Part shown: piece after piece, positions 1 through 64,000 of the stretch
Layout of the letters: every line of letters begins with the position of its first letter
Numbering within the stretch: the first letter of the stretch is position 1
DNA from: an uncultured bacterium
GTDB lineage: Bacteria; Verrucomicrobiota; Kiritimatiellia; CAIKKV01; CALHGX01
Direction of reading: 5' to 3'
DNA: 64,000 bases
Assembly (NCBI GenBank): GCA_938031185.1
Contig: CALHGX010000028.1
Coordinates: 1 to 64,000, forward strand
The notes under the pieces: generated by a model
What the model was told of the DNA's origin: nothing
Databases searched by the model: none
What the model saw: only the letters and a program-made list of their open reading frames with translations
Program-made: the position numbers and the translations under genes

Positions 1-35
1 CTCGGGTTGCGCTCCCGCAGAGCCCTATCCCGCCC

Positions 36-974
36 GTGCCGCGACCACCCTCTCATGCGTTCTCCTCTTGTCAAGCCCCGCCTCGCAGAATCCCAATTTT
101 GATCGCACACAAACTGTCACCTTTTGCTCGCACCACGACACCGTTTTCAATAGCTGGGGTGTCCAAGAAGAAAAGCCTTGGACGCCTTCACGGCTTCAAG
201 GATGCATCTCAAGGGAATCTCTTCTTCTACCTCGCAACAATTGCCTCTGTAAAGCGACCGCTGGCACTGATTCTTGAGAACGTCAAGAATCTCGTTTCCC
301 ATGACAAGGGTCGAACATGGGGCACGATCAAGGCCACCCTTGAGGAAATGGAATACAAGGTCTTTCACAAAGTAATCGACGCACGCGATTACGTGCCGCA
401 ACACCGGGAAAGAATCTTCATTGTCTGCTTTGATCGGCGAGTATTCGGCGATGCCATCCCATTCCAGTTCCCAGCGCCCCCCGAAGGAGTGAAACCGAAG
501 CTTGCCGACATTCTAAGCAACGACAGCCCCGCCAAGTACACGCTGTCAGATCATCTATGGCAATACCTCAGGGACTATGCCGACCGGCACAAGGAGAAGG
601 GAAACGGGTTTGGGTTCGGTTTGGCGAATGTGGATGGCGTGACGCGCACTCTCAGTGCACGCTACTAGAAGGACGGGTCTGAAATCCTCATCCCTCAGAA
701 GGGCAGGAACCCGCGGCGTCTCACACCGCGCGAGTGCGCACGGCTGATGGGCTTTCCTGATGAGTTGCCAATCGTCGTTTCGGACACGCAAGCATACCGC
801 CAATTCGGCAATGCTCTTGTTCCACAGATTGCTTCAGAGGTTGCGAAGCGCGTGGTTGACGTGTTTCGTTGGCACATGGAGACAAAGGGGCTTTCGCAGT
901 TCAAAGCGGTAGCACCGGCAGGCGGCGCACCGAACCACAAACAGGAGGTCCGTTATGTCGTCGCCGCTGGTTGA
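36..974 (+). pseudogene. C5 cytosine DNA methyltransferase (Dcm-like), broken
   Basis: Remnant of a 5-methylcytosine methyltransferase of the Dcm/EcoRII-methylase type, which would protect CCWGG sites from the adjacent nuclease. Visible motifs are FSIAGVSKK just after motif IV, LILENVKNL (motif VI), PQHRERIFIV (motif VIII), RTLSARY (motif IX) and [13 protein letters not shown] (motif X). Two defects are seen. The frame is interrupted by TAG at 666-668, where the family usually has a second Tyr in LSARYYKDG, and it resumes in the same frame to 974. The part before about nt 144 does not resemble the family and the catalytic Pro-Cys motif is not recognisable. Its end overlaps the nuclease start by 20 bases. 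I infer that it is inactive. Confidence 0.85.
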
Positions 975-2127
975 ACGCGCTGTGATTGATGCGCTCGACA
1001 ACAACAACGCGTTGCTGAAGTACATTTCACCAAATGACACAGGGCTAACTGGCGGACACCAATGCGGCTACTACCTGCCGAAAGCGGCATGGAAGGCATT
1101 TACTCCGAACCCGCCTGAGCGTGGTCGAAACTCGGATCACGCGGTAGAAGTGCTATGGCAGGACGGGCGAAGAACCGAATCGTGCATCAAGTGGTACGGC
1201 GTAGGGACCCGCAGTGAGTATCGAATCACACGCTTCGGGCGCGATTTTCCCTTTCTGACCGCCGACAATGTTGGTGACTTGCTGGTCCTGATTCGAACGG
1301 GGGAAGCGTCTTTCCACGGGTATGTCTTCGATCTGCCCGACGATATTGCCGACGTGCAGGCAAGTCTCGGCGTGGAGATCATTGGTACTTGGGGCCTGTA
1401 CGAGGGGTTGGCGCGCCCACCGGAATCCGAGGATGACTGCATCCACAGGCGTTTCGCAGCATTCGTGGCACCCCTCAAAGACTTCCCGAACACGGGGGCT
1501 TTCTCCACAGCGACACAGGAAGCAATTCTTGCGTGTGTGAAGTCGTTTGTCGCACAGACGCCTGACAACCGCCTCATGCTGCTGATGGATCGTGAATACG
1601 CTTTGTTTCGGATGGTTGAACGTGTTTTGTGCCAAGACGAGATATGCCGGCAGTTCAAGTCCGTGGACGATTTCCTTTCCACTGCCGCACGGATCATGAA
1701 CCGGCGGAAATCTAGGGCTGGTAGGGCGCTTGAAAACCATGTCGGCTATCTGTTTCAAGACGCCCGAATTCCCTTCGATGCGCGTCCGGTTGTGGACGGT
1801 CAACCGGATCTGTTGATTCCGGGAAAGGCGCAGTACGAAGATCCCCGGTGGCCAGAAGATCGGCTCTACGTTGTGGGGGTGAAGACTACGTGCAAGGACC
1901 GCTGGCGACAGGTACTGAACGAGGCTCGGCGGGTGCGCCGGAAACACATCCTGACCGTGCAGCAAGGCATCTCGGCAAGACAGTTGACGGAAATGCGGGA
2001 TTCAGGCGTCTCGTTGGTCGTGCCCCAGAAACTGCACAGCATGTATCCAGCCGTTGACAGGATGCAGGTCTTGACGGTGCGCCAGTTTGTGGACGCAGTC
2101 AGGAAGACCCTGTCATTGCCATCATGA
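955..2127 (+). CDS. EcoRII-like type II restriction endonuclease
   Basis: Predicted restriction nuclease cutting at CCWGG-type sites. The 390 residues are close to the 404 of EcoRII and have both parts: an N-terminal effector/DNA-binding domain (about 1-165) and a C-terminal PD-(D/E)XK-like catalytic domain (about 185-390). In the latter I see a GQPDLLIPG strand near residue 283 and the family hallmark [11 protein letters not shown] near 310, followed by [11 protein letters not shown]. The reading frame is intact. It is preceded by a broken methyltransferase and overlaps vsr by four bases (ATGA), so the three form one restriction-modification operon. ATG 955 is preceded by ACAGGAGGTCC, a good ribosome binding site. 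Base composition looks less GC-rich than the genes after 3.7 kb, consistent with horizontal acquisition. Confidence 0.9.
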
Positions 2128-2612
2128 CCGATGTTTTGACAGTGGAACAGCGCCATAGGTGTATGTCCCGAATACGCGGCAAAGACACCGGTCCGGAGAT
2201 GTGCGTTCGTCATTTGGTCCACAGAATGGGATATCGCTACCGTCTCCATGTAGCCGGACTTCCCGGCAAGCCTGATATCGTTCTCGCTCGCCTTCGAAAG
2301 GTGATTTTCGTCCACGGCTGTTTCTGGCACATGCATCGATGCCGTATGGGAAGAGTGCGTCCGTCAACGAATGCCGACTTTTGGAAGGCAAAGCGTGAAG
2401 GCAACCGGAAACGGGATGCGCGTAAGCGCCAAGCACTGAAGAGGGCGGGATGGGGAGTATTGACGATTTGGGAGTGTGATCTGCGCGCCCCGGACAGGGT
2501 GGCGAAGAAACTCCGCACATTTCTCGATGCGTCCATTCTGCGCGAGCGCACTGCAGACGCAGTGAGACGATGCGCCTGCCGAAAGACACGATGGGGGCGC
2601 AACGAAACATAG
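2124..2612 (+). CDS. vsr: Very short patch repair endonuclease Vsr
   Basis: Mismatch endonuclease that nicks next to T:G mismatches created when 5-methylcytosine in Dcm/EcoRII-type sites deaminates. The 162-residue protein has the Vsr core: SRIRGKDTGPE near residue 15, the metal-binding Asp in GLPGKPDIVLAR (about 50), the FVHGCFWHMH zinc/catalytic region (about 61-70) and the C-terminal AGWGVLTIWECDL strand. ATG overlaps the stop of the EcoRII-like gene by four bases, indicating translational coupling. Vsr is only needed where cytosines are methylated, so its presence shows the neighbouring methyltransferase was once functional. It ends in TAG, which shows amber is an ordinary stop in this genome. 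Confidence 0.93.
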   Translation: MTDVLTVEQRHRCMSRIRGKDTGPEMCVRHLVHRMGYRYRLHVAGLPGKPDIVLARLRKVIFVHGCFWHMHRCRMGRVRPSTNADFWKAKREGNRKRDARKRQALKRAGWGVLTIWECDLRAPDRVAKKLRTFLDASILRERTADAVRRCACRKTRWGRNET

Positions 2613-2622
2613 GAGCAATATC

Positions 2623-3219
2623 ATGACGGCGACACGAAGAGGGAAGCCCGCCAGACCGGCGGAGAAGGCGATTCAATTCAAGGTGCAGTTGCGCTATATC
2701 CGGCCGCCGATCTGGCGGCGGGTGGTGTTGCCTGACAATGCCACGCTTGGCGACCTGCACGGGGTCATCCAGACCGCGATGGGCTGGTACAATAGCCACA
2801 TGCATAGCTTCCGCATCGGCGGCGTGAACTACACCAGCCGCTCGGCGTCCCAAATGGAAGACATGGACATGGAGAACGAGGAGCGCGTGCCGCTGGCCGA
2901 GGTCGTCACTCGCGCCAAGCAGAAGTTCATTTACGAGTACGACTTCGGCGACAGTTGGGAGCACGAGATTGTCGCCGAGAAGTTCCTGCCGCTCGATCCC
3001 GCCGCGAAGTATCCCGCCTGCCTCGGCGGGGCACGCGCCTGTCCGCCGGAAGACTGCGGCAGTTTCCCCGGTTACATGGACATCCTGAAGGCGCTGAACG
3101 CGAAGACGCCGACGACGGAACAGGAGGAACTCCTCGAGTGGGTTGGCGAGGGGTACGATCCGGAGCGCTTCGATCTCGACGCCGTCAACCGCCGCCTGAG
3201 CCAGCAAGGCCGCCGCTGA
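2623..3219 (+). CDS. Plasmid pRiA4b ORF-3 family protein
   Basis: A 198-residue protein of the pRiA4b ORF-3 (IS1096 TnpR-like passenger) family. It is recognised from the pattern FKVQLRYIRPPIWRRV near residue 16, the tryptophan/histidine segment GWYNSHMHSFRI, and FIYEYDFGDSWEHEI near 105, followed by a cysteine-containing GGARACPPEDCG loop. The molecular function of the family is unknown; members often sit on plasmids, mobile elements or near restriction genes. ATG is preceded by AGGAGCAATATC, a good ribosome binding site, ten bases after vsr, so it probably belongs to the same transcript. A hairpin without a T-run follows at 3237-3262. Confidence 0.85.
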   Translation: MTATRRGKPARPAEKAIQFKVQLRYIRPPIWRRVVLPDNATLGDLHGVIQTAMGWYNSHMHSFRIGGVNYTSRSASQMEDMDMENEERVPLAEVVTRAKQKFIYEYDFGDSWEHEIVAEKFLPLDPAAKYPACLGGARACPPEDCGSFPGYMDILKALNAKTPTTEQEELLEWVGEGYDPERFDLDAVNRRLSQQGRR

Positions 3220-3236
3220 GAAGGCGCGGCGTTCAC

Positions 3237-3262
3237 GCCGAGCGTCTGACGAGGCGCTCGGC
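3237..3262 (+). repeat. Inverted repeat, possible terminator without T-run
   Basis: Perfect 8-base arms GCCGAGCG and CGCTCGGC around a 10-base loop, 18 bases after the pRiA4b ORF-3 stop. It is not followed by a T-run, so intrinsic termination is only a possibility. Confidence 0.35.
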
Positions 3263-3357
3263 TTCCAGGAAGACCGGATCGACGGGGCCGAGAAACGGCC
3301 CGGCGAACGGCTCAATGGCGAGGGCGGGTTTGAAGTCCGTCGAGGTGCCCTGACCAT

Positions 3358-3388
3358 ACTTCGCTCGGAGCGGAGCGACGAGCGAAGT
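3358..3388. repeat. Perfect inverted repeat, 10-base arms
   Basis: Arms ACTTCGCTCG and CGAGCGAAGT flank an 11-base loop, itself rich in GAGCG units, and a GCTCCGAGC motif follows about 25 bases later. It could be a dispersed palindromic repeat. No second full copy was found in the window. Confidence 0.45.
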
Positions 3389-3778
3389 AGGGCCGGCAGC
3401 GTGATGACCGCTCCGAGCTACGTATGGCAAGCCAGCCGTTGAATGGCAACGAGATACGGTACAACCGGCCTGCTGAAAAGGATCACAATCGGCTCCATCA
3501 ACTGGGGGTACGGTTCAAGCGAGCGCCAGTCACCCCGACCATTTGACAAACGGCTGTTTGGAGGAGGGACCAACCGTTTTCATCTTGATTCTCAGGCGCT
3601 TACACCGCAAGCGAGGACCGGTAGGGTTCAAACAGGATGGAGAGGCGATGGGACTTGTGAACCGTACCGTCGTCGGGGATCAGCCGGCGAGGATCAGTGG
3701 GCGTTGTGGAACTTGTCCATCGCAAGTTCTCCGGGACCCGCAATGGACAACAGGCCAAGCCATGGCGAAACCTCGTCC

Positions 3779-4591
3779 TCAGGTTCGCCCCGCACTCCGA
3801 ATCAACCAAGCAATTGCGGCTAGCACGCATCCCGCTGTGCAGATCGTCTGGTTCGTCGGTAGGTCGGCGGCGAACGAGACGGCGAGGCCACCCATGGTAA
3901 AGACCGCCGCAACCGCGCCGGCCAGGGCTAGGACAGTCTGAATCCGGCGGGCAAGAAGGAGGGCCACAGTGGCCGGAACGACCAGATAGCAGAAGACCAG
4001 CAATGCGCCGGCCACTTTGGATGCCGTAGCCACAACTAGACCCAGCAGGAGGAAGAACAGCATTTCCCACCGGGTCGGCTTTACGCCCAGCACGGTTGCG
4101 GCGTCACGGTCTAGAAACGCGTAGAGCATCGGGCGCAAAAACAGCAGCAGTGCGGCCAACGCCGGAACCAGCAATGCCGCGATGGCGAGCACGTCAGACG
4201 GCGAAGCCAGAATCAGGTCGCCGTATAGCAGCGCCTTGACCTCGTGCAACCCCAAGCCGCTACGGGAAACCAGAAGCACGCTTACACTCGACGCGGCAAC
4301 GAACAAGACGCCCATGAATGCGTCACGGGGAATCCGTCGGCTCTCGAACGGCAACGCCAGGATGGCCACCGCCGCGAGGGTGAGCGAGAGCGCCCCAGCG
4401 ATCGGAGGCAATCCTGCCAGTAGCGCACCCGCGATCCCGCAGGCCGCCATTTCGGCCAGAGCTATTCCAATGAAGACGACGCGCTTCAGAATCACGAATA
4501 CGCCAAACACCGCGCAGATGACGGCGACCAGCAGGCCGGTCACGATGGCATAGGGGAACGCGGCGACCAGATGCGCGAGGGATTCAAGCAT
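3779..4591 (-). CDS. Metal (zinc/manganese) ABC transporter permease, ZnuB/MntB family
   Basis: Inner-membrane permease of a cluster-9 metal ABC importer, 270 residues, the usual family length. It shows about eight hydrophobic helices, the conserved early VFGVFVILKRVVFIGIALAE segment (about 25-45), LGVKPTRWEMLFF before the last helices, and the C-terminal DLPTNQTI motif typical of the family. I chose ATG at 4591, where the first helix begins normally (MLESLAHLV); this overlaps the ATPase stop by eight bases. An upstream in-frame ATG at 4645 would lie inside the ATPase gene. With the ATPase it forms a complete ABC core at the end of the metal locus. The metal is inferred from context. Confidence 0.9.
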   Translation of the reverse strand: MLESLAHLVAAFPYAIVTGLLVAVICAVFGVFVILKRVVFIGIALAEMAACGIAGALLAGLPPIAGALSLTLAAVAILALPFESRRIPRDAFMGVLFVAASSVSVLLVSRSGLGLHEVKALLYGDLILASPSDVLAIAALLVPALAALLLFLRPMLYAFLDRDAATVLGVKPTRWEMLFFLLLGLVVATASKVAGALLVFCYLVVPATVALLLARRIQTVLALAGAVAAVFTMGGLAVSFAADLPTNQTICTAGCVLAAIAWLIRSAGRT

Positions 4592-5300
4592 GGGCACCCC
4601 TCCCAACGCTCGATGTTCCCCCCAGCAGGTCGCGTGCTTCTTCAATCGTGGCGAGACAGGCCCGGCCGTGATGGACCACGCATACCGTGTCGGCCAGAGC
4701 CGCCGCCTGTTCGAGGCCGTGGTGCGCCATCAGAACTGTTTTGCCTTCGTTGCGCGCCATGGCAACGAGGTGTGAAAGCACCTCTCGCTCGGTGTCCTCG
4801 TCGAGTTCGGACGTCGGCTCGTCGAGCACGAACACTTCCGATCCGCTGACCAGCGCCCGCGCCAGCATCGCCTTCTGTTTCATCCCCCCGGAGAGCTCGC
4901 CAAAGGTCTTGGACTGATGCGCGGAAAGCCCGAAACGCTCCATCACGGACCGTACCCTTGCTTTCTGCTCAAGCTGTGGCCGCCGCCACCAGCCGAGTTC
5001 CGGGTAAAGGCCCATCTCGACGATCTGCCGCGTTGTCACCGGATAGAGCGGATCAATCGCCTTCTGCTGTGGCACGTATCCGGCCGGTTTGCCCCCGAAA
5101 AGCGTGCGAATCTGACCGGATCGCACGGGCAGCAATCCAAGGATGGCGCGGAGCAAGGTGGTCTTGCCCGCGCCATTGGGCCCGACGAAGGGCAGGAGGA
5201 TTCCCCGGGGAATATCTAGGCAGACGTCGTGGATTACTTCCCGTCTGCCATAGGCGACGGAGACGTGTTCGCATCGAATAATGGGTGCGGATGTTGTCAT
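4584..5300 (-). CDS. Metal ABC transporter ATP-binding protein, ZnuC/MntA type
   Basis: ATPase subunit of the metal importer, 238 residues. Visible are Walker A GPNGAGKTT (about 40-48), the Q-loop in YVPQQKAIDPLYPVT, the ABC signature LSGGMKQ (136-142), Walker B VFVLDEPT (156-163) with D-loop SELD, and the switch His in LMAHHG. The Q-loop sequence YVPQ..ID..(F/Y)P(V/I)T is typical of metal-type ABC ATPases. I chose ATG 5300 (MTTSAPII) over 5336, because the longer form would overlap the upstream gene. It is one base downstream of the TIGR03943 stop and overlaps the permease start, so translation is probably coupled. Confidence 0.92.
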   Translation of the reverse strand: MTTSAPIIRCEHVSVAYGRREVIHDVCLDIPRGILLPFVGPNGAGKTTLLRAILGLLPVRSGQIRTLFGGKPAGYVPQQKAIDPLYPVTTRQIVEMGLYPELGWWRRPQLEQKARVRSVMERFGLSAHQSKTFGELSGGMKQKAMLARALVSGSEVFVLDEPTSELDEDTEREVLSHLVAMARNEGKTVLMAHHGLEQAAALADTVCVVHHGRACLATIEEARDLLGGTSSVGRGAHA

Positions 5301-5301
5301 G

Positions 5302-6030
5302 TCAGTACAGATAGGGATTTCTTGGGCGGGACACATGCGTGATGTGTTCGAGATCGAGGAGGATCACATCCCGTCCGTCCCGGTTCTCCAGTTTGAAGAC
5401 TCCTTCAGCCTTGATCCATGTGTCGTCCGGGTTGTTGGAGGGCAGTTTGCCCACCAGCAGAATGGCGGCGGGCACGGCATCGGCTACGCAACAACTGATT
5501 ACGAAGCGATAGAGCAGACAGGTGTTCGGCCCGAACTCGGCAGCAATCTCAGGCACATGCTTGATCATGCCGTCCACCGCGATGCGGCGTCCGTTGTAAA
5601 GCTCGGCGTTCCGGCAGAGGTCAGCCAGCGTGACGGACGGGACGCCGCTGGAAACCGCTTGCGACGCCCATTCGATCAGCGGCGCGCTCGGCGTCCGATC
5701 GAAGCCATTCAGCCCCGTCCAACGCTTGTCGAACGCCGCCCCGTCGAGCGCCACGCCACGGGTCAGGGGCAGGTACAACAGCGGCGCAATCAGGACTGCC
5801 CAGCGCAACGCCCCCCCCAGATCGGTTCGAGGGTTCTTACCCGTGCGTCCCAATTCGATAAAGCCAAAGGCCAACACGGCCAGCAGGCCAACGGCCGGCA
5901 ACAGGCCGAACTCAGGCCGAAGAAAGTCCTCGTAGCGCCTGTTTGCAAGCAACCCGCTGAGCGCCCAGAACCATGTGCCATACAACAGGACGCGGGAATA
6001 GCGGCCGGCAAGAGCGGAGAGCGCCTTCAT
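5302..6030 (-). CDS. TIGR03943 (YcgQ-like) membrane protein, DUF1980
   Basis: A 242-residue membrane protein of the TIGR03943/DUF1980 family. Short hydrophobic helices occupy about residues 8-85, followed by a soluble C-terminal domain with NGRRIAVDGMIKHVPE, a FVISCCVADA motif and the closing VILLDLEHITHV. In Bacillus the homologous YcgQ is paired with the permease YcgR, and the pair is known from zinc-starvation (Zur) regulation. Here ATG 6030 overlaps the stop of the DUF318 permease by four bases (ATGA), reproducing that pair. The biochemical role is unresolved; metal or metallochaperone handling is inferred. Confidence 0.8.
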   Translation of the reverse strand: MKALSALAGRYSRVLLYGTWFWALSGLLANRRYEDFLRPEFGLLPAVGLLAVLAFGFIELGRTGKNPRTDLGGALRWAVLIAPLLYLPLTRGVALDGAAFDKRWTGLNGFDRTPSAPLIEWASQAVSSGVPSVTLADLCRNAELYNGRRIAVDGMIKHVPEIAAEFGPNTCLLYRFVISCCVADAVPAAILLVGKLPSNNPDDTWIKAEGVFKLENRDGRDVILLDLEHITHVSRPRNPYLY

Positions 6031-7085
6031 GGCGTGAGCCCCCCGGTGAACTCGAAGAGCGCCGCCGCCGCGCCTACAGCCAGCAGGATCAACGCAGACA
6101 ACGCGAGAATAGCTCGGCGCGCGAATACACTGCGGTACATCAGCAGCAATTTCAGATCGAACATGGGGCCGATCAGCATGAACGCCAACTGAGCCGGCAT
6201 GGGCATCAGCCCCCGGAACGACGCCGCGATGAACGCATCCGCCTCCGAACACAGATTGAGCAGGATCGCCAGCAGCATCATGGCCAACGAAGGCGCAAGC
6301 GGAAGCGCCGCTAAGTCCAGAACCAGCCGCCGCTCGATCCCCGTCTGCGCCAGGGCTGCGATGGCCGCGCCGATGATCAGGTAATGCGCCACGGCAAAGA
6401 AATCGTCGGATGCGTGCTGGAGGGCCGCGATCAAGCGCGGCGACAGCCGACGGCCATGCGCTCCGCAATCATGGTCGCACGCGCAATGGGGGTGTTCCCC
6501 GTGGTCCGCATGTCCGCCGCGGCCTGTATGCGGATGAGCTTGTCCCTCCTCCAACAAGGCCGGCCGGTTGCGAAAAAACCGCCCCATCAGGAGCCCGACG
6601 CCGACAGCGATGGTGTAGCCAGCGCCGAGTCGGGCTGCGACTATGGTCCAGTCGAACTTGTAGGCCAGCAATGTCGAAGCGCCAACGATCGGGTTGACGA
6701 TCGGGCCGCCCAGCAGATAGGCGACCGCCGCCGACAACGGCAGGCCCTTGCAGGTCAGCCGTCGGACCACCGGCACCACCGCGCACTCGCAAACCGGCAG
6801 AACCGTTCCCAATCCCGCCGCGACGTAGGCGGCCGCCCACGCTCGGCGCGGCAAACACGCGGTCAATCGTTCGCGGCTGACGAACACCTCGATCAACCCG
6901 CCCACACAAGAGCCGATGAGCATGAACGGCAGGGCTTCAAGGACAATACTGAGGAACACGAGCGCGAACGTCCGGACGAAGGCGGACCCAGCGCCGATAA
7001 TCGGCGCAGCCAGGAAAACCATGGTCAGAAGCGCCAATCCCAACCTATTCCACGCAACGGGTCGAGGAGACGGTTGTAGACGCAC
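6027..7085 (-). CDS. DUF318/ArsP-type permease (YcgR-like)
   Basis: Multi-pass permease of the DUF318/ArsP_1 family, about 352 residues. Conserved helices include VFLSIVLEALPFMLIGS, the cysteine segment GLGTVLPVCECAVVPVVRRL, AYLLGGPIVNPIV and LCSEADAFIAASF. Between helices lies a cytosolic loop very rich in His/Cys (HPHTGRGGHADHGEHPHCAC), a likely metal-binding patch. The start is uncertain: I give GTG 7085 because the hydrophobic part begins shortly after it. ATG 7021 (MVFLAAPII) is an alternative, and the frame is open further upstream without family similarity. It pairs with the downstream TIGR03943 gene. Confidence 0.8.
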   Translation of the reverse strand: MRLQPSPRPVAWNRLGLALLTMVFLAAPIIGAGSAFVRTFALVFLSIVLEALPFMLIGSCVGGLIEVFVSRERLTACLPRRAWAAAYVAAGLGTVLPVCECAVVPVVRRLTCKGLPLSAAVAYLLGGPIVNPIVGASTLLAYKFDWTIVAARLGAGYTIAVGVGLLMGRFFRNRPALLEEGQAHPHTGRGGHADHGEHPHCACDHDCGAHGRRLSPRLIAALQHASDDFFAVAHYLIIGAAIAALAQTGIERRLVLDLAALPLAPSLAMMLLAILLNLCSEADAFIAASFRGLMPMPAQLAFMLIGPMFDLKLLLMYRSVFARRAILALSALILLAVGAAAALFEFTGGLTP

Positions 7086-7135
7086 GGGATCGCTCAGACT
7101 CCCTAGATTGGCGCGAGCCGGTGCAGGAGAACGCT

Positions 7136-7754
7136 TCAAGGGGCGCCTCGCTTTTGCAGAGCGGCGAATGCCTGACTGGCCCGGAACCAGACAAAGGCGC
7201 GGAGTATAACCGTCGGCCCGGTGGCCGTGCGCGCCCAGGTCGGCGCGGCAATGAGTAGTCCCGCCAGGCCGGACGCGATGCTGACCGGCATGGCCCACCA
7301 GGACGCAGAACCCGTTGAACGTGCGAAACCACGCGCCGCCGCGAGAACCACGCCCATCACGGTATCGGGCGAAAGTGTGCCGCGGCACCGTAAAGCATGA
7401 TGGCCAACCCCACCAGCAATCCGAAGAACGGCAAGGGCCCTTGGCGACTGACGGCGAAGATCAGTCCCAGCGCCACCCCCGCAAAAGCCGAGCGACCGAT
7501 GGCATCCGCGAAAAAAGCCATGCGGAAATTGACCACCTGCACCGCCATCGCGACGGGCATCGGCGCGATGAGCACAAACCCCATCATCGCCCGCAACAGA
7601 GCGATCTTGCCGGCTCGTGGGGACCGATGGCCGCCGTGCAACCGCCGCGCGGGACGGAGACCCTGCGTCCTCCAGGGGCGAAACGCCGACCAGCCGGACA
7701 GCGACGCGGTCGAACACGACCGCGTCATCGTCCCGGCTTCGGATCTCCGGACTA
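7136..7754 (-). pseudogene. Collapsed remnants of a metal ABC ATPase and permease
   Basis: Reading on the minus strand, fragments of two genes follow each other in shifting frames. First comes an ABC ATPase start (AVVFDRVAVRL..VSPLED) and a degraded Walker A region (AGKIALLRAMMG). This joins directly to the N-terminal part of a ZnuB-type permease (VVNFRMAFFADAIGRSAFAG, GLIFAV). After a frame change comes SPDTVMGVVLAAA, then abruptly the permease C-terminus (ATGPTVILRAFVWF..AFAALQKR). The middle of the permease and most of the ATPase are missing. It lies directly after the first binding-protein gene, where an intact znuC-znuB pair would be expected. I read it as an ancestral pair reduced by internal deletions and now replaced by the pair at 3.8-5.3 kb. 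Confidence 0.7.
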
Positions 7755-8687
7755 GGGATTGACCCCGAGCGTGGCACGCAGCGTCTCCAGGTTCTTGCGC
7801 ATCGCCGTTTCGTAGTAATCGAGCGGCGCATCCGCCGGCCCCAATGCAACGGGATCCAACACTGCGGTTGGAATGCCGGCCTCCCTGGCAAGCGTTTGCC
7901 CGACCTTCGGCGAATACTGCGGTTCGGTGAACACGGCGCCCGCCTGCTTTTCGCGGATGAGCCTGACCAGCTCGAGCATCTCCGCCGCCGACGGCTCCTG
8001 TCCGTGCGGCTGGGTCACGGCAACGATTTCCAACCCGATGTCGCGGGCGAGGTAATCGAACACGCCGTGGGGCTGAACGACCCGGTTGTTCCGAAGTTTC
8101 TTCACCTCCGCGGCCATGTCGTCGGCCAGAACGTTCATCCGCGCGGCATAGGCCTTGGCGTTTTTCTCGTAAACGGTCGCGCCGTCAGGGTCGACCTTCG
8201 CAAGTCCCGCCGCGATGTTCAACGCCAGTTGCGCCGCCTGACGCGGACTCGCGAAGAGATGAGGATTCGCCCCCTCGCCCTCACGCTCGTGCTCCGCCTC
8301 GCGATCCTCGGCAGGTTCATCATGATCGTGGCCGCCGGCGTACGGCAACAGCCCCTCGATCCCCTGCGAGCTGTCCACCACAATCAGCCTGGGATTGGCC
8401 TTCCTGACCGGGGCGCCGAGGAACTCCTCCATTCCGAGGCCGTTCACCACCAGCACATCGGCCCGCGCCATCTTCTGCATGTCCTGCGGGGTCAACGAAT
8501 AGTGATGTGGACAGCCCAGCGAGGCAGGCAGCAGTAACTCGACCTTGGCTCCGGCATATCCCGCCGCCACGTTTCGCGTGATCTGGCAGATGGGAAATGT
8601 TGAGCAAAGAATGTTGACATCGCCGGCAAAACCCAATCCCGCCCAGACCGCGGCGAGACAAAACGACAGAACCGATTTTTTTCGCAT
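7752..8687 (-). CDS. Periplasmic zinc-type binding protein (ZnuA-like)
   Basis: Substrate-binding protein of a metal ABC importer, 311 residues with an N-terminal signal peptide (MRKKSVLSFCLAAVWAGLGF). The metal site residues are recognisable: His61/62 (CPHHYSL), a His in VQPHGVFDYL (about 200) and the acidic TEPQYSP segment (about 255). Between the lobes is a charged His-rich loop (GGHDHDEPAEDREAEHEREG), typical of zinc-specific ZnuA proteins, followed by ANPHLF. ATG 8687 has AAAGGATC upstream. It is 18 bases after the second binding protein gene. Zinc rather than manganese is inferred from the His-rich loop. Confidence 0.9.
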   Translation of the reverse strand: MRKKSVLSFCLAAVWAGLGFAGDVNILCSTFPICQITRNVAAGYAGAKVELLLPASLGCPHHYSLTPQDMQKMARADVLVVNGLGMEEFLGAPVRKANPRLIVVDSSQGIEGLLPYAGGHDHDEPAEDREAEHEREGEGANPHLFASPRQAAQLALNIAAGLAKVDPDGATVYEKNAKAYAARMNVLADDMAAEVKKLRNNRVVQPHGVFDYLARDIGLEIVAVTQPHGQEPSAAEMLELVRLIREKQAGAVFTEPQYSPKVGQTLAREAGIPTAVLDPVALGPADAPLDYYETAMRKNLETLRATLGVNP

Positions 8688-8705
8688 TTCTTGTTGATCC
8701 TTTCT

Positions 8706-9716
8706 CTACATGCTGAGTCGCTGGACGATCAAATCCATCAGCGCCGGGTAATCGCTTGCTGCCGGCTCGCCGCCGACCGCGTTGGCGACCACGACGACGC
8801 GGGCGCCGGTCTTGGCCGCGAGTTGGTTGGCCGCCTTGGTGCTGTAGAACGGCTCTTGGAGAATGAGTTTCACCCCTTCGGCCTTCGCCGCCGCAGCCAG
8901 TTCGGCCAGATGCGCGGCGGTGGGGGGAACACCCGGCTTGGGCTCCAATTCGCCCACGATCGTCAGTCCGAACCGATTGGCGAAGTAGACCCAGCTCCGG
9001 TGGTAGGTCACGATCTTCCGTCCTCGCAACGGATGGAGAGCCGCCACCCAGCCTCCCGCCTTGGTCTTATTGGCGGGTTCATCGAGGAAAGCAGCCAGCG
9101 TGCCGTCCTGCGTTTTCGTCCAAAGGGCCTCCGCGCCCACCGCTTTGACCAGTTCGACGCCGAACATCCGCTCGTCCAGCGCCTTTTGGAAGGCAGCGGC
9201 GTTCGCGCGGAATGCGGCCGCGTCTTCAGGACGAAGCTGCGCCAACCGCTCGGCGATCGCGCCGGCAATCCGCCGCCCGTTCAGGGGGTCGAGCCAGTAG
9301 TGCGGGTTTCCCATCGGATGCACGTCGCCCATGGCGCGGGTGATCGGGGCCTGAGGCACATCGAGAATCAGCGCACTTTCCGATACGTCCAAGTGCCCCG
9401 GCGCGCCCACGCGAATCCGGTTGTTTCGCGAACCGTCCAGGATGGGCTGTTCCCAGCCGATCTCCAGTTCCAGCCCGATGCGAATCCACAAGTCCGCGTC
9501 GCGGGCCTGCAGGATGACGCTGGGCTTGGCTTGAAGCATGTGCGGGTCTTCCTTGCCCGTGCAGATGCCGCGGACATCGGCCTTGTCCCCGGCCACAGCC
9601 TTGGCGATGGACGCCAAGTCCGATGTGGTGGTCACGATCTTCAGGCGCTCCGCCATGGCCTCGGTTCCGAGGCCTAGCGCGGCGCACGTTGTAACGAGAG
9701 CGATAATAGTCCTCAC
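8706..9716 (-). CDS. Second periplasmic metal-binding protein (ZnuA/PsaA-like)
   Basis: A second, divergent metal-binding protein, about 336 residues. I chose GTG 9716, which has AGGAGAAAGCATC directly upstream and starts a normal signal peptide (VRTIIALVTTCAALGLGTEAMA); the longer frame to 9788 would run into the porin gene. Ligand regions are EDPHMLQAKPS (about 57-67), GNPHYWLDP, TYHRSWVYFANRFG and LQEPFYSTKAA. It lacks the His-rich loop of its neighbour, so it may bind a different metal or serve the other permease. Two binding proteins in tandem with one intact ABC core suggest either shared use of the transporter or leftovers from the collapsed one. Confidence 0.9.
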   Translation of the reverse strand: MRTIIALVTTCAALGLGTEAMAERLKIVTTTSDLASIAKAVAGDKADVRGICTGKEDPHMLQAKPSVILQARDADLWIRIGLELEIGWEQPILDGSRNNRIRVGAPGHLDVSESALILDVPQAPITRAMGDVHPMGNPHYWLDPLNGRRIAGAIAERLAQLRPEDAAAFRANAAAFQKALDERMFGVELVKAVGAEALWTKTQDGTLAAFLDEPANKTKAGGWVAALHPLRGRKIVTYHRSWVYFANRFGLTIVGELEPKPGVPPTAAHLAELAAAAKAEGVKLILQEPFYSTKAANQLAAKTGARVVVVANAVGGEPAASDYPALMDLIVQRLSM

Positions 9717-9745
9717 GATGCTTTCTCCTGATTCACTCGGTTCGG

Positions 9746-11032
9746 TTAAAACTTGTGCGCGCCGTGAGCGCCCAGCGAGATCATCCACTGAACGTACACT
9801 TCCGTGACGTCCTCTGTGCCATCCGTGGTCTCATAGGATCCCTGGTTGGCTTGAAGGCGGATGCGCGAAAACTCGGACGGCGTGAAGTCGAGCATGATGC
9901 CGACCCGGTCGCTTGCCCCGAAGCTTTCGGTCCTGCCGTTCGGGAGTTCGGAATCGTTCGTGAGACCGACCTGCTCCCAGCGGACGCCGGCCCGCCAACG
10001 CGGCAGGACGCCGTAAACTGCCTGAACATAGTAGCCGTCCTGCTTGTCCACGCGATGGTTGCCGACGAACTGCGGAGCCAGGTCATGCGCAACCAGTTCC
10101 AAGTCCTTCTTCCGGCTGAAGTACTCGGCTTGCGCGACGAAATCGCCCTGCCCGTACGGTCTCGGAGCGTTATACTTGTACACCACATCGCCACCCCAGA
10201 ATGTACTGTCGCCATCCAGCCAATGATCGGCCAAGCCGTCCGCGTTGCCGTCGTGTTCCTCCTGATGTTTGCCGGTTGCCGCGAAGGCCCCGAATTGCAG
10301 CGCGTGGTTGCCGCGCAGGTTCGGACCCACCTTCACCCAGCCAACGCCCAGACGCGGACCGTCATGCATCGGCAGCGGCTCTTCGCCGTGATAGGCAAAC
10401 ATGTTCTCGTTGTCGCCCTGGAACGCTTCCACGCCCGCAAGCAGATAAAACGGCGTCGGTGCCAGCCATGAAAGCTGAAGCCCCTTGTCGTTCAGTCCGT
10501 GATCGCCCAGGGTGAGTTTGTAGATCAGCGGTTGATCCGTGAAATCCCAGGCATGGGCATGCTGGGCGTTGAGGTAGCCGAAATCGCTGTAGAACTTGCC
10601 GCCGCGGAGTTTCAGTCCCCACGGCAGGCACGTCGTCTCGATTTCGGCGGTTTCCAACTCCGCGCCATCCGTGTCAATGGCCGCGATGGCCGACCCCTTG
10701 AAGTACGGGTCCACCTCCGCCGAGAACTGCAGCTCCACGTGGCGCAGGTTGAAACCCTCGGCCGGACCACCGTGGTCGTGTCCCTCCTCGCCGTGCCCGT
10801 GGGTGTGGCCGAATCCGACCGTTTCCCCGATCACATGACTGATTCCTTCCTCGGAATCGTCTTGGTGGTAGTACATGTCCACAATCGCCGAGACATCGGG
10901 ATTGAAGGATTGAAAGCTCCGCTGGAAGCCGGAGCTGCTCGCCGGCTGGACGGAGGTTTGGGCGAAGGCGTATCCGCTCGTCATAGAAGCCGCGATGAGT
11001 GGAACAATGCAAAGCGCAAGGTGCTGATTCAT
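9746..11032 (-). CDS. Outer-membrane beta-barrel, His-rich, metal-locus porin candidate
   Basis: A 428-residue exported protein: signal peptide (cleavage after YAFA near residue 24), then many alternating amphipathic strands with aromatic residues (for example GVLPRWRAGVRWEQVGL and FSRIRLQANQGSYET). It ends with a terminal Phe (GAHGAHKF), as outer-membrane barrels do. Near residue 75 is a His cluster (FGHTHGHGEEGHDHGG). It stands first among the transport genes of the metal locus, so passage of zinc or another metal across the outer membrane is the natural inference. I cannot name a precise family. Similar barrels occur beside znuA-type genes in related bacteria. Confidence 0.7.
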   Translation of the reverse strand: MNQHLALCIVPLIAASMTSGYAFAQTSVQPASSSGFQRSFQSFNPDVSAIVDMYYHQDDSEEGISHVIGETVGFGHTHGHGEEGHDHGGPAEGFNLRHVELQFSAEVDPYFKGSAIAAIDTDGAELETAEIETTCLPWGLKLRGGKFYSDFGYLNAQHAHAWDFTDQPLIYKLTLGDHGLNDKGLQLSWLAPTPFYLLAGVEAFQGDNENMFAYHGEEPLPMHDGPRLGVGWVKVGPNLRGNHALQFGAFAATGKHQEEHDGNADGLADHWLDGDSTFWGGDVVYKYNAPRPYGQGDFVAQAEYFSRKKDLELVAHDLAPQFVGNHRVDKQDGYYVQAVYGVLPRWRAGVRWEQVGLTNDSELPNGRTESFGASDRVGIMLDFTPSEFSRIRLQANQGSYETTDGTEDVTEVYVQWMISLGAHGAHKF

Positions 11033-11126
11033 GACAAATCTCCTATTGATTGGTTGAGTCGTTGCATGCGCCGGTCCTCACACGAGGGCGGGGCGGGTAG
11101 AGAACCGAACGGTTCAGCGGAACGAC

Positions 11127-11438
11127 TCAGGCAGGAGGACCACAGGAGAACGGCAGGGTATGCGCCGCCCGGCAGATCGCGTGTGCCGCGGGCAGCGGAA
11201 GGCTTTCCACAATCACGGCAACCGTAACCGGGCCGACGACAGGAACAGTGACGGTAAGGGGTATGTGGGCAAGCTGACAGATGGAGCAATGGTCGGCGTC
11301 GTGCTGCTGCGGTTCGGACTGACCGTGACAACATGAATGGTCGTGACCCGAAGCCAGCGAGGCCATGTGCGCCGCCGGCACAACGAGCATGCCAAGCACA
11401 AACAGGCCAAGAGCCAGTATGTTAATACGTTTTCGCAT
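11127..11438 (-). CDS. Small exported Cys/His-rich protein (DUF2946-like)
   Basis: A 103-residue protein with a hydrophobic N-terminal signal/anchor (about 6-28), then HDHSCCHG and HCSICQLAH, followed by a valine-rich hydrophobic stretch. This resembles DUF2946-type small proteins of metal and TonB loci. ATG 11438 begins at the basic MRKRINI. A longer form from 11471 adds 11 residues without a better ribosome site. It lies 94 bases upstream of the barrel gene on the same strand and is probably the first gene of the metal locus. Metal binding by the paired Cys/His motifs is inferred. Confidence 0.65.
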   Translation of the reverse strand: MRKRINILALGLFVLGMLVVPAAHMASLASGHDHSCCHGQSEPQQHDADHCSICQLAHIPLTVTVPVVGPVTVAVIVESLPLPAAHAICRAAHTLPFSCGPPA

Positions 11439-11769
11439 GCGGTAAGCCAGATGCTCGCATAACGCGGACAAGAGTCAAGCTGCTATCGGGTGGTGCGGTT
11501 TCTGCGGCCAGCCGCGCCGAACTGGAGGAAGAGAAGACGCGCCGGAGCGTGGTTCGGAGCCCTTTTTCCGGGTCGGGGCCGCCGGGAGGCGGCGTGTGAG
11601 CCTGTGCCGGAGCCTGTCCGCGAGCCCGTGCATGAGCCTGTGAGCCTGGCTCATGAGTCTGCCCGCCGGGTAGCGGGTTCAGGCGCATAGTCGCACACGT
11701 CGTTCGGCGAGCGCGATAAAAAGTTGCGCCGGCCCAAAGAAAACGTTCAGGATCGGGCCATCTCAGACC
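11439..11769. other. Intergenic region upstream of the metal locus
   Basis: 331 bases, the presumed control region of the metal locus reading left. On the minus strand a TTGACT hexamer occurs near 11475-11480, but I see no convincing -10 or Zur operator. It contains the 12-base tandem repeat at 11598-11645. A short open frame of EPVx repeats across it (11490-11690) has no supporting evidence. Confidence 0.4.
11598..11645. repeat. 12-base tandem repeat, four units
   Basis: Four consecutive units beginning GAGCC: GAGCCTGTGCCG, GAGCCTGTCCGC, GAGCCCGTGCAT and GAGCCTGTGAGC. The last units overlap an inverted repeat CATGAGCC ... GGCTCATG (11631-11655). No function assigned. Confidence 0.7.
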
Positions 11770-11908
11770 ATGAAAACCGGTTTCTCCTACGTCTATATGC
11801 TGCGAACCGAAACTGATCCGCCACACGTTTATACCGGTTTCACGGAGAACCTCGATGCGCGCCTCGCACCACAACTCCGGGATCGATCTTCACACCGCCG
11901 CCCTCTTT

Positions 11909-11934
11909 CTGTAGCCGCGGGCGTTGACCGCGGC
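11909..11934 (+). repeat. REP element, copy 1
   Basis: CTGTAG head followed by a palindrome with arms CCGCGG on each side of a short GCGTTGA-type loop. The GTAG tetranucleotide plus hairpin is the classic layout of REP elements mobilised by RAYT transposases. It interrupts the GIY-YIG remnant. Confidence 0.8.
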
Positions 11935-11980
11935 CTTTGCCAAGACCCACCGCACTCGCCCCAAATTCGGCGCCCTCATC

Positions 11981-11994
11981 GCCGGCGGCTACAG
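11981..11994 (-). repeat. REP half-element
   Basis: GCCGGCGGCTACAG, the inverse complement of the CTGTAGCCGC head. It is oriented opposite to copy 1, so the two form a REPIN-like inverted pair about 70 bases across. Confidence 0.6.
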
Positions 11995-12048
11995 ATGCGG
12001 CTACGGAGGCTTGCAATACGCCGACCGCGTTCTACCATTCACATCCCC

Positions 12049-12520
12049 ATGCACAAGCATCTGCGTCGTCTAAATCGCATATTGATTCCCCAAGCCGTCT
12101 ACTTCATGACGACGTGTGTCCGGGACCGCATGCCTGTCCTCGCCTGCGAGCAGGCCGCATCCATCCTGCGCGAGGAATGGGCCTCGGCAACGACCCGACA
12201 CGGATGGCGCATCGGCCGGTATGTCATCATGCCCGATCACGTGCATTTCTTTTGCGCGGAGCAAGCGGGCGGGGCTCGGCGCAGGTTGTCTGAATTCATG
12301 GCGTTTTGGAAGGAATGGACGGCAAAAAAGCTTGTTCGTTCACGGCTTATCGAGCCGCCGGTTTGGCAAAAAGAATTTTTTCGATCATGTTCTGCGAAGC
12401 GGCGAGTCCTACGCCGAAAAATGGACCTGTGTCCGTAACAATCCGGTGCGGGCCGGATTGGCGGCGCGTTGGGAAGATTGGCCATGGCAGGGTTTTGTCG
12501 ATTTCGATTCGCCCCTGTAG
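12049..12520 (+). pseudogene. REP-associated tyrosine transposase (RAYT), frameshifted
   Basis: Y1/IS200-like transposase of the RAYT group, the enzymes that mobilise REP sequences. Frame one (from ATG 12049) gives VYFMTTCVRDRMPVL, then IGRYVIMPDHVHFF with the HUH histidines, then LSEFMAFWKEWTAKKL and PPVWQKEFF. At a run of six T (12376-12381) the frame shifts, and the rest follows in the next frame as FFDHVLRSGESYAEKW, NPVRAGLA and WPWQGFVDFDSPL, ending at TAG 12518-12520. The shift fits one inserted base. The stop codon TAG is itself part of the GTAG head of the next REP. REPs on both sides support the assignment. Confidence 0.85.
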
Positions 12521-12551
12521 CCGCAGCCGCGCTCACCGCGGGCGGCTACAG
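12515..12551. repeat. REPIN: inverted REP pair
   Basis: CTGTAGCCGC at 12515-12524 and its inverse complement GCGGCTACAG at 12542-12551 enclose a GC-rich 17-base centre. The first head overlaps the last codon and stop of the RAYT gene. Confidence 0.8.
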
Positions 12552-12572
12552 ATGCCGCCCTCGCCGCGCGCG

Positions 12573-12598
12573 CTGTAGCCGACGGCGCTGACGTCGGC
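12573..12598 (+). repeat. REP element, variant copy
   Basis: CTGTAGCCGACGG ... CCG-to-GTC type variant: the palindrome arms changed together (GCCGAC and GTCGGC), preserving pairing. Compensatory change suggests the hairpin matters. Confidence 0.75.
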
Positions 12599-12624
12599 CT
12601 GTAGCCGCGGGCGGCGACCGCGGC
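12599..12624 (+). repeat. REP element, copy nearly identical to copy 1
   Basis: CTGTAGCCGCGGGCG followed by GCGACCGCGGC. It differs from the copy at 11909 only in the loop and directly abuts the variant copy in tandem. Confidence 0.8.
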
Positions 12625-12642
12625 CCACAAAAGAGGCAGCGG

Positions 12643-15600
12643 TCAGGGCGAAAGGCGGACGCGATAGTAGAGCGCCGGGCTCGCGTCTTGTTCGATGATG
12701 TACTGGTTCTGTGGGGGCGTGGCGGGGATGCGCCCGACCTCAAGATGCCAGGCGGGCGAAAGAAGGTTCGTGCTGCACAGCACGTCATAGAAGCGCCCCG
12801 CAACACTGGACCACACCAGAACCACCTTGCCGGAGAAGGGCGCCCGCAACAGGTCTTCGACCATCAATCGCGAACTCGAATCAATCGGCGACGTTTCCGC
12901 CAGCCGTTCCTCCTCATCGCTCATGCCGTCTCCGTCGGTGTCGCGGCGGGTGGGATCGGTGATGTAGCCGTCCAGGCCCGGAATCGCTTCTTCGCCATCA
13001 CTGAGTCCGTCGCCGTCGGTGTCCCATCGCCGCGGATCGGTGATGTAGCCGTCCGCGCCGGGGATGACCTCCTCGCCATCCTCCAGCCCGTCGCCGTCGG
13101 AATCGCGGTGGTTGGGCAGAAGCCCAGCGGCCCACTCGCCCCAGTTGCACAGGCCGTCGCGATCGCTGTCTGCGATTTCGTACTCGAATACGCGCAAACC
13201 CTGCCCATCGATCGCGCAGATCACGCGCCGCTCGTCAGCCCACACTCGTTGGAAAGGATGCAGTCCGGAAATGTCGGACGGGAAGGAGGCGGCCTCCACG
13301 AGTTGCGTGGGATCCGCAACCTCGAAGGCGGCAAGGCCGCCCGGACCGACGGTAAAAGCATACGGCGAAACCGTCCAAGCGTCGTATCGGGCTTGTGCCG
13401 CGTTTTGGACCAGCAGCGCCGGGACAGACGGGTTGGAAAGATCGAAGACCCTGAAGCCCAACGTGTCCTAGGCGACAAAGGCGGTCTGCGATTGCACATG
13501 CTCGCGAACCGACGCACCCCCTGGGGAGTTGGCCGTGCCGAGCAAGGTCAGATTCATCGGATCAGTCGTGTCGTACACTCGCAGGCCGAAACTCGGACCG
13601 AAGACCGCGAGCCGTCCCGGCTCGGCTTTCAGGTCGGTCACCGTTTCCACGTGCGGGACGCTCGAGAGCAGCACCGGCACCGCGGGATTTGTAATGGATA
13701 GAACGGCGATGGCCTGGCTGCCATGGTACGGCACATAGACGAACAACAGGTCGCCGGCCAGCGCGATCGGTTCCGCGCCATTTGGGAAGGCCTGATCCGA
13801 AACCACGGCGGGAGCGTTCGGATCGCCGACATCCATGACCATCAGCCCGCTCATGAAGCCTGTCAAGAACAACCACCGTCCTCTAACCGCGAAGTCGCTG
13901 AGGGCGGGCATATTTGTGGAAGCCCGCGCCTGCGGCTGGTCGGGATCGGAAATGTCCACCATGTGCAACCGCTGACCGTCAATCGCATAGACGAGGTTTG
14001 AGGCCATGGCCGTTTCACGGATGGCGGTGGAACCGGTCCAAAGCCCGCGTGGGCGGAGATGAATGTCCAGGATGGGTTCCGTTCCGGAGGTCGGATCGAG
14101 GCCGTAGCGTACTTCCCATCCGTCGGGCAGGCCATCGCCATCGCTGTCGAACACGAACGGATCGGCGCCGAGGCGCAGTTCGTCCAACGTGCTCAGCCCG
14201 TCGCCGTCGGCATCGCCGTGGGGCACCTGCGCCAGCGAGCCAAAAGTGGCGCGTTCCCACTCGTCGAGGAAACCGTCGTGGTCCGCATCCGGCGGGAGCA
14301 GGGCCATCAACCGCATGCCCCCAAAAACGTCATTGCAGATGACGGCATTGGAAGCGATCCCGACGGCGTTGATGCGCGCCGCCGGCGAAGACTGACGCCA
14401 GGTGGACGCATGCACGAGGTTCGTTCCGCCGGAGATCGAGAGCAGCGCGAGGCCCTCGTTTTCGAGCGCCGCGGCCACGAGCTCGCCGCGCATGGCGGCG
14501 TCCACGACGTCGGAAAACTCTTCGAACGACGCGGCTTGCACGATGCGTGCCGGCTGATCCGGGTTTCCGAGATCGAAGACGGTAACGCCGTTGAAGCCGT
14601 TGGCGGCGACGAGGCGATCCCCGTCACGCCGGAGAGACTTGGGGTTAAACCCTGAGAAGTGCTCCGAGCGCACGACCACCGGCGCCGCGGGGTTCGACGC
14701 ATCCACGACGCAAAGGCCGCCGGTTGCGCTGAAGGCATAGACACGCTGATCGGCGCCCCAGCAGCAGACCTGCACGTCGCCCAGCGGCAACGCGCCGACG
14801 AGAACGGGATCGGTCGGGTCGCTTGCATCCAGCACATGCGCCGTGCCGGCCCAGTCGAGCACCATGGCCATCCGCGAGGCTTCATCGGCCTGCAAGTCGC
14901 GTACGCCGGACGAGAACATCGTGTCCCACCATCCCGCCCAGACCAGATTCGTGGGCGTACTCGCGTCAAGGCAGTGATAGAATCCCCACGCGTCGATGGC
15001 ATGAACGACACCCTGCCCCGTCGCCGAAGCGTTGCTGACCCCGTCCGCCGGTGCGGTGAACAGTATGGCCGCCGAGTTGCTGACCGTATAGGGGCCATAG
15101 GCGGCGAGTGCGACATCGAAACCGTCCCACGCGGAGACGCGCAACCAGGCGTTGGTTGTGTTCTCGATCAATCGCGAGTCAAGATCGGCGACGGCATTCG
15201 TCATGCCGGATGCCCACGAGAGCCAGGTCATACCGCCATCCAAACTGGCCTCGATGGCGTAGACCAGCGGATCGCCGTCATCATCCGCAGCGGTCCAGGA
15301 GGCCGGCACGATACCCGTTAGGATCGCGCCCGGCGCCGGCGCCGTGAGCGCCACCGATGGCGCGTGCACGGATCGCGCTCGCGACCAGATCGTTGCGCCG
15401 CCTGAGCCGATCACAACCGATTGAGCGCCGTCATCCCAGGGCAGTTGGACGGCATATACGCCCTGCGTGGCCCCGCTCCCGTCGGTGTCCCACACGGGAT
15501 CGAACGTCGTTTCCGCCAGCACCAAGCCCGCTGCGCCACGCAGTTCCGCCTTGAAGAAACCGCCGTCCACGTGTGGGGGCGGCGGCACATCGGTCAACAC

Positions 15601-16580
15601 CCTCACGGTGGCCTGCGTCACGGCATACGCGCCGGGGGCACCGGCAATCCGGCCGCGCAACAGCAACGCGCCGTCGAACAGGCCGCCGTTCAGCGGCATG
15701 GGTTTGCCGCCGAGCGCGGCCTTGTGGAGGGAAATGCCTTCCAGCGAGACGCCGCCGCGCGTGTACAGGGTGCGCATGAAATTGGTGTAGCTGACTTGGT
15801 CAATCCAGACATCCGGCGGCGCTTCGCCGTCAATGTCCACATACATGATGTCGTATTCGCGGTGCGTGAAAGTCGCATGGTGGATGGCCTGATCGGTCGC
15901 CAGATCATATCCTTGAATGGGTTCATGACGCGGGCCGGAGGGATGGTCAAGGTTGTAGCAGTGCCCGATCTCGTGGGTAAAGATGCAGGGGTTCTCGACC
16001 GGACGCCAGCCGCCGCGATCGGCCGTCCGCACGATGTCGTCGGCGACCAGACAGGTCGGGCTGCCCAAATCGGTCAAACCGGCAGCGCCCATGGTGGCGC
16101 TGAGCCAGAGGTTGGGAACCAGCCCAACCACCGCGTCGTACTGCCGTGAAGCGGCGTGGATGCCGTAGAGCATCCGCTCCACGGTCCAAGCCGACAGCGC
16201 GCCCAGCGAAGAGGGCGGCTCGACGATACGGCAGACGGGGGCGACGCGGTGCTCGACATGATCGAACGGGAAGAGCATGCGGGCATGCGCCATGCCCTTG
16301 GCGGCGGTCTCCTGATGCAGGGCGGAGGCCGGCGCGTTGGGTTGAAACGCTTCGACGACGGCGTTACCGCCGAATTCGATGGGGACGAACAGCACCCGCC
16401 ATGTGGCATCGCCCTTCCGGCTGCGAAACTCGGGCAGCACCGTGGCCTCCAGGGTGTTCGTAAAGGTGGTGGCGCCGCCCCCAGGTCGCACGGCGGCTCG
16501 CAGCGCATGCACGCCCGGCGCGCCGAGAATGGGCATCTGCCCGTCGCGGCTGTAGAAGTTGGCCGAGTTGCCCTGGCGCG
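12643..16580 (-). pseudogene. Large exported zinc metalloprotease with propeller and calcium repeats, truncated and stopped
   Basis: Frame 16617 to 13468 encodes about 1040 residues, and the same frame continues after TAG 13468-13470 down to 12643. Near residue 230 is FTHEIGHCYNLDH, a HExxHxxxxxH zinc protease site. A Fn3-like region follows (WTAADDDGDPLVYAIEASLDGG), then many LVIVD/propeller-like repeats (for example VDASNPAAPVVVRS). After the stop come three thrombospondin-3-like calcium repeats (DSDGDGLEDGEE and similar) and the lineage-typical C-terminal domain (FYDVLCSTNLLSPAWH). The expected signal peptide is missing: upstream of about 16580 the sequence becomes an IS91 transposase fragment. 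Truncation plus an internal stop make a pseudogene likely. Confidence 0.75.
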
Positions 16581-17026
16581 CAGGTATTCGAGCAGGGACT
16601 CGTGCGCCAGGTGGCACAGGTCCTTGAGCAGGTCACGCTCGAGGCGGAAGTAGGGACGCAACATCTTGGGGATGCCGAAGGTGAAATGGCGGTGCGGGAC
16701 GGGAAACAGGATCGTCTCGGCATGAGCGCGCCGAAAAGCTGGACCTTCTTCTGGTGGCAGGAGGGACAGAACCAGCGCCCCTTGCAGGAGAACGCCAGCA
16801 GATACTCGTGCTTGCAGTCGTCGCAGCGCGCGCGGGCGAAACCGCGTTCCAGATCGCCGCAGTCGAGGAGCTTGTTCACCACCTCCGGGATGACGGGGCG
16901 GAGGAACCCGTACCGGGGCTGGTAGCGCTCCTCGTAGCCGGCGAGGAACGCGTCGAAATGCCCCGCGAGACACTGCCACAGGGGCGACTACCGGGACCGG
17001 CGCGGACGATAGACTTGCTCCACCAT
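16575..17026 (-). mobile_element. IS91-family transposase N-terminal remnant
   Basis: From ATG 17026 the minus strand reads VEQVYRPRRSR, an in-frame TAG, then SPLWQCLAGHFDAF, YEERYQPRYGFLRPVIPEV and the zinc-binding N-terminal domain (CGDLERGFARARCDDC, FSCKGRWFCPSCHQKK). After a frame change near 16725 it continues ETILFPVPHRHFTFGIPKM and LRPYFRLERDLLKDL, then stops where the metalloprotease begins. Only the N-terminal third of an IS91/IS801-type transposase (about 400 residues) remains, with one stop and one frameshift. The element probably destroyed the 5' end of the metalloprotease gene. Confidence 0.8.
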
Positions 17027-17566
17027 GCCGCCCAGTGTAGGGAAGAGGGTGCTTGGCAAGAGATCTGACGCGCAAGTGGCGATGGGTTGCCTGGGCAGCA
17101 ATTGCCTGCGGGCTCATTTCAACGATGATCAACGCGTTTCCAGGCGAATGGGGCCGCGTCTAGACATTAGACAGAAAAAGTTGACAAGGATGAGGCGGTG
17201 GGGAGAATCGCGGTAGAAAGCGACGCTGCTTGAGAGGTGGTGGAGGGTTGTCGGATGGCGTTCATCCGATCGGAACCGTCTGCGCTGTGCTATCATCAAA
17301 AGACGATGGCATGATGGGCGAAACGTGCTGGGAGAGCGGACAAGTGTATAACGTCTAGACACGACCCCGAACCTCCGCGGCACGCGCCAGGATGGTTGTC
17401 GCGGAAAGGGCGAAATGGTATTCTGTCCACGTGAACAAAGCCCACACCGTCGTGCACCGCATGTCGGACACTCAACGGGATGACGTTGTCCCCGGAACAC
17501 CGGCAGAGCGAATTGGCTTGGTCTGGCCGTTGACCCGTGAAGTTGCGTCGTTGAGTAAGCGTTACG
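17027..17566. other. Non-coding stretch with a MITE-like element
   Basis: About 540 bases between the IS91 remnant and the nucleotidyltransferase gene. It contains the element at 17158-17360. No open frame here matches a family I know. Confidence 0.45.
17158..17360. repeat. Candidate MITE, 203 bases with terminal inverted repeats
   Basis: The left end GTCTAGACATTAGACA and the inverse complement of the right end GTCTAGACGTTATACA agree at 14 of 16 positions. There is no coding content between them and no clear target-site duplication. Each end carries the palindrome GTCTAGAC. Confidence 0.4.
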
Positions 17567-18046
17567 ATGTTGAACGAAGACTACAAAGACATGTTGCAGG
17601 CCTTGGTCGACGAGAAGGTTAAATTCCTTCTCATCGGTGCCTACGCACTTGCCGCCTATGGGTATATACGCGCGACGATGGATATCGACCTCTGGGTCAT
17701 GCCGGCACCTGACAACGCCGATGCCGTGATTCGCGCCATACGCCGCTTCGGCGCGCCCTTGGACAACCTAACCAAGGCCGATTTGGAGAGAGCCGGAACC
17801 GTCTTTCAGATCGGTGTTGCGCCACGGCGCATCGACATCATCACGTCGGCATCCGGCCTCCGATTCGGGGAGGCTTTTTCGCGTTCCTTGGCCGTCAACA
17901 TCGAGGGGATCGAAGTGCATATTCCTTCGATTGAGGACCTCATTCGCAACAAGCGGGCGTCTGGTAGAACCAAGGACCTGGCTGACGCAGAAGCCTTGGA
18001 GGGGCTGAGGAACTCCGAATCGGCTCCCCGTGAACTGACCCGGTAG
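17567..18046 (+). CDS. Nucleotidyltransferase-fold protein (DUF6036-like)
   Basis: A 159-residue protein with a minimal nucleotidyltransferase fold: FLLIGAYALAAYGYIRATMDIDLWV (residues about 18-42) gives the G-[A/G] motif and the DxD-type catalytic pair (DIDLW). GVAPRRIDIITSASG follows (about 80-95), and a C-terminal IPSIEDLIRNKRASGRTKDLADAEAL helix is typical of AbiEii/MNT-like proteins. Such proteins often act as one half of toxin-antitoxin pairs, but no partner is visible here. A perfect 33-base inverted repeat overlaps the last codons, so the natural C-terminus may be altered. The upstream sequence has no strong ribosome site. Confidence 0.7.
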   Translation: MLNEDYKDMLQALVDEKVKFLLIGAYALAAYGYIRATMDIDLWVMPAPDNADAVIRAIRRFGAPLDNLTKADLERAGTVFQIGVAPRRIDIITSASGLRFGEAFSRSLAVNIEGIEVHIPSIEDLIRNKRASGRTKDLADAEALEGLRNSESAPRELTR

Positions 18047-18059
18047 GTCAGTTCACGGG
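18027..18059. repeat. Perfect inverted repeat, 14-base arms
   Basis: CCCGTGAACTGACC, a 5-base loop CGGTA, then GGTCAGTTCACGGG. It overlaps the 3' end of the nucleotidyltransferase gene at the junction with the broken YhcG/IS110 region. There is no T-run. It could be a terminator, a mobile-element end or a recombination scar. Confidence 0.6.
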
Positions 18060-18100
18060 TGCCACACCACCGGTCATGCGGGTCCGCAACCGGCGGTTCC

Positions 18101-18328
18101 GCACTCTTTCGCAATAAAGCCGCCATGCTCGCCAAAGGGCAGACGGCCCGCCCGGAAGACCGCATCAGCCCCGAGGAAGAGATCAAGGATCCCTATGTGC
18201 TGGAGTTCCTGGGGCTCAAGGACGAATACTCCGAAACCGACCTTGAAGAAACCCTGATTCGGCGCTTGGAGACCTTCCTTCTGGAACTCGGCGGCGATTT
18301 CTGCTTTGTCGGCCGCCAGAAGCGCCTG
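18101..18328 (+). pseudogene. YhcG/DUF1016 nuclease-family fragment
   Basis: 76 codons reading ALFRNKAAMLAKGQ, PEEEIKDPYVLEFLGLKD, EYSETDLEETLIRRLE and FLLELGGDFCFVGRQKRL. This is the segment of YhcG-type (DUF1016) proteins immediately before their PD-(D/E)XK catalytic core. The core is absent: at RQKRL the frame passes without interruption into IS110 transposase sequence. The N-terminal part is also missing. The piece is a scar of an IS110 insertion into a yhcG-like gene. Confidence 0.75.
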
Positions 18329-18858
18329 GCGCAAGTGTTGGCCAGCCCCGTCTCGGAGTTGGAGCACATGGAACGGGAATTGCTCGTGGGAAAGATTTGA
18401 CATGTGAACGAGAGCATCCAGAAGCTCGAAGGGCTGCTTCGCGACCAGGGGCCGAAACCGCCGGGCGGGGAGAATATTACCAGCATCAAGAGTATTGGCG
18501 ACACCGGCGCCAGTATCCTGCTTTCGACGATCGGCGACATCGCGGATTTTGCCGATGAGGGCAAACTGGCCGCGTATTTCGGCATTGCTTCCCGGGTCAG
18601 CAACTCCAACGAGACGGAACGCGGCGGTCTGATCACCACAAAGAGTTGCAAGCTGGGACGCACGGCGCTGGTGCAGTGCGCCTTGATCGCCGCCCGCTAT
18701 AGCCCCTATCTCCAGAGCTACTACCGGCGGATGGGGCGAGGGGGACGGGCAAGGCGATCATCGCATTGGCCAGGAAGTTCCTCGGCATCATCTACAAGAC
18801 GTTGAAGAACAACAGGATATTCGAGGGCTTTCCTCGGTTCGTTCTGGCGAACGGCTGA
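18329..18858 (+). mobile_element. IS110-family transposase remnant
   Basis: C-terminal half of an IS110 transposase (Transposase_20 domain): VLASPVSELEHMEREL, then in-frame TGA at 18398-18400, then ESIQKLEGLL, ITSIKSIGDTGASILLSTIG, KLAAYFGIASRV and TSKxCKLGRTALVQCAL-like sequence. Near 18735 a one-base loss moves the frame, which continues GKAIIALARKFLGIIYKTL and ends LANG at TGA 18856-18858. The N-terminal DEDD catalytic domain is absent, so it cannot be autonomous. Confidence 0.8.
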
Positions 18859-18909
18859 GGATCAACAAGAATGATGAAGTGGCCATTCATCATAGGAGGA
18901 GCCGGAGCC

Positions 18910-21900
18910 GTGGATTGTGCGCAGGGTGAGGCAGTGCTCAGCCAGCTTGCGTGGGGGCGTTGCGTCGGGCACACCATCGCCGGCCTATGGCTTTTGCTCT
19001 TCGCCGGCGCTGCTTCTCCTGCGGTCGCGGAGCTCAACTTTCGCCGCACGGTGCTGGACCCCCAGTACTTCGCCTATGAGTGTGACGTGGGCGACGTCAA
19101 CGGCGACGGTCAGAATGACGTGATTGCCGTACAGGAGGGGGCTACCGCCCTCCAAGCATTCCTTGCTCCCGACTGGAACCGCGTCACACTTGTGACGTTT
19201 TCTGGCACTTACCGTTGGCCCCGCGCGGACGACTTCAAGGCTGCGGACCTGGATGGGGATGGCGACTTGGACTTGATCAACCGACTCGGAGCCGGCCCCT
19301 CGGACGATGGTGAAGGGCGCGCGGTATGGTGCGAAAATGTCACGGGCGGAACCTCCTGGGTTGTGCGGGTCATAGGCGTCAGCCTCTCCTACGTCAAGGA
19401 CATCGTTGTGGCGGACTTTGATCGCGATGGCCGTCCGGATCTGGCGTATCGCGAAGACAGCCGGACACAGCTTTGGTTCCAAGATCCAGGGGGCGCGTGG
19501 ACAGAGGTTGTGCTCCATCACCCACCGCATGAGGGCATGGAAGCTGGAGACCTCGATAACGACGGCGATCCAGACCTCGTCCTCAACGGTTTCTGGTTCC
19601 CTACGCCCGACACGCCCGCTGCCTGCCGCGTTGCAGGGAACTACACCAACAAGATCATCGATACGGTCTGGTATACCCAGACTGGCGACTGGACGGCGAA
19701 TTCCTGCAAGGTTGTCGTCGGCGATTTCGATGGCGATGGTTCGAACGACGTCGCCTTCTCCCAGTCTGAGCGCGCGGGCTATGCCGTGACCTGGTACCGG
19801 TCGTCCACCCCTCTCGTTGATGGGGCCTGGAGCAGCCGTCCCGTGGTCACCGTGGACTATTGCCACAATCTGCTGGCGGCCGACTGGGATCTGGATGGCG
19901 ACGACGACCTGCTGGTGGGCGGCATGGTCGGTTCGCTGGACTGCGGCCTGAAACTAATGCTCAACAACGGCAACGGCGCGCAGTGGTCCGTGCACGTGAT
20001 CCAGACTGACGGCAGCTACAGTGCCGAGATGGGCGACATCGAGAACGATGGCGATTTGGACATCGTTGGCATCTACCATTGGAACTCAGCTCCGACATGG
20101 ATCTACCACAACAACGCCGCCGGACCGCCGAGCCTTGATTTCTGGTATTACCTGGAAGCGTCTGCGAGTCATGTTCGGACCTTTGGTCTCGACGCGGCGG
20201 ATGTGGATAGCGACGGCGACCGCGACCTCGTCAGCGGCCCCTACGTGTATCGCAACCCCGGGGGCGCCATGACGGGGGCTTGGACCCGCCTCACGGCTCT
20301 TCCTGACGGACACTGCTTCATGGCCATGGATGTGGATGGCGACGAGCGGGCCGACTTGCTGGGTCTGCAGGATAACCCGGCTGAGAGCCGGATTGACCTC
20401 TACTGGATCGAGGCGGCTGATGCGGGGGCTGGCTCCTGGGCTGCACCGGTTCAGTTCGGCAACATTCCTCGCAGCGATCACGCCGAGGGCTTCCAAGGCA
20501 GCCGACGGGCTCAGATCGTCGCTGGCGGCCGCGAGGAAATCGTGATTTCAACGATGCAGGGGATCTACTGCTTCGAGATTCCTGCCTCGCCCGACGCGGG
20601 TTCGTGGCCTCGCACGTTCGTTTGCACGAACGACTCCGACGAAGGAATCGGTGTCGGCGATATCGATGCTGACGGCTTCTTGGATATTGCCTTCACCAGC
20701 GGGGGCGATAAGGCAGTCCGATGGGCGCGAAATCCCGGCACCGGGACCGGCCATTGGCTTGTCTTCACTATCGGAAGCTTTGCCGAGGCCGACTGGCCGG
20801 ATCGCTGTGCCGTGGCCGACCTCAACGGAGACGGCCGCGCCGATATCGTTGCGACGGAGGAAAATTCCGGCGCAACGGCCGACGCCCTTGCATGCTGGTG
20901 GGAGCAACCTGTCCCCAGCCCGACTAACAGCGGCTGGACGCGGCGCACGATCGCGACTCAGTACACCATGAACAGCATGGACGCCGCGGATTTCGACATG
21001 GACGGGGACATGGATCTGTCTCTCGCAGAGCACCGTGGCACAGAGCGCATCCAGGTGTGGGAAAACGACGGCGCCGGCGTCTTCGCTGTGCATGAGGTTG
21101 GAGCCGGGCGCGAGAGCCATCTCGGCGCGCGGGCGTTTGACCTTGACGGCGACGGCGATTTGGATTTAGCCAGCATTGCTTACGACGACTACACCAAGTT
21201 GCACGTGTGGCGCAACGATTCGCCCGCCGGTACGCCGACGGTCGCCCGGCCGGTGATCACGCCGAACGGTGGAGTTTTTGACGAACCCGTGGCTGTGACG
21301 CTTTCCTGCCCAAGCGCTGGTGCGGAGATTTGGTACACTACCGACGGCTCGATGCCAACGAATCACCCCGGTCTTTCGCTGCTCTACGTACAGGAGCCCT
21401 TAACCGTCACTACGACCGTGACGATCAAGGCGCGAGGATTCAAGACCGACCATACGCCGAGCACGGTCGCCTCGGCGGCATTTGTCGGACCGCAGGTCAG
21501 AACGCCGTCCATTACGCCCCCCGGCGGCTTCTTCTTCGGGACGCAGGCCGTTGCGATCGCGTGCGCAACAACGGGCGCAGTGATTCGTTGGACACGCGAC
21601 GGCTCGGACCCAGATGAGGCAGACGTGGCCTATAGCGGCGCGCTGGCGTTGACAAACTCCGCGGTGGTCAAGGCGCGTGCGTTCCGCAATGGTTTGACCC
21701 CAAGCGTTGTTGCCGCGGCGTCATTCGTCCGTCAGCAGTTCGGCGCGGTGGCGCACTGGCGCCTGGACGAGCGGTTCGGAACGACCGCCATGGATGCCAC
21801 CGGCAGCGGTCGCACAGGCTTGGTGGTCGGTGCGGTGTGGACGGCGGGAATCAAGGACTATGCGCTTGCCTTCGACGGCGCAGACGACCGGGTCTACGTC

Positions 21901-22605
21901 GGCGCGTGGGATGTCGCGGGGACGGCCCTAACGATTTGCACGTGGGTTCGGCTCGACCCGGCGTGCCCCGATAACGACGCGCGCTTGGTGTCTAAAGCCG
22001 TTGGCAGCATGGAGGCAGATCATAGTTGGATGTTATCGCTTACAAGTGTTGGAGCCGACCGACGGCTGCGCGCGCGGTTGAAGACCGGCGGAAGCACGAC
22101 GACGCTGATCGCATCAAGCGGCTCTTTAGCCTTGGACGCTTGGCACCACGCAGCGATGACCTACGATGGGAGTTCGCTGCGGCTGTTCCTGGATGGTGCG
22201 GAGGTTGGCAGTACGGCCAAGAGCGGCGATCTTACCGCTAGTCCAGGGGTTGAGATATGGCTTGGGGCCAACCCTCCGAATTCATATGCGCCGCTGCGCG
22301 GCCTGCTGGACGACGTGCGCATCTACAACGTCGTCCTCGATGGTGCGGCGCTGCAGGCGGTGATGAACGAGGCGCCGACGAGGGCGAGGCCGGTTTTGCG
22401 GAGCATTTCCTCTGGTGCCCAGCCGCCCGAGTGGGTGCTGCAAGTGGAGGGTGAAGTTGGCCACTACTACGTGCTACAGGGGAGTCCGGATCTCGGTTCG
22501 CCGAATTGGAGCGATCTTGCCACGAACGCTGCGTCTGAGCCCGCCTTTTCGGTGGTATTCACCTCCATGTGGCCCCGCGCCTTCTTCCGGGTCTTGGGAC
22601 GCTGA
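18910..22605 (+). CDS. Large exported FG-GAP/LamG repeat protein
   Basis: A protein of about 1231 residues. I chose GTG 18910 because AGGAGG precedes it at about ten bases and a normal signal peptide follows (hydrophobic GLWLLLFAGAASPAVA); an in-frame ATG at 18871 would add 13 residues. Residues about 60-780 carry some 13 FG-GAP/VCBS-type calcium-binding motifs (GDVNGDGQNDV, ADLDGDGDLDL and similar). Two chitobiase-C-like modules follow (ITPNGGVFDEPVAVTL, ITPPGGFFFGTQAVAI), then a LamG-like domain (VAHWRLDERFG, YALAFDGADDRVYV) and the C-terminal YYVLQGSPDLGSPNW domain. Surface or secreted carbohydrate-related adhesion is inferred. It starts 51 bases after the IS110 remnant. Confidence 0.85.
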   Translation: MDCAQGEAVLSQLAWGRCVGHTIAGLWLLLFAGAASPAVAELNFRRTVLDPQYFAYECDVGDVNGDGQNDVIAVQEGATALQAFLAPDWNRVTLVTFSGTYRWPRADDFKAADLDGDGDLDLINRLGAGPSDDGEGRAVWCENVTGGTSWVVRVIGVSLSYVKDIVVADFDRDGRPDLAYREDSRTQLWFQDPGGAWTEVVLHHPPHEGMEAGDLDNDGDPDLVLNGFWFPTPDTPAACRVAGNYTNKIIDTVWYTQTGDWTANSCKVVVGDFDGDGSNDVAFSQSERAGYAVTWYRSSTPLVDGAWSSRPVVTVDYCHNLLAADWDLDGDDDLLVGGMVGSLDCGLKLMLNNGNGAQWSVHVIQTDGSYSAEMGDIENDGDLDIVGIYHWNSAPTWIYHNNAAGPPSLDFWYYLEASASHVRTFGLDAADVDSDGDRDLVSGPYVYRNPGGAMTGAWTRLTALPDGHCFMAMDVDGDERADLLGLQDNPAESRIDLYWIEAADAGAGSWAAPVQFGNIPRSDHAEGFQGSRRAQIVAGGREEIVISTMQGIYCFEIPASPDAGSWPRTFVCTNDSDEGIGVGDIDADGFLDIAFTSGGDKAVRWARNPGTGTGHWLVFTIGSFAEADWPDRCAVADLNGDGRADIVATEENSGATADALACWWEQPVPSPTNSGWTRRTIATQYTMNSMDAADFDMDGDMDLSLAEHRGTERIQVWENDGAGVFAVHEVGAGRESHLGARAFDLDGDGDLDLASIAYDDYTKLHVWRNDSPAGTPTVARPVITPNGGVFDEPVAVTLSCPSAGAEIWYTTDGSMPTNHPGLSLLYVQEPLTVTTTVTIKARGFKTDHTPSTVASAAFVGPQVRTPSITPPGGFFFGTQAVAIACATTGAVIRWTRDGSDPDEADVAYSGALALTNSAVVKARAFRNGLTPSVVAAASFVRQQFGAVAHWRLDERFGTTAMDATGSGRTGLVVGAVWTAGIKDYALAFDGADDRVYVGAWDVAGTALTICTWVRLDPACPDNDARLVSKAVGSMEADHSWMLSLTSVGADRRLRARLKTGGSTTTLIASSGSLALDAWHHAAMTYDGSSLRLFLDGAEVGSTAKSGDLTASPGVEIWLGANPPNSYAPLRGLLDDVRIYNVVLDGAALQAVMNEAPTRARPVLRSISSGAQPPEWVLQVEGEVGHYYVLQGSPDLGSPNWSDLATNAASEPAFSVVFTSMWPRAFFRVLGR

Positions 22606-22888
22606 ACGTCTTGCGGGAGGGCGGCTAGCCGGCATATTGCATGAGTGTGTTGAGGAATGAGCAGATGGCGGGCGGTGTGGCGGAGCTTTGCCCACATCCG
22701 GCCCCTGGGCGACCAATCACCCCCCTGGGCCATTCTCCATGCCGATCCATTCAGTCCTCTCGCTCCCTCGCCATCCTCCATCCGGTCATGCAATACGCGG
22801 GTTAGTCCTTGCATGAGCATGGCTCAAGGGAGGGTGCGCTGTCCTCGAGCTTGCCTGGTTCATTGTTTTTCGAGAAAGTAAGACCCCG
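22606..22888. other. Intergenic region
   Basis: 283 bases before the ABC exporter genes. I see no promoter, hairpin or gene that I can support. TTGTTTTTCGAGAAAG lies just upstream of the next start. Confidence 0.4.
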
Positions 22889-23842
22889 ATGAAAGCATGG
22901 CGGCAGTTTTTTGCGATCTGGCGGCTGACGGTCGTCGAGTTGGCGCGGGATCCTCTATGTGTGTTGCTGACCGCCACCGCCATGATCTTGACGGTGCTGG
23001 TGCCGCCGATCGTCTCCTTTCAACTCGGCGAAGAGACTCGCATGGCGCGCGACGGCGCGCTGGCGTTTCAGCTCGTCTTCGGATTGCTGCTGGCGGGGCT
23101 GGCCGCCTCCAGCACGCTGAACCGGGAACTGCGGGAAGGGACAGCCGCCGGCATCTTCTGTTTCGGCGTGCCCCGCGGCGTCTTCTTTCTCGCCAAGTTT
23201 GCCGGCGTGGCCACCATGGTCGGTTGGTTCGTGTGGTGCCTGATCCTTTCCACCGTGATCAGTATTCGAACCGCGCCCCGCTATTTTGAAACGGATTTCT
23301 TCACGCTCAACCTCTTCATATTGGCGCTGGCGCTGGCGCCGCTGGGCGCGGCTGGGCTGAATTTTTTCGCGCGCCGTCCGTTCTGGTCGTCGGTCCTGCT
23401 GCTCCTGGGCGCGTTGCTGCCCTTGCCGCTTGTCGGCGCGGCGTTTCGCCCCTCGGGCGAAAGCTGGGGGTTGCCTCTGCCGCTGGACTGGCAAACGCTG
23501 CCGGCCAACCTGTTGGTGGCGGAAGCGCTGCTGGTCTTGACGGCGCTGTGCATGATGTTGGCGGCGCGCTTGGACGGGCTGCGCACCATGGCGGCGGCTG
23601 GAGTGATCGTGGCGCTGGGATTGATGGCGGACTACTGGCTCAGCGGGCTTCAGGGCCATCCGATCGCCCATCGTCTTGTCAGTCTGCTGCCGAATTGGCA
23701 GCATTTCTGGATGGCGGATGCCTTGAGCGGCGGCGGCCGGGTGCCGTGGGCGTATGTTTTGCAGGCGGCGGGATATGCCGGGTTGCTGTCCGCCGGTTTC
23801 CTGGGCATCGGCGCAGCCCTTTTTGCCGCCCGCGAGGTGTGA
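22889..23842 (+). CDS. ABC-2-type transporter permease
   Basis: A 317-residue membrane protein with about six to seven helices, beginning with the cytosolic amphipathic start typical of ABC-2 permeases (MKAWRQFFAIWRLTVVELARDPL). ASSTLNRELREGTAAGIFCFGVPRGVFFLAKFAG (about 71-105) contains the coupling-helix-like RELREGT segment that contacts the ATPase. It is followed four bases later by the ATPase gene and then a second permease, so the three products probably form one exporter with a heterodimeric membrane part. The substrate is unknown. Nothing in the flanks (a repeat protein upstream, hisI convergent downstream) identifies it. Confidence 0.8.
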   Translation: MKAWRQFFAIWRLTVVELARDPLCVLLTATAMILTVLVPPIVSFQLGEETRMARDGALAFQLVFGLLLAGLAASSTLNRELREGTAAGIFCFGVPRGVFFLAKFAGVATMVGWFVWCLILSTVISIRTAPRYFETDFFTLNLFILALALAPLGAAGLNFFARRPFWSSVLLLLGALLPLPLVGAAFRPSGESWGLPLPLDWQTLPANLLVAEALLVLTALCMMLAARLDGLRTMAAAGVIVALGLMADYWLSGLQGHPIAHRLVSLLPNWQHFWMADALSGGGRVPWAYVLQAAGYAGLLSAGFLGIGAALFAAREV

Positions 23843-23846
23843 GGCG

Positions 23847-24761
23847 ATGAGCGAAACTGAAAGACCGCACCATGCGCCGGTGATCGAAGCGCGGGGTTTG
23901 TCCAAGACGTTCCGCGATTTTTGGGGCCGTCCAAAGATTCGGGCGGTAAACGGCGTGGACTTCAGTGTGAGCGCGGGCGAAGTGTTCGGTTTGCTTGGGC
24001 CCAACGGATCGGGAAAGAGCACAACGATAAAAATGATTTTGGGACTATTGCGCCCGACATCCGGTGCGGTCAGGGTGTTTGGCCGCGATCCCGGAGACGT
24101 CAGCACCCGGTCGAAGTTGGGATACATGCCGGAGGAATCTGCGCTCTATCGGCACCTGACGCCACGCGAAATCCTTTCCAGTTTTGCGCAACTGGCGGGT
24201 GTGCCTCCCGCGGAACGCGCCGAACATGTCAATACGCTGCTGCGCCTCGTCAATCTGCAGGATGCGGCAGACCGGCTGGTGGGCGAGTTTTCCAAGGGCA
24301 TGGCCCGCCGGGTGGTGCTGGCCCAGGCCTTACTGGCCGATCCGGACCTTCTTCTGCTCGACGAGCCGACTTCAGGACTAGATCCGCTTGGTTGCCGCCA
24401 GGTCAAGAACCTGATTCGGGATCTAGCGAACCGCGGGAAGACGGTTCTTTTGTGCTCTCATCGTCTGGCGGACATGCAGGATGTTTGCGGGCGGGTGATG
24501 ATTCTGGCAGGGGGTGAAGTGTGCATCGAAGGCGCCGTGGCCGATCTGCTGTGCCGGCCGGAGCGATGTCGGATCACTGTGCCGCGGCTTTCAGATGAAG
24601 CGTTGCGGCAGTTGGTGGAAGCCGTACGCCGGATTGCCGCCGCCGAGCCGGAGGTGGATCGGCCCATGCGGACGCTGGAGGACTTGTTTCTTGAAGTCAT
24701 CGAGCGGCGGTTGGTCGCGGGCGACGCCAACTCGCCGCCGAAGGGAAGTCAGGTGCCGTGA
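23847..24761 (+). CDS. ABC transporter ATP-binding protein
   Basis: A 304-residue ATPase of the CcmA/NatA-type exporter class. Visible are Walker A GPNGSGKSTT (about residues 49-58), MPEESALYRHLTPRE with the Q-loop region replaced by MPEE, the signature FSKGMARRV (about 147-155), Walker B LLLLDEPTSGLDP and the switch His in LLCSHRL. The signature FSKGM in place of LSGGQ is usual for this class. ATG 23847 follows GTGAGGCG of the previous gene. The open frame begins earlier, but that part lies inside the permease gene. The C-terminal 80 residues form the regulatory tail seen in ABC-2 exporters. Confidence 0.92.
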   Translation: MSETERPHHAPVIEARGLSKTFRDFWGRPKIRAVNGVDFSVSAGEVFGLLGPNGSGKSTTIKMILGLLRPTSGAVRVFGRDPGDVSTRSKLGYMPEESALYRHLTPREILSSFAQLAGVPPAERAEHVNTLLRLVNLQDAADRLVGEFSKGMARRVVLAQALLADPDLLLLDEPTSGLDPLGCRQVKNLIRDLANRGKTVLLCSHRLADMQDVCGRVMILAGGEVCIEGAVADLLCRPERCRITVPRLSDEALRQLVEAVRRIAAAEPEVDRPMRTLEDLFLEVIERRLVAGDANSPPKGSQVP

Positions 24762-26002
24762 ACATCCTTCGGGCGATCAGCGGATTGACCTGTCGCCTGG
24801 TCATCCGTTCGCGATTATTTGCCTGTCTTTTTTTTCTGCTGCTGCTGGGCGTGGTGGGCCTGCTGCTTACCATCAAAGGGGACGGCACCCCGGCGGGACA
24901 GGTTTACGTGTTGCTGCGGTATGCGCTGGCCTACATTCAGGGGCTGCTTTCCGTGGCCACGCTTTGGACGGCTTGCGCTCTGACCGCCGGCGAAATCGAG
25001 GATCGAACGCTGCAAATGACGTTGGTCCGAGCGGTCCATCGCTGGCAAATCTGGTTGGGGAAGTGGATGGGGTTGCTGGTCGTGAATGCCGCGCTGTTGC
25101 TGTGGGGGAGTGCGCTGATTTTTGGCCTGGTGCAGTGGACGTTGCGCGACAATCTTGAATGTGAGCAGTTGCTGGCCGTTCGGCGCGAGGCTGTTCGACT
25201 GGGCGAAGAGGCGGCTTCGCTGCGGGTGGTGGCGCCTGGTGAGCGGACCGAGTGGCGATTTCGCGTTCTCGGGCGGAGCGTATCCACAGCCGCGCCGACG
25301 CTGGAATACGTGTGGCAGTCGTCCGACCCGGAGCGCCTCAAATTGACGGAAGGCAGGTGGGAGTTCCGGGCGGAAGGCGGCATGCCGATTTCGGTGACGG
25401 TGACCAATTTTACGGGGCGGCGCGGATGGGTGCGCGCGCCGGTCGGCATGACGGCAGGCGCATCCGAGATGACGGTGGCTTTTGAGAATAATAATCGGCG
25501 GCATCCCGTCACATTCGTTTTCACGCCTGAGAATCAGCCGGTGCTGCTGATGCCGGCGGGGACACTGACGGGCAATCTTGGGCGCGCGATATTCGTCTTG
25601 TGGGCCCGTCTGGCTTTTCTGGCGGCGCTCGGCATCACCGTGGGATGCCTACTCTCAACGCCGGTGGCTGCGTTTGTGTCGTTTTCTTGCGTTGTGGTGC
25701 TGGCTTTTTCCGGCTACATCCGTTCCGTTGTGGCCACCGGGGTGTTCTATGTGCCGCATGAGGGGGGAACACCTGAGATGGGGCCTTTGGACGCAGGGAT
25801 CCACGCCCTGTTCCGGGCGGTGGAATGGGTTATTCGCCCGCTGACGGGGGTGGATCCGCTGACGCTGTTGGCGGAGGGGCGGCAGATTGCGGGCGCGGCG
25901 GTGGTGAGCGCGGTTTTTTGGCAGGCGGCCGTTTATGCCGCAGTCTTGTGGCTGGCTGGTTCCTGGCTTTTCTCCCGCCGGGAAATTGGCGCGGTAGCTT
26001 GA
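24758..26002 (+). CDS. ABC-2-type permease with large extracytoplasmic insert
   Basis: A 414-residue membrane protein starting with GTG 24758, overlapping the ATPase stop (GTGA). Hydrophobic segments occur at about 20-40, 55-80, 105-130, and five more after 270. Between about 130 and 270 lies a hydrophilic domain without helices (CEQLLAVRREAVRLGEEAAS, then strand-like WRFRVLGRSVS and WEFRAEGGMPISVTVTNFTG). The topology places this insert outside the membrane. GEIEDRTLQMTLVRAVHRW (about 75-93) is the coupling segment. Together with the two genes upstream it forms an exporter; the insert suggests contact with an extracytoplasmic substrate or partner. Confidence 0.75.
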   Translation: MNILRAISGLTCRLVIRSRLFACLFFLLLLGVVGLLLTIKGDGTPAGQVYVLLRYALAYIQGLLSVATLWTACALTAGEIEDRTLQMTLVRAVHRWQIWLGKWMGLLVVNAALLLWGSALIFGLVQWTLRDNLECEQLLAVRREAVRLGEEAASLRVVAPGERTEWRFRVLGRSVSTAAPTLEYVWQSSDPERLKLTEGRWEFRAEGGMPISVTVTNFTGRRGWVRAPVGMTAGASEMTVAFENNNRRHPVTFVFTPENQPVLLMPAGTLTGNLGRAIFVLWARLAFLAALGITVGCLLSTPVAAFVSFSCVVVLAFSGYIRSVVATGVFYVPHEGGTPEMGPLDAGIHALFRAVEWVIRPLTGVDPLTLLAEGRQIAGAAVVSAVFWQAAVYAAVLWLAGSWLFSRREIGAVA

Positions 26003-26032
26003 CAGGCTGAGAGCCTTATTTCCCGGCAGGGC

Positions 26033-26443
26033 CTACGGATCGAGGTTTTCCAGCATGCCGGTCTGAAAATTCAGCCGCCGGTAATAGCAGTTTCGCGGTT
26101 GCCCATGCTGATTTTTTGTGTGGCAGATGCCGCCGCGCCGCGGGCGAACCCGGTAGAGCAGCGAGTTCTGTTCGCAATTCACGCGCACTTCCACCAATTC
26201 GAACGTTTCACCGGAGGTCTTGCCCTTCTCCCAGAGCTCATTGCGGGATGTGCTCCAGAAGATGGCGGTTCGCTCGGCCACGGCCTTGCGTAACGCCTCC
26301 TCATTGGTGTAGGCGAGCAGAATCACCTCGCCCGTGTCCGCATGCTGGACGGCAACGGGAATTACGTTCGGGCAGCGGTCGGCCACCTTGCGTATCTTAC
26401 CGAAATCCAGCTTCAGCTCGCGGCCTTCTTCAAGCGGGTTCAT
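26033..26443 (-). CDS. hisI: Phosphoribosyl-AMP cyclohydrolase (HisI), divergent metal site
   Basis: Third step of histidine synthesis, opening the ring of phosphoribosyl-AMP. 136 residues from ATG 26443; 26485 is an alternative start. Family landmarks are IPVAVQHADTGEVILLAYTNEEAL, TAIFWSTSRNELWEKGKTSG and GGICHTKNQ. The three zinc cysteines are kept (in VNCEQN, ICHTK and NCYYRR). However, the DCDxD magnesium motif of the family reads NCEQN, and the usual CHTG..(S/T)CF reads CHTK followed by a longer spacer to NCYYRRL. It is the last gene of the fatty-acid operon, 12 bases or more after fabF. Cyclohydrolase activity is likely but the metal site is altered. Confidence 0.8.
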   Translation of the reverse strand: MNPLEEGRELKLDFGKIRKVADRCPNVIPVAVQHADTGEVILLAYTNEEALRKAVAERTAIFWSTSRNELWEKGKTSGETFELVEVRVNCEQNSLLYRVRPRRGGICHTKNQHGQPRNCYYRRLNFQTGMLENLDP

Positions 26444-26497
26444 GCGAAAGACAGCGCTTTCTGTGTCGGCGCATGATGGGGGCATCCGGGGCCGGGT

Positions 26498-27742
26498 TCA
26501 AGCGAAGGCGCGAAACGCCAACGTGGCGTTGTGCCCGCCGAAACCGAGCGAGTTGTTCAAGGCCGCTCGGACCTTGAAGGGGCGCGCCGTGTTCGGCACA
26601 TAGTCCAGATCGCATTCCGGGTCGGGCGTTTCGTAGTTGATGGTGGGCGGCACCATGCCATGGTAGATGGCCAGCGCGCAGGCGATGCTTTCCACGCCGC
26701 CGGCGGCGCCGAGCAGGTGGCCGGTCATGGATTTTGTCGAACTGACCATGACCCGGCGGGCTTGTTCCATGCCCAGCGCGGTTTTGATGGCCGCGGTTTC
26801 GTTCTTGTCGTTCAAGTCCGTGCTGGTGCCGTGGGCGTTGATGTAGTCCACGTCCGCCGGGGTTAGGCCGGCATCTTTCATGGCCAGCATCATGGCGCGG
26901 GCGGCTCCTTCTCCGCCTTCGGCGGGAGCCGTGATGTGGTTTGCATCGCAAGTGGCGCCGTAGCCGGCCAACTCGCAGTAGATCCGAGCTCCGCGCCGAC
27001 GGGCATGTTCCAGTTCTTCAAGGACCAACATGCCGGCGCCTTCTCCCATGACGAAACCGTCCCGGTTGGCGTCGAACGGACGGCTGGCTTTTTCCGGCGC
27101 GTCATTTCGCGTGCTCAAGGCCCGCATGGAGCAGAACCCGGCCATGCCGATAGGGGTAATCGTGGCTTCGGCGCCGCCGCTTACCAGCACATCGGCCTCG
27201 CCCCGCTGAATGACGCGCAAGGCGTCTCCCAGGCAGTGCGCCGCGCTGGCGCAGGCGGACACCACGGAGTAGTTGGGTCCTTTGAGGCCATGCTCGATGG
27301 CGATCAAGCCCGCCACCATGTTGATGATCATTTGAGGAATCATGAACGGGGAGCAACGATCCGGCCCTTTTTCCATCAGGACGGTGTGCTGGGCCTCGAG
27401 CGTGCTCAGTCCTCCGATGCCCGATCCGGCGATGACGCCCAAGCGCGTCGGGTCCTCCGCCTTCACGTCCAGGCCCGCGTCCGCAATGGCCATGCGGGCG
27501 GCAGCCACGCCGTAGTGGCAGAAGGGATCCATGCGCCGCTGTTCCTTCTTGGGAATGAAGGCGTCCACATTGAAATCCAGCACTTCGGCGGCAATCTGCG
27601 AAGTCAGAGCGGAGGCATCGAAGCGCGTGATGCGCCGCACGGAAGAATAGCCGGCCGTCAGGCGCTGCCAGAAGGTGTTCAGCTCGCACCCCAATGGCGA
27701 CACCACGCCCAACCCCGTCACGACGACTCTGCGCGTTTCCAT
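26498..27742 (-). CDS. fabF: Beta-ketoacyl-ACP synthase II (FabF)
   Basis: Condensing enzyme for fatty-acid elongation, 414 residues, full length. The catalytic triad is visible: Cys in VSACASAAHCLGDAL (about 164), His in NAHGTSTDLND (about 304) and His in KSMTGHLLGAAGG (about 341). The N-terminus RRVVVTGLGVVSPLG and C-terminal NNSLGFGGHNATLAF are standard. ATG 27742 has AAGGAGAGAGG upstream. It follows acpP in the operon, as in many bacteria. Confidence 0.96.
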   Translation of the reverse strand: METRRVVVTGLGVVSPLGCELNTFWQRLTAGYSSVRRITRFDASALTSQIAAEVLDFNVDAFIPKKEQRRMDPFCHYGVAAARMAIADAGLDVKAEDPTRLGVIAGSGIGGLSTLEAQHTVLMEKGPDRCSPFMIPQMIINMVAGLIAIEHGLKGPNYSVVSACASAAHCLGDALRVIQRGEADVLVSGGAEATITPIGMAGFCSMRALSTRNDAPEKASRPFDANRDGFVMGEGAGMLVLEELEHARRRGARIYCELAGYGATCDANHITAPAEGGEGAARAMMLAMKDAGLTPADVDYINAHGTSTDLNDKNETAAIKTALGMEQARRVMVSSTKSMTGHLLGAAGGVESIACALAIYHGMVPPTINYETPDPECDLDYVPNTARPFKVRAALNNSLGFGGHNATLAFRAFA

Positions 27743-27830
27743 ACCTCTCTCCTTGCGCTTGGGGATTCTTTTGGAAGAAACGGCGAAGGGGAGAACGAAC
27801 CCCTCCCCTCCGATCGCCGACGACGGCGCT

Positions 27831-28070
27831 TTAGGAATCGAAGCCTTTGCCCTTCAAGTAGTCAATGACGGCGCCAACCGTCGTCAGCTTTTCCGCGTCC
27901 TCGTCCGGGATTTCGGCGCCGAATTCCTCTTCAAAGGCCATGACCAGTTCCACCTGATCCAAGGAATCCGCGCCCAAATCCTCCACGAACGAAGCCTCGC
28001 GCGTGACCTGTTCGGCGTTGACGCCCAACTGCTCCACAATGATATCCCGCACCTTGTCTTCCAATGCCAT
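27831..28070 (-). CDS. acpP: Acyl carrier protein
   Basis: A 79-residue acidic carrier of fatty-acyl chains. The phosphopantetheine attachment Ser lies in [11 protein letters not shown] (about residue 37), and the helices [11 protein letters not shown] and [17 protein letters not shown] are classic. A ribosome site AAGGAGTAGC precedes ATG 28070. It sits between fabG and fabF, matching the widespread fabG-acpP-fabF order. Confidence 0.97.
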
Positions 28071-28098
28071 GGCTGCTACTCCTTCTGTTTCCGGTTCC

Positions 28099-28845
28099 CT
28101 ACATCACCATGCCGCCGCTCACGTTCAATACCTGCCCGGTCATGTACGAAGACGCGTCGCTGGACAAAAACAGGACTGCCTCCGCCACATCCTCGGGCCG
28201 GCCAAAACGGCCGGCCGGAATGGCCTCCAACATCTTACGGCGTATTTCTTCGGGCAACGCCTCGGTCATCTTGGTTTCAATGAATCCCGGCGCCACCGCG
28301 TTGACGCGGATGTTGCGCGAGGCCAACTCCTTCGCCGCGGACTTGGTCAGCGCAATCACGCCCGCCTTCGAAGCCGCATAGTTACTCTGGCCCGCGTTGC
28401 CGATCAAGCCAATTATCGAGGCGATATTGACGATGACGCCGTTTTTTTGGCGAATCATGAGCTTGGAAGCGGCCTTGGTGAAAAGAAATGTGCCCTTGAG
28501 GTTGATGTCAATCACCGCATCCCAGTCTTGCTCGCTCATCCGCAGCAGGAAGGTGTCCCGGGTGATCCCGGCGTTGTTCACCAGGATGTCGAGGCGGCCC
28601 AGAGCGTTGTTGGTGCCGGAAACCACCGTATCCACGGCGGCCGCCTGACTCACATCTGCTGCGAAACAGGCGGCTTTTCGTCCACGGCTTTCCACCGCGG
28701 ACGCCGTGTCCTTGAGCCAGTCGGCCTGCAGGTCGCAGAGGGCTACATCCGCGCCATTTGCGGCCAGCTTTTCAGCAATGGCACGCCCGATGCCCCGGGC
28801 CGCCCCCGTCACCAACGCGACTTTTCCGTCCAACACTCCCACCAT
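28099..28845 (-). CDS. fabG: 3-oxoacyl-ACP reductase (FabG)
   Basis: NADPH-dependent reductase of the fatty-acid cycle, 248 residues, short-chain dehydrogenase fold. The cofactor motif is [12 protein letters not shown] (about 14-25), with NNAG near 90, the catalytic Ser in [10 protein letters not shown] and the YAASK pair near 155-159. It ends [10 protein letters not shown], the standard FabG C-terminus. The start at ATG 28845 lies inside the end of fabD (37-base overlap), so the two are translationally coupled. Confidence 0.96.
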
Positions 28846-29804
28846 GCACCCCCACTGTTTTGCCGCCGTGAAACTGCAGCTTGCAGGGCGGCGGCGGCCT
28901 TCTCCCAGCTCGGCCGGTCCTGAATACTATGGGTTGAGGCATCCTTGTCAATGCGCTTGATCAATCCCGCCAGCACCTTGCCCGGCCCGCACTCGACATA
29001 TTCGTTGACACCGGCTTGCCGGAAGGCTTCCACGCAGTCGATCCACCGGACGGACGATGTAACTTGGCGGACCATCAGTTTGCGGATTTCATCAGGTGCG
29101 CCGTGCGGCCTGCCCAGCACGTTCGACATGACCGGCCACGCGGGCGGGTGAAAAGGAATGTTTGCCAGAAAGCACTCCAGTTTCTCCGCGGCGGACTGCA
29201 TCAAGCGCGAATGATACGCTCCGGCCACATTCAGCAGCACGGTGCGCTTGGCCCCAGCGGCCTGCGCCATCTTATCGGCCTCGGCAATGCGGCTTTTTTC
29301 GCCTGACAGCACCGTCTGATCCGGCGCATTGAGGTTGGCGATCTCGACCCCCGTCTCTCGGGCGACACGTTCCAAAACATCCGGAGCGAGACCCATGACG
29401 CTGAGCATGGCGCCCGGGCGCTCTTCGCACGCCTCCTGCATGAAACGGCCACGGGCCTGCAAGACGCGCAGGGTATCCTCGAACGACAACACCCCGGCCG
29501 CATGGAGGGCCGTCCATTCACCCAAGCTCAAGCCGGCCCCGCCGTAAAACTCCAAGGAAGGGGCTGCCCGGCGCAGCGCCTGAAAGCAGGCCAGGCTGAC
29601 GGTGAAAATGGCCGGCTGGCAGTTGTCCGATCTTGTCAGGGCCTCGATCGGTCCCTCGAAACACAATTTCGCCAGATCCAATCCCAGCACGTCTCCGGCG
29701 CGGGAAAAGAGAGCCCGGATTTCGGGATCCGCCTCCGCCAGATCCCGTCCCATGCCGACCGCCTGCGCTCCCTGTCCCGCAAACACCACCGCGCGTTTTC
29801 GCAT
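28809..29804 (-). CDS. fabD: Malonyl-CoA:ACP transacylase (FabD)
   Basis: Loads malonyl groups onto ACP, 331 residues. [15 protein letters not shown] opens the protein from ATG 29804, and the nucleophile Ser is in [10 protein letters not shown] (about residue 95), with Leu in place of the more usual His before it. Arg in [10 protein letters not shown], the His of [10 protein letters not shown] and the Gln of [12 protein letters not shown] complete the site. The GLSLGE form is frequent in Planctomycetes-Verrucomicrobia relatives. A longer open frame to 29960 runs into fabH and is not used. GAGGGCTCGTC upstream is the probable ribosome site. Confidence 0.95.
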
Positions 29805-29820
29805 GACGAGCCCTCCCTTT

Positions 29821-30831
29821 CTACCACCGCAACACCATGGCGCCCCAGGTGAAACCGCCGCCGAAGCCGACCAACAGGACGACATCGCCCTTGCGGATAC
29901 GGCCGCTGCGCGCTGCCTCGTCCAGTGCCACAGGGATGGAGGCGGCGGACATGTTGCCATACTTTTCCAGATTGACGTAGACCTTTTCGGGCGGCGCCTC
30001 CAGCCGTTCGCGGATGGCTTCGATGATCCGCATGTTGGCCTGATGCGGGACGATGCAGGCGACGTCGGCCACGGTCATGCCGCACTGGTTTAGCGCCGCG
30101 GCGGCGGCGTCCGACATGGCGCGCACGGCATGCTTGAAAACTTCCCGGCCCGTCATTTTCATGTAATGCAATCGCTTTTCGAGCGTATTTGCCGAGGTGG
30201 GATAACGACTACCACCGCCGGGGAGTTGCAATAAATCGGTCAGCCGTCCGTCCGAGCCCATGACGGTGGAAAGGATGCCCCGTTCCTCGGGGCCTGCCGA
30301 GAGGACCACGGCGCCTGCGCCGTCTCCGAAAAGCACGCAGGTGGCGCGATCCTGCCAGTCCGTGATGCAACTCAGCTTTTCGGCGCCGATCACAAGAGCG
30401 GTGTGTATGGAGCCGGACGCGATGAATTGGCGGGCGGTTTCCACGCCGTAGAGGAAGCCGGAGCAAGCGGCCTCGATATCGAAACAGACGGCCTTATGCG
30501 CTCCGATCAGGTTCTGGACGAAGCAGGCGGTATTGGGAAAGGGCATGTCAGGCGTGACCGTGCCCACGATGATCAATTCGACGGCCTCCGGCGCAACGCC
30601 GGCGGCGGCCAGCGCGCGGCGCGCCGCCTCGGCGGCCATGTCCGAGGTGGCCTCGTTGTCTCGTGCGATGCGGCGTTCGCGGATGCCGCTGCGGGTGACG
30701 ATCCATTCGTCGGTCGTGTCCACCATGCGTTCCAAATCGGCGTTCGTCAGCACACGGTCTGGCACGTAGGCGCCTGTGCCGGTGATGACCACACGCCGCG
30801 GAAGACGGGATGTCTTGTGAGCCGATTTCAT
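29821..30831 (-). CDS. fabH: Beta-ketoacyl-ACP synthase III (FabH)
   Basis: Starts fatty-acid synthesis from acetyl-CoA and malonyl-ACP, 336 residues. The catalytic Cys is in DIEAACSGFLYG (about 127), His in CIVPHQANMRII (about 259) and Asn in YGNMSAASIPVAL (about 289). WIVTRSGIRERRIA near 50 is the standard CoA-site region. I chose ATG 30831, which overlaps the plsX stop (ATGA), over the longer frame to 30960. The overlap implies coupled translation with plsX. Confidence 0.96.
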   Translation of the reverse strand: MKSAHKTSRLPRRVVITGTGAYVPDRVLTNADLERMVDTTDEWIVTRSGIRERRIARDNEATSDMAAEAARRALAAAGVAPEAVELIIVGTVTPDMPFPNTACFVQNLIGAHKAVCFDIEAACSGFLYGVETARQFIASGSIHTALVIGAEKLSCITDWQDRATCVLFGDGAGAVVLSAGPEERGILSTVMGSDGRLTDLLQLPGGGSRYPTSANTLEKRLHYMKMTGREVFKHAVRAMSDAAAAALNQCGMTVADVACIVPHQANMRIIEAIRERLEAPPEKVYVNLEKYGNMSAASIPVALDEAARSGRIRKGDVVLLVGFGGGFTWGAMVLRW

Positions 30832-31835
30832 TCCAGCGCTCCCAACTTGGCGATTTCTTTCACGATTTGATGGTTCAAGCGGTGTCCGATGGATTCTTTG
30901 GCCACGCGAATGGCATGATAAATCGCCTTGGCCGTGGATGCGCCATGGGTGATGATGCACACGCCGTTGACGCCGAGCAGCAGCGCGCCGCCATGAAGTT
31001 CCGGGTCCATGCGGTGCTTCATCTTGCGAAGCCCTCCGCGCAGCAGCGCGGCGGCCAGGAGCCGTAGAGGATTGGCGGTTAGCTCCTGTTTCAGCCAGTG
31101 GCCGATCGCCCGCGCGGTGCTTTCCGCGGTTTTTAGAATGATGTTGCCGACGAAGCCGTCGCAGACCACAACGTCTGTTTCGCCTTCGAACAGGTCGTGC
31201 CCCTCCACATTGCCGCGGAAATTGACCGGCGCGGCTTCCAGGAGGCGGAAGGTCTCTTTGGTGATCTCGTTGCCCTTGCTGTCCTCGCCGCCGATGCTCA
31301 TCAGTCCCACCACGGGCCTAGGCTGGCCGAGAATCTCCCGGGAATAGACCGAACCCATGACGGCGAACTGGGTCAACATTCCCGGCGTGCAATCCGTATT
31401 GGCGCCGGCATCAATCAGGACCAAGGGCCGTTTCAAGGTCGGCAGAACCGTTGCAATGGCCGGCCGCATGACGCCGTCTAACGTCCGCAGTTTCAGCGTG
31501 GCCGCCACCACCACGGCGCCGGTGTTGCCGGCGGAGACCATGGCGTCGGCCTCGCCTGTCTTGACCATGTCCACGGCCCGGCTGATGGAAGAGTCTTTTT
31601 TCTTGCGCACGGCCAAGGCGGGTGTTTCCCCCATACCAATGGTCTCGGAGGCATGATGCAGGACGATGCGAGAGGACACGTCGGGGTGGCGGGCCAGTTC
31701 CTGCTCCACCACGGACCGGTCGCCCACGAGGATCAGGGATTCGACCTGGGAGAATTCCCGCGCCGCCCGAACCCCGCCGGCGACGATTTCTTTCGGGGCG
31801 AAATCGCCCCCCATGGCGTCTAAGGCAATACGCAT
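30828..31835 (-). CDS. plsX: Phosphate acyltransferase PlsX
   Basis: Makes acyl-phosphate from acyl-ACP for phospholipid synthesis, 335 residues. RIALDAMGGDFAPKEIVAG starts the protein. VSAGNTGAVVVAATLKL, LIDAGANTDCTPGMLTQFA, GEEDSKGNE-like GGEDSKGNEITKET and DVVVCDGFVGNIILKTAE follow at the expected places. It lies between rpmF and fabH, the conserved rpmF-plsX-fabH arrangement. Confidence 0.97.
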   Translation of the reverse strand: MRIALDAMGGDFAPKEIVAGGVRAAREFSQVESLILVGDRSVVEQELARHPDVSSRIVLHHASETIGMGETPALAVRKKKDSSISRAVDMVKTGEADAMVSAGNTGAVVVAATLKLRTLDGVMRPAIATVLPTLKRPLVLIDAGANTDCTPGMLTQFAVMGSVYSREILGQPRPVVGLMSIGGEDSKGNEITKETFRLLEAAPVNFRGNVEGHDLFEGETDVVVCDGFVGNIILKTAESTARAIGHWLKQELTANPLRLLAAALLRGGLRKMKHRMDPELHGGALLLGVNGVCIITHGASTAKAIYHAIRVAKESIGHRLNHQIVKEIAKLGALE

Positions 31836-31841
31836 GGCGCG

Positions 31842-32024
31842 TTACTTGACCTTGACCGACGTCACCTGCCGCCCGCGATAGTAACCGCAGGCCGGACAGA
31901 CGCGGTGAGGCCGGTGGGGCGCCCCGCATTGGGGACAGGGCTTGCTGGCCGCTATCGCGCCCTTGATTCGGCTTCGCCGGGTACGGATCCGGCTCTTCGA
32001 AGATTTTCTTTTCGGTACAGCCAT
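31842..32024 (-). CDS. rpmF: 50S ribosomal protein L32
   Basis: A 60-residue ribosomal protein. MAVPKRKSSKSRIRTRR is the invariant basic start and the zinc ribbon is the four-cysteine form (CPQC and CPACGYYRGRQV), so this is the zinc-containing version. It starts at 32024, ten bases after the DUF177 gene, and is followed six bases later by plsX. Confidence 0.97.
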   Translation of the reverse strand: MAVPKRKSSKSRIRTRRSRIKGAIAASKPCPQCGAPHRPHRVCPACGYYRGRQVTSVKVK

Positions 32025-32033
32025 TGGTTCCCC

Positions 32034-32495
32034 CTACCTTGCCTTCCAGCCGTCGAGCGCGCTCCAGCCGCCTTCATCCCGCCGCTCGCAACGACACGCT
32101 TCGCGGTTCAAATTCGCGCCGCATCCGGCGCAAAGCCCCCGGCATTCAACCCGACAAAGCGGGTACGATGGAAGCGCGAGGATCATAGATTCGCGAATGT
32201 CCGCCGTCAAGTCCACGCATTGAAAGCGATCCGGCACCTCGATGGCTCGTTCGAACTGCTCGTCCGTCACCACCTGCTCAAAGCTTTCCCCGCATCGTGA
32301 ACAGCGGACTCGGAAGCAGGTTTGCACCCGTCCGTCAACCAGCAACTCCCTGTGGACCAGTTGCGCGCGCAGGTTGTAACGGACTGGGGCAACGGGTTCC
32401 AGATCCGGATCCGACGCCCAATCGAACACCTCCGGCGGCTCCTCGCCTTCGAAGAAGTCGCCTTCCGGCGGGATTTTCCATGGCTCGATAATCAT
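32034..32495 (-). CDS. DUF177/YceD family protein
   Basis: A 153-residue protein of the YceD/DUF177 family, which nearly always sits upstream of rpmF. Cysteine pairs occur in FRVRCSRCGESFEQ (about 65-78) and CRGLCAGCGANLNREAC (about 120-136), and VDLTADIRESMILALP lies between them. The family is linked to ribosome and rRNA biogenesis (23S rRNA accumulation in studied members). Context agrees fully. It reads into rpmF with a nine-base gap. Confidence 0.88.
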   Translation of the reverse strand: MIIEPWKIPPEGDFFEGEEPPEVFDWASDPDLEPVAPVRYNLRAQLVHRELLVDGRVQTCFRVRCSRCGESFEQVVTDEQFERAIEVPDRFQCVDLTADIRESMILALPSYPLCRVECRGLCAGCGANLNREACRCERRDEGGWSALDGWKAR

Positions 32496-32520
32496 GCCGG
32501 ATCATCCGTTGGCGGCGCCG

Positions 32521-33045
32521 TCATGTTGAGAGAAGGCGGCGGAATTTCCGACGCACGTGCGCCAGCACCGGGGCGGGAACGAAATCCCGTAAATCACCGC
32601 CGCGTTCCGCCACCTGCCGGACCATGCTGGAGCTGATGTAGCTGCAGGTTTCTTTCGGCATAAGAAAGAGCGTTTCGATGTCCGGCGCCATTTTCCGGTT
32701 TGTCAGCGCCATCTGGAATTCGTACTCGAAATCGGAAAAGGCCCGCAGCCCTCGGACAATCACCCGTGCATGGCGTTGCTGTACAAAGTCCACCAGCAGA
32801 CCGTCGAAAGGTTCCACCTGGACGTTGGGCCATCGGGCGGTTGATCGGCGCGTCATATCGACCCGCTCTTCGAGGGAAAAGAGCGTGTTCTTGGCGGGGG
32901 TGGCCACCACGGCCACAATGAGGCGGTCGAAAATACGGGCTGCGCGCTCGATCAGGTCCACATGCCCGAGCGTCAGCGGGTCAAAAGTGCCCGGGTAAAT
33001 CGCCAGATGCCTGCTGGCGGAGCCGGTTCTTTTCGTCTTTTTCAT
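32521..33045 (-). CDS. coaD: Pantetheine-phosphate adenylyltransferase (CoaD)
   Basis: Fourth step of coenzyme A synthesis, 174 residues. The nucleotidyltransferase motif is YPGTFDPLTLGHVDLIERA (about 16-34), and the second ATP motif is SYISSSMVRQVAERGGDL (about 128-145); RGLRAFSDFEYEFQM lies between. I chose ATG 33045 (MKKTKRTG). The gene start overlaps the end of rsmD by 65 bases. rsmD-coaD is a common pair. Confidence 0.95.
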   Translation of the reverse strand: MKKTKRTGSASRHLAIYPGTFDPLTLGHVDLIERAARIFDRLIVAVVATPAKNTLFSLEERVDMTRRSTARWPNVQVEPFDGLLVDFVQQRHARVIVRGLRAFSDFEYEFQMALTNRKMAPDIETLFLMPKETCSYISSSMVRQVAERGGDLRDFVPAPVLAHVRRKFRRLLST

Positions 33046-33643
33046 GTTCTGTCCGTTCCGGCGTTGGCGCGCGCCTGAAGAGGCGCACGGCCGTCCCGCC
33101 ATACCGTCGCTCGCCGATCAGTTCCCAGCCGGCGACAGAAGGCGCCTGTTCCTCGACGGATTGTTCGAGAACCACCCGTCCCTGGTCGATCAGCATAGGA
33201 TTGGCCAGTAGCGCGCGCAAGGACATAGTCGCCCATGCCGGGCGGTCGGCCCGGTGATAAGGGGGGTCGGCGAACACAATATCGAAAGGTTTTTTTGGGC
33301 GTTCCCGCTCGATAAAGCGGATGGCGTTGCCGAAGGCGGCTCGCCATGAACGGCCATCCGGCTGGTCGTTTCCCGGCCCGCACAACCGCTCGACGTTTTC
33401 GAGAAGCCGAAGATAGGTGGGGCGGTGGCTTTCCACCCAGCAAACATGCGAGGCGCCACGGCTCCAGGCTTCCAAACCCACCGCACCGGTGCCGGCAAAC
33501 AGATCAAGGAAGCGGCAACCCGGGATGGCGGCGGCCAGGGAGGAGAAAAGGGCTGCCCGCACCTTGTCCTGCGTGGGACGCGTTTCCTGTCCCGGCGGAG
33601 GCGCCACCTGTCGCCCCCCTAGTGTTCCGCCTGTGATGCGCAT
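32981..33643 (-). CDS. rsmD: 16S rRNA (guanine-966-N2)-methyltransferase RsmD
   Basis: Methylates G966 of 16S rRNA using S-adenosylmethionine, 220 residues. MRITGGTLGGRQV and the RPTQDKVRAALFSSL segment are characteristic, FLDLFAGTGAVGLEAWSRGA is the cofactor motif (about 45-64), and FDIVFADPPYHRAD carries the catalytic DPPY (about 125-130). The last 20 residues extend into coaD in another frame. As first gene of the leftward operon, its promoter should lie in the 202-base region up to 33845. Confidence 0.94.
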   Translation of the reverse strand: MRITGGTLGGRQVAPPPGQETRPTQDKVRAALFSSLAAAIPGCRFLDLFAGTGAVGLEAWSRGASHVCWVESHRPTYLRLLENVERLCGPGNDQPDGRSWRAAFGNAIRFIERERPKKPFDIVFADPPYHRADRPAWATMSLRALLANPMLIDQGRVVLEQSVEEQAPSVAGWELIGERRYGGTAVRLFRRAPTPERTEHEKDEKNRLRQQASGDLPGHF

Positions 33644-33845
33644 GAACGAGACTATAACCTATTGACGAAAGAACCGCCACTGGGCCACCGTTGGCCTGAC
33701 ACTGTATTGCCTGAAGCTTGACTTGCCCCCGAATATGGCGTAAATGGCGCCGTGAACGCCCGGCTGCGGTTCGGAAATAAGCCGCAGGCTCTGTGCGGAA
33801 GGCCGGCATGAACTTCAAGTGCATGCCGGCTGATTCTTCTACTTT
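33644..33845. promoter_or_regulatory. Divergent control region between rsmD and the aminotransferase gene
   Basis: 202 bases between divergent starts. On the plus strand TTGACT, then 17 bases, then TAAATG (about 33719-33747) is a weak promoter candidate. The strong palindrome at 33802-33830 lies 16 bases before the aminotransferase start. Confidence 0.4.
33802..33830. promoter_or_regulatory. 29-base near-perfect palindrome, operator candidate
   Basis: Left arm GCCGGCATGAACTT, centre C, right arm AAGTGCATGCCGGC. 13 of 14 pairs are complementary. It lies just upstream of the aminotransferase gene. The size and dyad symmetry suit a dimeric repressor site, while the 29-base stem without a T-run is less suited to a terminator. 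Confidence 0.5.
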
Positions 33846-35207
33846 ATGGAAAAGGAGAATAAAGTGCCCACGACATTAGCCAACGAGTTAAACGAGGCGA
33901 TAAGAAAAGAATCGTCGGATGTCTTCGAGATGCTCTCCTCCCTCGGGCGGGAACTCTACTTTCCCAAGGGTATTTTGACGCAGTCAGCCGAGGCGCGGCA
34001 AAAGGCCTCGCGGCACAACGCGACCATCGGCATCGCCAAGGAGCACGGCGTGAGCATGCATTTGCCGTCCGTGATGAAGCGGCTGGCGCCCCTTTCGCCG
34101 GACGACGCACTGCCCTACGCGCCGTCTTTCGGCTTGCCGGCGCTGCGGACGAAGTGGCGGGAGCACATCCAGGCCGTCAACCCTTCGCTCGCAGGCCGGT
34201 CCATCAGCCTGCCGGTTGTGACTGGCGGTGTGACCCACGGCCTCAGTCTGGTGGCCGACCTATTTGTGGACGCGGGCGATACGGTGCTGGTTCCCGAACA
34301 GATGTGGGGTAACTACAACATGGTGTTTCGCGTGCGGCGCGGCGCGCGGATGGTGAAGTATCCGTTTTTCTCAAGGGCCGGCGGGCTGGACACCGAGGGA
34401 TTCGCGAGGACGGTGGCTGCGGAGTCAAGCCGCGGGAAGCTGGTGGTGTTGCTGAACTTCCCCAACAACCCCACCGGTTATGCCCCCACGGAGGCGGAGG
34501 CGAACGCACTGGTGGCGGCCTTGACGTTGGTCGCCGAGAAGGGGTGTCGCGTGGTGACGGCATGCGACGATGCCTATTTCGGTCTGTTCTATGAGGCGGA
34601 AGTCATGCGCGAGTCCGTCTTTGCGCGGCTGGCCGGCCGGCATCCCCGGCTGCTGGCTATCAAGCTCGACGGCGCCACCAAGGAGGATTTCGTCTGGGGT
34701 CTACGGGTGGCATTCATCACCTTTGCCGCCGGCAGCGCGAGCGTGCATGACGCTTTGGAGAAGAAAGCGGCGGGATGCATTCGCGGCACGATTTCGAACT
34801 GTTCGCATGCGTCGCAGACGGTGCTTCTTCAGGCGATGAGCGATCCGGGCTATGCGGCGGAAAAGCAGGCCAAATTCGAGGTCTTGCGCGCCCGGGCGGA
34901 GCGGGTGAAGGCCGTGCTCCGTGATGCGCGCTATTCGTTGGTCTGGACCCCCTATCCATTCAATGCCGGCTACTTCATGTGTTTGCGTTTGCACAAACTG
35001 AATGCGGAAGCTTATCGGCTGCGGCTGCTGGACAAGTACGGCATCGGGGTCATTGCCACGGCGCCCACCGATGTTCGCGTTGCCTTCTCCTGCGTGGAGG
35101 AAAAAGACATCGCGGATCTCTTTGAAAACATGTTCGAGTGTGCGCGGGAAATGAGCGAGAAGCCCGACGAAACCATTTCGGTGCCTGATTCGGCTTTTGA
35201 AGAATGA
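33846..35207 (+). CDS. PLP-dependent aminotransferase, class I/II fold
   Basis: A 453-residue fold-type I aminotransferase. SFGLPALRTKWREHI (about 97), VTGGVTHGLSLVADLF (about 125), LNFPNNPTGYAPTEAEA (about 203-219, the Asn contacting PLP) and VVTACDDAYFGLF (about 238) are standard. The Schiff-base lysine appears to be in KLDGATKEDFVWGLRVAF (about 279). The substrate cannot be told from sequence; similar proteins are annotated as aspartate-type aminotransferases. ATG 33846 has AAGGAGAATAAA shortly after it and GGAAAAGGAG around it, so ATG is inside an AG-rich start region; GTG 33865 is an alternative. It stands alone between palindrome and purB. Confidence 0.88.
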   Translation: MEKENKVPTTLANELNEAIRKESSDVFEMLSSLGRELYFPKGILTQSAEARQKASRHNATIGIAKEHGVSMHLPSVMKRLAPLSPDDALPYAPSFGLPALRTKWREHIQAVNPSLAGRSISLPVVTGGVTHGLSLVADLFVDAGDTVLVPEQMWGNYNMVFRVRRGARMVKYPFFSRAGGLDTEGFARTVAAESSRGKLVVLLNFPNNPTGYAPTEAEANALVAALTLVAEKGCRVVTACDDAYFGLFYEAEVMRESVFARLAGRHPRLLAIKLDGATKEDFVWGLRVAFITFAAGSASVHDALEKKAAGCIRGTISNCSHASQTVLLQAMSDPGYAAEKQAKFEVLRARAERVKAVLRDARYSLVWTPYPFNAGYFMCLRLHKLNAEAYRLRLLDKYGIGVIATAPTDVRVAFSCVEEKDIADLFENMFECAREMSEKPDETISVPDSAFEE

Positions 35208-35315
35208 GGGCAGGGGATTCTGGCGGACCGACGAAGCCGGGCAGAGGCAGGCGCGAGATTACAAAGGCGGATCGGTGGCGCGCCTAGGCGAGCCGACTGC
35301 CGGGAGGACGCCGTC

Positions 35316-36746
35316 ATGACAAACAGCAACGTTCTTTCCGAGCGATATGCAACCGCCGCGATGAACCGAATTTTCTCCGAGCGCGGCAAGATCATGGCCG
35401 AGCGCGAGCTGTGGATCGCCGTCATGCGGGCCCAGCAGGAGATGGGGCTGCCCATTCCCGAACAGGAGATACGGAAATTCGAGGCGGCCAAAGAGCAGAT
35501 TGACCTCGAGCTTATTCGGGAAATGGAGCGGCGCATGCGTCATGATGTGAAGGCGCGCATCGAGGCCTTCGTGAAGGCCGCCGGAGCGGCGGAACATATC
35601 CACAAGGGCATGACGTCTCGCGATCTGACGGACAACGTCGAGCAGATGCAGATCAGGCATGCCGGCCGCCTCGTGCTGGGAAAATACACAGCCATTCTGC
35701 GGCGGTTGTTGGAGCGCGCGGAGGAATTCGAAGGCGTCGTGCTCACGGCCCGCACGCATCATCAACCGGCACAGGCGACCACGCTGGGGCGCCGCTTGGC
35801 GATGTGGGCGGAAGAGCTCCTGCACCACATCGAGCGCTTTGAACAGGCGCTCGCGGGCTATCCCCTGCGGGGGCTGAAAGGTCCGGTCGGCACCCAGTTC
35901 GACATGCTTACGCTTCTCGGCGGTGTGGAAAAGGTCAAGGCGCTCGAACAGCGGGTGGCTCGGGCGCTGGGGTTCCGTGTGGTGTTGGACGCCCCCGGGC
36001 AGGTCTATCCGCGGTCGCTGGATGGCGAAATCATCAACCATTTGGCGCTGTTGGCCGCCCCCTGCGAGAATTACGCCAAGGGCATGCGGCTCATGGCAGG
36101 ACACGAGTTGGTGACGGAAGGGTTTCAAGAGGGGCAGGTGGGATCGAGCGCAATGCCCCACAAGATGAACACCCGGAGCTCGGAGCGCATTTGCGGCCTG
36201 GCGGAACTGATCAAAATGTATGCCGATGGCGCGTCGCGGCTGGCGGGCGATCAGTGGGAGGAGGGCGATGTCTCGTGCTCCGTAGTGCGACGGGTGATCA
36301 TGCCGGATGCCTTCTATGCCTCGGACGGCTTGTGCGAGACCATGTTGACGGTTTTGAAAGAGATGGGGGCGTATCCGGCGGTGATCGAGCGGGAAACGGA
36401 GCGATACCTGCCGTTCCTGGCCACGACCGACCTGCTGATGCTGGCGATACAGGCCGGCCTCGGGCGCGAAGCCGCGCATGCCGCGATCAAGAAGCACGCC
36501 GTGAGCGAGGCGCTCCGCCTGCGGGCCGGTGGAGCGGCGGAGAACCGGCTGATCGAAAGCCTGGCGAATGATCCCCTGTTCCGGCAGGCCGGCATCACGG
36601 AGGCGCGGATGCGCGAGGCCCTCGAGAACAAGGCCCGCTTTATCGGCCGGGCGAGGGAGCAAATTGCTCAAGTGCGGGAGAAAGCCGCGGCGCTGCTGGC
36701 GCGGTATGCGACGGAATCAACCTATCAGCCGCAGGGCATCCTCTAG
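35316..36746 (+). CDS. purB: Adenylosuccinate lyase (PurB)
   Basis: Splits SAICAR and adenylosuccinate in purine synthesis, 476 residues, fumarase/aspartase superfamily. HKGMTSRDLTDNVEQMQ (about 96-112) holds the catalytic region, TARTHHQPAQATTLGRR (about 145-161) the second His, and the signature loop GSSAMPHKMNTRSSE lies near 275. GGGAGGACGCCGTC precedes ATG 35316. It stops with TAG. The length fits the longer PurB form found in many Bacteroidetes and PVC bacteria. Confidence 0.95.
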   Translation: MTNSNVLSERYATAAMNRIFSERGKIMAERELWIAVMRAQQEMGLPIPEQEIRKFEAAKEQIDLELIREMERRMRHDVKARIEAFVKAAGAAEHIHKGMTSRDLTDNVEQMQIRHAGRLVLGKYTAILRRLLERAEEFEGVVLTARTHHQPAQATTLGRRLAMWAEELLHHIERFEQALAGYPLRGLKGPVGTQFDMLTLLGGVEKVKALEQRVARALGFRVVLDAPGQVYPRSLDGEIINHLALLAAPCENYAKGMRLMAGHELVTEGFQEGQVGSSAMPHKMNTRSSERICGLAELIKMYADGASRLAGDQWEEGDVSCSVVRRVIMPDAFYASDGLCETMLTVLKEMGAYPAVIERETERYLPFLATTDLLMLAIQAGLGREAAHAAIKKHAVSEALRLRAGGAAENRLIESLANDPLFRQAGITEARMREALENKARFIGRAREQIAQVREKAAALLARYATESTYQPQGIL

Positions 36747-36800
36747 CCGCAGGCGGGGTGCAGGGAAAGGGCGGTCGAAGAAAGCCCAAGGGGGGAAGCC

Positions 36801-38225
36801 GTGCTGTCCAAAGTGCTGATCGCCAATCGTGGAGAGATTGCTGTGCGCGTCATTCGGGCCTGTCGCGAAATGGGGGTCCGGACCGTGGCGGTCTACTCCG
36901 AGGCGGATGCCGGCGCGTTGCATGTGCGCCTGGCGGATGAGGCGCACTGCATCGGGCCGGCGCCCTCGACGGATTCGTATTTGAACGGGGCGCGCATCAT
37001 TGAAACCGCTCAACAATGCGGAGCGCAGGCGATTCATCCAGGTTATGGGTTCCTCTCCGAAAATGCCGATTTCGCCGAAGCATGCCGCAAGGCCGGGCTG
37101 GTTTTCATCGGGCCGCGACCGGAGGCGATCCGGCTCATGGGCGACAAGGTGGCGGCTCGGCAGGCCATGCGCAAGGCCGGGGTGCCCGTGCTGCGCGGCG
37201 AGCATTGTCAGCGGACCGGCAAGAACGACGTGCTGCGCGCCGCCGATCGCGTCGGCTATCCCTTGCTGATCAAGGCCACCCACGGGGGGGGCGGCAAGGG
37301 CATCCGAATCGTGGAGGATCCGGACGCGCTGCTCCCCGCATGGGACGCGGCCCGTGCCGAGGCGCTTGCCGCCTGCGGGTCCGATGCGTTGTACATGGAG
37401 GCGTTTATCCCTGGGGGGCGGCATATTGAACTGCAGATACTGGCGGACGAATACGGCCATGTCATCTGTTGCGGAGAGCGGGAATGCTCCGTGCAGCGCC
37501 GCCATCAGAAGCTAATCGAAGAGGCGCCCTCGACGGTCGTTTCGGCCAAGCAGCGCCGGCATTTGGGCAAAATGGCGGTCAAGGCCGCGCGTCGCTGCCG
37601 CTACACGAATGCCGGCACCTTGGAGTTCATTTCGGATGGAAAGGGGCGGCTTTATTTCATCGAGATGAATACGCGGATTCAGGTCGAACATCCGGTGACG
37701 GAGGCCATTACCGGCGTGGATCTGGTCAAGGAACAGATTCGCATTGCGGCGGGTATTCCCCTGCGGCTGAAGCAGGAAGACATCCGTCTGCGTGGCCACG
37801 CCATCGAGTGCCGGATCAACGCGGAAGATACGGAGCTCGACTTCCTGCCGTCCCCGGGGGGCGTGGAGGAGCTGACGCTGCCCGGCGGCCCCGGTGTTCG
37901 CCTGGACACGCATGTGTTTGCCGGATACGCCGTGCCGCATTACTACGATTCGCTCATGGCCAAGCTGATCGTTCATGCCGACACGAGAGTCGAAGCCATT
38001 GCTCGCATGTTGCGGGCGCTGGATGAGTTTCATGTGCGCGGTGTGGCCACCAACGTCCGGTTTCTCAAGGACATCTTGCATAGCGACGGCTTTCAGGCAG
38101 GAGAATATTCCACGGACCTCGTGGCGCACATCGTGGCGCAACGCAGGAAACCGCGTCGGCATCATGACCTGCGGGAGGTGGCGCGACGCTTGTGGGCCGC
38201 GTTGCGGCACCATCCGGACGAATAG
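36801..38225 (+). CDS. accC: Acetyl-CoA carboxylase biotin carboxylase (AccC)
   Basis: Carboxylates biotin on AccB using ATP and bicarbonate to make malonyl-CoA, 474 residues. Starts at GTG 36801 after AAGGGGGGAAGCC. KVLIANRGEIAVRVIRACREMG is the biotin carboxylase start, KATHGGGGKGIRIV the glycine-rich ATP loop (about 160-173), and IEMNTRIQVEHPVTEAITGVDLV holds the metal and catalytic residues (about 288-310). accB is not adjacent in this window, which is unusual because accB-accC are normally paired. Confidence 0.95.
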   Translation: MLSKVLIANRGEIAVRVIRACREMGVRTVAVYSEADAGALHVRLADEAHCIGPAPSTDSYLNGARIIETAQQCGAQAIHPGYGFLSENADFAEACRKAGLVFIGPRPEAIRLMGDKVAARQAMRKAGVPVLRGEHCQRTGKNDVLRAADRVGYPLLIKATHGGGGKGIRIVEDPDALLPAWDAARAEALAACGSDALYMEAFIPGGRHIELQILADEYGHVICCGERECSVQRRHQKLIEEAPSTVVSAKQRRHLGKMAVKAARRCRYTNAGTLEFISDGKGRLYFIEMNTRIQVEHPVTEAITGVDLVKEQIRIAAGIPLRLKQEDIRLRGHAIECRINAEDTELDFLPSPGGVEELTLPGGPGVRLDTHVFAGYAVPHYYDSLMAKLIVHADTRVEAIARMLRALDEFHVRGVATNVRFLKDILHSDGFQAGEYSTDLVAHIVAQRRKPRRHHDLREVARRLWAALRHHPDE

Positions 38226-38287
38226 ATGGGGCGCCGGCCCGGCGCCTTCGGCAAGGGGTTTTGCGGAAAACGGGAAAAGAAGAGGCG

Positions 38288-39820
38288 ATGAAACCGGCAG
38301 CGTTTCTGGATCGGGACGGCACGATCATCGAAGATCGCGGCCATTTGCGTTCGCCCGCGGAGGTAGTTTTCTATCCGGAAACGGTTCGCGCCCTGCAGCG
38401 GTTGCAGGAGCATTTCGATCTCTTCATTGTCACGCATCAGCCGGGCATCGCGGGCGGCCTCGTGAGCGAGGCGGAGGTGGAAGAGGTCAACCGGCACGTA
38501 GCGACGGAGTTGTTACGCCAAGGCGTGCGTATTGCCGCGGTCTATTGCTGTCCGCATCGCCGGGAGGATCGCTGCCGCTGCATCAAGCCGGAACCCTTCT
38601 TTCTTGAGGAGGCGGCCCGGCAGTTTGGTGTGGACCTGAAGGCCTCCTTCGTGGTGGGTGATCATCCGCACGATGTCACGCTGGCGCAAAACGCCGGCGC
38701 CCGGGGGGTGTACGTGCTCACAGGGCATGGGCGCAAACACCGTGCGGAGGCGCCGGCAGGCGCGCCGATCGTGCCGGGCATTTGGGAGGCGGTGGATTGG
38801 ATCTTGGCCTTCCGCCACATGCGGCAGTTGGAAGAGAAAGCTCCTGGCTTGCTTGATGAGGCTGCTCGGGCGATGCGCGCGAGCGGTATTGTGGCGTTCC
38901 CAACGGAAACGGTCTATGGCCTGGGCGCGGTGGTCTTTGACGAAAGAGCCGTGGCCAGGGTCTTTGAAGCCAAGAATCGCCCCTATTTCGATCCGCTGAT
39001 CGTTCACGTGAGCACTGTCGCCCAGTTGGCGGAGCTGGTCACCACGATACCGAAGGCGGCGCAGGAGCTGATCGGGCAATTTTGGCCCGGGCCGCTGACC
39101 GTGGTGGTGCCGAAATCATCGCGCGTATCGGATCTGGTGACGGCGGGCCTGCCGACGGTGGCGGTTCGAATGCCGCGGCATCCGCTGGCCTTGGCCCTGA
39201 TCACGCGCGTTGGCGCTCCAATCGCCGCGCCGAGCGCCAATGTGTTTGGTCATTGCAGTCCCACCACGGCCGAACATGTGCGGGCGACGCTGGAGAGCAA
39301 GGTGGACTTCATTCTCGATGGCGGGCCATGCGCGATTGGCGTGGAATCCACCATTGTTTCCTTTGCCGACGCGGAGCCCGTCCTTCTTCGGTCCGGCGGG
39401 GTGCCGGCGGAAGACATCGAACGGCTGATTGGTCCTCTGAAGCGATCCCCAGGGTCGGGAACAACCGCCGGCATGGAGGCTCCCGGCATGTTGCCGCGTC
39501 ACTACAGCCCACGCACACCGTTGCGGCTGCGGCCGGCGGGCGCGCCGTTGAGGAGACCCCGGGCGTCCACCAGAACGGGGTTGCTGGCTTTTCGGCCCGT
39601 GGCGGACATGGATGGCTTTGCCGCGGTTGAAATCCTTTCGCGCGACGGCGATTTGCGGGAAGCGGCCGCCAATCTCTTTAGCGCCTTGCGCCGGTTGGAC
39701 GAGCAGCATCTGGACGAAATTTGGGCCTCGCCGGCGCCAAGCGAGGGACTGGGCCTGGCCATCAACGATCGCCTTGCCCGCGCCGCAGGGGTGTGTGTGA
39801 CGGAGCAACCGCAACCATAA
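38288..39820 (+). CDS. Fusion: GmhB-like HAD phosphatase and Sua5/TsaC threonylcarbamoyl-AMP synthase
   Basis: One 510-residue reading frame with two enzymes. Residues 1-175 are a HAD histidinol/heptose-bisphosphate phosphatase: nucleophile Asp in AAFLDRDGTIIEDRG, GmhB-type zinc ligands CCPHRREDRCRC (about 86-97) and VVGDHPHDVTLAQNAGA. Residues about 195-385 are the YrdC/Sua5 domain (GIVAFPTETVYGLGAVVF, KNRPYFDPLIVHV, FWPGPLTVVV, PIAAPSANVFGHCSPT, VESTIVSF). The C-terminal 120 residues form the Sua5 domain opening with MEAPGMLPRHYSPRTPL. Sua5 makes threonylcarbamoyl-AMP for tRNA t6A. The start is ATG 38288. The long open frame shows no stop or shift between the domains. Confidence 0.88.
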   Translation: MKPAAFLDRDGTIIEDRGHLRSPAEVVFYPETVRALQRLQEHFDLFIVTHQPGIAGGLVSEAEVEEVNRHVATELLRQGVRIAAVYCCPHRREDRCRCIKPEPFFLEEAARQFGVDLKASFVVGDHPHDVTLAQNAGARGVYVLTGHGRKHRAEAPAGAPIVPGIWEAVDWILAFRHMRQLEEKAPGLLDEAARAMRASGIVAFPTETVYGLGAVVFDERAVARVFEAKNRPYFDPLIVHVSTVAQLAELVTTIPKAAQELIGQFWPGPLTVVVPKSSRVSDLVTAGLPTVAVRMPRHPLALALITRVGAPIAAPSANVFGHCSPTTAEHVRATLESKVDFILDGGPCAIGVESTIVSFADAEPVLLRSGGVPAEDIERLIGPLKRSPGSGTTAGMEAPGMLPRHYSPRTPLRLRPAGAPLRRPRASTRTGLLAFRPVADMDGFAAVEILSRDGDLREAAANLFSALRRLDEQHLDEIWASPAPSEGLGLAINDRLARAAGVCVTEQPQP

Positions 39821-39833
39821 AAAGGAGGAGCAC

Positions 39834-40331
39834 ATGGAAAAGAAAGCGCTTGTAGCCATCGTAATGGGCAGCCAGTCGGACTACGAAACGATGAAGGAAG
39901 CGGCGGGCGTGCTGAAGGAGTTTGAGATTCCCTACGAGGTGCGGGTGATTTCGGCGCATCGGACACCCGAGGTGGCGCGCGAGTTTGCGATGACCGCCGA
40001 GGAACGGGGGCTCAAGGTCATCATCGCCGCCGCCGGCAAGGCGGCGCATTTGGCCGGCGTCCTCGCCTCGATGACCATTTTGCCGATCGTCGGCGTGCCC
40101 ATGGCCACCAGCGATTTGGGCGGCCTCGATTCGTTGCTCTCGATGGTGCAGATGCCGGCGGGTATTCCCGTGCCAACGGTCGCGATCGGCAAGGCCGGCG
40201 CCAAGAACGCCGGCCTGACCGCCGTGGCGATTTTGGCGCTTTCAAACGGGGCGCTGCGCGATCGGCTGGCGGCCTATCGCAAGCGGATGGCAGAAGAGGT
40301 GGTGAAGGCCGATCGGGAACTGCAGGCGTAG
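39834..40331 (+). CDS. purE: N5-carboxyaminoimidazole ribonucleotide mutase (PurE)
   Basis: Purine synthesis enzyme converting N5-CAIR to CAIR, 165 residues. VAIVMGSQSDYETMKEAA (about 8-25), VRVISAHRTPEVAREFA (about 40-56) and AAGKAAHLAGVLASMTILP (about 67-85) are the complete family signature. AAAAGGAGGAGCAC gives a very strong ribosome site. It follows the GmhB-Sua5 gene by 13 bases. Confidence 0.96.
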   Translation: MEKKALVAIVMGSQSDYETMKEAAGVLKEFEIPYEVRVISAHRTPEVAREFAMTAEERGLKVIIAAAGKAAHLAGVLASMTILPIVGVPMATSDLGGLDSLLSMVQMPAGIPVPTVAIGKAGAKNAGLTAVAILALSNGALRDRLAAYRKRMAEEVVKADRELQA

Positions 40332-40407
40332 ACGGAGAGCCGCGGGTAGGTCGCGAAGGTGGATGGGGAGAACGATTGTGTGGCGCCCCGGCTTTCAGAG
40401 TGACGCC

Positions 40408-41568
40408 ATGAAGCGCGTCGCGGTGTTGCCCGCCATCGTGCTTATTCAGAGCTGTCTCGGCGGCGTGTACGCCTGGACCGCCTTTGTCCCCGCTCTGACG
40501 CGGGATCACGGGCTACGGATGAGCCATGCCCAGTTGGTGTTTGGCCTGGCCATCCTGACGTTCACCGTCGTCATGGTCTTCGCTGGACGGCTATTGACGC
40601 GGTGGGGACCGCGCTTGATGGCGCTCGTCTCCGCCGCGTTTTTTATTGCCGGCCATCTGATTGCTGCCGAGGCGCGAGGTCGTCTTCTTGGGTTGGTTGT
40701 TGGCTACGGCCTGGCTGCCGGGGCGGGGATAGGGGTCGGTTATGTCACGGCGCTGACCACGGGCGTGCGCTGGTTCCCCCAGCACAAGGGCCTTGTGACA
40801 GGCGTGGCGGTGGGGGGCTTCGGCCTGGCGGCGCTGGTGCTGGCCGAATTGGTGAAGAAGTGGACGACACTTGGATGGGCCGTGGGCGATATGTTTTACG
40901 CGATGGCGATATTTTATGGGGCCGTTGTGACGGTGGGGGCGCTGCTCTTGTCCCGCCCGCCAGAGCAGGGAGCGGCGGCATCGGCGCCCCTAATGGCGAC
41001 GAGCCAATTCCTCGCCAGCAAGGCCTTCCGCGTTTTTTGGGGTGGGATATTTTGCGGAACCTTTGCCGGCCTGCTGGTGATCGGTCTCCTTAAACCGATG
41101 GGGCTTGCGGCCGGGTTGTCGTGGCAGGAAACCACCCGGGGGATTGGCGCCCTCGCAGTGGGCAATGTAGCGGGGCGAATGGTCTGGGGCTGGCTTTTCG
41201 ATCGGATAGGGCGGCGGACCATCCCCGGTTCGCTGATATTTCTGTGCGTGGTTATTGCCGCGTTGATCGGGGCCCGTTTTTCCGCGCCCTTTTTTGTGGT
41301 AACCGTCGCGCTGGTTGGTTTCGGATTTGGCGCCTGTTTCGTGGTGTACGCCGCGCAGGTGGCTGCGCTCTATGGCGCGGAGCAGGTCGGCCGCCTCTAT
41401 CCGCTGGTTTTTCTGGGTTATGGCGTGGCCGGCATCGCTGGCCCCTACCTCGGCGGACTGCTGCACGACTGGACCGGCAGCTACACGGCCTCGCTGGCGC
41501 TAAGCGCGGGCATCGCGGCTTTGGGGATCATTTTGACCCGCCCGCTCCTCACTCAGGATCTGGTTTAG
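40408..41568 (+). CDS. MFS transporter, oxalate/formate-antiporter-like
   Basis: A 386-residue major facilitator with 12 hydrophobic segments. LIQSCLGGVYAWTAFVPAL (first helix), GYGLAAGAGIGVGYVTALTTGVRWFPQHKGLVTGVAVGGFGLAAL and GNVAGRMVWGWLFDRIGRRTIPG are typical of the OFA (oxalate/formate:H+) group. ATG 40408 (MKRVAVLP) puts the first helix at the expected place; 40363 is a less likely earlier ATG. The substrate is not known. It stands 32 to 77 bases after purE and 240 bases before the GH172 gene. Confidence 0.85.
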   Translation: MKRVAVLPAIVLIQSCLGGVYAWTAFVPALTRDHGLRMSHAQLVFGLAILTFTVVMVFAGRLLTRWGPRLMALVSAAFFIAGHLIAAEARGRLLGLVVGYGLAAGAGIGVGYVTALTTGVRWFPQHKGLVTGVAVGGFGLAALVLAELVKKWTTLGWAVGDMFYAMAIFYGAVVTVGALLLSRPPEQGAAASAPLMATSQFLASKAFRVFWGGIFCGTFAGLLVIGLLKPMGLAAGLSWQETTRGIGALAVGNVAGRMVWGWLFDRIGRRTIPGSLIFLCVVIAALIGARFSAPFFVVTVALVGFGFGACFVVYAAQVAALYGAEQVGRLYPLVFLGYGVAGIAGPYLGGLLHDWTGSYTASLALSAGIAALGIILTRPLLTQDLV

Positions 41569-41809
41569 GCGCTTCTTGGCAGCGGGAACAGCGAAGGTCA
41601 AACCGCGCAGTGATGCGCACCTCGGTTTCTTTTTGCTGGTCACGCGCTTGGCGGCGCACGCGCGCAGTTATGCCGCCCGAAGTCTGCACGGGCATCCGTG
41701 CCCAGGCGCGGAGCAAGATCGGAAAAGCCGATTGCGGAGTGGCGTGGCAGGGTATAGGTTTTTCGGCCTCGGTTTTTACGAAAGGGCTCGCCATCACTCG
41801 GAGGGCATC

Positions 41810-42916
41810 ATGTTCAACGGCCTGTTCGGTATCACGCATTTGTCCGAAGCGCAGACGAGGTCCATCACTGCCGAAAACGTTTATGGGGAGAAGGGACGCG
41901 GCGGCATGGCGGAACTCAGCACGACGCCGCAACCCGAGGTGGTCCGGATCGGTCAGAAATGGGACGGCCCTCATAGCTGCTCGCGCGATTTGGGCCAAAA
42001 ATGGAAGGTGCGGCCCTGCATCACGCTGCCGCAGCGCAGCACGACAACGCTGATGGATGTGGACGGGCCGGGGACGGTTCAGCACATTTGGATCACGACG
42101 GCCGTGCGGCGGCAGCGGGATTTGATTCTGCGGATGTACTGGGACGGGGAGCCGACCCCGAGCGTGGAGACGCCGCTGGGCGATTTCTTCTGCAACTCCT
42201 GGAAACGCAGCACCAACATTGTCGCGCTGCCGATCAACGTCAACCCCTCCGGGGCGCTCAACTGTTATTTCCCGATGCCTTTCCGAAAACACGCCCGGAT
42301 TACGGTGGAAAACCGTGCGCCCGAGGACCAGGGCGGTTTCTTCTATGCCATCAACTACGCGTTGGGTCCTGTCGGAGAGCAGGAAGCGTATTTCCACGCG
42401 CAGTTCCGACGGACCAACCCCCTGCCGTACAAGAGTGACTACGTGATTATGGACGGCATTCGAGGGCGCGGACACTACGTCGGCACTTTTGTGGCTTGGC
42501 AGCAAAACAGCGACGGGTGGTGGGGCGAAGGAGAATTCAAGGCCTTCATCGATGGGGACAAGGAGTTTCCCACCATTTGCGGCACGGGCACGGAGGACTA
42601 TTTTGGTGGCGCATGGGGTTTTGGAGCTAATTTCACGGCGCCTTTCCTCGGCTATCAGGACGTAACCACGTTGGAGCAGCCCGGCCGAGCCATGGGGCGG
42701 CATGGCAACCGGCACATCATGTACCGTTTCCACATCCTGGATCCGATTCGATTCCGCGAGGATCTTCGAATCGCGTTGCAGGCGATTGGCTGGCGCAGCG
42801 AGGGGCGCTACATGCCGCTCCAAGACGACATCGCCTCGGTGGCCTACTGGTACCAGACGGAGCCGCATGCGCCATTCCCCCCGCTGGGGGACCGCGACGC
42901 GCTCGAGATCATTTGA
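41810..42916 (+). CDS. DUF2961 / glycoside hydrolase family 172 protein
   Basis: A 368-residue protein of the DUF2961 family, now glycoside hydrolase family 172, whose characterised members act on fructofuranose or D-arabinan linkages. Conserved parts are GTVQHIWITTA, LRMYWDGEPTPSVETPLGDFF (about 107-127), YFPMPFRKHARITVENR and the C-terminal DKEFPTICGTGTEDYFGGAW (about 248-267) with its acidic residues. No signal peptide is seen with ATG 41810 (preceded by GGAGGGCATC), so it seems cytosolic. The frame is open for 78 codons before, without similarity. With the MFS carrier it may form a small sugar-use unit; this is inference. Confidence 0.85.
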   Translation: MFNGLFGITHLSEAQTRSITAENVYGEKGRGGMAELSTTPQPEVVRIGQKWDGPHSCSRDLGQKWKVRPCITLPQRSTTTLMDVDGPGTVQHIWITTAVRRQRDLILRMYWDGEPTPSVETPLGDFFCNSWKRSTNIVALPINVNPSGALNCYFPMPFRKHARITVENRAPEDQGGFFYAINYALGPVGEQEAYFHAQFRRTNPLPYKSDYVIMDGIRGRGHYVGTFVAWQQNSDGWWGEGEFKAFIDGDKEFPTICGTGTEDYFGGAWGFGANFTAPFLGYQDVTTLEQPGRAMGRHGNRHIMYRFHILDPIRFREDLRIALQAIGWRSEGRYMPLQDDIASVAYWYQTEPHAPFPPLGDRDALEII

Positions 42917-43562
42917 GGGCTACGGAGAAGAAGGACGAGTTTTCCCTTGCCGCCCTGCCTTTGATTTGGGCAACACGCCTCAAGAAGTGCCACTACCCCC
43001 AGATCTTTAGCGATCTGGCCTCTCAGAGCCGTGCTGTGATATACACGGAGCGGCCATGTAACCTGTTTCACGTTGCGCAAGGGAACAACGGGCCATGATG
43101 GCGCACAGCACGGAGATTCCGCGCGAGGGGGGCAAGGAATCAAACCGCGCCAACAGCATCAGACACTGCAAGGCGTCCGTGTACATCACGGATACCATGC
43201 CGCCCCTCACTGTGCACAAGACCACGACCGCCGAGGCCAGGAAGCAACCGTGGGCCGTGCGTTCCTGTCGGCGCGCCGCGAGCAGGCCGACAATGATGAC
43301 CGCGACAATCGAGCTCAGAATAATGGCCGTGTCCAATCCCGATAGCGCGAACATGTGGCCCCCTTTTCTGTACGAACCGGCGCGGGTGCTTTTTGCCGTC
43401 CCGTGGCTGGGGATTGGCCCGGCCCGGGGGCACGCGGCTCGGCGCATTGCGTCTCACTACCCATCCGAATCGGTTGTCAAAGGCATTTCTCCGCGACGGT
43501 GGGCGGATGCTGGACACGGGGGGCGGTGTGACCTATGATCCGGCCCGTTGCAGCAGGTGCCC
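42917..43562. other. Gap containing a symporter remnant
   Basis: About 645 bases between GH172 and DUF1846. The only recognisable content is the minus-strand sodium:solute symporter fragment at 43140-43353. I saw no promoter or hairpin I can support. Confidence 0.5.
43140..43353 (-). pseudogene. Sodium:solute symporter remnant with internal deletion
   Basis: From ATG 43353 the minus strand reads FALSGLDTAIILSSIVAVIIVGLLAARR, then ERTAHGCFLAS, the first helix and 'GYFLAGR' segment of SSS-family symporters. It jumps at once to VRGGMVSVMYTDALQCLMLL, which in intact proteins lies near helix 5, some 100 residues later. The frame then loses similarity. Intact members have about 500 residues. The middle and the C-terminus are lost. 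Confidence 0.65.
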
Positions 43563-45077
43563 ATGAGCCACGCCGTCGGATTCGACAACGAACGCTATCT
43601 CCAGCAGCAGACGGAAGCCATTCTCGAGCGCGTCCGCCGCTTTGACCGCCTCTATCTCGAATTCGGCGGCAAGCTTCTCTTCGATTACCACGCGGCGCGC
43701 GTGCTGCCGGGGTATGATCCGAACGTCAAGATGCGCCTGCTGCATCAGCTCAAGGATCAAGCCGAGGTGCTGTTGTGCATCTATGCCGGAGACATTGAGC
43801 GCAAGAAGATGCGGGCGGATTTCGGCATCTCCTACGACACCGACGCGTTGAAGTTGATGGACGATCTGCACGACAACGGCATCGAGGTCACGGCCGTGGT
43901 CATCACCCGCTACGACAATCAGCCGGCGGCCGACCAATTTCGCAACAAGCTCGAGCGGCGGGGCGTGCGGGTGTTCCTGCACCGTGCCACGCGCGGCTAT
44001 CCCAGCAACGTGGACGTGATCGTCAGCGACGAGGGCTATGGCGCCAATCCCTTCGTGGAAACCACCAAGCCGCTGGTGGTGGTGACAGCGCCCGGCCCCG
44101 GCAGCGGCAAGCTGGCCACCTGCCTGACGATGATGTATCACGATCATCGGCGGGGCCGCAAAGCGGGCTACGCCAAGTTCGAAACGTTTCCCATATGGAA
44201 TCTTCCGCTCAAGCATCCCGTGAACATGGCCTATGAGGCTGCCACGGCCGACCTGGGCGATGTGAATCTCATTGACCCCTTTCATCTGGAAGCCTACGGC
44301 ACGGCGGCCGTGAACTACAACCGCGACATCGAGGTTTTTCCCGTGCTGCGGAACATCCTGCAGCGCATTACGGGCGGCGATCCGATTTACCGCTCGCCGA
44401 CGGACATGGGAGTCAATCGAGCCGGTTTCGGCATCGTGGACGACGAAGTCTGTCGCCGCGCGGCCTGCCAGGAAGTCATCCGGCGCTTCTTTCGCCATTC
44501 CTGCGAATACGCGCTGGGGCTGGCGGATCGCGAGGCGGTGCGCCGCACCGAGCGGTTGATGCAGGAGCTACAGGTGCGTCCCGAGGACCGCCGCGTGGTC
44601 CCGCTTGCGCGCCGTGCCGCGACAGAAGCCGCCCAAACCGGCAAGGGCAGCCACGGCATCTACTGCGGCGCGGCGATCGAGCTGCACGACGGCGCCATCG
44701 TCACGGGCAAAAACTCGCCCCTCATGCATGCCGCCTCCAGCGTGGTCCTGAACGCCGTCAAGCAACTGGCTGGGATGCCGGATCATCTGCACCTGCTGCC
44801 GCCCACGGTGACGCGTTCGATCGGCACGCTCAAGCGGGACATCCTTGGCGGCAAGACCGAAAGCCTTAATTTGGACGAAACGCTCATTGCGCTCAGCATC
44901 AGCGCGCTTTCCAATCCCGCGGCGCAGGCGGCCATGGAGTGCCTGACGCGGCTCGCCGGCTGCGAAATGCATTCAACCCATCTGCCTACGCCGGGCGACG
45001 AAGTGGGGTTGAAGCGGCTGGGCATCCACGTTACCAGCGATCCGTTCTTCCCCACCCGCTATCTGCACATGGACTGA
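43563..45077 (+). CDS. DUF1846 family protein
   Basis: A 504-residue cytosolic protein of the DUF1846 family. Typical segments are YLEFGGKLLFDYHAARVLPGYDPN (about 30-53), IYAGDIERKKMRADFGISYD, VVTAPGPGSGKLATCLTMMYHD (a phosphate-loop-like GPGSGK near 176) and KFETFPIWNLPLKHPVNMAYEAAT. Structures are known but the reaction is not established. ATG 43563 (MSHAVGFDN) is chosen; a TTG 15 bases earlier would also be in frame. The gene is full length and unbroken. Confidence 0.88.
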   Translation: MSHAVGFDNERYLQQQTEAILERVRRFDRLYLEFGGKLLFDYHAARVLPGYDPNVKMRLLHQLKDQAEVLLCIYAGDIERKKMRADFGISYDTDALKLMDDLHDNGIEVTAVVITRYDNQPAADQFRNKLERRGVRVFLHRATRGYPSNVDVIVSDEGYGANPFVETTKPLVVVTAPGPGSGKLATCLTMMYHDHRRGRKAGYAKFETFPIWNLPLKHPVNMAYEAATADLGDVNLIDPFHLEAYGTAAVNYNRDIEVFPVLRNILQRITGGDPIYRSPTDMGVNRAGFGIVDDEVCRRAACQEVIRRFFRHSCEYALGLADREAVRRTERLMQELQVRPEDRRVVPLARRAATEAAQTGKGSHGIYCGAAIELHDGAIVTGKNSPLMHAASSVVLNAVKQLAGMPDHLHLLPPTVTRSIGTLKRDILGGKTESLNLDETLIALSISALSNPAAQAAMECLTRLAGCEMHSTHLPTPGDEVGLKRLGIHVTSDPFFPTRYLHMD

Positions 45078-45098
45078 AAGAGTGGCGCGGATGCGCGG

Positions 45099-45803
45099 TC
45101 ACCAGAAGGTATAGGCACTCACGCCGATCACGTAGAGTCCCAGCAGCAGATTCGTGATGACGTGTGACCAGACGGCGGCCCACACGTCGCGCGTGCGAGC
45201 ATACAGCCAGCCATAGATCGCCCCCGCCAACAAACCGGCCAACCACCGATCGTGCTCGAAGCCAAACACCAGCGCGGTGGCCCAGAAGGCGCCCCAGCGA
45301 ATCGGGGCCGGCTCAACCTTCGTGAAATTCGGCCGGATCATCCACCGATAGAGGAAGCCTCGCCAGAAGAACTCTTCAATCGGTGCGATCACGAGGGCGG
45401 ATCCCGTCAACCGCGCGATCGTGAGCGGCCAGCCGCAGGCCGACGGCGCGAATGGCGAGGACACCGTCACGGCAGGCAGGGCCCCAAACGGACGGATTGC
45501 ATAGCGCCCATACCATTCCCGCCAGGACGAGGCGCCTTGGAAGTCGCCCGTCTCCGGCAGGACCCAAAGGGCGAAAACGATTGTGCCGACGAGGGTGGCG
45601 GGGCCCCACGTTGCGAAACGCGGCGCGGCGTAATAACGCCAGGGCCGCAGCCACAAGAAGAGGGCGCCGGCCAGCACGGTCTGCAGCGCGTAGCGCATGG
45701 CTGGCGGAGGCCAGGGCGCCATCATGACGGCAATCCAGGCGGCGAAGGGCAGCGCATGCGACCGCACGGCTTTCCATGGTGTTGGTTCCGGCGCCCCGGG
45801 CAT
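45099..45803 (-). CDS. CPBP (CAAX/Abi) family intramembrane protease, exosortase-type CAAX relative
   Basis: A 234-residue membrane protein with about seven helices. The three intramembrane protease motifs are present: EEFFWRGFLYR (Glu-Glu-x3-Arg, about 140-150), FGFEHDRW (Phe-x3-His) and WSHVITNLLLG (His-x3-Asn, about 215). Proteins of this type, annotated as CAAX prenyl protease-related, are common in Verrucomicrobia and Planctomycetes relatives. The substrate is unknown. ATG 45803 is used, since the only earlier in-frame start is TTG. It converges on DUF1846 with a 21-base gap. Confidence 0.82.
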   Translation of the reverse strand: MPGAPEPTPWKAVRSHALPFAAWIAVMMAPWPPPAMRYALQTVLAGALFLWLRPWRYYAAPRFATWGPATLVGTIVFALWVLPETGDFQGASSWREWYGRYAIRPFGALPAVTVSSPFAPSACGWPLTIARLTGSALVIAPIEEFFWRGFLYRWMIRPNFTKVEPAPIRWGAFWATALVFGFEHDRWLAGLLAGAIYGWLYARTRDVWAAVWSHVITNLLLGLYVIGVSAYTFW

Positions 45804-45943
45804 GGGTGGCAGGTTACCAAGCCGCGACGGCGCTGCCAAGCCGGGCGGACGGCGCTCCCCGGGCCAAAAGAATCAGCAATAATCAAACAACCGTCCAACA
45901 TGCGTCTAACGCCGCGTCCGCAGGATCGTAACAAAAGGATCAG

Positions 45944-48349
45944 ATGATGCATGGAAAGCACTTCCCGGTAGTACGGCGATCGGTGCCTATTGGCCGGGAG
46001 GCCCTCCAACGCCGACGGGAATGGACGCGCCGCATGTTGGACCGCGAGCAAAACGCTTCTCACGAGCTGGAGCAACTCCCGTTCGGGCCGGGCGACGTCA
46101 CGGCCGGCGCCGAAAACGAAATGCTGGCCGTCGTGCACGGTCCACGGGAACAGGTGGACCTGGCCCGCACCCTTTCCGGATCGAACTATTTTCGCAACCT
46201 CGCCCGGCGGGTGGCCGCCGGCGATGCGCCGCCGCGTCTGGCGAGAGAAATTGAGGCCTTCCTCTCTGATAATCGCGAAGCGCTGTGGGAAAACAGTTGG
46301 GTGTATTTTCCCGAAGCGCTGCTCACGCCGTATGCCCGCCGGGTCTTGGACGAAGACCTTTATGCCGACAAACGGGAGCGGACCACGCGCCGCTCGGATG
46401 TGGACCGCTTCTTCATGCACCATAACGGCACGCCTTGCGTGCGGGTGCCCGTAAGCTATCTGCTTAAGCTTTCGTTGGCCGACGCCCTTTTCGCGCAAGG
46501 CGAGCCGCCGCCGGCCCTCCGGCGCGTTGGAGAACGAGCCATGGGGCATTTTCTCAATGACAACACCTCGCCGGAAACCTTCTCCTTCTACACGGTGGAC
46601 GACCAAGCCGGTCTTGGACGGGCGATGGCCGAGGAGACGCTGCGTCGTTTCCTCATGGTGCAACTGCTCGCGCAATACGCCAACGAGAAATTCGAGCTGC
46701 GCTCCCGGGGGCAGGAAACGCGCATCTGCATGGAGCCCCACACGCCGGTGCGTCAAAAACGGTTGAACGAACTGGTGCCGGATTCCTTCTACCGCGATTT
46801 GTTCATGAGCCCCTGCCTGTCGGGCTGGGATCGCGGCGAAGAGAAGCATCAATACATGATTTTATGTCATGAGGTGCTGTCTCGCAGTCGCCTGCACACC
46901 ATGGCCAAGCTGCGCGAATGCGGGATTCTGCCGCGAAACCTGGTGACGCTGCCGACAGTGTCCAACACAAGCCTGGCCAACAATGGCACACATATCACGC
47001 TGGGCAGCCGCCGTCTGACGGCCTGGATGGCCGCCGGCCGGGACGCCTTCACGCCGGAGCGGGAAAAACATCTCGGCGATCTGACAGTGAAAATAGTGGA
47101 GCATTTTCTGCCGTTGTTTGTTGGGGCGTACACGGCGGCGCCGTACCGGTATGATTTCCACGATTTTCATCCCGAAACGGTGCTCGGGTTCCTGCCGCAC
47201 GAGCTGGACTTCACGCATTTGCGGATGCTCTGGCGGCGGTGGAAGGGCAAGGCGGACCTCCGGTTCTTCGGCATGGCGCTGACGCCATTCGGCCCGCGGC
47301 CGCTCGATCGTTTTCTAGGGGCGGCGCTGGGCTTGCGGGGGGATTGGGTGCCTGACCAGCGGCTGATTGACTACCTTGTGGCGCCGCTCAGCACGGATCA
47401 TCATCCGGCGCTGGACGGCACCATCGGCAACGACCTGCGTCTGAAGAAAGATCTGGCGGAAATGGGGGTTTTCGACCCGCGCATGGCGTTCTATGCCCTT
47501 TACCGTCAGCGTCTTTTCCAGCGGATGGGGTTCTGCGGATTCGAAGGCCGCCACTACAGCCAGTTTTCCAGTCTTGCCACCGACATGGCGGCCGCAACGG
47601 ACCTGCAGCGGCTGGTGACGGCGCTGGCCTATCGTTACGCACTGGCCGACACCGTCACCCATGCCGACATTCCCGACACGCCGGAAGTGGAGAGCGAACG
47701 CCGGCAGATTTTCTTTGGCGCCGCCATCGGCCTGCCGACTTTTTTCGTTCGCGCCCGCACGCCCAACCGCTTCTTGAGTCGTCTGTTGAGCCGCACAGCT
47801 CGCACGCGGGACAGCCATCGTTATCCCGGCCGCCTCCGCGTCTATCACGTGGAGTACCGGCGGGCCCTCGTGGCTTTACTGGAGCAGGATGCGCCCGATC
47901 TCATCGAGGCGTTCAAGATGCGCGACACGATCAGGGATTTGAAGGACCGCATCGAGCCCGGCTCCTCCGCTTCGGCGCTCAGCCGACTGCTCCGCGGGAT
48001 CCTCGACGAGGCTGGCGTTCGCACGCCGTTGCGCGCCTCGGCTGAAACCTTCAACACCGCTGCCGAACGTTACTACCGGCAGACGCTGCAGCGGGCGTTT
48101 TTCGCGGAAGCGCTGGATGTGTTTGCGCGTGATCTGCGGGAAGCCGCCGCGCGAGCCGCGGCCGGTCAGGAGGACGACCTGGCCGCCATCCGCTTCGCCC
48201 TGAACGGCGAGGATCCCGTGGCTTTCTTTGAATCCGTTCGCAACCGCGTGCAGGCGGGGCAGGCCTCCCAATCGGTGCTGCACAAACTGATTATCCTGGC
48301 TCTGGCCGTGGTCCGGCATCACGTGGAAAGGAACAGTTTGCGATCGTGA
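45944..48349 (+). CDS. Unknown 801-residue protein, first gene of PSD-Lgt operon
   Basis: I do not recognise the family. The frame is intact over 801 codons and starts at ATG 45944 after AAAAGGATCAG. There is no signal peptide or membrane segment, and the composition is basic and rich in Arg and His. Segments that look conserved in style are FHDFHPETVLGFLPHELDFT (about 403-422), TLPTVSNTSLANNGTHITLG (about 328-347), RGEEKHQYMILCHEVLSRSR and DHHPALDGTIGNDLRLKKDL. The C-terminal 200 residues are helical. Its last four bases overlap the GTG of the phosphatidylserine-decarboxylase-like gene. A ligase or lipid-modifying role would fit the partners but is speculation. Confidence 0.75.
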   Translation: MMHGKHFPVVRRSVPIGREALQRRREWTRRMLDREQNASHELEQLPFGPGDVTAGAENEMLAVVHGPREQVDLARTLSGSNYFRNLARRVAAGDAPPRLAREIEAFLSDNREALWENSWVYFPEALLTPYARRVLDEDLYADKRERTTRRSDVDRFFMHHNGTPCVRVPVSYLLKLSLADALFAQGEPPPALRRVGERAMGHFLNDNTSPETFSFYTVDDQAGLGRAMAEETLRRFLMVQLLAQYANEKFELRSRGQETRICMEPHTPVRQKRLNELVPDSFYRDLFMSPCLSGWDRGEEKHQYMILCHEVLSRSRLHTMAKLRECGILPRNLVTLPTVSNTSLANNGTHITLGSRRLTAWMAAGRDAFTPEREKHLGDLTVKIVEHFLPLFVGAYTAAPYRYDFHDFHPETVLGFLPHELDFTHLRMLWRRWKGKADLRFFGMALTPFGPRPLDRFLGAALGLRGDWVPDQRLIDYLVAPLSTDHHPALDGTIGNDLRLKKDLAEMGVFDPRMAFYALYRQRLFQRMGFCGFEGRHYSQFSSLATDMAAATDLQRLVTALAYRYALADTVTHADIPDTPEVESERRQIFFGAAIGLPTFFVRARTPNRFLSRLLSRTARTRDSHRYPGRLRVYHVEYRRALVALLEQDAPDLIEAFKMRDTIRDLKDRIEPGSSASALSRLLRGILDEAGVRTPLRASAETFNTAAERYYRQTLQRAFFAEALDVFARDLREAAARAAAGQEDDLAAIRFALNGEDPVAFFESVRNRVQAGQASQSVLHKLIILALAVVRHHVERNSLRS

Positions 48350-49374
48350 GCGCGCATCAATTCGTGGAACGCGGCTCCGGCCGTCTGGTTCAGGAACGAT
48401 TTACTGGCGATCCGCTGGTTTCGTTTTTGTACTCGCGTGTGCGGGAGCAACCGACATGGCTTTTTCGGGCGCTCACGTCCGCCCGCCTTTGCGACATGCT
48501 GGCGATGCTGCACTTCGATCTGAAGCCGACCGATCCGGCGCTCATGCGGAAGCGACTTGGCGCCCGTCTTGCGCTCGACTGGGCCGAATGTTTTGATCCT
48601 CCGGAAACGCTGGACACGGCCCGCAAGGTTTTCGAGCGGCGAATTCGATATTGGTCGTGCCGCCCGATGGACCCCGACCCTTCGGCGGTGGTTTCGCCGG
48701 CCGACGCGAAGATGCTTCTCGGATCGTTGCGGCCCGGATCCGGGCTGTTTCTCAAAAAGAAGTTCTTCCGTCTGGACGAGCTGCTTGGCCCGGAGAAAAC
48801 ACGATGGGGCCAAATGTTCTCTCAGGCCGACTACGCGATTTTTCGGCTGACGCCGGACAAGTACCACTACAACCACGCCCCCGTATCGGGCGTGGTGGCG
48901 GACTTTTATGAGTTGGACGGCGTGTACCAGTCCTGCCATCCGGCGGTACTGGTGGCGCAGGCGACGCCACATTCCAAAAATCGTCGCGCGGTTACAATTG
49001 TGGATACGGACGTGGCGGGCGGCACGGGCGCCGGATGGGTGGCGATGATAGAGATTGTGGCGCTGATGATCGGCGACATCGTGCAATGCCACAGCCGCGA
49101 GCGGTACGAGAATCCCGTTGCCATGCGGCCCGGCCTCTGGCTGGAGCGGGGCCGCCCGAAGAGTCTTTTTCGCCCGGGCAGTTCAACGGTGGTGCTGCTG
49201 TTTCAACCCGGCCGCGTTCGATTTTGCGAGGACCTGCTTGCGCACCGGGGCCGGTTGGACGCCGACACAATCTACCGTAATGCGTGGGGCGTGCCGCTGA
49301 CGGAAACGGACGTGCCGGTGCGCGCCACCATTGCCCATGCTGTTCCGAAGGCGGCGCAAGGGCTGACCTTATGA
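48346..49374 (+). CDS. Phosphatidylserine-decarboxylase-like protein
   Basis: A 342-residue protein of the PSD family, which removes CO2 from phosphatidylserine (or related carboxylates) with a pyruvoyl group made by self-cleavage. Family landmarks are FRLTPDKYHYNHAPVSG (about 164-180, like DYHR.H.P), LDGVYQSCHPAVL, KNRRAVTIVDTDV and the C-terminal SLFRPGSSTVVLLFQPGRV (about 272-290). The cleavage motif reads GSST where the family has LGST or GGST, so processing could differ. GTG 48346 overlaps the preceding stop, and the end overlaps the Lgt-like start (ATGA). It lacks an obvious membrane helix. Substrate unknown. Confidence 0.8.
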   Translation: MSAHQFVERGSGRLVQERFTGDPLVSFLYSRVREQPTWLFRALTSARLCDMLAMLHFDLKPTDPALMRKRLGARLALDWAECFDPPETLDTARKVFERRIRYWSCRPMDPDPSAVVSPADAKMLLGSLRPGSGLFLKKKFFRLDELLGPEKTRWGQMFSQADYAIFRLTPDKYHYNHAPVSGVVADFYELDGVYQSCHPAVLVAQATPHSKNRRAVTIVDTDVAGGTGAGWVAMIEIVALMIGDIVQCHSRERYENPVAMRPGLWLERGRPKSLFRPGSSTVVLLFQPGRVRFCEDLLAHRGRLDADTIYRNAWGVPLTETDVPVRATIAHAVPKAAQGLTL

Positions 49375-50462
49375 CGGCATGGCTGATACCGGCTGGGCTG
49401 GCCCTCGTGCTGGCCGTGCTGTTCGCGTGGGCGTTTGGTCGTCTTCCGCGGGCGGAGTGGCAGTTTCTTGCCGTATGGCCGCGAGAGCAAAACGACGATG
49501 GCAGTTGGCGCGGCGTCAACGTGACGTACTATGGAGTCTTCAACGCGTTGGGGGTGGCTGCAGGGACGGCCGTTGCTTTGTTCCTGCCCGCCACGGCGGG
49601 GCTGGGGCTTGGGGTACTGGCGTCGAGCATTGGCTTTCTACTGGTGATTTGCGCCCTGGCCTCGCGGCTGATCAACGGACTGGTGGAGGGGCATTGGCAC
49701 GGATTCACGATTGGTGGAGCGTCGTTTGTTGGAATCGTCTTGGCGCCCTGGCTCTTGTGGGCATTCGCGCGCATCGTGCCGGCGCTGGACGGTGCGGACG
49801 GCGTGATGCTGGTCCTGGGCGGGCTGGCTCCGGCCTATGCCTTGGGGGAGGGCATCGGGCGGCTGGCCTGCCTCAGTTTCGGGTGCTGCTATGGCCGGCG
49901 GATGGTGGATTTGCCCGCATGGCTGCGCCGCCTGTGCGGCGGCTGGGCCACGGTTTTCACCGGCCATCTGAAAAAGGCGGCCTATGCGCACGGGCTGGCG
50001 GGGGAACGTCTTGTTCCGGTGCAGGCATGGACCGTGGTGGTTTCTTCGATGGCGGGACTCCTGGGCATGGGCTTGTACTTGAGCGGGCGGCCGTTATGGG
50101 CGTATGTACTGCCGATTGTGGCGACCCAGGGCTGGCGTTTCGCGTGGGAGTGTCTGCGGGCTGACCATCGGGGGCCGGGCCGAATCACCGCGTACCAATG
50201 GATGGCGCTGGCAGGCGCGGTCTACACGGCCGTTCTTGGCGGCTGGTGGCCGGTGCGAGAGGCCGTTCGCCCCGATGTGGCGCTGGGCTGGTCGCGCCTG
50301 TGGACGCCCGGGGCGCTTCTGTTCATTCAGGCCGTGGCGCTGCTGACCTTGTTGCGGATGGGGCTGAGCACCGTCACCACCGCCCGTGTATGGTTCGGGC
50401 TGGTGCCCGATCGCGCGCTGCCGCGTGGCTGCCGGAGCCCGGAAGCGGCAAACGGAGGTTGA
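49371..50462 (+). CDS. Lgt-like membrane protein (prolipoprotein diacylglyceryl transferase family)
   Basis: A 363-residue membrane protein with about eight helices. The family signature is AYALGEGIGRLACLSFGCCYGRR (about 153-175), matching the GR(I/L)xCfxxGCCYG form of the Lgt family. Classical Lgt moves diacylglycerol from phosphatidylglycerol onto lipoprotein cysteines. Compared with it, this protein has an extended N-terminal part (YYGVFNALG, 45-90) and a divergent active-site region, and I cannot find the HGG motif of E. coli Lgt. As third gene of a tightly overlapping operon it likely works on the same lipid or head group as its partners. It may be a specialised paralogue rather than the housekeeping enzyme. 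Confidence 0.75.
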   Translation: MTAWLIPAGLALVLAVLFAWAFGRLPRAEWQFLAVWPREQNDDGSWRGVNVTYYGVFNALGVAAGTAVALFLPATAGLGLGVLASSIGFLLVICALASRLINGLVEGHWHGFTIGGASFVGIVLAPWLLWAFARIVPALDGADGVMLVLGGLAPAYALGEGIGRLACLSFGCCYGRRMVDLPAWLRRLCGGWATVFTGHLKKAAYAHGLAGERLVPVQAWTVVVSSMAGLLGMGLYLSGRPLWAYVLPIVATQGWRFAWECLRADHRGPGRITAYQWMALAGAVYTAVLGGWWPVREAVRPDVALGWSRLWTPGALLFIQAVALLTLLRMGLSTVTTARVWFGLVPDRALPRGCRSPEAANGG

Positions 50463-50488
50463 CAAGGGCGAGACTTGCAGCCTATTAT
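50459..50488 (+). promoter_or_regulatory. Promoter of rplU-rpmA-obg
   Basis: A consensus -35 TTGACA (50459-50464), an 18-base spacer and -10 TATTAT (50483-50488). The -35 box contains the TGA stop of the Lgt-like gene. The predicted start near 50495 leaves a leader of about 60 bases before rplU. Confidence 0.7.
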
Positions 50489-50556
50489 GCCGCCCTTTTG
50501 CAGGGGAAGGACTTCCCGTCAGGGCTGCGCCTCGCAGGGCGGCAAGGAAGGACGGC

Positions 50557-50868
50557 ATGGAAGCATATGCAGTAGTGGAAACCGGGGGCAAGCAGTACCT
50601 CGTCAAGGCGGGCGACAAGCTGCAAGTGGAGACGTTGGCCGGGGAACCGGGCGCGACGGTCACGTTGGAGCGCGTGCTGGCGGTTTCGGACGGCAAAGAA
50701 CTGCGCGTGGGTGCGCCGCTGGTGGCGGGCGCGCGGGTTACGGCCCAGATTCTGGCGCATGTTCGCGGTCCCAAGCTGGTGGCTTTCAAGAAGAAACGGC
50801 GCAAGGGATACCGCCGGAAAAAAGGGCATCGGCAGGCGTTGACCACGCTGCTCGTGACCGCCGTTTGA
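50557..50868 (+). CDS. rplU: 50S ribosomal protein L21
   Basis: A 103-residue ribosomal protein: [21 protein letters not shown] at the start and the invariant basic end [20 protein letters not shown] 50557 follows AAGGAAGGACGGC. rplU-rpmA-obg is one of the most conserved bacterial gene orders. A promoter lies about 70 bases upstream. Confidence 0.97.
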
Positions 50869-50884
50869 ACGTGGGGATATTGTC

Positions 50885-51136
50885 ATGGCACACAAACGAT
50901 CAGGCAGTAGCGCAAAGAACGGGCGCGACAGCCGCGGGCAGCGATTGGGCGTGAAGCGCTTCGCCGGGGAACGGGTGACGGCCGGCAGCATTCTGGTGCG
51001 GCAGCGCGGCACCCGACTGCGCGCGGGACGCAACGTCGGCGTCGGCCGGGATCACACCTTGTTTGCGCTGCGCGACGGGGTGGTCCGCTTCGAGAAGGAC
51101 GGACAACTGGTCAGCGTGGCCGCTACGGCCGATTGA
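50885..51136 (+). CDS. rpmA: 50S ribosomal protein L27
   Basis: An 83-residue protein near the peptidyl transferase centre. [20 protein letters not shown] directly follows the initiator Met, so no N-terminal propeptide of the Firmicutes type is present. [21 protein letters not shown] and [12 protein letters not shown] complete the signature. It lies 16 bases after rplU. Confidence 0.97.
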
Positions 51137-51167
51137 GGGGCGTTTTTTCGCCCGCTGTTTCAAGCTT

Positions 51168-52172
51168 GTGAAGTCCCGCCGATTTGTTGACGAGGCCGTC
51201 CTGTATGTTGCCGCCGGCAACGGCGGCAACGGATGCGCCAGTTTCCGGCGCGAGAAATACGTGCCCCGCGGGGGTCCGGACGGTGGAGATGGAGGCCGCG
51301 GGGGGCATGTGCTGCTTCGCGTGGACCCCAATACCGACAGCCTGCTGGCGCTGTATTACTCGCCCCATCAACGCGCCGAACACGGCGGCAACGGTGCCGG
51401 CCAGAAGCGTCATGGGCGCGATGGCCGGGATCGCATTGTGCTTGTGCCGCCCGGAACCGAGGTTTGGGACGAGACCCGTACGCAGCAACTGGCGGACCTG
51501 GTGCACGAGGGACAGGAGTGGATTGCGGCGCGGGGCGGCCGCGGCGGGCTGGGCAATGTGCATTGGAAAAGTCCTACCCATCGGGCGCCCCGAGAACAGA
51601 CCGATGGCGATCCCGGCGAGCAAAAAACGCTTCGTCTCGAGCTCAAGCTGGTGGCTGATGCCGGATTCGTGGGGTTGCCGAACGCGGGCAAATCTTCTCT
51701 GGTGCGGGCCATCAGCCATGCGCACCCGCGGGTGGCGGCCTATCCGTTCACCACGCTGCACCCGATCATCGGGACCGTGATGTGCGACGATTTTCATTCT
51801 TTCACGGTGGCGGACATCCCGGGCCTTGTGCGTGGGGCTCACGAGGGAATCGGCCTGGGCCATCGCTTTCTGCGGCATGTGGAGCGTTCCGCTGTTCTCG
51901 TGCTGGTCATGGATATGGCCGGCACGGAAGGCCGCCATCCTTCAGACGATTACGAGGCTCTGCTGAATGAGCTTCGCCTGTACCGCCAGGACCTGCTGCA
52001 GCGACCCCGCCTTGTGGTGGCCAACAAGATGGATTTGCAGGAAGCGACAGGCTTTTTGGCGGAGTTCAAGCAGAGGACGGGAACGGAGCCACTGCCTGTT
52101 TCGGCGGTGACAGGACAAGGCATCCCTGAATTCAAACGCCGATTGCGCCAGATGATTCGCCGCGAGTACTGA
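51168..52172 (+). CDS. obg: GTPase Obg/CgtA
   Basis: Ribosome-associated GTPase for 50S assembly and stress control, 334 residues. The glycine-rich Obg fold is clear (FRREKYVPRGGPDGGDGGRG, KSPTHRAPREQTDGDPGEQ), followed by the G domain: G1 GLPNAGKSS (about 168-176), G2 with YPFTTLHP, G3 DIPGLVRGAHEG and G4 NKMD. It lacks the extra C-terminal domain of Bacillus Obg. GTG 51168 is the first start that fits (VKSRRFVDEAVLYV), 31 bases after rpmA. GTPase domains and operon position agree. Confidence 0.94.
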   Translation: MKSRRFVDEAVLYVAAGNGGNGCASFRREKYVPRGGPDGGDGGRGGHVLLRVDPNTDSLLALYYSPHQRAEHGGNGAGQKRHGRDGRDRIVLVPPGTEVWDETRTQQLADLVHEGQEWIAARGGRGGLGNVHWKSPTHRAPREQTDGDPGEQKTLRLELKLVADAGFVGLPNAGKSSLVRAISHAHPRVAAYPFTTLHPIIGTVMCDDFHSFTVADIPGLVRGAHEGIGLGHRFLRHVERSAVLVLVMDMAGTEGRHPSDDYEALLNELRLYRQDLLQRPRLVVANKMDLQEATGFLAEFKQRTGTEPLPVSAVTGQGIPEFKRRLRQMIRREY

Positions 52173-52222
52173 CCTCGGCACCCGCCTTGAATCCTAGGTG
52201 GCGGATGAAAGCCGCGCCTGGC

Positions 52223-53170
52223 TTACTCCAGCGGCTCCCGAAAGGGCAGGACGTCGTCCAGACTCCGCACATCCGCCAGAAGCATGACCAATCGGTCCAC
52301 ACCCAGCGCCACGCCGCCGCTGGGGGGCAGCCCCGCTTCCAGCGCCGCCAGAAAAGCCGGATCGGCGGGGTAGACTGCTTGTCCCGCGGCCTGACGTTCG
52401 GCGCTCCATTGGGTAAAACGGCGACGCATTTCCGTCGGATCCGTGAGTTCCGAAAAAGCGTTGGCCAGTTCCAGGCCGCCGGCATAAAGTTCCCAGCGTT
52501 CCGCGACGCGCGGATTTGAAGCGTTGAGGCGGGCCAGGGCCGCCGCTTCGGCGGGATAGTCCTTCAAAACGACGGGCCGATTCATCGGCAGTTGCGGTTC
52601 CACCCGCTCCACCAAGTCGCGGTCGAAGCGATCTGCGTCGTAGGCGGCCACAGGATCCCATCCTGCCCAGGCGCGGAATGCGTCCGCCACCCGCATCCTT
52701 TCCCATGGCGGCGTCCATGATATGAGCCGCCCCTGATAGGGCGTTTGCAGCAGGCCTTGAACCGCCTGCACGGCCTCAGCCATCAGCGATTCCATCTCGT
52801 TCAGCATGTCAAGGTAGTTCGCCCCGGCACGATACCACTCCAGCATGGTATATTCCGGATGATGAAAGCGGCCCCTTTCTCCTCGCCGGAAGCAGGGGCC
52901 GATTTGAAAGATTTTTTCGTAGCCAGCCGCCAGCAGGCGTTTCATGTGAAACTCGGGCGACGTACGCAGGAAATGGTCGCCGGCGGGCTCGGCGTCAATG
53001 TGCCGCTCCAGCGCTGGCACGGGAATCCGAACGGGCGTTTCGACTTCGAGGTAGCCCCGGGAAACAAAAAAAGACCGGATCGCCTGGAGCAGCCGCGCCC
53101 GGATTTGCAGAACGCCACGCGCTGCGGCCAGCCGTTCGGCTTCGGGAGGGATTCGGTTCAAGAGCCGCAC
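52223..53170 (-). CDS. epmA: EF-P beta-lysylation enzyme EpmA (lysyl-tRNA-synthetase-like)
   Basis: A 315-residue class II aminoacyl-tRNA-synthetase core without an anticodon-binding domain, the hallmark of EpmA/GenX, which attaches lysine to elongation factor P. Motif 2 is IGPCFRRGERGRFHHPEYTM (about 92-111) and motif 3 GGVALGVDRLVMLLADV (about 285-301). It begins with GTG 53170, sharing one base with the efp stop (TAGTG), so efp and epmA are coupled. EpmB, which makes the beta-lysine, is not in the window. The operon position beside efp makes the function likely. Confidence 0.92.
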   Translation of the reverse strand: MRLLNRIPPEAERLAAARGVLQIRARLLQAIRSFFVSRGYLEVETPVRIPVPALERHIDAEPAGDHFLRTSPEFHMKRLLAAGYEKIFQIGPCFRRGERGRFHHPEYTMLEWYRAGANYLDMLNEMESLMAEAVQAVQGLLQTPYQGRLISWTPPWERMRVADAFRAWAGWDPVAAYDADRFDRDLVERVEPQLPMNRPVVLKDYPAEAAALARLNASNPRVAERWELYAGGLELANAFSELTDPTEMRRRFTQWSAERQAAGQAVYPADPAFLAALEAGLPPSGGVALGVDRLVMLLADVRSLDDVLPFREPLE

Positions 53171-53736
53171 TACTTCTTCAGGACGCGGTCGGCGTATTCG
53201 CCTGTGCGGGTGTCAATCTTGATGGTGTCGCCCTGGTTGACGAACAGCGGCACCTGGAGCGTATAGCCGCCCGCGATCTTGGCCGGCTTCGTCACGTTTT
53301 GCACGGTGTTGCCGCGGCTGCCGGGCTCGGTTTCTACGATGACTTTTTCCACGAAGGTCGGCAGCGTGACCTCCACCGGGCGGCCGTTATGAAACAGCAC
53401 TTCAACTTCGCAGTCCTCGTAGAGGAAATACTTCGAATCGCCGAGCACCGAGCCGGGAATGGCGACCTGCTCGAAGTTCTCGTTCATGAAGATGAAATCG
53501 TCGCCTTCGCTATAGGAGTAGCGCAGCGTATGCTCTTCCAGGTCCGGCTTGTCGAGGATGTCGTTGGAGCGGAAGGCCTTGGTGATGGTGGAGCCGTCTA
53601 TCATGCTTTTGAGCCGGCAGTTGTAGATCGCCGCCCCCTTGCCGGGCTTTACGAACTGGAACTCGGTGATCACATACGGAACTCCGTCCATCTCCACCTT
53701 GAGCCCCTTGCGCAAATCCGACGCGGTGTACGGCAT
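53170..53736 (-). CDS. efp: Elongation factor P
   Basis: Relieves ribosome stalling at polyproline, 188 residues, full length. The modification loop is EFQFVKPGKGAAIYNCRLK, with Lys33 in KPGKG as the acceptor. YSYSEGDDFIFMNENFEQ and NVTKPAKIAGGYTLQVPLF are standard. A Lys in this loop agrees with lysylation by the adjacent EpmA. ATG 53736 follows CAAGGAGAGTAAA. The stop TAG overlaps the epmA start. Confidence 0.97.
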   Translation of the reverse strand: MPYTASDLRKGLKVEMDGVPYVITEFQFVKPGKGAAIYNCRLKSMIDGSTITKAFRSNDILDKPDLEEHTLRYSYSEGDDFIFMNENFEQVAIPGSVLGDSKYFLYEDCEVEVLFHNGRPVEVTLPTFVEKVIVETEPGSRGNTVQNVTKPAKIAGGYTLQVPLFVNQGDTIKIDTRTGEYADRVLKK

Positions 53737-53776
53737 GACGATTTTACTCTCCTTGTCGCAAAAACGGGCGCCCATA

Positions 53777-55438
53777 CTAGCGCGGACCGCCGGCGCTGTC
53801 AAAAGATTTCGCCAACCGGGCCGCCGCATCCGGCCCGAGGGCGAACGACACCCGCTGCACAGCGCCGGTTCCCTCCATGCGCAGCGCCGCCTCCTCGAAA
53901 ACCGCCAATCCGTCCAGCCAGGCGTTTGCCACGGCCATTCGGCGGCGCATGGCGATCGTTTCCTCCGGCTGGCGGGTCATGAGCGCGAGCGACAACGCGC
54001 CCATCGTGCCGCGGAGCGCGGCTCCGGATCGCGAAACGTCCGCCCAAAAGAAGCCGGTGGCGGATGGCTGCGCCAACAACCCTGCGTAACGAGGGTGTCC
54101 CGCGGGTTCGGATTCGGGCGAGGACGGCTGAACCAGCTTGCGCAAGCCGCCGAAATTGCTCGCCAACACCAGCCAGCCGTCAGTGGCGAGGGCCGCCACT
54201 CGTTCCTCGACCAGGAAACGGCCGTACAAACTGCCGCGGGTGTCTTCAAAGACCAAGCCTTGAAAGGGCCCCAGATGCACCGCCCGGGAAATCAAGCCCC
54301 ATCCAAACCGCCGATTGATTTCGTCGAGGGCCGCGGGCATGCGGTTCAGCATGGCAAGGGAGTCCTCCGCCTGAACGCCCACCAGCAGGGTGGGCACTTT
54401 CAGTCCCCGCATGAACGGCGTCAGCGCCTGTCCCATCGGCCCCCGCAGCCGTCCCGACCATGCATCGCCCAGCAGGGCGGCCCAGACGCGGCGTGGCGCA
54501 CCGGTCGCGCCGAGGGTCGAGAACGTCTCCGCCACCACGGGCGCGGATCGCCAAGAGGCGGGCAGGGCTTCGATCGGCGCCAGCGCCAGCGCGTCGGGCG
54601 CCGCGGCCAGCAGTTTCATCAGGCTCTCGCGGTTCTCCGCGTCGTTTCTCGCCGGGAGGAACGCCGCAGTGGCCATCTGGCCGCGCAGTTCGCGGGCGTC
54701 GGCGTGATCCAGCTCAAAAACGATCGGCGTTTGCGAATATCCAAAACCCGCGGGCCAGACGAACCACCCCCAATCCGAGGATCGCGAATCCTGCCGGAGC
54801 GCCTGCGCCTTTTTCAGCAGGCCCGATGAGGTCACGGAAGGCATCCACGGCTGCTTCTCCCAGACGTCGAGCAGATGCCGCACGGCGAGAGGGTCTTTTG
54901 AAAGACAGGCTAGCAGAAGGCCATCGGCGACCGTCAGCGACACCCGCAGGTCCGGCGGCAGGTCTTTCAGCCGCATGATCCATACGTCCTGCCCCGGCCG
55001 AGCCCGGCCGCGCGTCAGTCCTCCGGGCGAAAACAGCAACCGCCACTTCAGGCTTTGTGCGCGCCATCCCAGCCAGGAGGCCAATATCCAAGCCGGTTCG
55101 CGCGAGTGCCCCAATTCCGGCACATAGGCCAGCACCGCGAGGTCCTGTCCCAGTTGCGATGCCCATTTCTGCGCCGCCGGTTCCTGCCGCCACTTTTGCG
55201 TTAGTTCCTGGCTTGCGCCCGCTCCTGCCAGGACGCTGCAGATTAGCGGATTGGCCATTAGTCCGTCCCAACGCAGTCCCAGTTCCCGATGCGCTGAAAC
55301 GAAGATGGCGGAGGATGGGATGGCGGAAAAAGTCCGCTCGGGCCGGTGGGGAACCCAGACCAGCCACCAGCCGATGGCGGCCAAGAACGTTGCGAGCAGG
55401 CCCCAGAACAGGATGCGCATAGCCGGCGAGCGGGTCAT
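53777..55438 (-). CDS. Unknown exported or membrane-anchored protein in pyr-efp operon
   Basis: A 553-residue protein of unknown function. One hydrophobic N-terminal helix (ILFWGLLATFLAAIGWWLVWV, about 9-29) probably anchors it, and the remainder is a large periplasmic domain with repeated 'DGLLLACLSKDPLAVRHLL'-like stretches. These are reminiscent of DUF3352-type proteins, which show similar strand-helix units, but I would not assign it firmly. ATG overlaps the pyrD stop by four bases and efp follows after 41 bases. Its place between pyrimidine genes and efp is unexplained. Confidence 0.65.
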   Translation of the reverse strand: MTRSPAMRILFWGLLATFLAAIGWWLVWVPHRPERTFSAIPSSAIFVSAHRELGLRWDGLMANPLICSVLAGAGASQELTQKWRQEPAAQKWASQLGQDLAVLAYVPELGHSREPAWILASWLGWRAQSLKWRLLFSPGGLTRGRARPGQDVWIMRLKDLPPDLRVSLTVADGLLLACLSKDPLAVRHLLDVWEKQPWMPSVTSSGLLKKAQALRQDSRSSDWGWFVWPAGFGYSQTPIVFELDHADARELRGQMATAAFLPARNDAENRESLMKLLAAAPDALALAPIEALPASWRSAPVVAETFSTLGATGAPRRVWAALLGDAWSGRLRGPMGQALTPFMRGLKVPTLLVGVQAEDSLAMLNRMPAALDEINRRFGWGLISRAVHLGPFQGLVFEDTRGSLYGRFLVEERVAALATDGWLVLASNFGGLRKLVQPSSPESEPAGHPRYAGLLAQPSATGFFWADVSRSGAALRGTMGALSLALMTRQPEETIAMRRRMAVANAWLDGLAVFEEAALRMEGTGAVQRVSFALGPDAAARLAKSFDSAGGPR

Positions 55439-56349
55439 TGTTCCAGGGCTCCGACTAGCTCGGACGCGGAGGAGAAACCGTGGTCGGACAGGTAGGTTTC
55501 GATGCCTTCGATCACGTTGAGCGCCGTCATGGGATCGCCGAACGTGGCCGTGCCGACGGCGACGGCGGACGCACCGGCGATGATGAACTCCAGCGCGTCG
55601 CGCGCGGTCGAAATGCCGCCCATGCCGATGATGGGCAGGCGCGTGGCCTGTGCCGCTTCATACACCAGCTTGACGGCGATCGGATGGATGGCCGGACCGC
55701 TCAGGCCGCCGGTCACGTTTGCCAGCGCCGGCCGCCGACGCTCCACGTCAATCACCATGGCGGGGTACGAATTGATCAGCGAAATGGCGTCGGCTCCGTG
55801 CTCCGCCGCCACGCGCGCGAAAACGCGGATGTCTGAGACGTTCGGCGAGAGCTTGGGGATGATCGGCAGCCGTGTGCGGGCGCGAACCGCGCGGATGACA
55901 TCCGCCGCCGCGGAGGGATTCGTCCCGAAGGCTAGGCCCCCTTCCTTGATGTTGGGGCAGGAGATGTTGATTTCCAAGCCGCGCACACCCTCCACGTCGT
56001 TCAAGCGGGCGGCTGTCTCGGCGTATTCCTGCGCGGTACGGCCCCAGATGTTAACCAGCACGGGCGTATCGAGCGTGCGCAAGAACGGCATGTGCTGGTG
56101 GATGAACCCTTCCACGCCGGGATTTTGGAGGCCGATGGCGTTGACGAGGCCGCCGGGTACTTCCACAAGGCGCGGGATCGGATTGCCGGACCACGGCTTC
56201 AGGCTGATGCCTTTCACCACGATTGCACCGAGCCGGCTCAGGTCGATGACATCGGCATATTCCTCCGCATAACCGAACGTGCCGGACGCCACCATGACGG
56301 GGTTTCTCATCCGAATGCCGGCGATTTCGATGGCCAGATCCGGTTTCAT
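55435..56349 (-). CDS. pyrD: Dihydroorotate dehydrogenase B, catalytic subunit (PyrD)
   Basis: Oxidises dihydroorotate in pyrimidine synthesis; class 1B, working with PyrK. 304 residues, FMN barrel. NPVMVASGTFGYAEEY (about 15-30) and GLEINISCPNIKEGGLAFG with catalytic Cys (about 126-144) are present, then PIIPKLSPN and IIGMGGISTARDALEFIIAGASAVAVGT. The start overlaps the pyrK stop (ATGA). Confidence 0.96.
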   Translation of the reverse strand: MKPDLAIEIAGIRMRNPVMVASGTFGYAEEYADVIDLSRLGAIVVKGISLKPWSGNPIPRLVEVPGGLVNAIGLQNPGVEGFIHQHMPFLRTLDTPVLVNIWGRTAQEYAETAARLNDVEGVRGLEINISCPNIKEGGLAFGTNPSAAADVIRAVRARTRLPIIPKLSPNVSDIRVFARVAAEHGADAISLINSYPAMVIDVERRRPALANVTGGLSGPAIHPIAVKLVYEAAQATRLPIIGMGGISTARDALEFIIAGASAVAVGTATFGDPMTALNVIEGIETYLSDHGFSSASELVGALEQ

Positions 56350-57158
56350 CGAGACACCTCTTTTTTTGTTTCGCCGGGCTCATCCCATACGATTTCGCGC
56401 GCTTCGAAGACCGGACCATCCCGGCAGACTCGGCCCCAAACAATGCCCTCCGGGCGGCGGAGCCGCTGCACGCAGGCGAGGCAGGCACCCACGCCGCAGC
56501 CCATATGGCGGTCCAGGGAAAGCCAGGCCCGCCAACCGCCGACCACGGCCCGTTCGCCCACGGCGCGCAGCATGCCATCTGGTCCGCAAGCATAGAATTC
56601 AGGCATGAGGTTGGATGGCCGGTTCCGCATCCAGTCGTCCAGGAGCGCCGTAACCAACCCCTGCCGGCCCAGCGTGCCATCTTCGGTGGCCGCTCGATAA
56701 TCCCATCCCAGGGCCTCAAAGTCCTCCCGGCAGAGGATGTCTTTGGCCGACGCGGTGCCGGCGAACACGATGCCGCGCTGCGGCAGCTCGCGCGCCAGAA
56801 GAAAAAGGGGCGCCACGCCGTAGCCGCCGGCCACCAGCACCGGCATCCGATCTGGCGGCAGAGCAACGGGGAAACCGTTGCCGAGAGGGCCGAGCAAGCT
56901 GACGGCATCGCCCGCCTGCACGCGCGTCAAGGCGCCGGTGCCGTAGCCGATCGGCTTGTAGAGAAGCGCCAGTCGGTCGGCTTCCGCGCGAAAGACGCTC
57001 AAGGGCCGACGCAGCACCGCATCGGCCAGCCGCGGCACCCGCAAGTGCACGAACTGACCCGGCCGAACGGCCGGGGCGATCCTCTCGGAGGCCAGTTCGA
57101 GAACCCGGTAGTTGCCGAGGGCCTTCTGACTGAGCACGCAGGTGTTTTCCAGATGCAT
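56346..57158 (-). CDS. pyrK: Dihydroorotate dehydrogenase electron-transfer subunit (PyrK)
   Basis: FAD and iron-sulphur subunit that moves electrons from PyrD to NAD+. 270 residues. The FAD motif is RRPLSVFRAEADRLALLYKP (about 51-70), the NAD site VLVAGGYGVAPLFLLARELP (about 105-124), and the [2Fe-2S] cysteines are in GCGVGACLACVQRL and the following RVCRDGPVF. It is the first gene of the leftward operon. Confidence 0.95.
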   Translation of the reverse strand: MHLENTCVLSQKALGNYRVLELASERIAPAVRPGQFVHLRVPRLADAVLRRPLSVFRAEADRLALLYKPIGYGTGALTRVQAGDAVSLLGPLGNGFPVALPPDRMPVLVAGGYGVAPLFLLARELPQRGIVFAGTASAKDILCREDFEALGWDYRAATEDGTLGRQGLVTALLDDWMRNRPSNLMPEFYACGPDGMLRAVGERAVVGGWRAWLSLDRHMGCGVGACLACVQRLRRPEGIVWGRVCRDGPVFEAREIVWDEPGETKKEVSR

Positions 57159-57359
57159 GGCCGCGACAATGGACGGACGTATTGGCGGGCAGTCTGAAAT
57201 TTGATGCCTTTTCGGTCAAGCGGAGAGTTCCATCGCCCATGGTGCGCGCGTGGTGGCGTTCATTGACCGGACCTGCTACGCTGGTTGAGCGTGGCGGGGA
57301 CGGGGCGCCAAGGACGGCGGATCTTGGCGAAAGAGAGCGAAGACACGAAAGGATTGCGC

Positions 57360-58140
57360 ATGAAAACGCGGATATACTGGTTTTCGGCCACCGGCAATTC
57401 GTTGGCGGCGGCGAAGCAACTGGCGGACGAATTGGGCGGGGCCGAGCTGCAGTCCGTGCCGGACGTGCCGGAGCAGGGCGCGGCGCGCGAGGAAGCCCGC
57501 GTGGGCATCGTGTTTCCCGTCTACATGTTCGGTCTGCCGTTGATCGTGGGCCGATTTTGCGACCGGTTGCAGGTGCGGTCCGACGCCTACGTGTTCGGCG
57601 TTGCCGCCTGTGGCGGCATGCCGGGAGCGGCCATGGCCCAACTGCGGGGCCGCCTGACGGGGCGCGGGTGCCGTTCGCTTCCGGATGGGCCGTCGCCATG
57701 CCGGGCAACTACACCCCGCTCTACGGCGCCAAGCCGCCGGAGGCGCAGGCGCGAATCCTCGCGTCCGCCAAAGAAAGGCGCACCGCGTGGCCGAGGAGAT
57801 CAAGCGAGGCCGACGCGGCGTCGTCGAGGCGAACAACGGGTTTTTCAATCTGATCTTCTCGCGGTGGCTATATCCTCGCATGGCGCCGCGCATTCCCGCC
57901 ATGGATCGCGAATTCCGAGCGGACGAGAAATGCAACGGGTGCGGGGTGTGCGAGAAGGTTTGTCCGGTCGGGAATATCCGCCTCGAGCAGCGTAGGCCGG
58001 TCTGGCAGGGGCGGTGCGGGCAGTGCATGGCCTGCCTGCAATGGTGTCCGCGGGAAGCGATTCAATATGGCCGCCGCACGGCGGGTCGGCGGCGGTATCG
58101 TCATCCGGAGGTTTCCGCGCGAGATTTCTTCCGACGGTAA
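57360..58140 (+). pseudogene. EFR1-type flavodoxin-ferredoxin protein, two frameshifts
   Basis: Pieces of one gene lie in three successive frames. Frame one (ATG 57360): TRIYWFSATGNSLAAAKQLA, then VGIVFPVYMFGLPLIVGRF, the flavodoxin part of EFR1-family proteins. Near 57665 it moves to VPFASGWAVAMPGNYTPLYG and EAQARILASAKER. Near 57790 it moves again to RVAEEIKRGRRGVVEANNG, then two 4Fe-4S clusters (CNGCGVCEKVCPVGN and CGQCMACLQWCP). Each move fits loss of a single base. Either the gene is decayed or the sequence has two errors; the reading is otherwise well preserved. It diverges from pyrK. Confidence 0.8.
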
Positions 58141-58159
58141 GGGGGCGGGGGTCGGCGGC

Positions 58160-58969
58160 CTACGGCGCGGCGGGCGCCGCCCGCTCGTATTCCTGTATCG
58201 CGCGCGGAAGCAGCGCTTCGATCCGGGCGATGCGTTCTCGGTCCACGGGATGAGTGCTCAGGAACGCGGGTAGGACCGCGCGGCCCGATGACGGCGCGAA
58301 TCGCTTCCAGAAATCCAGCGCTGCGCGGGGATCATAACCGGCGCGCGCCATGTAGATCAGCCCCATGTGGTCGGCCTCCAGTTCCTGCACGCGCGAATGC
58401 GGCAGCATGACGCCGAGTTGCGAACCCAGTCCGTAGGCCTGGAGAATCAGGTCGCGCGTTGCCCGCGAATCCACGCGAAGGGCGTCGCTGAGCACTTGGC
58501 CGCCGAATTGCAGCAGCAAGCCCCGCGACAGGCGCTCCGCGCCGTGGCGCGCTACGGCATGGGCCACTTCATGGCTGATGACGACGGCCAGGCCGGTGTC
58601 GTCGCGAGCATGCGGCAGCAGGCCGCTATAGACGCCCACCTTGCCGCCCGGCAGGCAGAAGGCGTTGGCCGTTTTCGGGGCGTCGAAAAGGACGAATTCC
58701 CACTGGGCGCCCGGGAGCGGCGCGACCGCCGCGATCCGTTCGCCCACCCGGCGCACGGCGGCCCGCGCCTCCGCGTCCTTGCTGATGGGGGTGGCCTGCT
58801 TGATCTTTTCGAACTCAGTGGAGCCGAGACGCAGCTCCTCCTGCGGACTGATGAGCAGCAGCTCGCGGCGCCCTGTTTCCGGCACCGTGGCGCAGGAACA
58901 AAGAAACAGGAGCGCGGCCGCGCCGATCCATCGTCGTGCGTTCATCCACAAGCGGCTGGTTTTTTGCAT
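58160..58969 (-). CDS. M48-family metalloprotease lipoprotein
   Basis: A 269-residue zinc peptidase of the M48/BepA-Oma1 group, likely in envelope quality control. The signal peptide ends in a lipobox (LLFLCSCA), so it should be lipid-anchored. VVISHEVAHAVARHGAERL carries HExxH (about 145), and QELEADHMGLIYMARAGYDP supplies the third ligand Glu (about 205-224). AFLSTHPVDRERIARIE is the usual C-terminal motif. ATG 58969 (MQKTSRLW) is the best start; an upstream extension to 59056 has no signal character. Confidence 0.9.
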   Translation of the reverse strand: MQKTSRLWMNARRWIGAAALLFLCSCATVPETGRRELLLISPQEELRLGSTEFEKIKQATPISKDAEARAAVRRVGERIAAVAPLPGAQWEFVLFDAPKTANAFCLPGGKVGVYSGLLPHARDDTGLAVVISHEVAHAVARHGAERLSRGLLLQFGGQVLSDALRVDSRATRDLILQAYGLGSQLGVMLPHSRVQELEADHMGLIYMARAGYDPRAALDFWKRFAPSSGRAVLPAFLSTHPVDRERIARIEALLPRAIQEYERAAPAAP

Positions 58970-59118
58970 AGCCGTTCCTTTCCCTTGAGCATCCCAAACG
59001 ACGCGCGCCATCGTACCAGATTCGCCCCGGGCCGCCAATTTCGGGGGGCATCTCATTTGGGATTCATTTCTTTCGACGGATGCGGTAAATAGCGTCCGGT
59101 TTGAGGAGGGAGCATCCT

Positions 59119-60168
59119 ATGTCCAGGCAAAAAACCGCGAAGACATCCGGGTTGCGCAGCGACGATCTAATCGTGATTGCCGGCGGCGGCGGCTTCATCG
59201 GCGGCTCGCTGGCCCGCTATTTCCGCGACCAGGGGTTCAACCGGATTCGCGCGATCGACAAGAAACCGTTACCGGACTGGCATCAGGTCGTGCCGGACGT
59301 CGAAACGCTGTGTTTGGATCTCAGCCGCGAGGAGAACTGCCGGCGGGCGTGTGAAGGCGCGGCGGAGGTCTACAACATGGCGGCCGACATGGGCGGCATG
59401 GGCTTTATTGAGCGCTTTCGCATCGAATGCCTGCGCAGCATCCTCATCAACACACACCTGATCGAGGCGGCTTATCGCGCCGGGGCCCGGCGGTATTTCT
59501 TCTCCTCCTCGGCCTGCGTCTACAACACCGAACTACAGAAGGACCCGCGCGTGCGCGCGTTGCGCGAATCCGACGCCTATCCTGCCATGGCTGAGCGCGG
59601 TTACGGATGGGAGAAGCTGCTCTCGGAAATGTTCTGTCAGGAATACTGGGCCGAGCGCGGGCTGGAAACCCACATCGCCCGTTTTCATAACGTGTACGGA
59701 CCGCACGGCACATGGGACGGCGGCCGGGAGAAGGCCCCTGCCGCTATCTGCCGCAAGGTGATTGAGGCCAAGGACGCGGGCCGCCACACGATCACCATTT
59801 GGGGCGACGGCACACAAACCCGCAGCTTCATGTGGATCGAGGACTGCGTGCGGGGCATTGACATGATCACGCACTGCGATGAACTCATCGCCACGCCCAT
59901 CAACCTTGGGTCCAGCGAACTGGTGAGCATCAATCAACTGGTGGACATCGTCGAGGACATCGGCGGCGTCAAGCTGAAGCGGGAATACGACCTGACGGCG
60001 CCGAAAGGCGTGGCCGGCCGCAACAGCGACAATACGATGATTCAGCGAGTGCTCGGCTGGGAGCCTTCGACGCCGCTGCGTGACGGCCTGCGCAAGACCT
60101 ACGCGTGGATTGAGCAGCAGTATGCCGACCGCAAGGCGGGCAAGCGAACGGTGCGGGATACGATTTGA
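59119..60168 (+). CDS. NAD-dependent epimerase, GDP-mannose-3,5-epimerase-like
   Basis: A 349-residue extended short-chain dehydrogenase. VIAGGGGFIGGSLARYFRDQG is the NAD motif (about 15-35), SSSACVYN holds the catalytic Ser/Cys (about 137-144) and GYGWEKLLSEM gives the Tyr-x3-Lys pair (about 168). ARFHNVYGPHGTWDGGREKA and WGDGTQTRSFMWIEDC match plant-type GDP-mannose-3,5-epimerase closely, suggesting sugar-nucleotide work for surface glycans. ATG 59119 follows GAGGAGGGAGC. It diverges from the M48 gene. Confidence 0.85.
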   Translation: MSRQKTAKTSGLRSDDLIVIAGGGGFIGGSLARYFRDQGFNRIRAIDKKPLPDWHQVVPDVETLCLDLSREENCRRACEGAAEVYNMAADMGGMGFIERFRIECLRSILINTHLIEAAYRAGARRYFFSSSACVYNTELQKDPRVRALRESDAYPAMAERGYGWEKLLSEMFCQEYWAERGLETHIARFHNVYGPHGTWDGGREKAPAAICRKVIEAKDAGRHTITIWGDGTQTRSFMWIEDCVRGIDMITHCDELIATPINLGSSELVSINQLVDIVEDIGGVKLKREYDLTAPKGVAGRNSDNTMIQRVLGWEPSTPLRDGLRKTYAWIEQQYADRKAGKRTVRDTI

Positions 60169-60270
60169 GACGGCAAGGCTCCGGCGGCAAGGAGGACGAA
60201 GGCCCGAGGTCTTGTCCCTTTTGGTGGCCCCGTCAAAAGCGTCGGCAGTTCCGCACCTAAAATAGCGAGA

Positions 60271-61935
60271 TTACGAACCGGCTCCAGCCGTTTCCATCGG
60301 CTCGATGACTTGCGGGCGAACATGGGCCGGCGGGGGTGTCTTCCGTCGCCAGAGAATCAATTCGGTGTGATTCTGGCCGAAATACGGCACGACGGCGGCT
60401 CGCTCGTATTTTTGTTCCAGCAGGGCGAAGAAACTGTTGCGTTCGGCGTCCGGCACAGGGGTCATGGCGGGGGCCGCCAAGGCCATGCCGTAGCCGCTGA
60501 ATGCCGCCACAGGCGCTTCGCCGGAACTCAATGCTTCCCGCAGGAGTTCACGGTTCAAGACCCGGAACCGGAGCGCCTGCTCCGTCGGCAGCTCCGGATA
60601 ATAGCCAAAAGGGCCCATTTCGAACCCTCTTGGCACGGATCGCTGCGCCTGAACAGCCAGATAGGCGTCCTGCGTCAGCAACGGCTTGTCGGGGGGGCAA
60701 TGCTGCCGGACCCATTCAGCCGCCTCGCGCAACCGAGCCAAATCCGAGCGAGGTTTTGTCCGAACCCAGAAGCGGTCCTGGCCAATGACGAACCACTCTT
60801 GATTGATCGGGCTGGAGACGGCAGCCACTGCCGCCAGCAGCAGCAGGCCGGCCATCACCGCGGACGTCATGCGAGGCGCGGGGCCCTCTTTGCCGCCGGC
60901 GCACGATGCCATGGCGGCCCAGAACAGTGAGGAAACAACGACGGCCGCCAGCGGTCCCAAGGGCACTTGATAGTCGTCGTATGGGAAGGGGGGCATCCAG
61001 TGCAGCAAGCCGATGCATGCCGTCGTTGCCGATATCAGCCCAAGCAGGCGGCCTACCCCTTGGCGTTCCTGTGGATGACGGCTCGCGAGCACTGCCAAAT
61101 ACCAGATAACCAGGCCGGCCACCCCCAGAGCCAACATGGGGAAGTAACCGCGGGCCAAACGCGACAGGGAGCCGCCTCGCAAAAGCCAGATGCTTCCGTC
61201 TGCACTGGCGGCACGGGCGATATGCAGGCCCATACCGAAAAGGAATGCTTCTGCGGCGCGGACCATTATCGGCAGATAGACAACCACAAGTGTCGCCGTG
61301 CCGGTCAGGCCGAATACAAGCCAGCTCCAGCGGTTGATCCGGCGGCGCTCCCAGAGAAGGTAAAGACCGCCGAAAACCAGAGCCAGTCCGACGGACAGGC
61401 GCGTCCCGGCCGCCAAGGCGAGCAGGACGCCCCCAATGGCAGCTGACAAAAGTCCCCACGGTCCGGCGCACAGGCTCAGCGCAAGCCAGCCGCCCGTGAG
61501 GAAAAAAGCGGTCAATGAGTAGGTCTTAACGATGCTGGTGAAATAGCTGTGATAGACGTTGCCGGCGGTCAGAAGAAAAGCGGTCCATGCAGCGGCGTAG
61601 CGAAACGGCCTCGATGCGAGACGTGCGGCCAATGCGCCGGCCAGCACGGCGCCGGCCAAACCGAATGCCGCGTTGAGCAGCCGTCCGCCGAGCACGCCCC
61701 CCCAGTCCCACAGGGGGGTCAACAGGGCAAAAACATGGGGCAGTACCGGCGCTTGGGAGAAATGGAAGTCCTGATATAGGCGGTGTCCCTTCCGCACCAT
61801 TCGGGCGGCATAGAGATACCAGCCTTCATCCTGATTAAGGTTGCCCAGCCAGACATTCGCGGCGTAGAGCGCAACCGCCATCGCGACCGCCCCTGCCGTC
61901 AACCCCGCCCGAATGGCAACGTCCACTCGCCGCAT
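60271..61935 (-). CDS. GT-C-type membrane glycosyltransferase (ArnT/PMT-like)
   Basis: About 555 residues with a dozen hydrophobic helices. Near residue 35 is the acidic motif NLNQDEGWYLYAARMV, the first-loop Asp-Glu typical of lipid-linked GT-C transferases (GT39/ArnT type), followed by HRLYQDFHFSQAPVLP. The C-terminal third is a soluble periplasmic domain. The function is inferred from topology and motif. The frame opens nine bases earlier with GTG 61944, directly at the pyrE stop; ATG 61935 (MRRVDVAIRAG) seems more natural. It may share a transcript with pyrE. Confidence 0.7.
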   Translation of the reverse strand: MRRVDVAIRAGLTAGAVAMAVALYAANVWLGNLNQDEGWYLYAARMVRKGHRLYQDFHFSQAPVLPHVFALLTPLWDWGGVLGGRLLNAAFGLAGAVLAGALAARLASRPFRYAAAWTAFLLTAGNVYHSYFTSIVKTYSLTAFFLTGGWLALSLCAGPWGLLSAAIGGVLLALAAGTRLSVGLALVFGGLYLLWERRRINRWSWLVFGLTGTATLVVVYLPIMVRAAEAFLFGMGLHIARAASADGSIWLLRGGSLSRLARGYFPMLALGVAGLVIWYLAVLASRHPQERQGVGRLLGLISATTACIGLLHWMPPFPYDDYQVPLGPLAAVVVSSLFWAAMASCAGGKEGPAPRMTSAVMAGLLLLAAVAAVSSPINQEWFVIGQDRFWVRTKPRSDLARLREAAEWVRQHCPPDKPLLTQDAYLAVQAQRSVPRGFEMGPFGYYPELPTEQALRFRVLNRELLREALSSGEAPVAAFSGYGMALAAPAMTPVPDAERNSFFALLEQKYERAAVVPYFGQNHTELILWRRKTPPPAHVRPQVIEPMETAGAGS

Positions 61936-61944
61936 CGCACACAC

Positions 61945-62523
61945 TCACGATCCCGGATGATCCAGCGGCAGCCCCTGTCGGCACAGGGGACAGTTCTCCG
62001 GCTCGTAGGTGGCTGGATCCATTTCCAGAAGGTTGAAGACCGGATGGGTGAAACGCGTCTTGCCGCCACTACGATCCACGAGCACCGCCACAGCCGCCAC
62101 TTTGCCGCCGCGGATTTCGACGATGTCCACCGTTTCCTGAACTCGTCCCCCGCGGGTGATGACATCCTCGGCCACCAGATAGGAAGCGCCCGGCTCTATC
62201 CGGAATCCGCGGCGGAGTGCCAACTTGCCTTCCTGCTTCTCTGCGAAAAGCGAGACGACGCCCAGTTCGCGGGCCATTTCGTACCCTACGATGATGCCGC
62301 CCATGGCCGGAGCCATCACGCCCGCGACATCCAGCCGCCCGCCCAAGCCTTCCCGCACCCGCTCAATCAACGCCCGGCACAACTGCGCGGCGATGCGCGG
62401 ATAGCGCAAGACTAACGCGCACTGGAAGTACTGGTCGCTGTGCAGACCCGAACGAAGTTCGAAATGCCCCCGCAGCAAAGCGCCTGTTTCCAGGAACATT
62501 TGCATAGCCTCATCCGACGTCAT
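61945..62523 (-). CDS. pyrE: Orotate phosphoribosyltransferase (PyrE)
   Basis: Couples orotate and PRPP to give OMP, 192 residues. FELRSGLHSDQYFQCALVL (about 21-39), APAMGGIIVGYEMARELG (about 71-88) and the PRPP-binding YLVAEDVITRGGRVQETV (about 117-134) are all present. The C-terminal CPLCRQGLPLDHPGS tail with two Cys is unusual but seen in some PVC proteins. It ends one base before the next gene. Confidence 0.94.
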   Translation of the reverse strand: MTSDEAMQMFLETGALLRGHFELRSGLHSDQYFQCALVLRYPRIAAQLCRALIERVREGLGGRLDVAGVMAPAMGGIIVGYEMARELGVVSLFAEKQEGKLALRRGFRIEPGASYLVAEDVITRGGRVQETVDIVEIRGGKVAAVAVLVDRSGGKTRFTHPVFNLLEMDPATYEPENCPLCRQGLPLDHPGS

Positions 62524-63006
62524 GTTCCATCCCCCTCTTCTTCATGCCCAGTGATTGCAGCCCTGATAACGGTATCCGGAATCCGCTTCAAACGCAAAAG
62601 GAAACCATCTTCTGCGCGGCGGCCCGTCAGAGCGACATTATTGCGGCGAGGACACAAAATCAATTTCCCGATTCAAGCGCGCTCCTTGTCGGATGCTCTT
62701 TTTGAGGCGGGCGAGCCTTGCAGCATGGGAGCGTGAACGCGCCAGCTGCGAGCATGTTTACAGGATTAATATTTCAGGACGCCTGCGTGAGGACAAGAGC
62801 GGGAAGAAGATCATGGAGCCCTCGGGATCTCTCCAAGTCTTTGTTGTGTTTCAAATGCAGCGGCAATGTCTCTTTCTTGAGACATGAAACAAGTTGTGGG
62901 CGCATTTCCAAAGTGTCGTTCGTTGGGATTCGAGGTGGTTTCTTATGTCTTCTGTAAAATGGCGGCAAGAGATATGCAAAGATGTTGCAAAACGGGCTAG
63001 CTAGAT

Positions 63007-63034
63007 TTTGGTCGGTATGAGGGTTGCTTTATTT
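63007..63034 (+). promoter_or_regulatory. Weak promoter candidate for the RNA
   Basis: TTGGTC (63007-63012), a 16-base spacer and TATTTT (63029-63034). The match is partial. A start near 63041 would place all hairpins of the proposed RNA inside the transcript. Confidence 0.35.
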
Positions 63035-63040
63035 TAAGTT

Positions 63041-63178
63041 GACCTGAGGCTGGTGGACAAATCAGAGGTTGCACAGAGCGTGCATCAAAACCTCAACGCC
63101 TCTGGCCGAATGGGGTGCCGAGCGGCAAGGCAAAATGCCGTGAGTTTGACCGCGGCTTCTCGCCGCGGTCCTTTTTTG
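63041..63178 (+). ncRNA. Candidate structured small RNA of about 138 nt
   Basis: An intrinsic terminator lies at its 3' end although no plus-strand gene precedes it for hundreds of bases. The sequence folds on paper into nested stems: GAGGC (63045) with GCCTC (63098), inside this GAGGTT (63065) with AACCTC (63089), and at the tip GCAC with GTGC around AGAGC. A second stem CGGCA with TGCCG (63123-63140) follows, and then the terminator. It does not match 6S, tmRNA, RNase P or SRP RNA features that I know. A separate transcript is more likely than a leader, because the protease gene has its own promoter behind the terminator. Confidence 0.5.
63148..63177 (+). terminator. Rho-independent terminator
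   Basis: Perfect 9-base stem GACCGCGGC with GCCGCGGTC, loop TTCTC, then C and six T. On the minus strand there is no T-run, so it acts on plus-strand transcripts. Confidence 0.85.
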
Positions 63179-63204
63179 TTACAAAATGGGGCAGTCTTCG
63201 CCAA

Positions 63205-63232
63205 TTGCTCCCATCCGCAAAACGGATATAAT
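63205..63232 (+). promoter_or_regulatory. Promoter of the DegP-like gene
   Basis: TTGCTC (63205-63210), 16-base spacer, perfect -10 TATAAT (63227-63232). The expected transcription start falls at about 63239, the same place as the first in-frame ATG. Confidence 0.65.
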
Positions 63233-63238
63233 TAGTCC

Positions 63239-64000
63239 ATGCCACAGAGGTCGAATAGCCCAGACGGTCTTTGGTGTGCGAAAGGCCGAATGCTCGCAGT
63301 TGTCTTGGTGTTTTTGACCAATGCGCTGCCTGCGGCGTTCGGGGACAAGCCGGTTCCGGGGACCGCGACGCACGAAGACGGGTTGAAGGGCGAAGAAGCG
63401 CTGTGTGCGGAGGAACGCAGCCGGATTGAGGTCTTCAAGCGGGCTTCACCGGGCGTGGTTTCCGTGGCCAACAAAGCCATCGTTCAGGACTTCTTCACCG
63501 CCCGCATCTATGAGGTCCCGCAGGGCGTCGGTTCTGGATTTGTCTGGGACAAGCAGGGGCACCTCGTAAGCAATTTCCATGTCGTTTATCGTGCTTCGGC
63601 CATTCGGGTGACGTTGCACGACGGGTCCGTCTATGAAGCGGAAGTCGTTGGCGCCGACCCGGATCACGACATAGTGGTCTTGCGGATCAACGCGCCGCCG
63701 GAACGACTCACGCCGCTGCCGCTGGCTTCTTCGCGGAACCTGCAGGTCGGTCAGACGGTCTTGGCCATCGGCAATCCATTCGGTTTTGACACCTCCTTGA
63801 GTATGGGCGTTGTCAGCGCGCTGGGTCGCAACATCCAGTCCATGACGGGTCGGACCATTTACGACGTCATTCAGACCGACGCGGCCATCAATCCCGGCAA
63901 TTCCGGGGGGCCGCTGCTGAATTCATCCGGGCGGGTGATCGGCATGAATACGGCCATCGTGAGTCCCAGCGGTGCCTATGCCGGGGTGGGTTTCGCCGTG
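63239..64000 (+). CDS. DegP/HtrA-type serine protease, cut by window end
   Basis: Periplasmic trypsin-like protease of the HtrA family; 254 codons are visible, and the PDZ domains must lie beyond the window. The triad is complete: His in LVSNFHVVYRA, Asp in DPDHDIVVLRIN and Ser in AINPGNSGGPLLNSSG. IGNPFGFDTSLSMGVVSALGR is typical. The hydrophobic signal segment (AVVLVFLTNALPAAFG) is preceded by KGR if ATG 63239 is the start. ATG 63290 is the alternative, with GAAAGG upstream but no positive N-terminus. With the promoter placed as it is, 63239 would be leaderless. Confidence 0.9.
   Translation, partial: MPQRSNSPDGLWCAKGRMLAVVLVFLTNALPAAFGDKPVPGTATHEDGLKGEEALCAEERSRIEVFKRASPGVVSVANKAIVQDFFTARIYEVPQGVGSGFVWDKQGHLVSNFHVVYRASAIRVTLHDGSVYEAEVVGADPDHDIVVLRINAPPERLTPLPLASSRNLQVGQTVLAIGNPFGFDTSLSMGVVSALGRNIQSMTGRTIYDVIQTDAAINPGNSGGPLLNSSGRVIGMNTAIVSPSGAYAGVGFAV

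Follow-up and report, generated by a model that had tools for sequence, protein, structure and literature searches.

A probable short-REP REPtron, stranded and decayed, in a Kiritimatiellia genome

Overview

The window, i.e., the whole stretch of 64,000 nucleotides of an uncultured bacterium that was analyzed here, carries at positions 11909 to 12623 what is probably a REPtron: a RAYT gene along with inverted, flanking GTAG REPs, of a short-REP, group 3-like type. This REPtron likely has been stranded, has decayed, and now is inactive or nearly so. The host belongs to the Kiritimatiellia, within the Verrucomicrobiota lineage, so that an early guess of a PVC genome was borne out. The features of the locus are as follows, with bit scores as given by R1, a covariance model built from 48 of 91 distinct REP sequences of relatives.

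11770..11950, plus strand: remnant of a GIY-YIG endonuclease gene (paralogue comparison)
11909..11933, plus strand: REP, clean hairpin, CTGTAG followed by CCGCGGGC GTT GACCGCGG (38.3 bits)
11970..11994, minus strand: decayed REP, inverted, like a CCGCCC/GGGCGG stem with substitutions (stem inspection)
12049..12520, plus strand: RAYT (Y1/HuH transposase) gene, frameshifted (homology, motif alignment)
12515..12541, plus strand: REP, imperfect, its CTGTAG head the source of the TAG stop of the RAYT frame (stem inspection)
12527..12551, minus strand: REP, inverted, overlapping REP 12515..12541 (27.2 bits)
12573..12597, plus strand: REP, clean hairpin with two compensated pairs, CCGACG/CGTCGG (35.2 bits)
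12599..12623, plus strand: REP, clean hairpin, CCGCGG/CCGCGG (35.2 bits)

The RAYT gene and its frameshift

The protein as read through the frame break scores 104.8 bits with NF047646 (REP_Tyr_transpos; cut-off 80), which matches five of five aligned members, versus 23.4 bits with the IS200 model, below that model's cut-off of 55. Against solved structures, a profile of this RAYT and four relatives finds the Escherichia coli TnpA_REP best (4er8, 3.5e-13), with IS200-type chains at about 4e-4. In sequence, that is, the gene is closer to RAYTs than to IS200/IS605 transposases, and the Y1 transposase of RAYT pattern that originally was predicted holds on the strength of both comparisons. The E. 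coli enzyme, with its Y/Z BIMEs, is the closest solved structure and has the HuH motif and single tyrosine that here are encoded in two frames. It belongs to group 2, however, whose REPs, according to the parts of the literature drawn on here, are longer and have a two-base bulge, unlike those of the window.

No single frame encodes this protein. The frame breaks at a run of six Ts, 12376-12381, with the HuH motif (PDHVH) before the break and the catalytic-tyrosine motif (ESYAEKW..VRNNPVRAG) after. Both align to relatives, here in two frames, and both are found in intact relatives. As the tyrosine motif lies behind the break, the sequence as assembled would yield a protein without the catalytic tyrosine. 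The predicted arrangement of a RAYT with flanking REPs is present, but in association with a broken gene, which had been overlooked. Programmed frameshifting was considered as well and rejected: it would require the ribosome to pass over one base of the T run, and none of the standard slippery designs was recognized.

Behind the T run the sequence is open, in the other frame, up to the expected stop. With a one-base shift in such a run, the break therefore may be a homopolymer sequencing error or else a very recent event. That open frame also suits a different reading of the locus, which is of an active REPtron that has recently arrived and whose REPs have not yet spread, the frameshift being an error of sequencing or somehow bypassed. 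Further evidence bearing on this reading is indicated below.

REP copies around the gene

Six CTGTAGCC heads are found within 11909-12623: four on the plus strand, at 11909, 12515, 12573, and 12599, and two on the minus strand, with head bases at 11994 and 12551. CT directly precedes GTAG in all six. Five REP or half-REP copies with such heads had been predicted to surround the Y1 gene, and the heads indeed are there, the count being one short. Plus and minus copies flank the gene on both sides, in inverted orientation, as is expected of a REPtron, with the upstream minus copy decayed; the latter yields no R1 match at E<=5. Together with the REP at 11909 it makes up a heads-outward pair upstream of the RAYT gene. 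Downstream, the heads of the REPs at 12515 and 12551 form a 10-bp inverted repeat, CTGTAGCCGC...GCGGCTACAG, and the TAG of the first of these heads is the RAYT stop codon.

The REP at 11909..11933 is an 8-3-8 stem-loop in which stem position 7 is a G·A mismatch. Clean copies, that is, with two 8-nt arms, a 3-nt loop, and this same mismatch, are three of the six, and imperfect stems are seen with both minus copies (11994, 12551) and with the copy at 12515. A score of clean grade is reached by 1.2% of CTGTAGCC heads joined to random 63% GC sequence; it is reached by three of the six heads at the locus versus one of the 23 found elsewhere in the genome. As to the CCGCGG palindrome that the copies were thought to share, it is present at 11909 and 12599, is CCGACG/CGTCGG at 12573, and is imperfect in the remaining three. 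Relative to its neighbors, the copy at 12573 is changed at stem pairs 4 (C-G to A-T) and 5 (G-C to C-G), and compensatory changes in both arms of one copy, as had been described, are just these. What is characteristic of GTAG REPs, an unpaired GTAG at the foot of a stem-loop which is conserved and covarying, is present. The three clean copies are in keeping with recent arrival of an active REPtron; the decay of both minus copies and of that at 12515 argues against it.

By analogy with other RAYTs, the enzyme would recognize a single REP strand that has folded into a hairpin, at the foot of which stands GTAG. It would nick beside the CT dinucleotide by way of a 5'-phosphotyrosine link. Such nicking would serve to copy or move REPs as well as REP pairs. 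Past activity of this sort may be supposed for the RAYT of the window.

Setting of the cassette

The GIY-YIG remnant at 11770-11950, within which the cassette is situated, was overlooked in the original prediction. The head of that remnant, 11770 to about 11899, contains a frameshift. Its likely tail (AFAK) begins at about 11933, after the REP at 11909, the match being short and less sure, and the middle of the gene is absent where that REP sits. The remnant looks, from sequence comparison, like the landing place of the cassette. Contig 70 carries a paralogue (locus L148), with 74.8% DNA identity over 11787-11895. Upstream, 11637-11757 is 76.0% identical to positions 864-984 of L148 over about 120 bases, and the duplicated unit therefore is larger than the gene. 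Both GIY-YIG copies of this genome are frameshifted. This too speaks against a recently arrived, active REPtron, as it suggests age or instead an assembly that is prone to indels.

A systematic link between RAYTs and GIY-YIG genes was considered and rejected: a motif scan of 12 RAYT loci found none adjoining a RAYT, with one chance match, at L034. On the other side of the cassette, an in-frame TAG at 13468-13470 (minus strand) splits a single frame into two long open stretches, 16617-13468 and 13461-12643. The two look like one large gene with a premature stop.

Spread within the host genome

Genome-wide there are 29 CTGTAGCC sites, six at the locus and 23 elsewhere. The draft genome (80 contigs, 89% complete) holds no copy of the CCGCGG-type REP outside of the locus, and a dispersed family, for which a genome-wide motif count had been suggested as a check, thus is not seen in this host. 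REPs could be missing through gaps in the draft. The sole clean hairpin elsewhere is an orphan at position 1521 of contig 22, at what was read as an intergenic position, and it has a CCGGCC stem. That stem is found letter for letter beside two RAYTs of other bacteria (L079, L093), and, going by this identity, the orphan may derive from another RAYT. Searching the genome with R1 gave four matches at the locus, the orphan, a weak match on contig 9, and one on contig 23 (E 3.5). The genome has four more Y1_Tnp loci, and among the GTAG sites listed around these there is no REP family.

Many extragenic copies across a genome are typical of GTAG REPs. These are not seen in this host, whereas in relatives the copies are many. 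Confinement to one locus was to have meant a local repeat rather than a RAYT-driven family. The confinement is real for the CCGCGG-type REP. That conclusion nonetheless does not follow, as like REPs surround related RAYTs and are dispersed in other genomes of the class.

REPs near to their RAYT have been interpreted as recent arrivals in Marinomonas as well as other bacteria, in parts of two papers (PMC8266576, PMC2817692), which would favor recent arrival here. In marine gammaproteobacteria particularly, per passages of PMC2817692, REPs likewise are found near the RAYT rather than genome-wide, coevolve with it, and as locus-bound are viewed as early after arrival. Here, by contrast, the gene is broken, so that decay is at least as likely as early arrival. 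An active, recently arrived REPtron consequently is unlikely, and the RAYT instead would seem to be inactive or nearly so, because its frame is broken before the tyrosine, half of its REPs are decayed, and the family is unspread.

RAYTs and REPs in relatives

The RAYT is matched at E<=0.001 in 42 of 58 related genomes, with the window's own included among the 58. Counts of REPs, and the test of their association with RAYTs, cover 56 of these (G056 and G057 left out). REP matches at E<=0.5 occur in 30 of the 56. The counts are lower bounds, with 141 candidates scored per genome, and amount to at least 43 in G050, whose RAYT is the closest to the window's in the 58-genome set (64%), and to at least 60, 61, 52, 45, and 75 in others. 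Among the 40 genomes in which the RAYT is matched, 18 have five or more REP matches, versus none of the 16 in which it is not (Fisher P 0.00095). Where the RAYT match is strong (E<=1e-20, 17 genomes), six genomes have fewer than five.

A second set consists of RAYT loci, these being the best 80 of 358 confirmed relatives from a scan of named genomes, mostly of Verrucomicrobiota, Kiritimatiellota, Lentisphaerota, or Opitutaceae. The 61.7 kb lying no more than 400 bp from the 80 genes has 247 GTAG hairpins, versus 68 in 660 kb further away; GATG-headed control hairpins at the same loci number 21 near and 74 far. Strict 8-3-8 GTAG hairpins number 160 near and 20 far, versus two near for the GATG control, with at least one at 52 of the 80 loci. 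The original prediction had suggested that the same head and a related RAYT be sought in other Kiritimatiellota. In the present set, GTAG hairpins stand around 73 of the 80 RAYT genes, as read off the per-locus table. The other seven have none within 400 bp, some of them being cut by contig ends.

One could suppose instead that the hairpins of the window are a local cluster that terminates transcription or forms a structure at mRNA ends, independently of the RAYT. Hairpins are indeed found just 3' of the RAYT gene, and the family is confined to this locus in its host. Against this, the GTAG head is fixed and unpaired, copies stand on either side of the gene and on either strand, hairpin density falls off with distance from RAYT genes, and GATG-headed controls are nearly absent. 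A terminator therefore is exceedingly improbable. It also is conceivable that this is a domesticated RAYT with a host role, its REPs being its own binding sites, i.e., for self-regulation, rather than mobile elements. REPs do adjoin both ends of the gene, and a downstream head supplies its stop codon, but the gene is broken here and the REPs of relatives are dispersed. Domestication consequently is very unlikely, and a decayed REPtron continues to be preferred.

Among 48 REPs of relatives all eight stem pairs change on both sides, with covariation that is reached by none of 500 shuffles. Paired cells make up 95.8%, versus 29-44% when slid; the first percentage is partly by construction, as the 48 were chosen as hairpins. 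Before the GTAG of the 160 near REPs stands CT in 61 and TT in 67.

In nine of the 80 loci the matched RAYT stretch is interrupted by one or two stops (L071, L082, L089, L096, L101, L116, L124, L129, and L145), so broken RAYTs may be common among relatives, with terminal stops included in that count. At L068 the RAYT is flanked by minus-strand REPs in 33-base steps (for example, -95, -128, -161; 47, 80; 146, 179), i.e., a tandem array, and L132 has a similar 33-base array.

REP-RAYT coevolution and the stem mismatch

Distances between REPs correlate with distances between RAYTs (Mantel r 0.39, 72 loci, reached by none of 1000 permutations). Stem position 7 is mismatched in 55 of the 160 near 8-3-8 REPs of relatives, and 40 of the 55 mismatches are G·A. 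On a quick RAYT tree of 81 rows, 30 of which have no mismatch label, this mismatch is clustered, with six changes versus 10.1 in shuffles, of which none of 500 are as low. The RAYT of the window falls within a well-supported set of five, four with the mismatch. Stem sequence and mismatch both follow the RAYT tree. As REP-RAYT coevolution already was reported in gammaproteobacteria, in passages of Nunvar et al. 2010 (PMC2817692), these results are an extension.

Strand differences between stems

Among 36 loci that have both orientations and three or more REPs, stems differ on average by 0.40 of 8 bases within an orientation and by 2.33 between orientations, a strand difference which none of 2000 within-locus shuffles reach. 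Counting the 51 loci with both orientations, stem types differ at two or more positions in 24 and are identical in 20. Spacing was tried as a cause of such unlike pairs and rejected, there being no significant dependence either tail-to-tail (Spearman rho -0.05, P 0.73, 45 pairs) or head-to-head (rho -0.19, P 0.36, 27 pairs). The idea that avoidance of long perfect hairpins is the sole reason for unlike partners therefore gains no support. Duplication of whole REP pairs would give rise to the same strand-difference pattern, as an alternative to selection. Other bacteria are known to have unlike partners too, the cause of which is called not obvious in section 14 of PMC3733652.

Comparison with known REPtrons

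The same 8-3-8 geometry, with GTAG attached directly or nearly so at the foot, is described in parts of the literature for group 3/subclass 2.5 REPtrons (Pseudomonas, Xanthomonas, and Stenotrophomonas, including S. maltophilia REPtron Sm). Passages of PMC8266576 describe group 3 REPs of the REPSm type as 16 palindromic bases interrupted by three, with the first loop G critical (G13). A loop-initial G likewise is found in 136 of 160 REPs of relatives. The RAYT here has D for E in its WQxxFFDH stretch, as is reported for subclasses 2.5 and 2.7 in parts of PMC6006769. By REP geometry and this residue the short-REP type thus may be termed group 3-like.

Group 3 REPs generally are perfect palindromes according to passages of PMC8266576, whereas in the window all three clean copies, along with the 55 relatives' REPs noted above, are mismatched at position 7. 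Mid-stem mismatches, where introduced experimentally into group 3 REPs, lowered cleavage (PMC8266576, in part). The host differs too: subclass 2.5, as stated in a passage of PMC6006769, is mostly limited to xanthomonads and pseudomonads, and here the class is another one and the REP family is locus-bound.

Closer in host are Opitutus terrae (Verrucomicrobia) and PVC bacteria, whose GTAG repeats and REPtrons are covered in passages of Di Nocera et al. 2013 (PMC3733652). Those REPtrons share with the present ones GTAG-tagged hairpins, like and unlike dimers, REPs inside of genes, and a PVC host. The passages concerned do not name the Kiritimatiellia, and 'GIY' is absent from that paper's main text. 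A literature search, outside of which most subscription papers lay, found nothing, judged by title, on RAYTs or extragenic palindromes in Kiritimatiell*. PVC GTAG repeats and REPtrons are thus already in print, as are locus-bound REPs and heterodimers in other bacteria. What is new is the Kiritimatiellia clade and a recurrent G·A mismatch in an otherwise group 3 geometry.

Implications

The known range of REPtrons gains a bacterial class. In addition there are about 80 natural pairs of enzyme and substrate, i.e., the best 80 of 358, with a stem that often is strand-specific and that follows the enzyme tree. A larger picture, possible if on the doubtful side, would be that the Verrucomicrobiota, Kiritimatiellota, and Lentisphaerota harbor a broad, little described radiation of group 3-like REPtrons, in which many RAYTs keep two strand-specific stems, some lineages have fixed a G·A recognition mark beside the loop, and a strand-coded, two-letter recognition has evolved with the enzyme. 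The example within the window is a modest one, and decayed, and it is the wider relatives that are the more interesting.

Follow-up and report, generated by a model that had tools for sequence, protein, structure and literature searches.

A stretch of 64,000 nucleotides from an uncultured member of the Kiritimatiellia (contig CALHGX010000028.1, hereafter the window) carries three ORFs on its + strand (45944-50462) that encode a predicted ATP-dependent carboxylate-amine ligase of the glutamine synthetase (GS) fold, a PSD-like pyruvoyl decarboxylase, and an Lgt-like integral membrane protein. These genes are a strict evolutionary unit, and the chances are about even that they constitute a dedicated three-enzyme pathway, in which an amidoligase, a pyruvoyl decarboxylase and a diacylglyceryl transferase would together produce an amide-containing lipid or lipid-anchored metabolite. 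An earlier note on the same DNA had described a three-gene operon with overlapping stop and start codons; reading of the sequence confirmed its ORFs, with exactly matching coordinates, and its GTGA and ATGA junctions:

45944..48349, + strand: ORF 1, 801-aa protein, predicted GS-fold ATP-dependent carboxylate-amine ligase of a new family (AlphaFold2 model with 55 homologues; top Foldseek matches GshF, GshA, PafA and yeast GCL)
48346..49374, + strand: ORF 2, 342-aa PSD-like pyruvoyl decarboxylase (PF02666, E 9e-33; phylogenetic tree)
49371..50462, + strand: ORF 3, 363-aa Lgt-like integral membrane protein, start ATG at 49371 (PF01790, E 4.8e-6; 26-member alignment)
48346..48349, + strand: GTGA, ligase stop overlapping the PSD-like start (read in the sequence)
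49371..49374, + strand: ATGA, PSD-like stop overlapping the Lgt-like start (read in the sequence)

Conservation and distribution of the three genes

The ligase, PSD-like and Lgt-like genes occur in this order and on the same strand at 47 of the 50 loci with wide flanks (the window included), across two phyla. Two of the three exceptions (L050 and L139) run off their contigs; in the third (L151), a DUF2062-type membrane domain is fused to the PSD-like gene, and there is no Lgt-like gene. Of the 46 loci other than the window, at least 25 have a PSD-like frame that overlaps the stop of the ligase gene. The three proteins show correlated pairwise distances (r 0.88-0.91), to which the shared ancestry of the loci contributes. 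When the search was reversed in the order of Desulfuromonas, the Lgt-like profile matched 31 of 136 genomes, all 31 of them within the 35 that carry the ligase gene. The question posed by the earlier note, whether PSD-like and Lgt-like partners follow the large gene, is thus answered by conservation of the trio between genera, between classes and in two phyla. Chance is far from sufficient to explain the linkage, and accidental linkage was rejected because the same order and strand recur and, in the Desulfuromonas order, the Lgt-like gene was never found without the ligase gene.

A contig scan for the ligase gene with the single sequence gave no match, whereas a scan guided by an alignment profile, covering 84,980 species, located eight loci, including some in Kiritimatiellae, Desulfobacterales, Desulfuromonas and Pelobacter. 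Profile searches detected the ligase gene in 35 of the 136 Desulfuromonas-order genomes and in 85 of 341 sampled from the Desulfobacteria (the class of the Desulfobacterales carrier), some of the latter matches being fragments at contig ends. With about one in four carriers in the Desulfuromonas order and in the Desulfobacteria sample, the trio is a common yet undescribed trait of sulfate-reducing and metal-reducing anaerobes. Within the window's own order the ligase gene is present in 4 of 17 genomes, and among 289 genomes sampled from the phylum credible matches were confined to that order; the trio is also found in a few Kiritimatiellota. No match was obtained by tblastn against plasmids, and an apparent distant homologue of the ligase gene (locus L009 of genome G186, E 7.7e-4), the fourth match in the phylum sample, was rejected as a helicase/restriction-type protein.

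Beyond the trio there is no universal neighbour gene. The frequent companions are DUF2062 genes (18 plus 2 of 48 loci) and genes for a PHP-like/glycosyltransferase-4 protein (13 loci), a 130-aa membrane protein (9 loci) and a radical SAM protein (5 loci).

A new family of predicted GS-fold ligases

The product of the first gene had previously been assigned to no recognised family, and this assessment holds: searches of Pfam and NCBIfam gave no match (nine homologues likewise gave none beyond chance), and a sequence search of the PDB gave no significant match, with weak matches to C1r, NifB and BLOC-1 that were judged to be due to chance. Structure prediction and fold search, which the earlier note had recommended, gave a confident AlphaFold2 model and matches to GS-fold ligases. 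The model built with 55 homologues has a pLDDT of 89 and a pTM of 0.92, compared with a pLDDT of 40 when only four sequences (homologues 64-70% identical) were supplied. All seven of its best Foldseek matches in the PDB are GS-fold ligases, namely bifunctional GshF (3ln6), E. coli GshA (2d32 and 1v4g), Francisella GshA (3nzt), two chains of PafA (4bjr) and yeast GCL (3ig5), and Dop (9cku) is also among the matches. The top four have probabilities of 0.98-1.00, with no competing fold; the E-values are 4e-3 or worse, and the TM scores are 0.32-0.35 on the query and up to 0.52 on the target. An hhalign comparison between the family and E. coli GshA detected no similarity (probability 0.2), and therefore membership of the superfamily rests on fold and motifs, and the proteins are placed in a new family of the superfamily rather than with GshA.

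The sequence features of this superfamily (Iyer et al. 2008) are GhExE or Ex[EH] on core strand 1, acidic residues on later strands, [HD]x[NH] on core strand 4, an arginine on core strand 5 with another in the preceding loop, and Ex[RK]x2D on core strand 6 (PMC2588565). With these as reference, motif invariance was scored over the 55 homologues, on strands taken from the AlphaFold2 model:

46106..46120, + strand: residues 55-59 G-A-E-N-E, resembling the GhExE signature and lying on predicted strand 52-59 (G55, E57 and E59 in 55/55; PMC2588565)
46559..46576, + strand: residues 206-211 D-N-T-S-P-E, with predicted metal/ATP ligands D206 and E211 (invariant in 55/55)
46979..46993, + strand: residues 346-350 N-N-G-T-H, candidate equivalent of [HD]x[NH] with S/T in third position (H350 in 55/55, predicted strand 348-355)
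47543..47551, + strand: residues 534-536 E-G-R, Ex[RK] motif on the late strand 531-537 (E534 and R536 in 55/55)

The motif of core strand 1 is present, the signature of the family being G55-[AST]-E57-x-E59, and acidic residues are found in all 55 proteins at E116 (strand 114-123) and at D206 and E211 (around strands 203-213). Both arginine features are present as well, in the form of R523 (strand 520-523, preceding the ExR strand) and R473 (in a loop), each in 55/55. The third position of the histidine motif is serine in 50 proteins and threonine in five, as against the canonical [NH], and the x2D position of the last motif is S539 in 55/55 (ExRx2S); PafA likewise departs from Ex[RK]x2D (PMC2588565). 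On the basis of the modelled fold and the presence of most of the superfamily's active-site motifs, the 801-aa protein is predicted to represent a new family of the GS-fold carboxylate-amine ligase superfamily and not a GshA, which would add a large family to the ancient ligase superfamily that includes glutamine synthetase, GshA and PafA.

With PafA and Dop among the fold matches, a PafA-like ligase might instead link an amino acid, a peptide or an aminophospholipid to proteins, as a bacterial analogue of Atg8-PE conjugation or pupylation, with the PSD-like and Lgt-like proteins preparing the lipid. The ligase is far larger than GshA, with room for a macromolecular substrate, and both of its partners are lipid enzymes. 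However, Pup always adjoins PafA (PMC2588565), whereas no conserved small ORF (28-110 aa) was found next to the trio outside closely related genomes, and such tagging of proteins or peptides is considered improbable.

The PSD-like decarboxylase and the Lgt-like membrane protein

The 342-aa protein has a PF02666 domain that retains, in 55 of 55 trio proteins, the equivalents of D90, H144, H147, G253 and S254 of E. coli PSD, the residues of self-cleavage and of contact with the substrate carboxylate (PMC7952604). It is therefore very likely that the PSD-like proteins work as pyruvoyl enzymes, with a predicted cleavage site as follows:

49177..49185, + strand: residues 278-280 G-S-S, predicted self-cleavage site equivalent to E. 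coli G253-S254 (G and S in 55/55; PMC7952604)

The chemistry of a pyruvoyl decarboxylase demands a substrate with a free alpha-amino acid. Phylogenetic analysis places the PSD-like proteins of the trio in a clade of their own, apart from other long PSDs (support 0.92, with no other PSD inside), and their identity to other long PSDs is at most about 36% among the full-length matches listed for the phylum sample.

The match of the 363-aa protein to PF01790 is marginal (26.5 bits versus a curated cut-off of 24.9), and a match to ArcB-TM was discarded as a generic membrane-helix match. In the 26-member alignment, numbered according to E. coli Lgt, the equivalents of Y26, R143, G154, R239 and E243 are kept in 26/26 proteins. 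H103 of the HGGL motif is replaced by valine (20 proteins), alanine (4), cysteine (1) or isoleucine (1), Y235 by threonine or serine, and two residues of the Lgt signature by cysteine:

49857..49895, + strand: residues 163-175 GRLACLSFGCCYG, counterpart of the Lgt signature GRLGNFINGELWG (R143 and G154 kept; N146 and E151 replaced by Cys in 26/26)

In the E. coli enzyme, the phosphatidylglycerol site has R143 and R239 in its lining, the substitutions H103A/N/Q/R/Y and E151A/Q abolish activity, and Y235T is partly active (PMC4728403). This pattern suggests that the Lgt-like protein has kept the lipid side of the active site and lost the side that handles the lipoprotein cysteine. The second lgt of the window's genome (L004) also has tyrosine at H103 and cysteine at E151, and loss of H103 is therefore suggestive, not decisive. 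Annotation of the second and third genes of the trio as 'Psd' and 'Lgt' is misleading.

Because several catalytic residues of Lgt are altered, the Lgt-like protein could be thought of as a transporter or scaffold only, in the synthesis of a soluble amide metabolite (a cofactor, osmolyte or gamma-glutamyl compound) for which the ligase would make gamma-glutamyl-X and the PSD-like enzyme would decarboxylate it in the manner of other pyruvoyl decarboxylases. The products of GS-fold ligases are mostly glutathione-like peptides or glutamine (PMC2588565), and a gamma-glutamyl product would still possess the free alpha-amino acid required by the pyruvoyl enzyme. A soluble product is nevertheless unlikely, considering that the lipid-facing residues Y26, R143, R239 and E243 are kept throughout the Lgt-like alignment, that the histidine of PSD in contact with the carboxylate of PS is kept in 55/55, and that co-occurrence of the Lgt-like gene is near-perfect.

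Housekeeping copies elsewhere in the genome

The genome to which the window belongs (2.47 Mb in 80 contigs, about 89% complete; G000) contains a second, standard psd (contig C17, 34281-34778) adjoining a pssA-like gene (C17, 33676-34212), and two full-length lgt genes besides the copy in the trio (C17, 7435-8190 and C18, 57823-58560). There are exactly two psd genes per genome in the window's genome and in 9/9 other carrier genomes tested, and pssA-like genes are present. The earlier note had considered both the PSD-like and the Lgt-like protein to be divergent from the housekeeping forms, and had reasoned that they would simply be those forms if the genome had no others; the divergence is borne out, and standard psd and lgt are both present. 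Since the genome already has a standard psd adjoining pssA, together with two further lgt genes, the genes of the trio are not housekeeping copies, and an explanation of them as simple housekeeping genes was rejected. The related idea that the PSD-like and Lgt-like proteins are extra enzymes of PE synthesis and lipoprotein maturation, linked to the ligase for co-regulation only, agrees with the fully intact active site of the former and the partly intact motif of the latter, but is very unlikely in view of the complete pssA-psd pair and standard lgt already present, the loss of both H103 and E151, and the fact that the three genes are hardly ever apart over two phyla.

A proposed pathway to an amide-linked lipid

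The preferred reading is that the trio encodes a dedicated pathway of lipid synthesis. The predicted fold of the first enzyme, the intact active site of the second, the retained lipid pocket and lost thiol-activating histidine of the third, and the obligate linkage are strongly supported by sequence and structure prediction; from these we infer the substrates, the order of the steps and the product. In the first step, the ligase would activate a carboxylate as an acyl phosphate and couple it to an amine, the carboxylate being by precedent the gamma-carboxyl of glutamate. In the second, the self-cleaving PSD-like enzyme would decarboxylate a free alpha-amino acid group, which may belong to a serine-type lipid head group, giving an amine for the ligase to acylate with glutamate or another carboxylate, or may be the free end of a gamma-glutamyl amide made by the ligase, decarboxylated before attachment to lipid. 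In the third, the Lgt-like protein would bind phosphatidylglycerol and transfer or otherwise handle its diacylglyceryl group, not onto the cysteine of a lipoprotein. The product would probably be a membrane lipid, or a metabolite anchored to lipid, whose head group derives from an amino acid and is joined through an amide; it is the two partner families that point to the head group of a lipid or lipoprotein. The earlier note's idea of a dedicated head-group pathway is partly supported.

PSD acts at the cytoplasmic face of the membrane. Lgt works at the periplasmic face (PMC4728403), and because the two enzymes face opposite sides, a flipping or export step would be needed, in which the DUF2062 protein or the 130-aa membrane protein could carry the product over the membrane. 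At the locus with the PSD-DUF2062 fusion, which has no Lgt-like gene, the third step may be dispensable.

A more specific proposal, put forward tentatively and at somewhat less than even chances, is that this is a widespread pathway, specific to anaerobes, that uses a GS-fold amidoligase in place of an acyltransferase or an aminoacyl-tRNA transferase to make the amide-linked head group of a membrane lipid of a new kind, the remaining steps falling to a dedicated pyruvoyl decarboxylase and a diacylglyceryl transferase derived from Lgt. If this is true, the trio would define a new lipid class, and its ligase would be the first in the glutamine synthetase/Pup-ligase superfamily to be dedicated to lipids. 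The trio suggests that the ligase chemistry of the GS superfamily is used on membrane lipids, and it offers a three-gene target for lipidomics, as many environmental lipids of anaerobes are without known biosynthetic genes.

Comparison with known systems

The best fold matches of the ligase are GshA and GshF of glutathione biosynthesis, which share its ExE, acidic, His and ExR motifs in the same strand order, but the ligase has 801 residues versus 518 in E. coli GshA, shows no similarity to it even by profile, and is partnered by lipid enzymes instead of glutathione synthetase. It belongs by predicted fold to the same superfamily as PafA and Dop, with a GhExE-type signature, whereas pupylation differs in having a Pup-like small ORF adjoining the ligase gene, and the conserved partners in the trio are PSD-like and Lgt-like. 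The PSD-like protein resembles Psd in its PF02666 domain and in all self-cleavage and catalytic residues, and is unlike it in forming a separate clade that is always in the trio, as a second copy beside the standard psd. The Lgt-like protein resembles Lgt in its PF01790 match and five kept residues (Y26, R143, G154, R239 and E243), and differs in the replacement of H103 (by V, A, C or I), E151 and N146 (both by Cys), in a Pfam score barely above the cut-off, and in accompanying other lgt genes of the genome. Amino-acid-containing membrane lipids are made by acyltransferases of the OlsB, OlsF and GlsB types and are not known to be made by a GS-fold ligase. An amide-linked amino acid in a lipid would put the proposed product in the same class as these lipids, which are reviewed in PMC11631085. 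Searches of open-licence papers found no description of the trio, of PSD and Lgt in one cluster, or of a carboxylate-amine ligase with PSD. Of the defining features of lipoprotein maturation and of pupylation, H103 is replaced in all 26 aligned Lgt-like proteins, and no Pup-like small ORF is conserved beside the ligase gene beyond close relatives. As a system the trio is distinct from glutathione synthesis, PE synthesis, lipoprotein maturation and pupylation; taken singly, its genes encode divergent representatives of superfamilies that are already known.

Genes accompanying the trio operon

A gene encoding a DUF2062 (PF09835) membrane protein is present in approximately 20 of the 48 surveyed loci of the trio (the ligase-like, PSD-like and Lgt-like genes), mostly from the Desulfuromonas order. 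In many of these it abuts or overlaps the Lgt-like gene, and it is located directly 3' of lgt at loci L133, L134, L135, L136, L138, L140, L141, L143 and L145-L150, among others; it is likely to be a fourth, lineage-specific member of the trio operon. At locus L151, which derives from the same genome as L095, a DUF2062-type membrane domain is fused to the PSD-like protein, and the locus has no Lgt-like gene:

L151:4483-5856 (-), PSD-like/DUF2062-type fusion, 458 aa

Of the 48 loci, 13 (L165, L053, L054, L133-L136, L144, L147, L148, L151, L162 and L169) encode, close to the trio, a protein of 812-853 aa whose N-terminus is PHP-like (HVHS motif) and whose C-terminus is a GT4 glycosyltransferase, for example:

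L165:9762-12209 (-), PHP-like/GT4 protein

A radical SAM protein is encoded close to the trio in five of 48 loci. Two genomes of the window's order have, upstream of the trio, a gene for a 341-351 aa protein that matches no Pfam family:

L046:10367-11419 (-), 341-351 aa protein
L010:13857-14879 (-), 341-351 aa protein

In the window, the gene divergent from the trio operon is:

45099-45839 (-), CAAX-protease-related protein, PEP-CTERM/exosortase type (TIGR03008, E = 2e-34)

Copy number of the trio and of lgt

One genome, G606, possesses two complete copies of the trio (L171 and L172). The window's own genome (G000) holds a canonical lgt on contig C17 and a second, variant-type lgt on contig C18:

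G000:C18:57823-58560, second lgt (L004)

The product of this second gene has the signature motif with GCC, and tyrosine at the position of H103, the histidine of the HGGL motif in E. coli Lgt.
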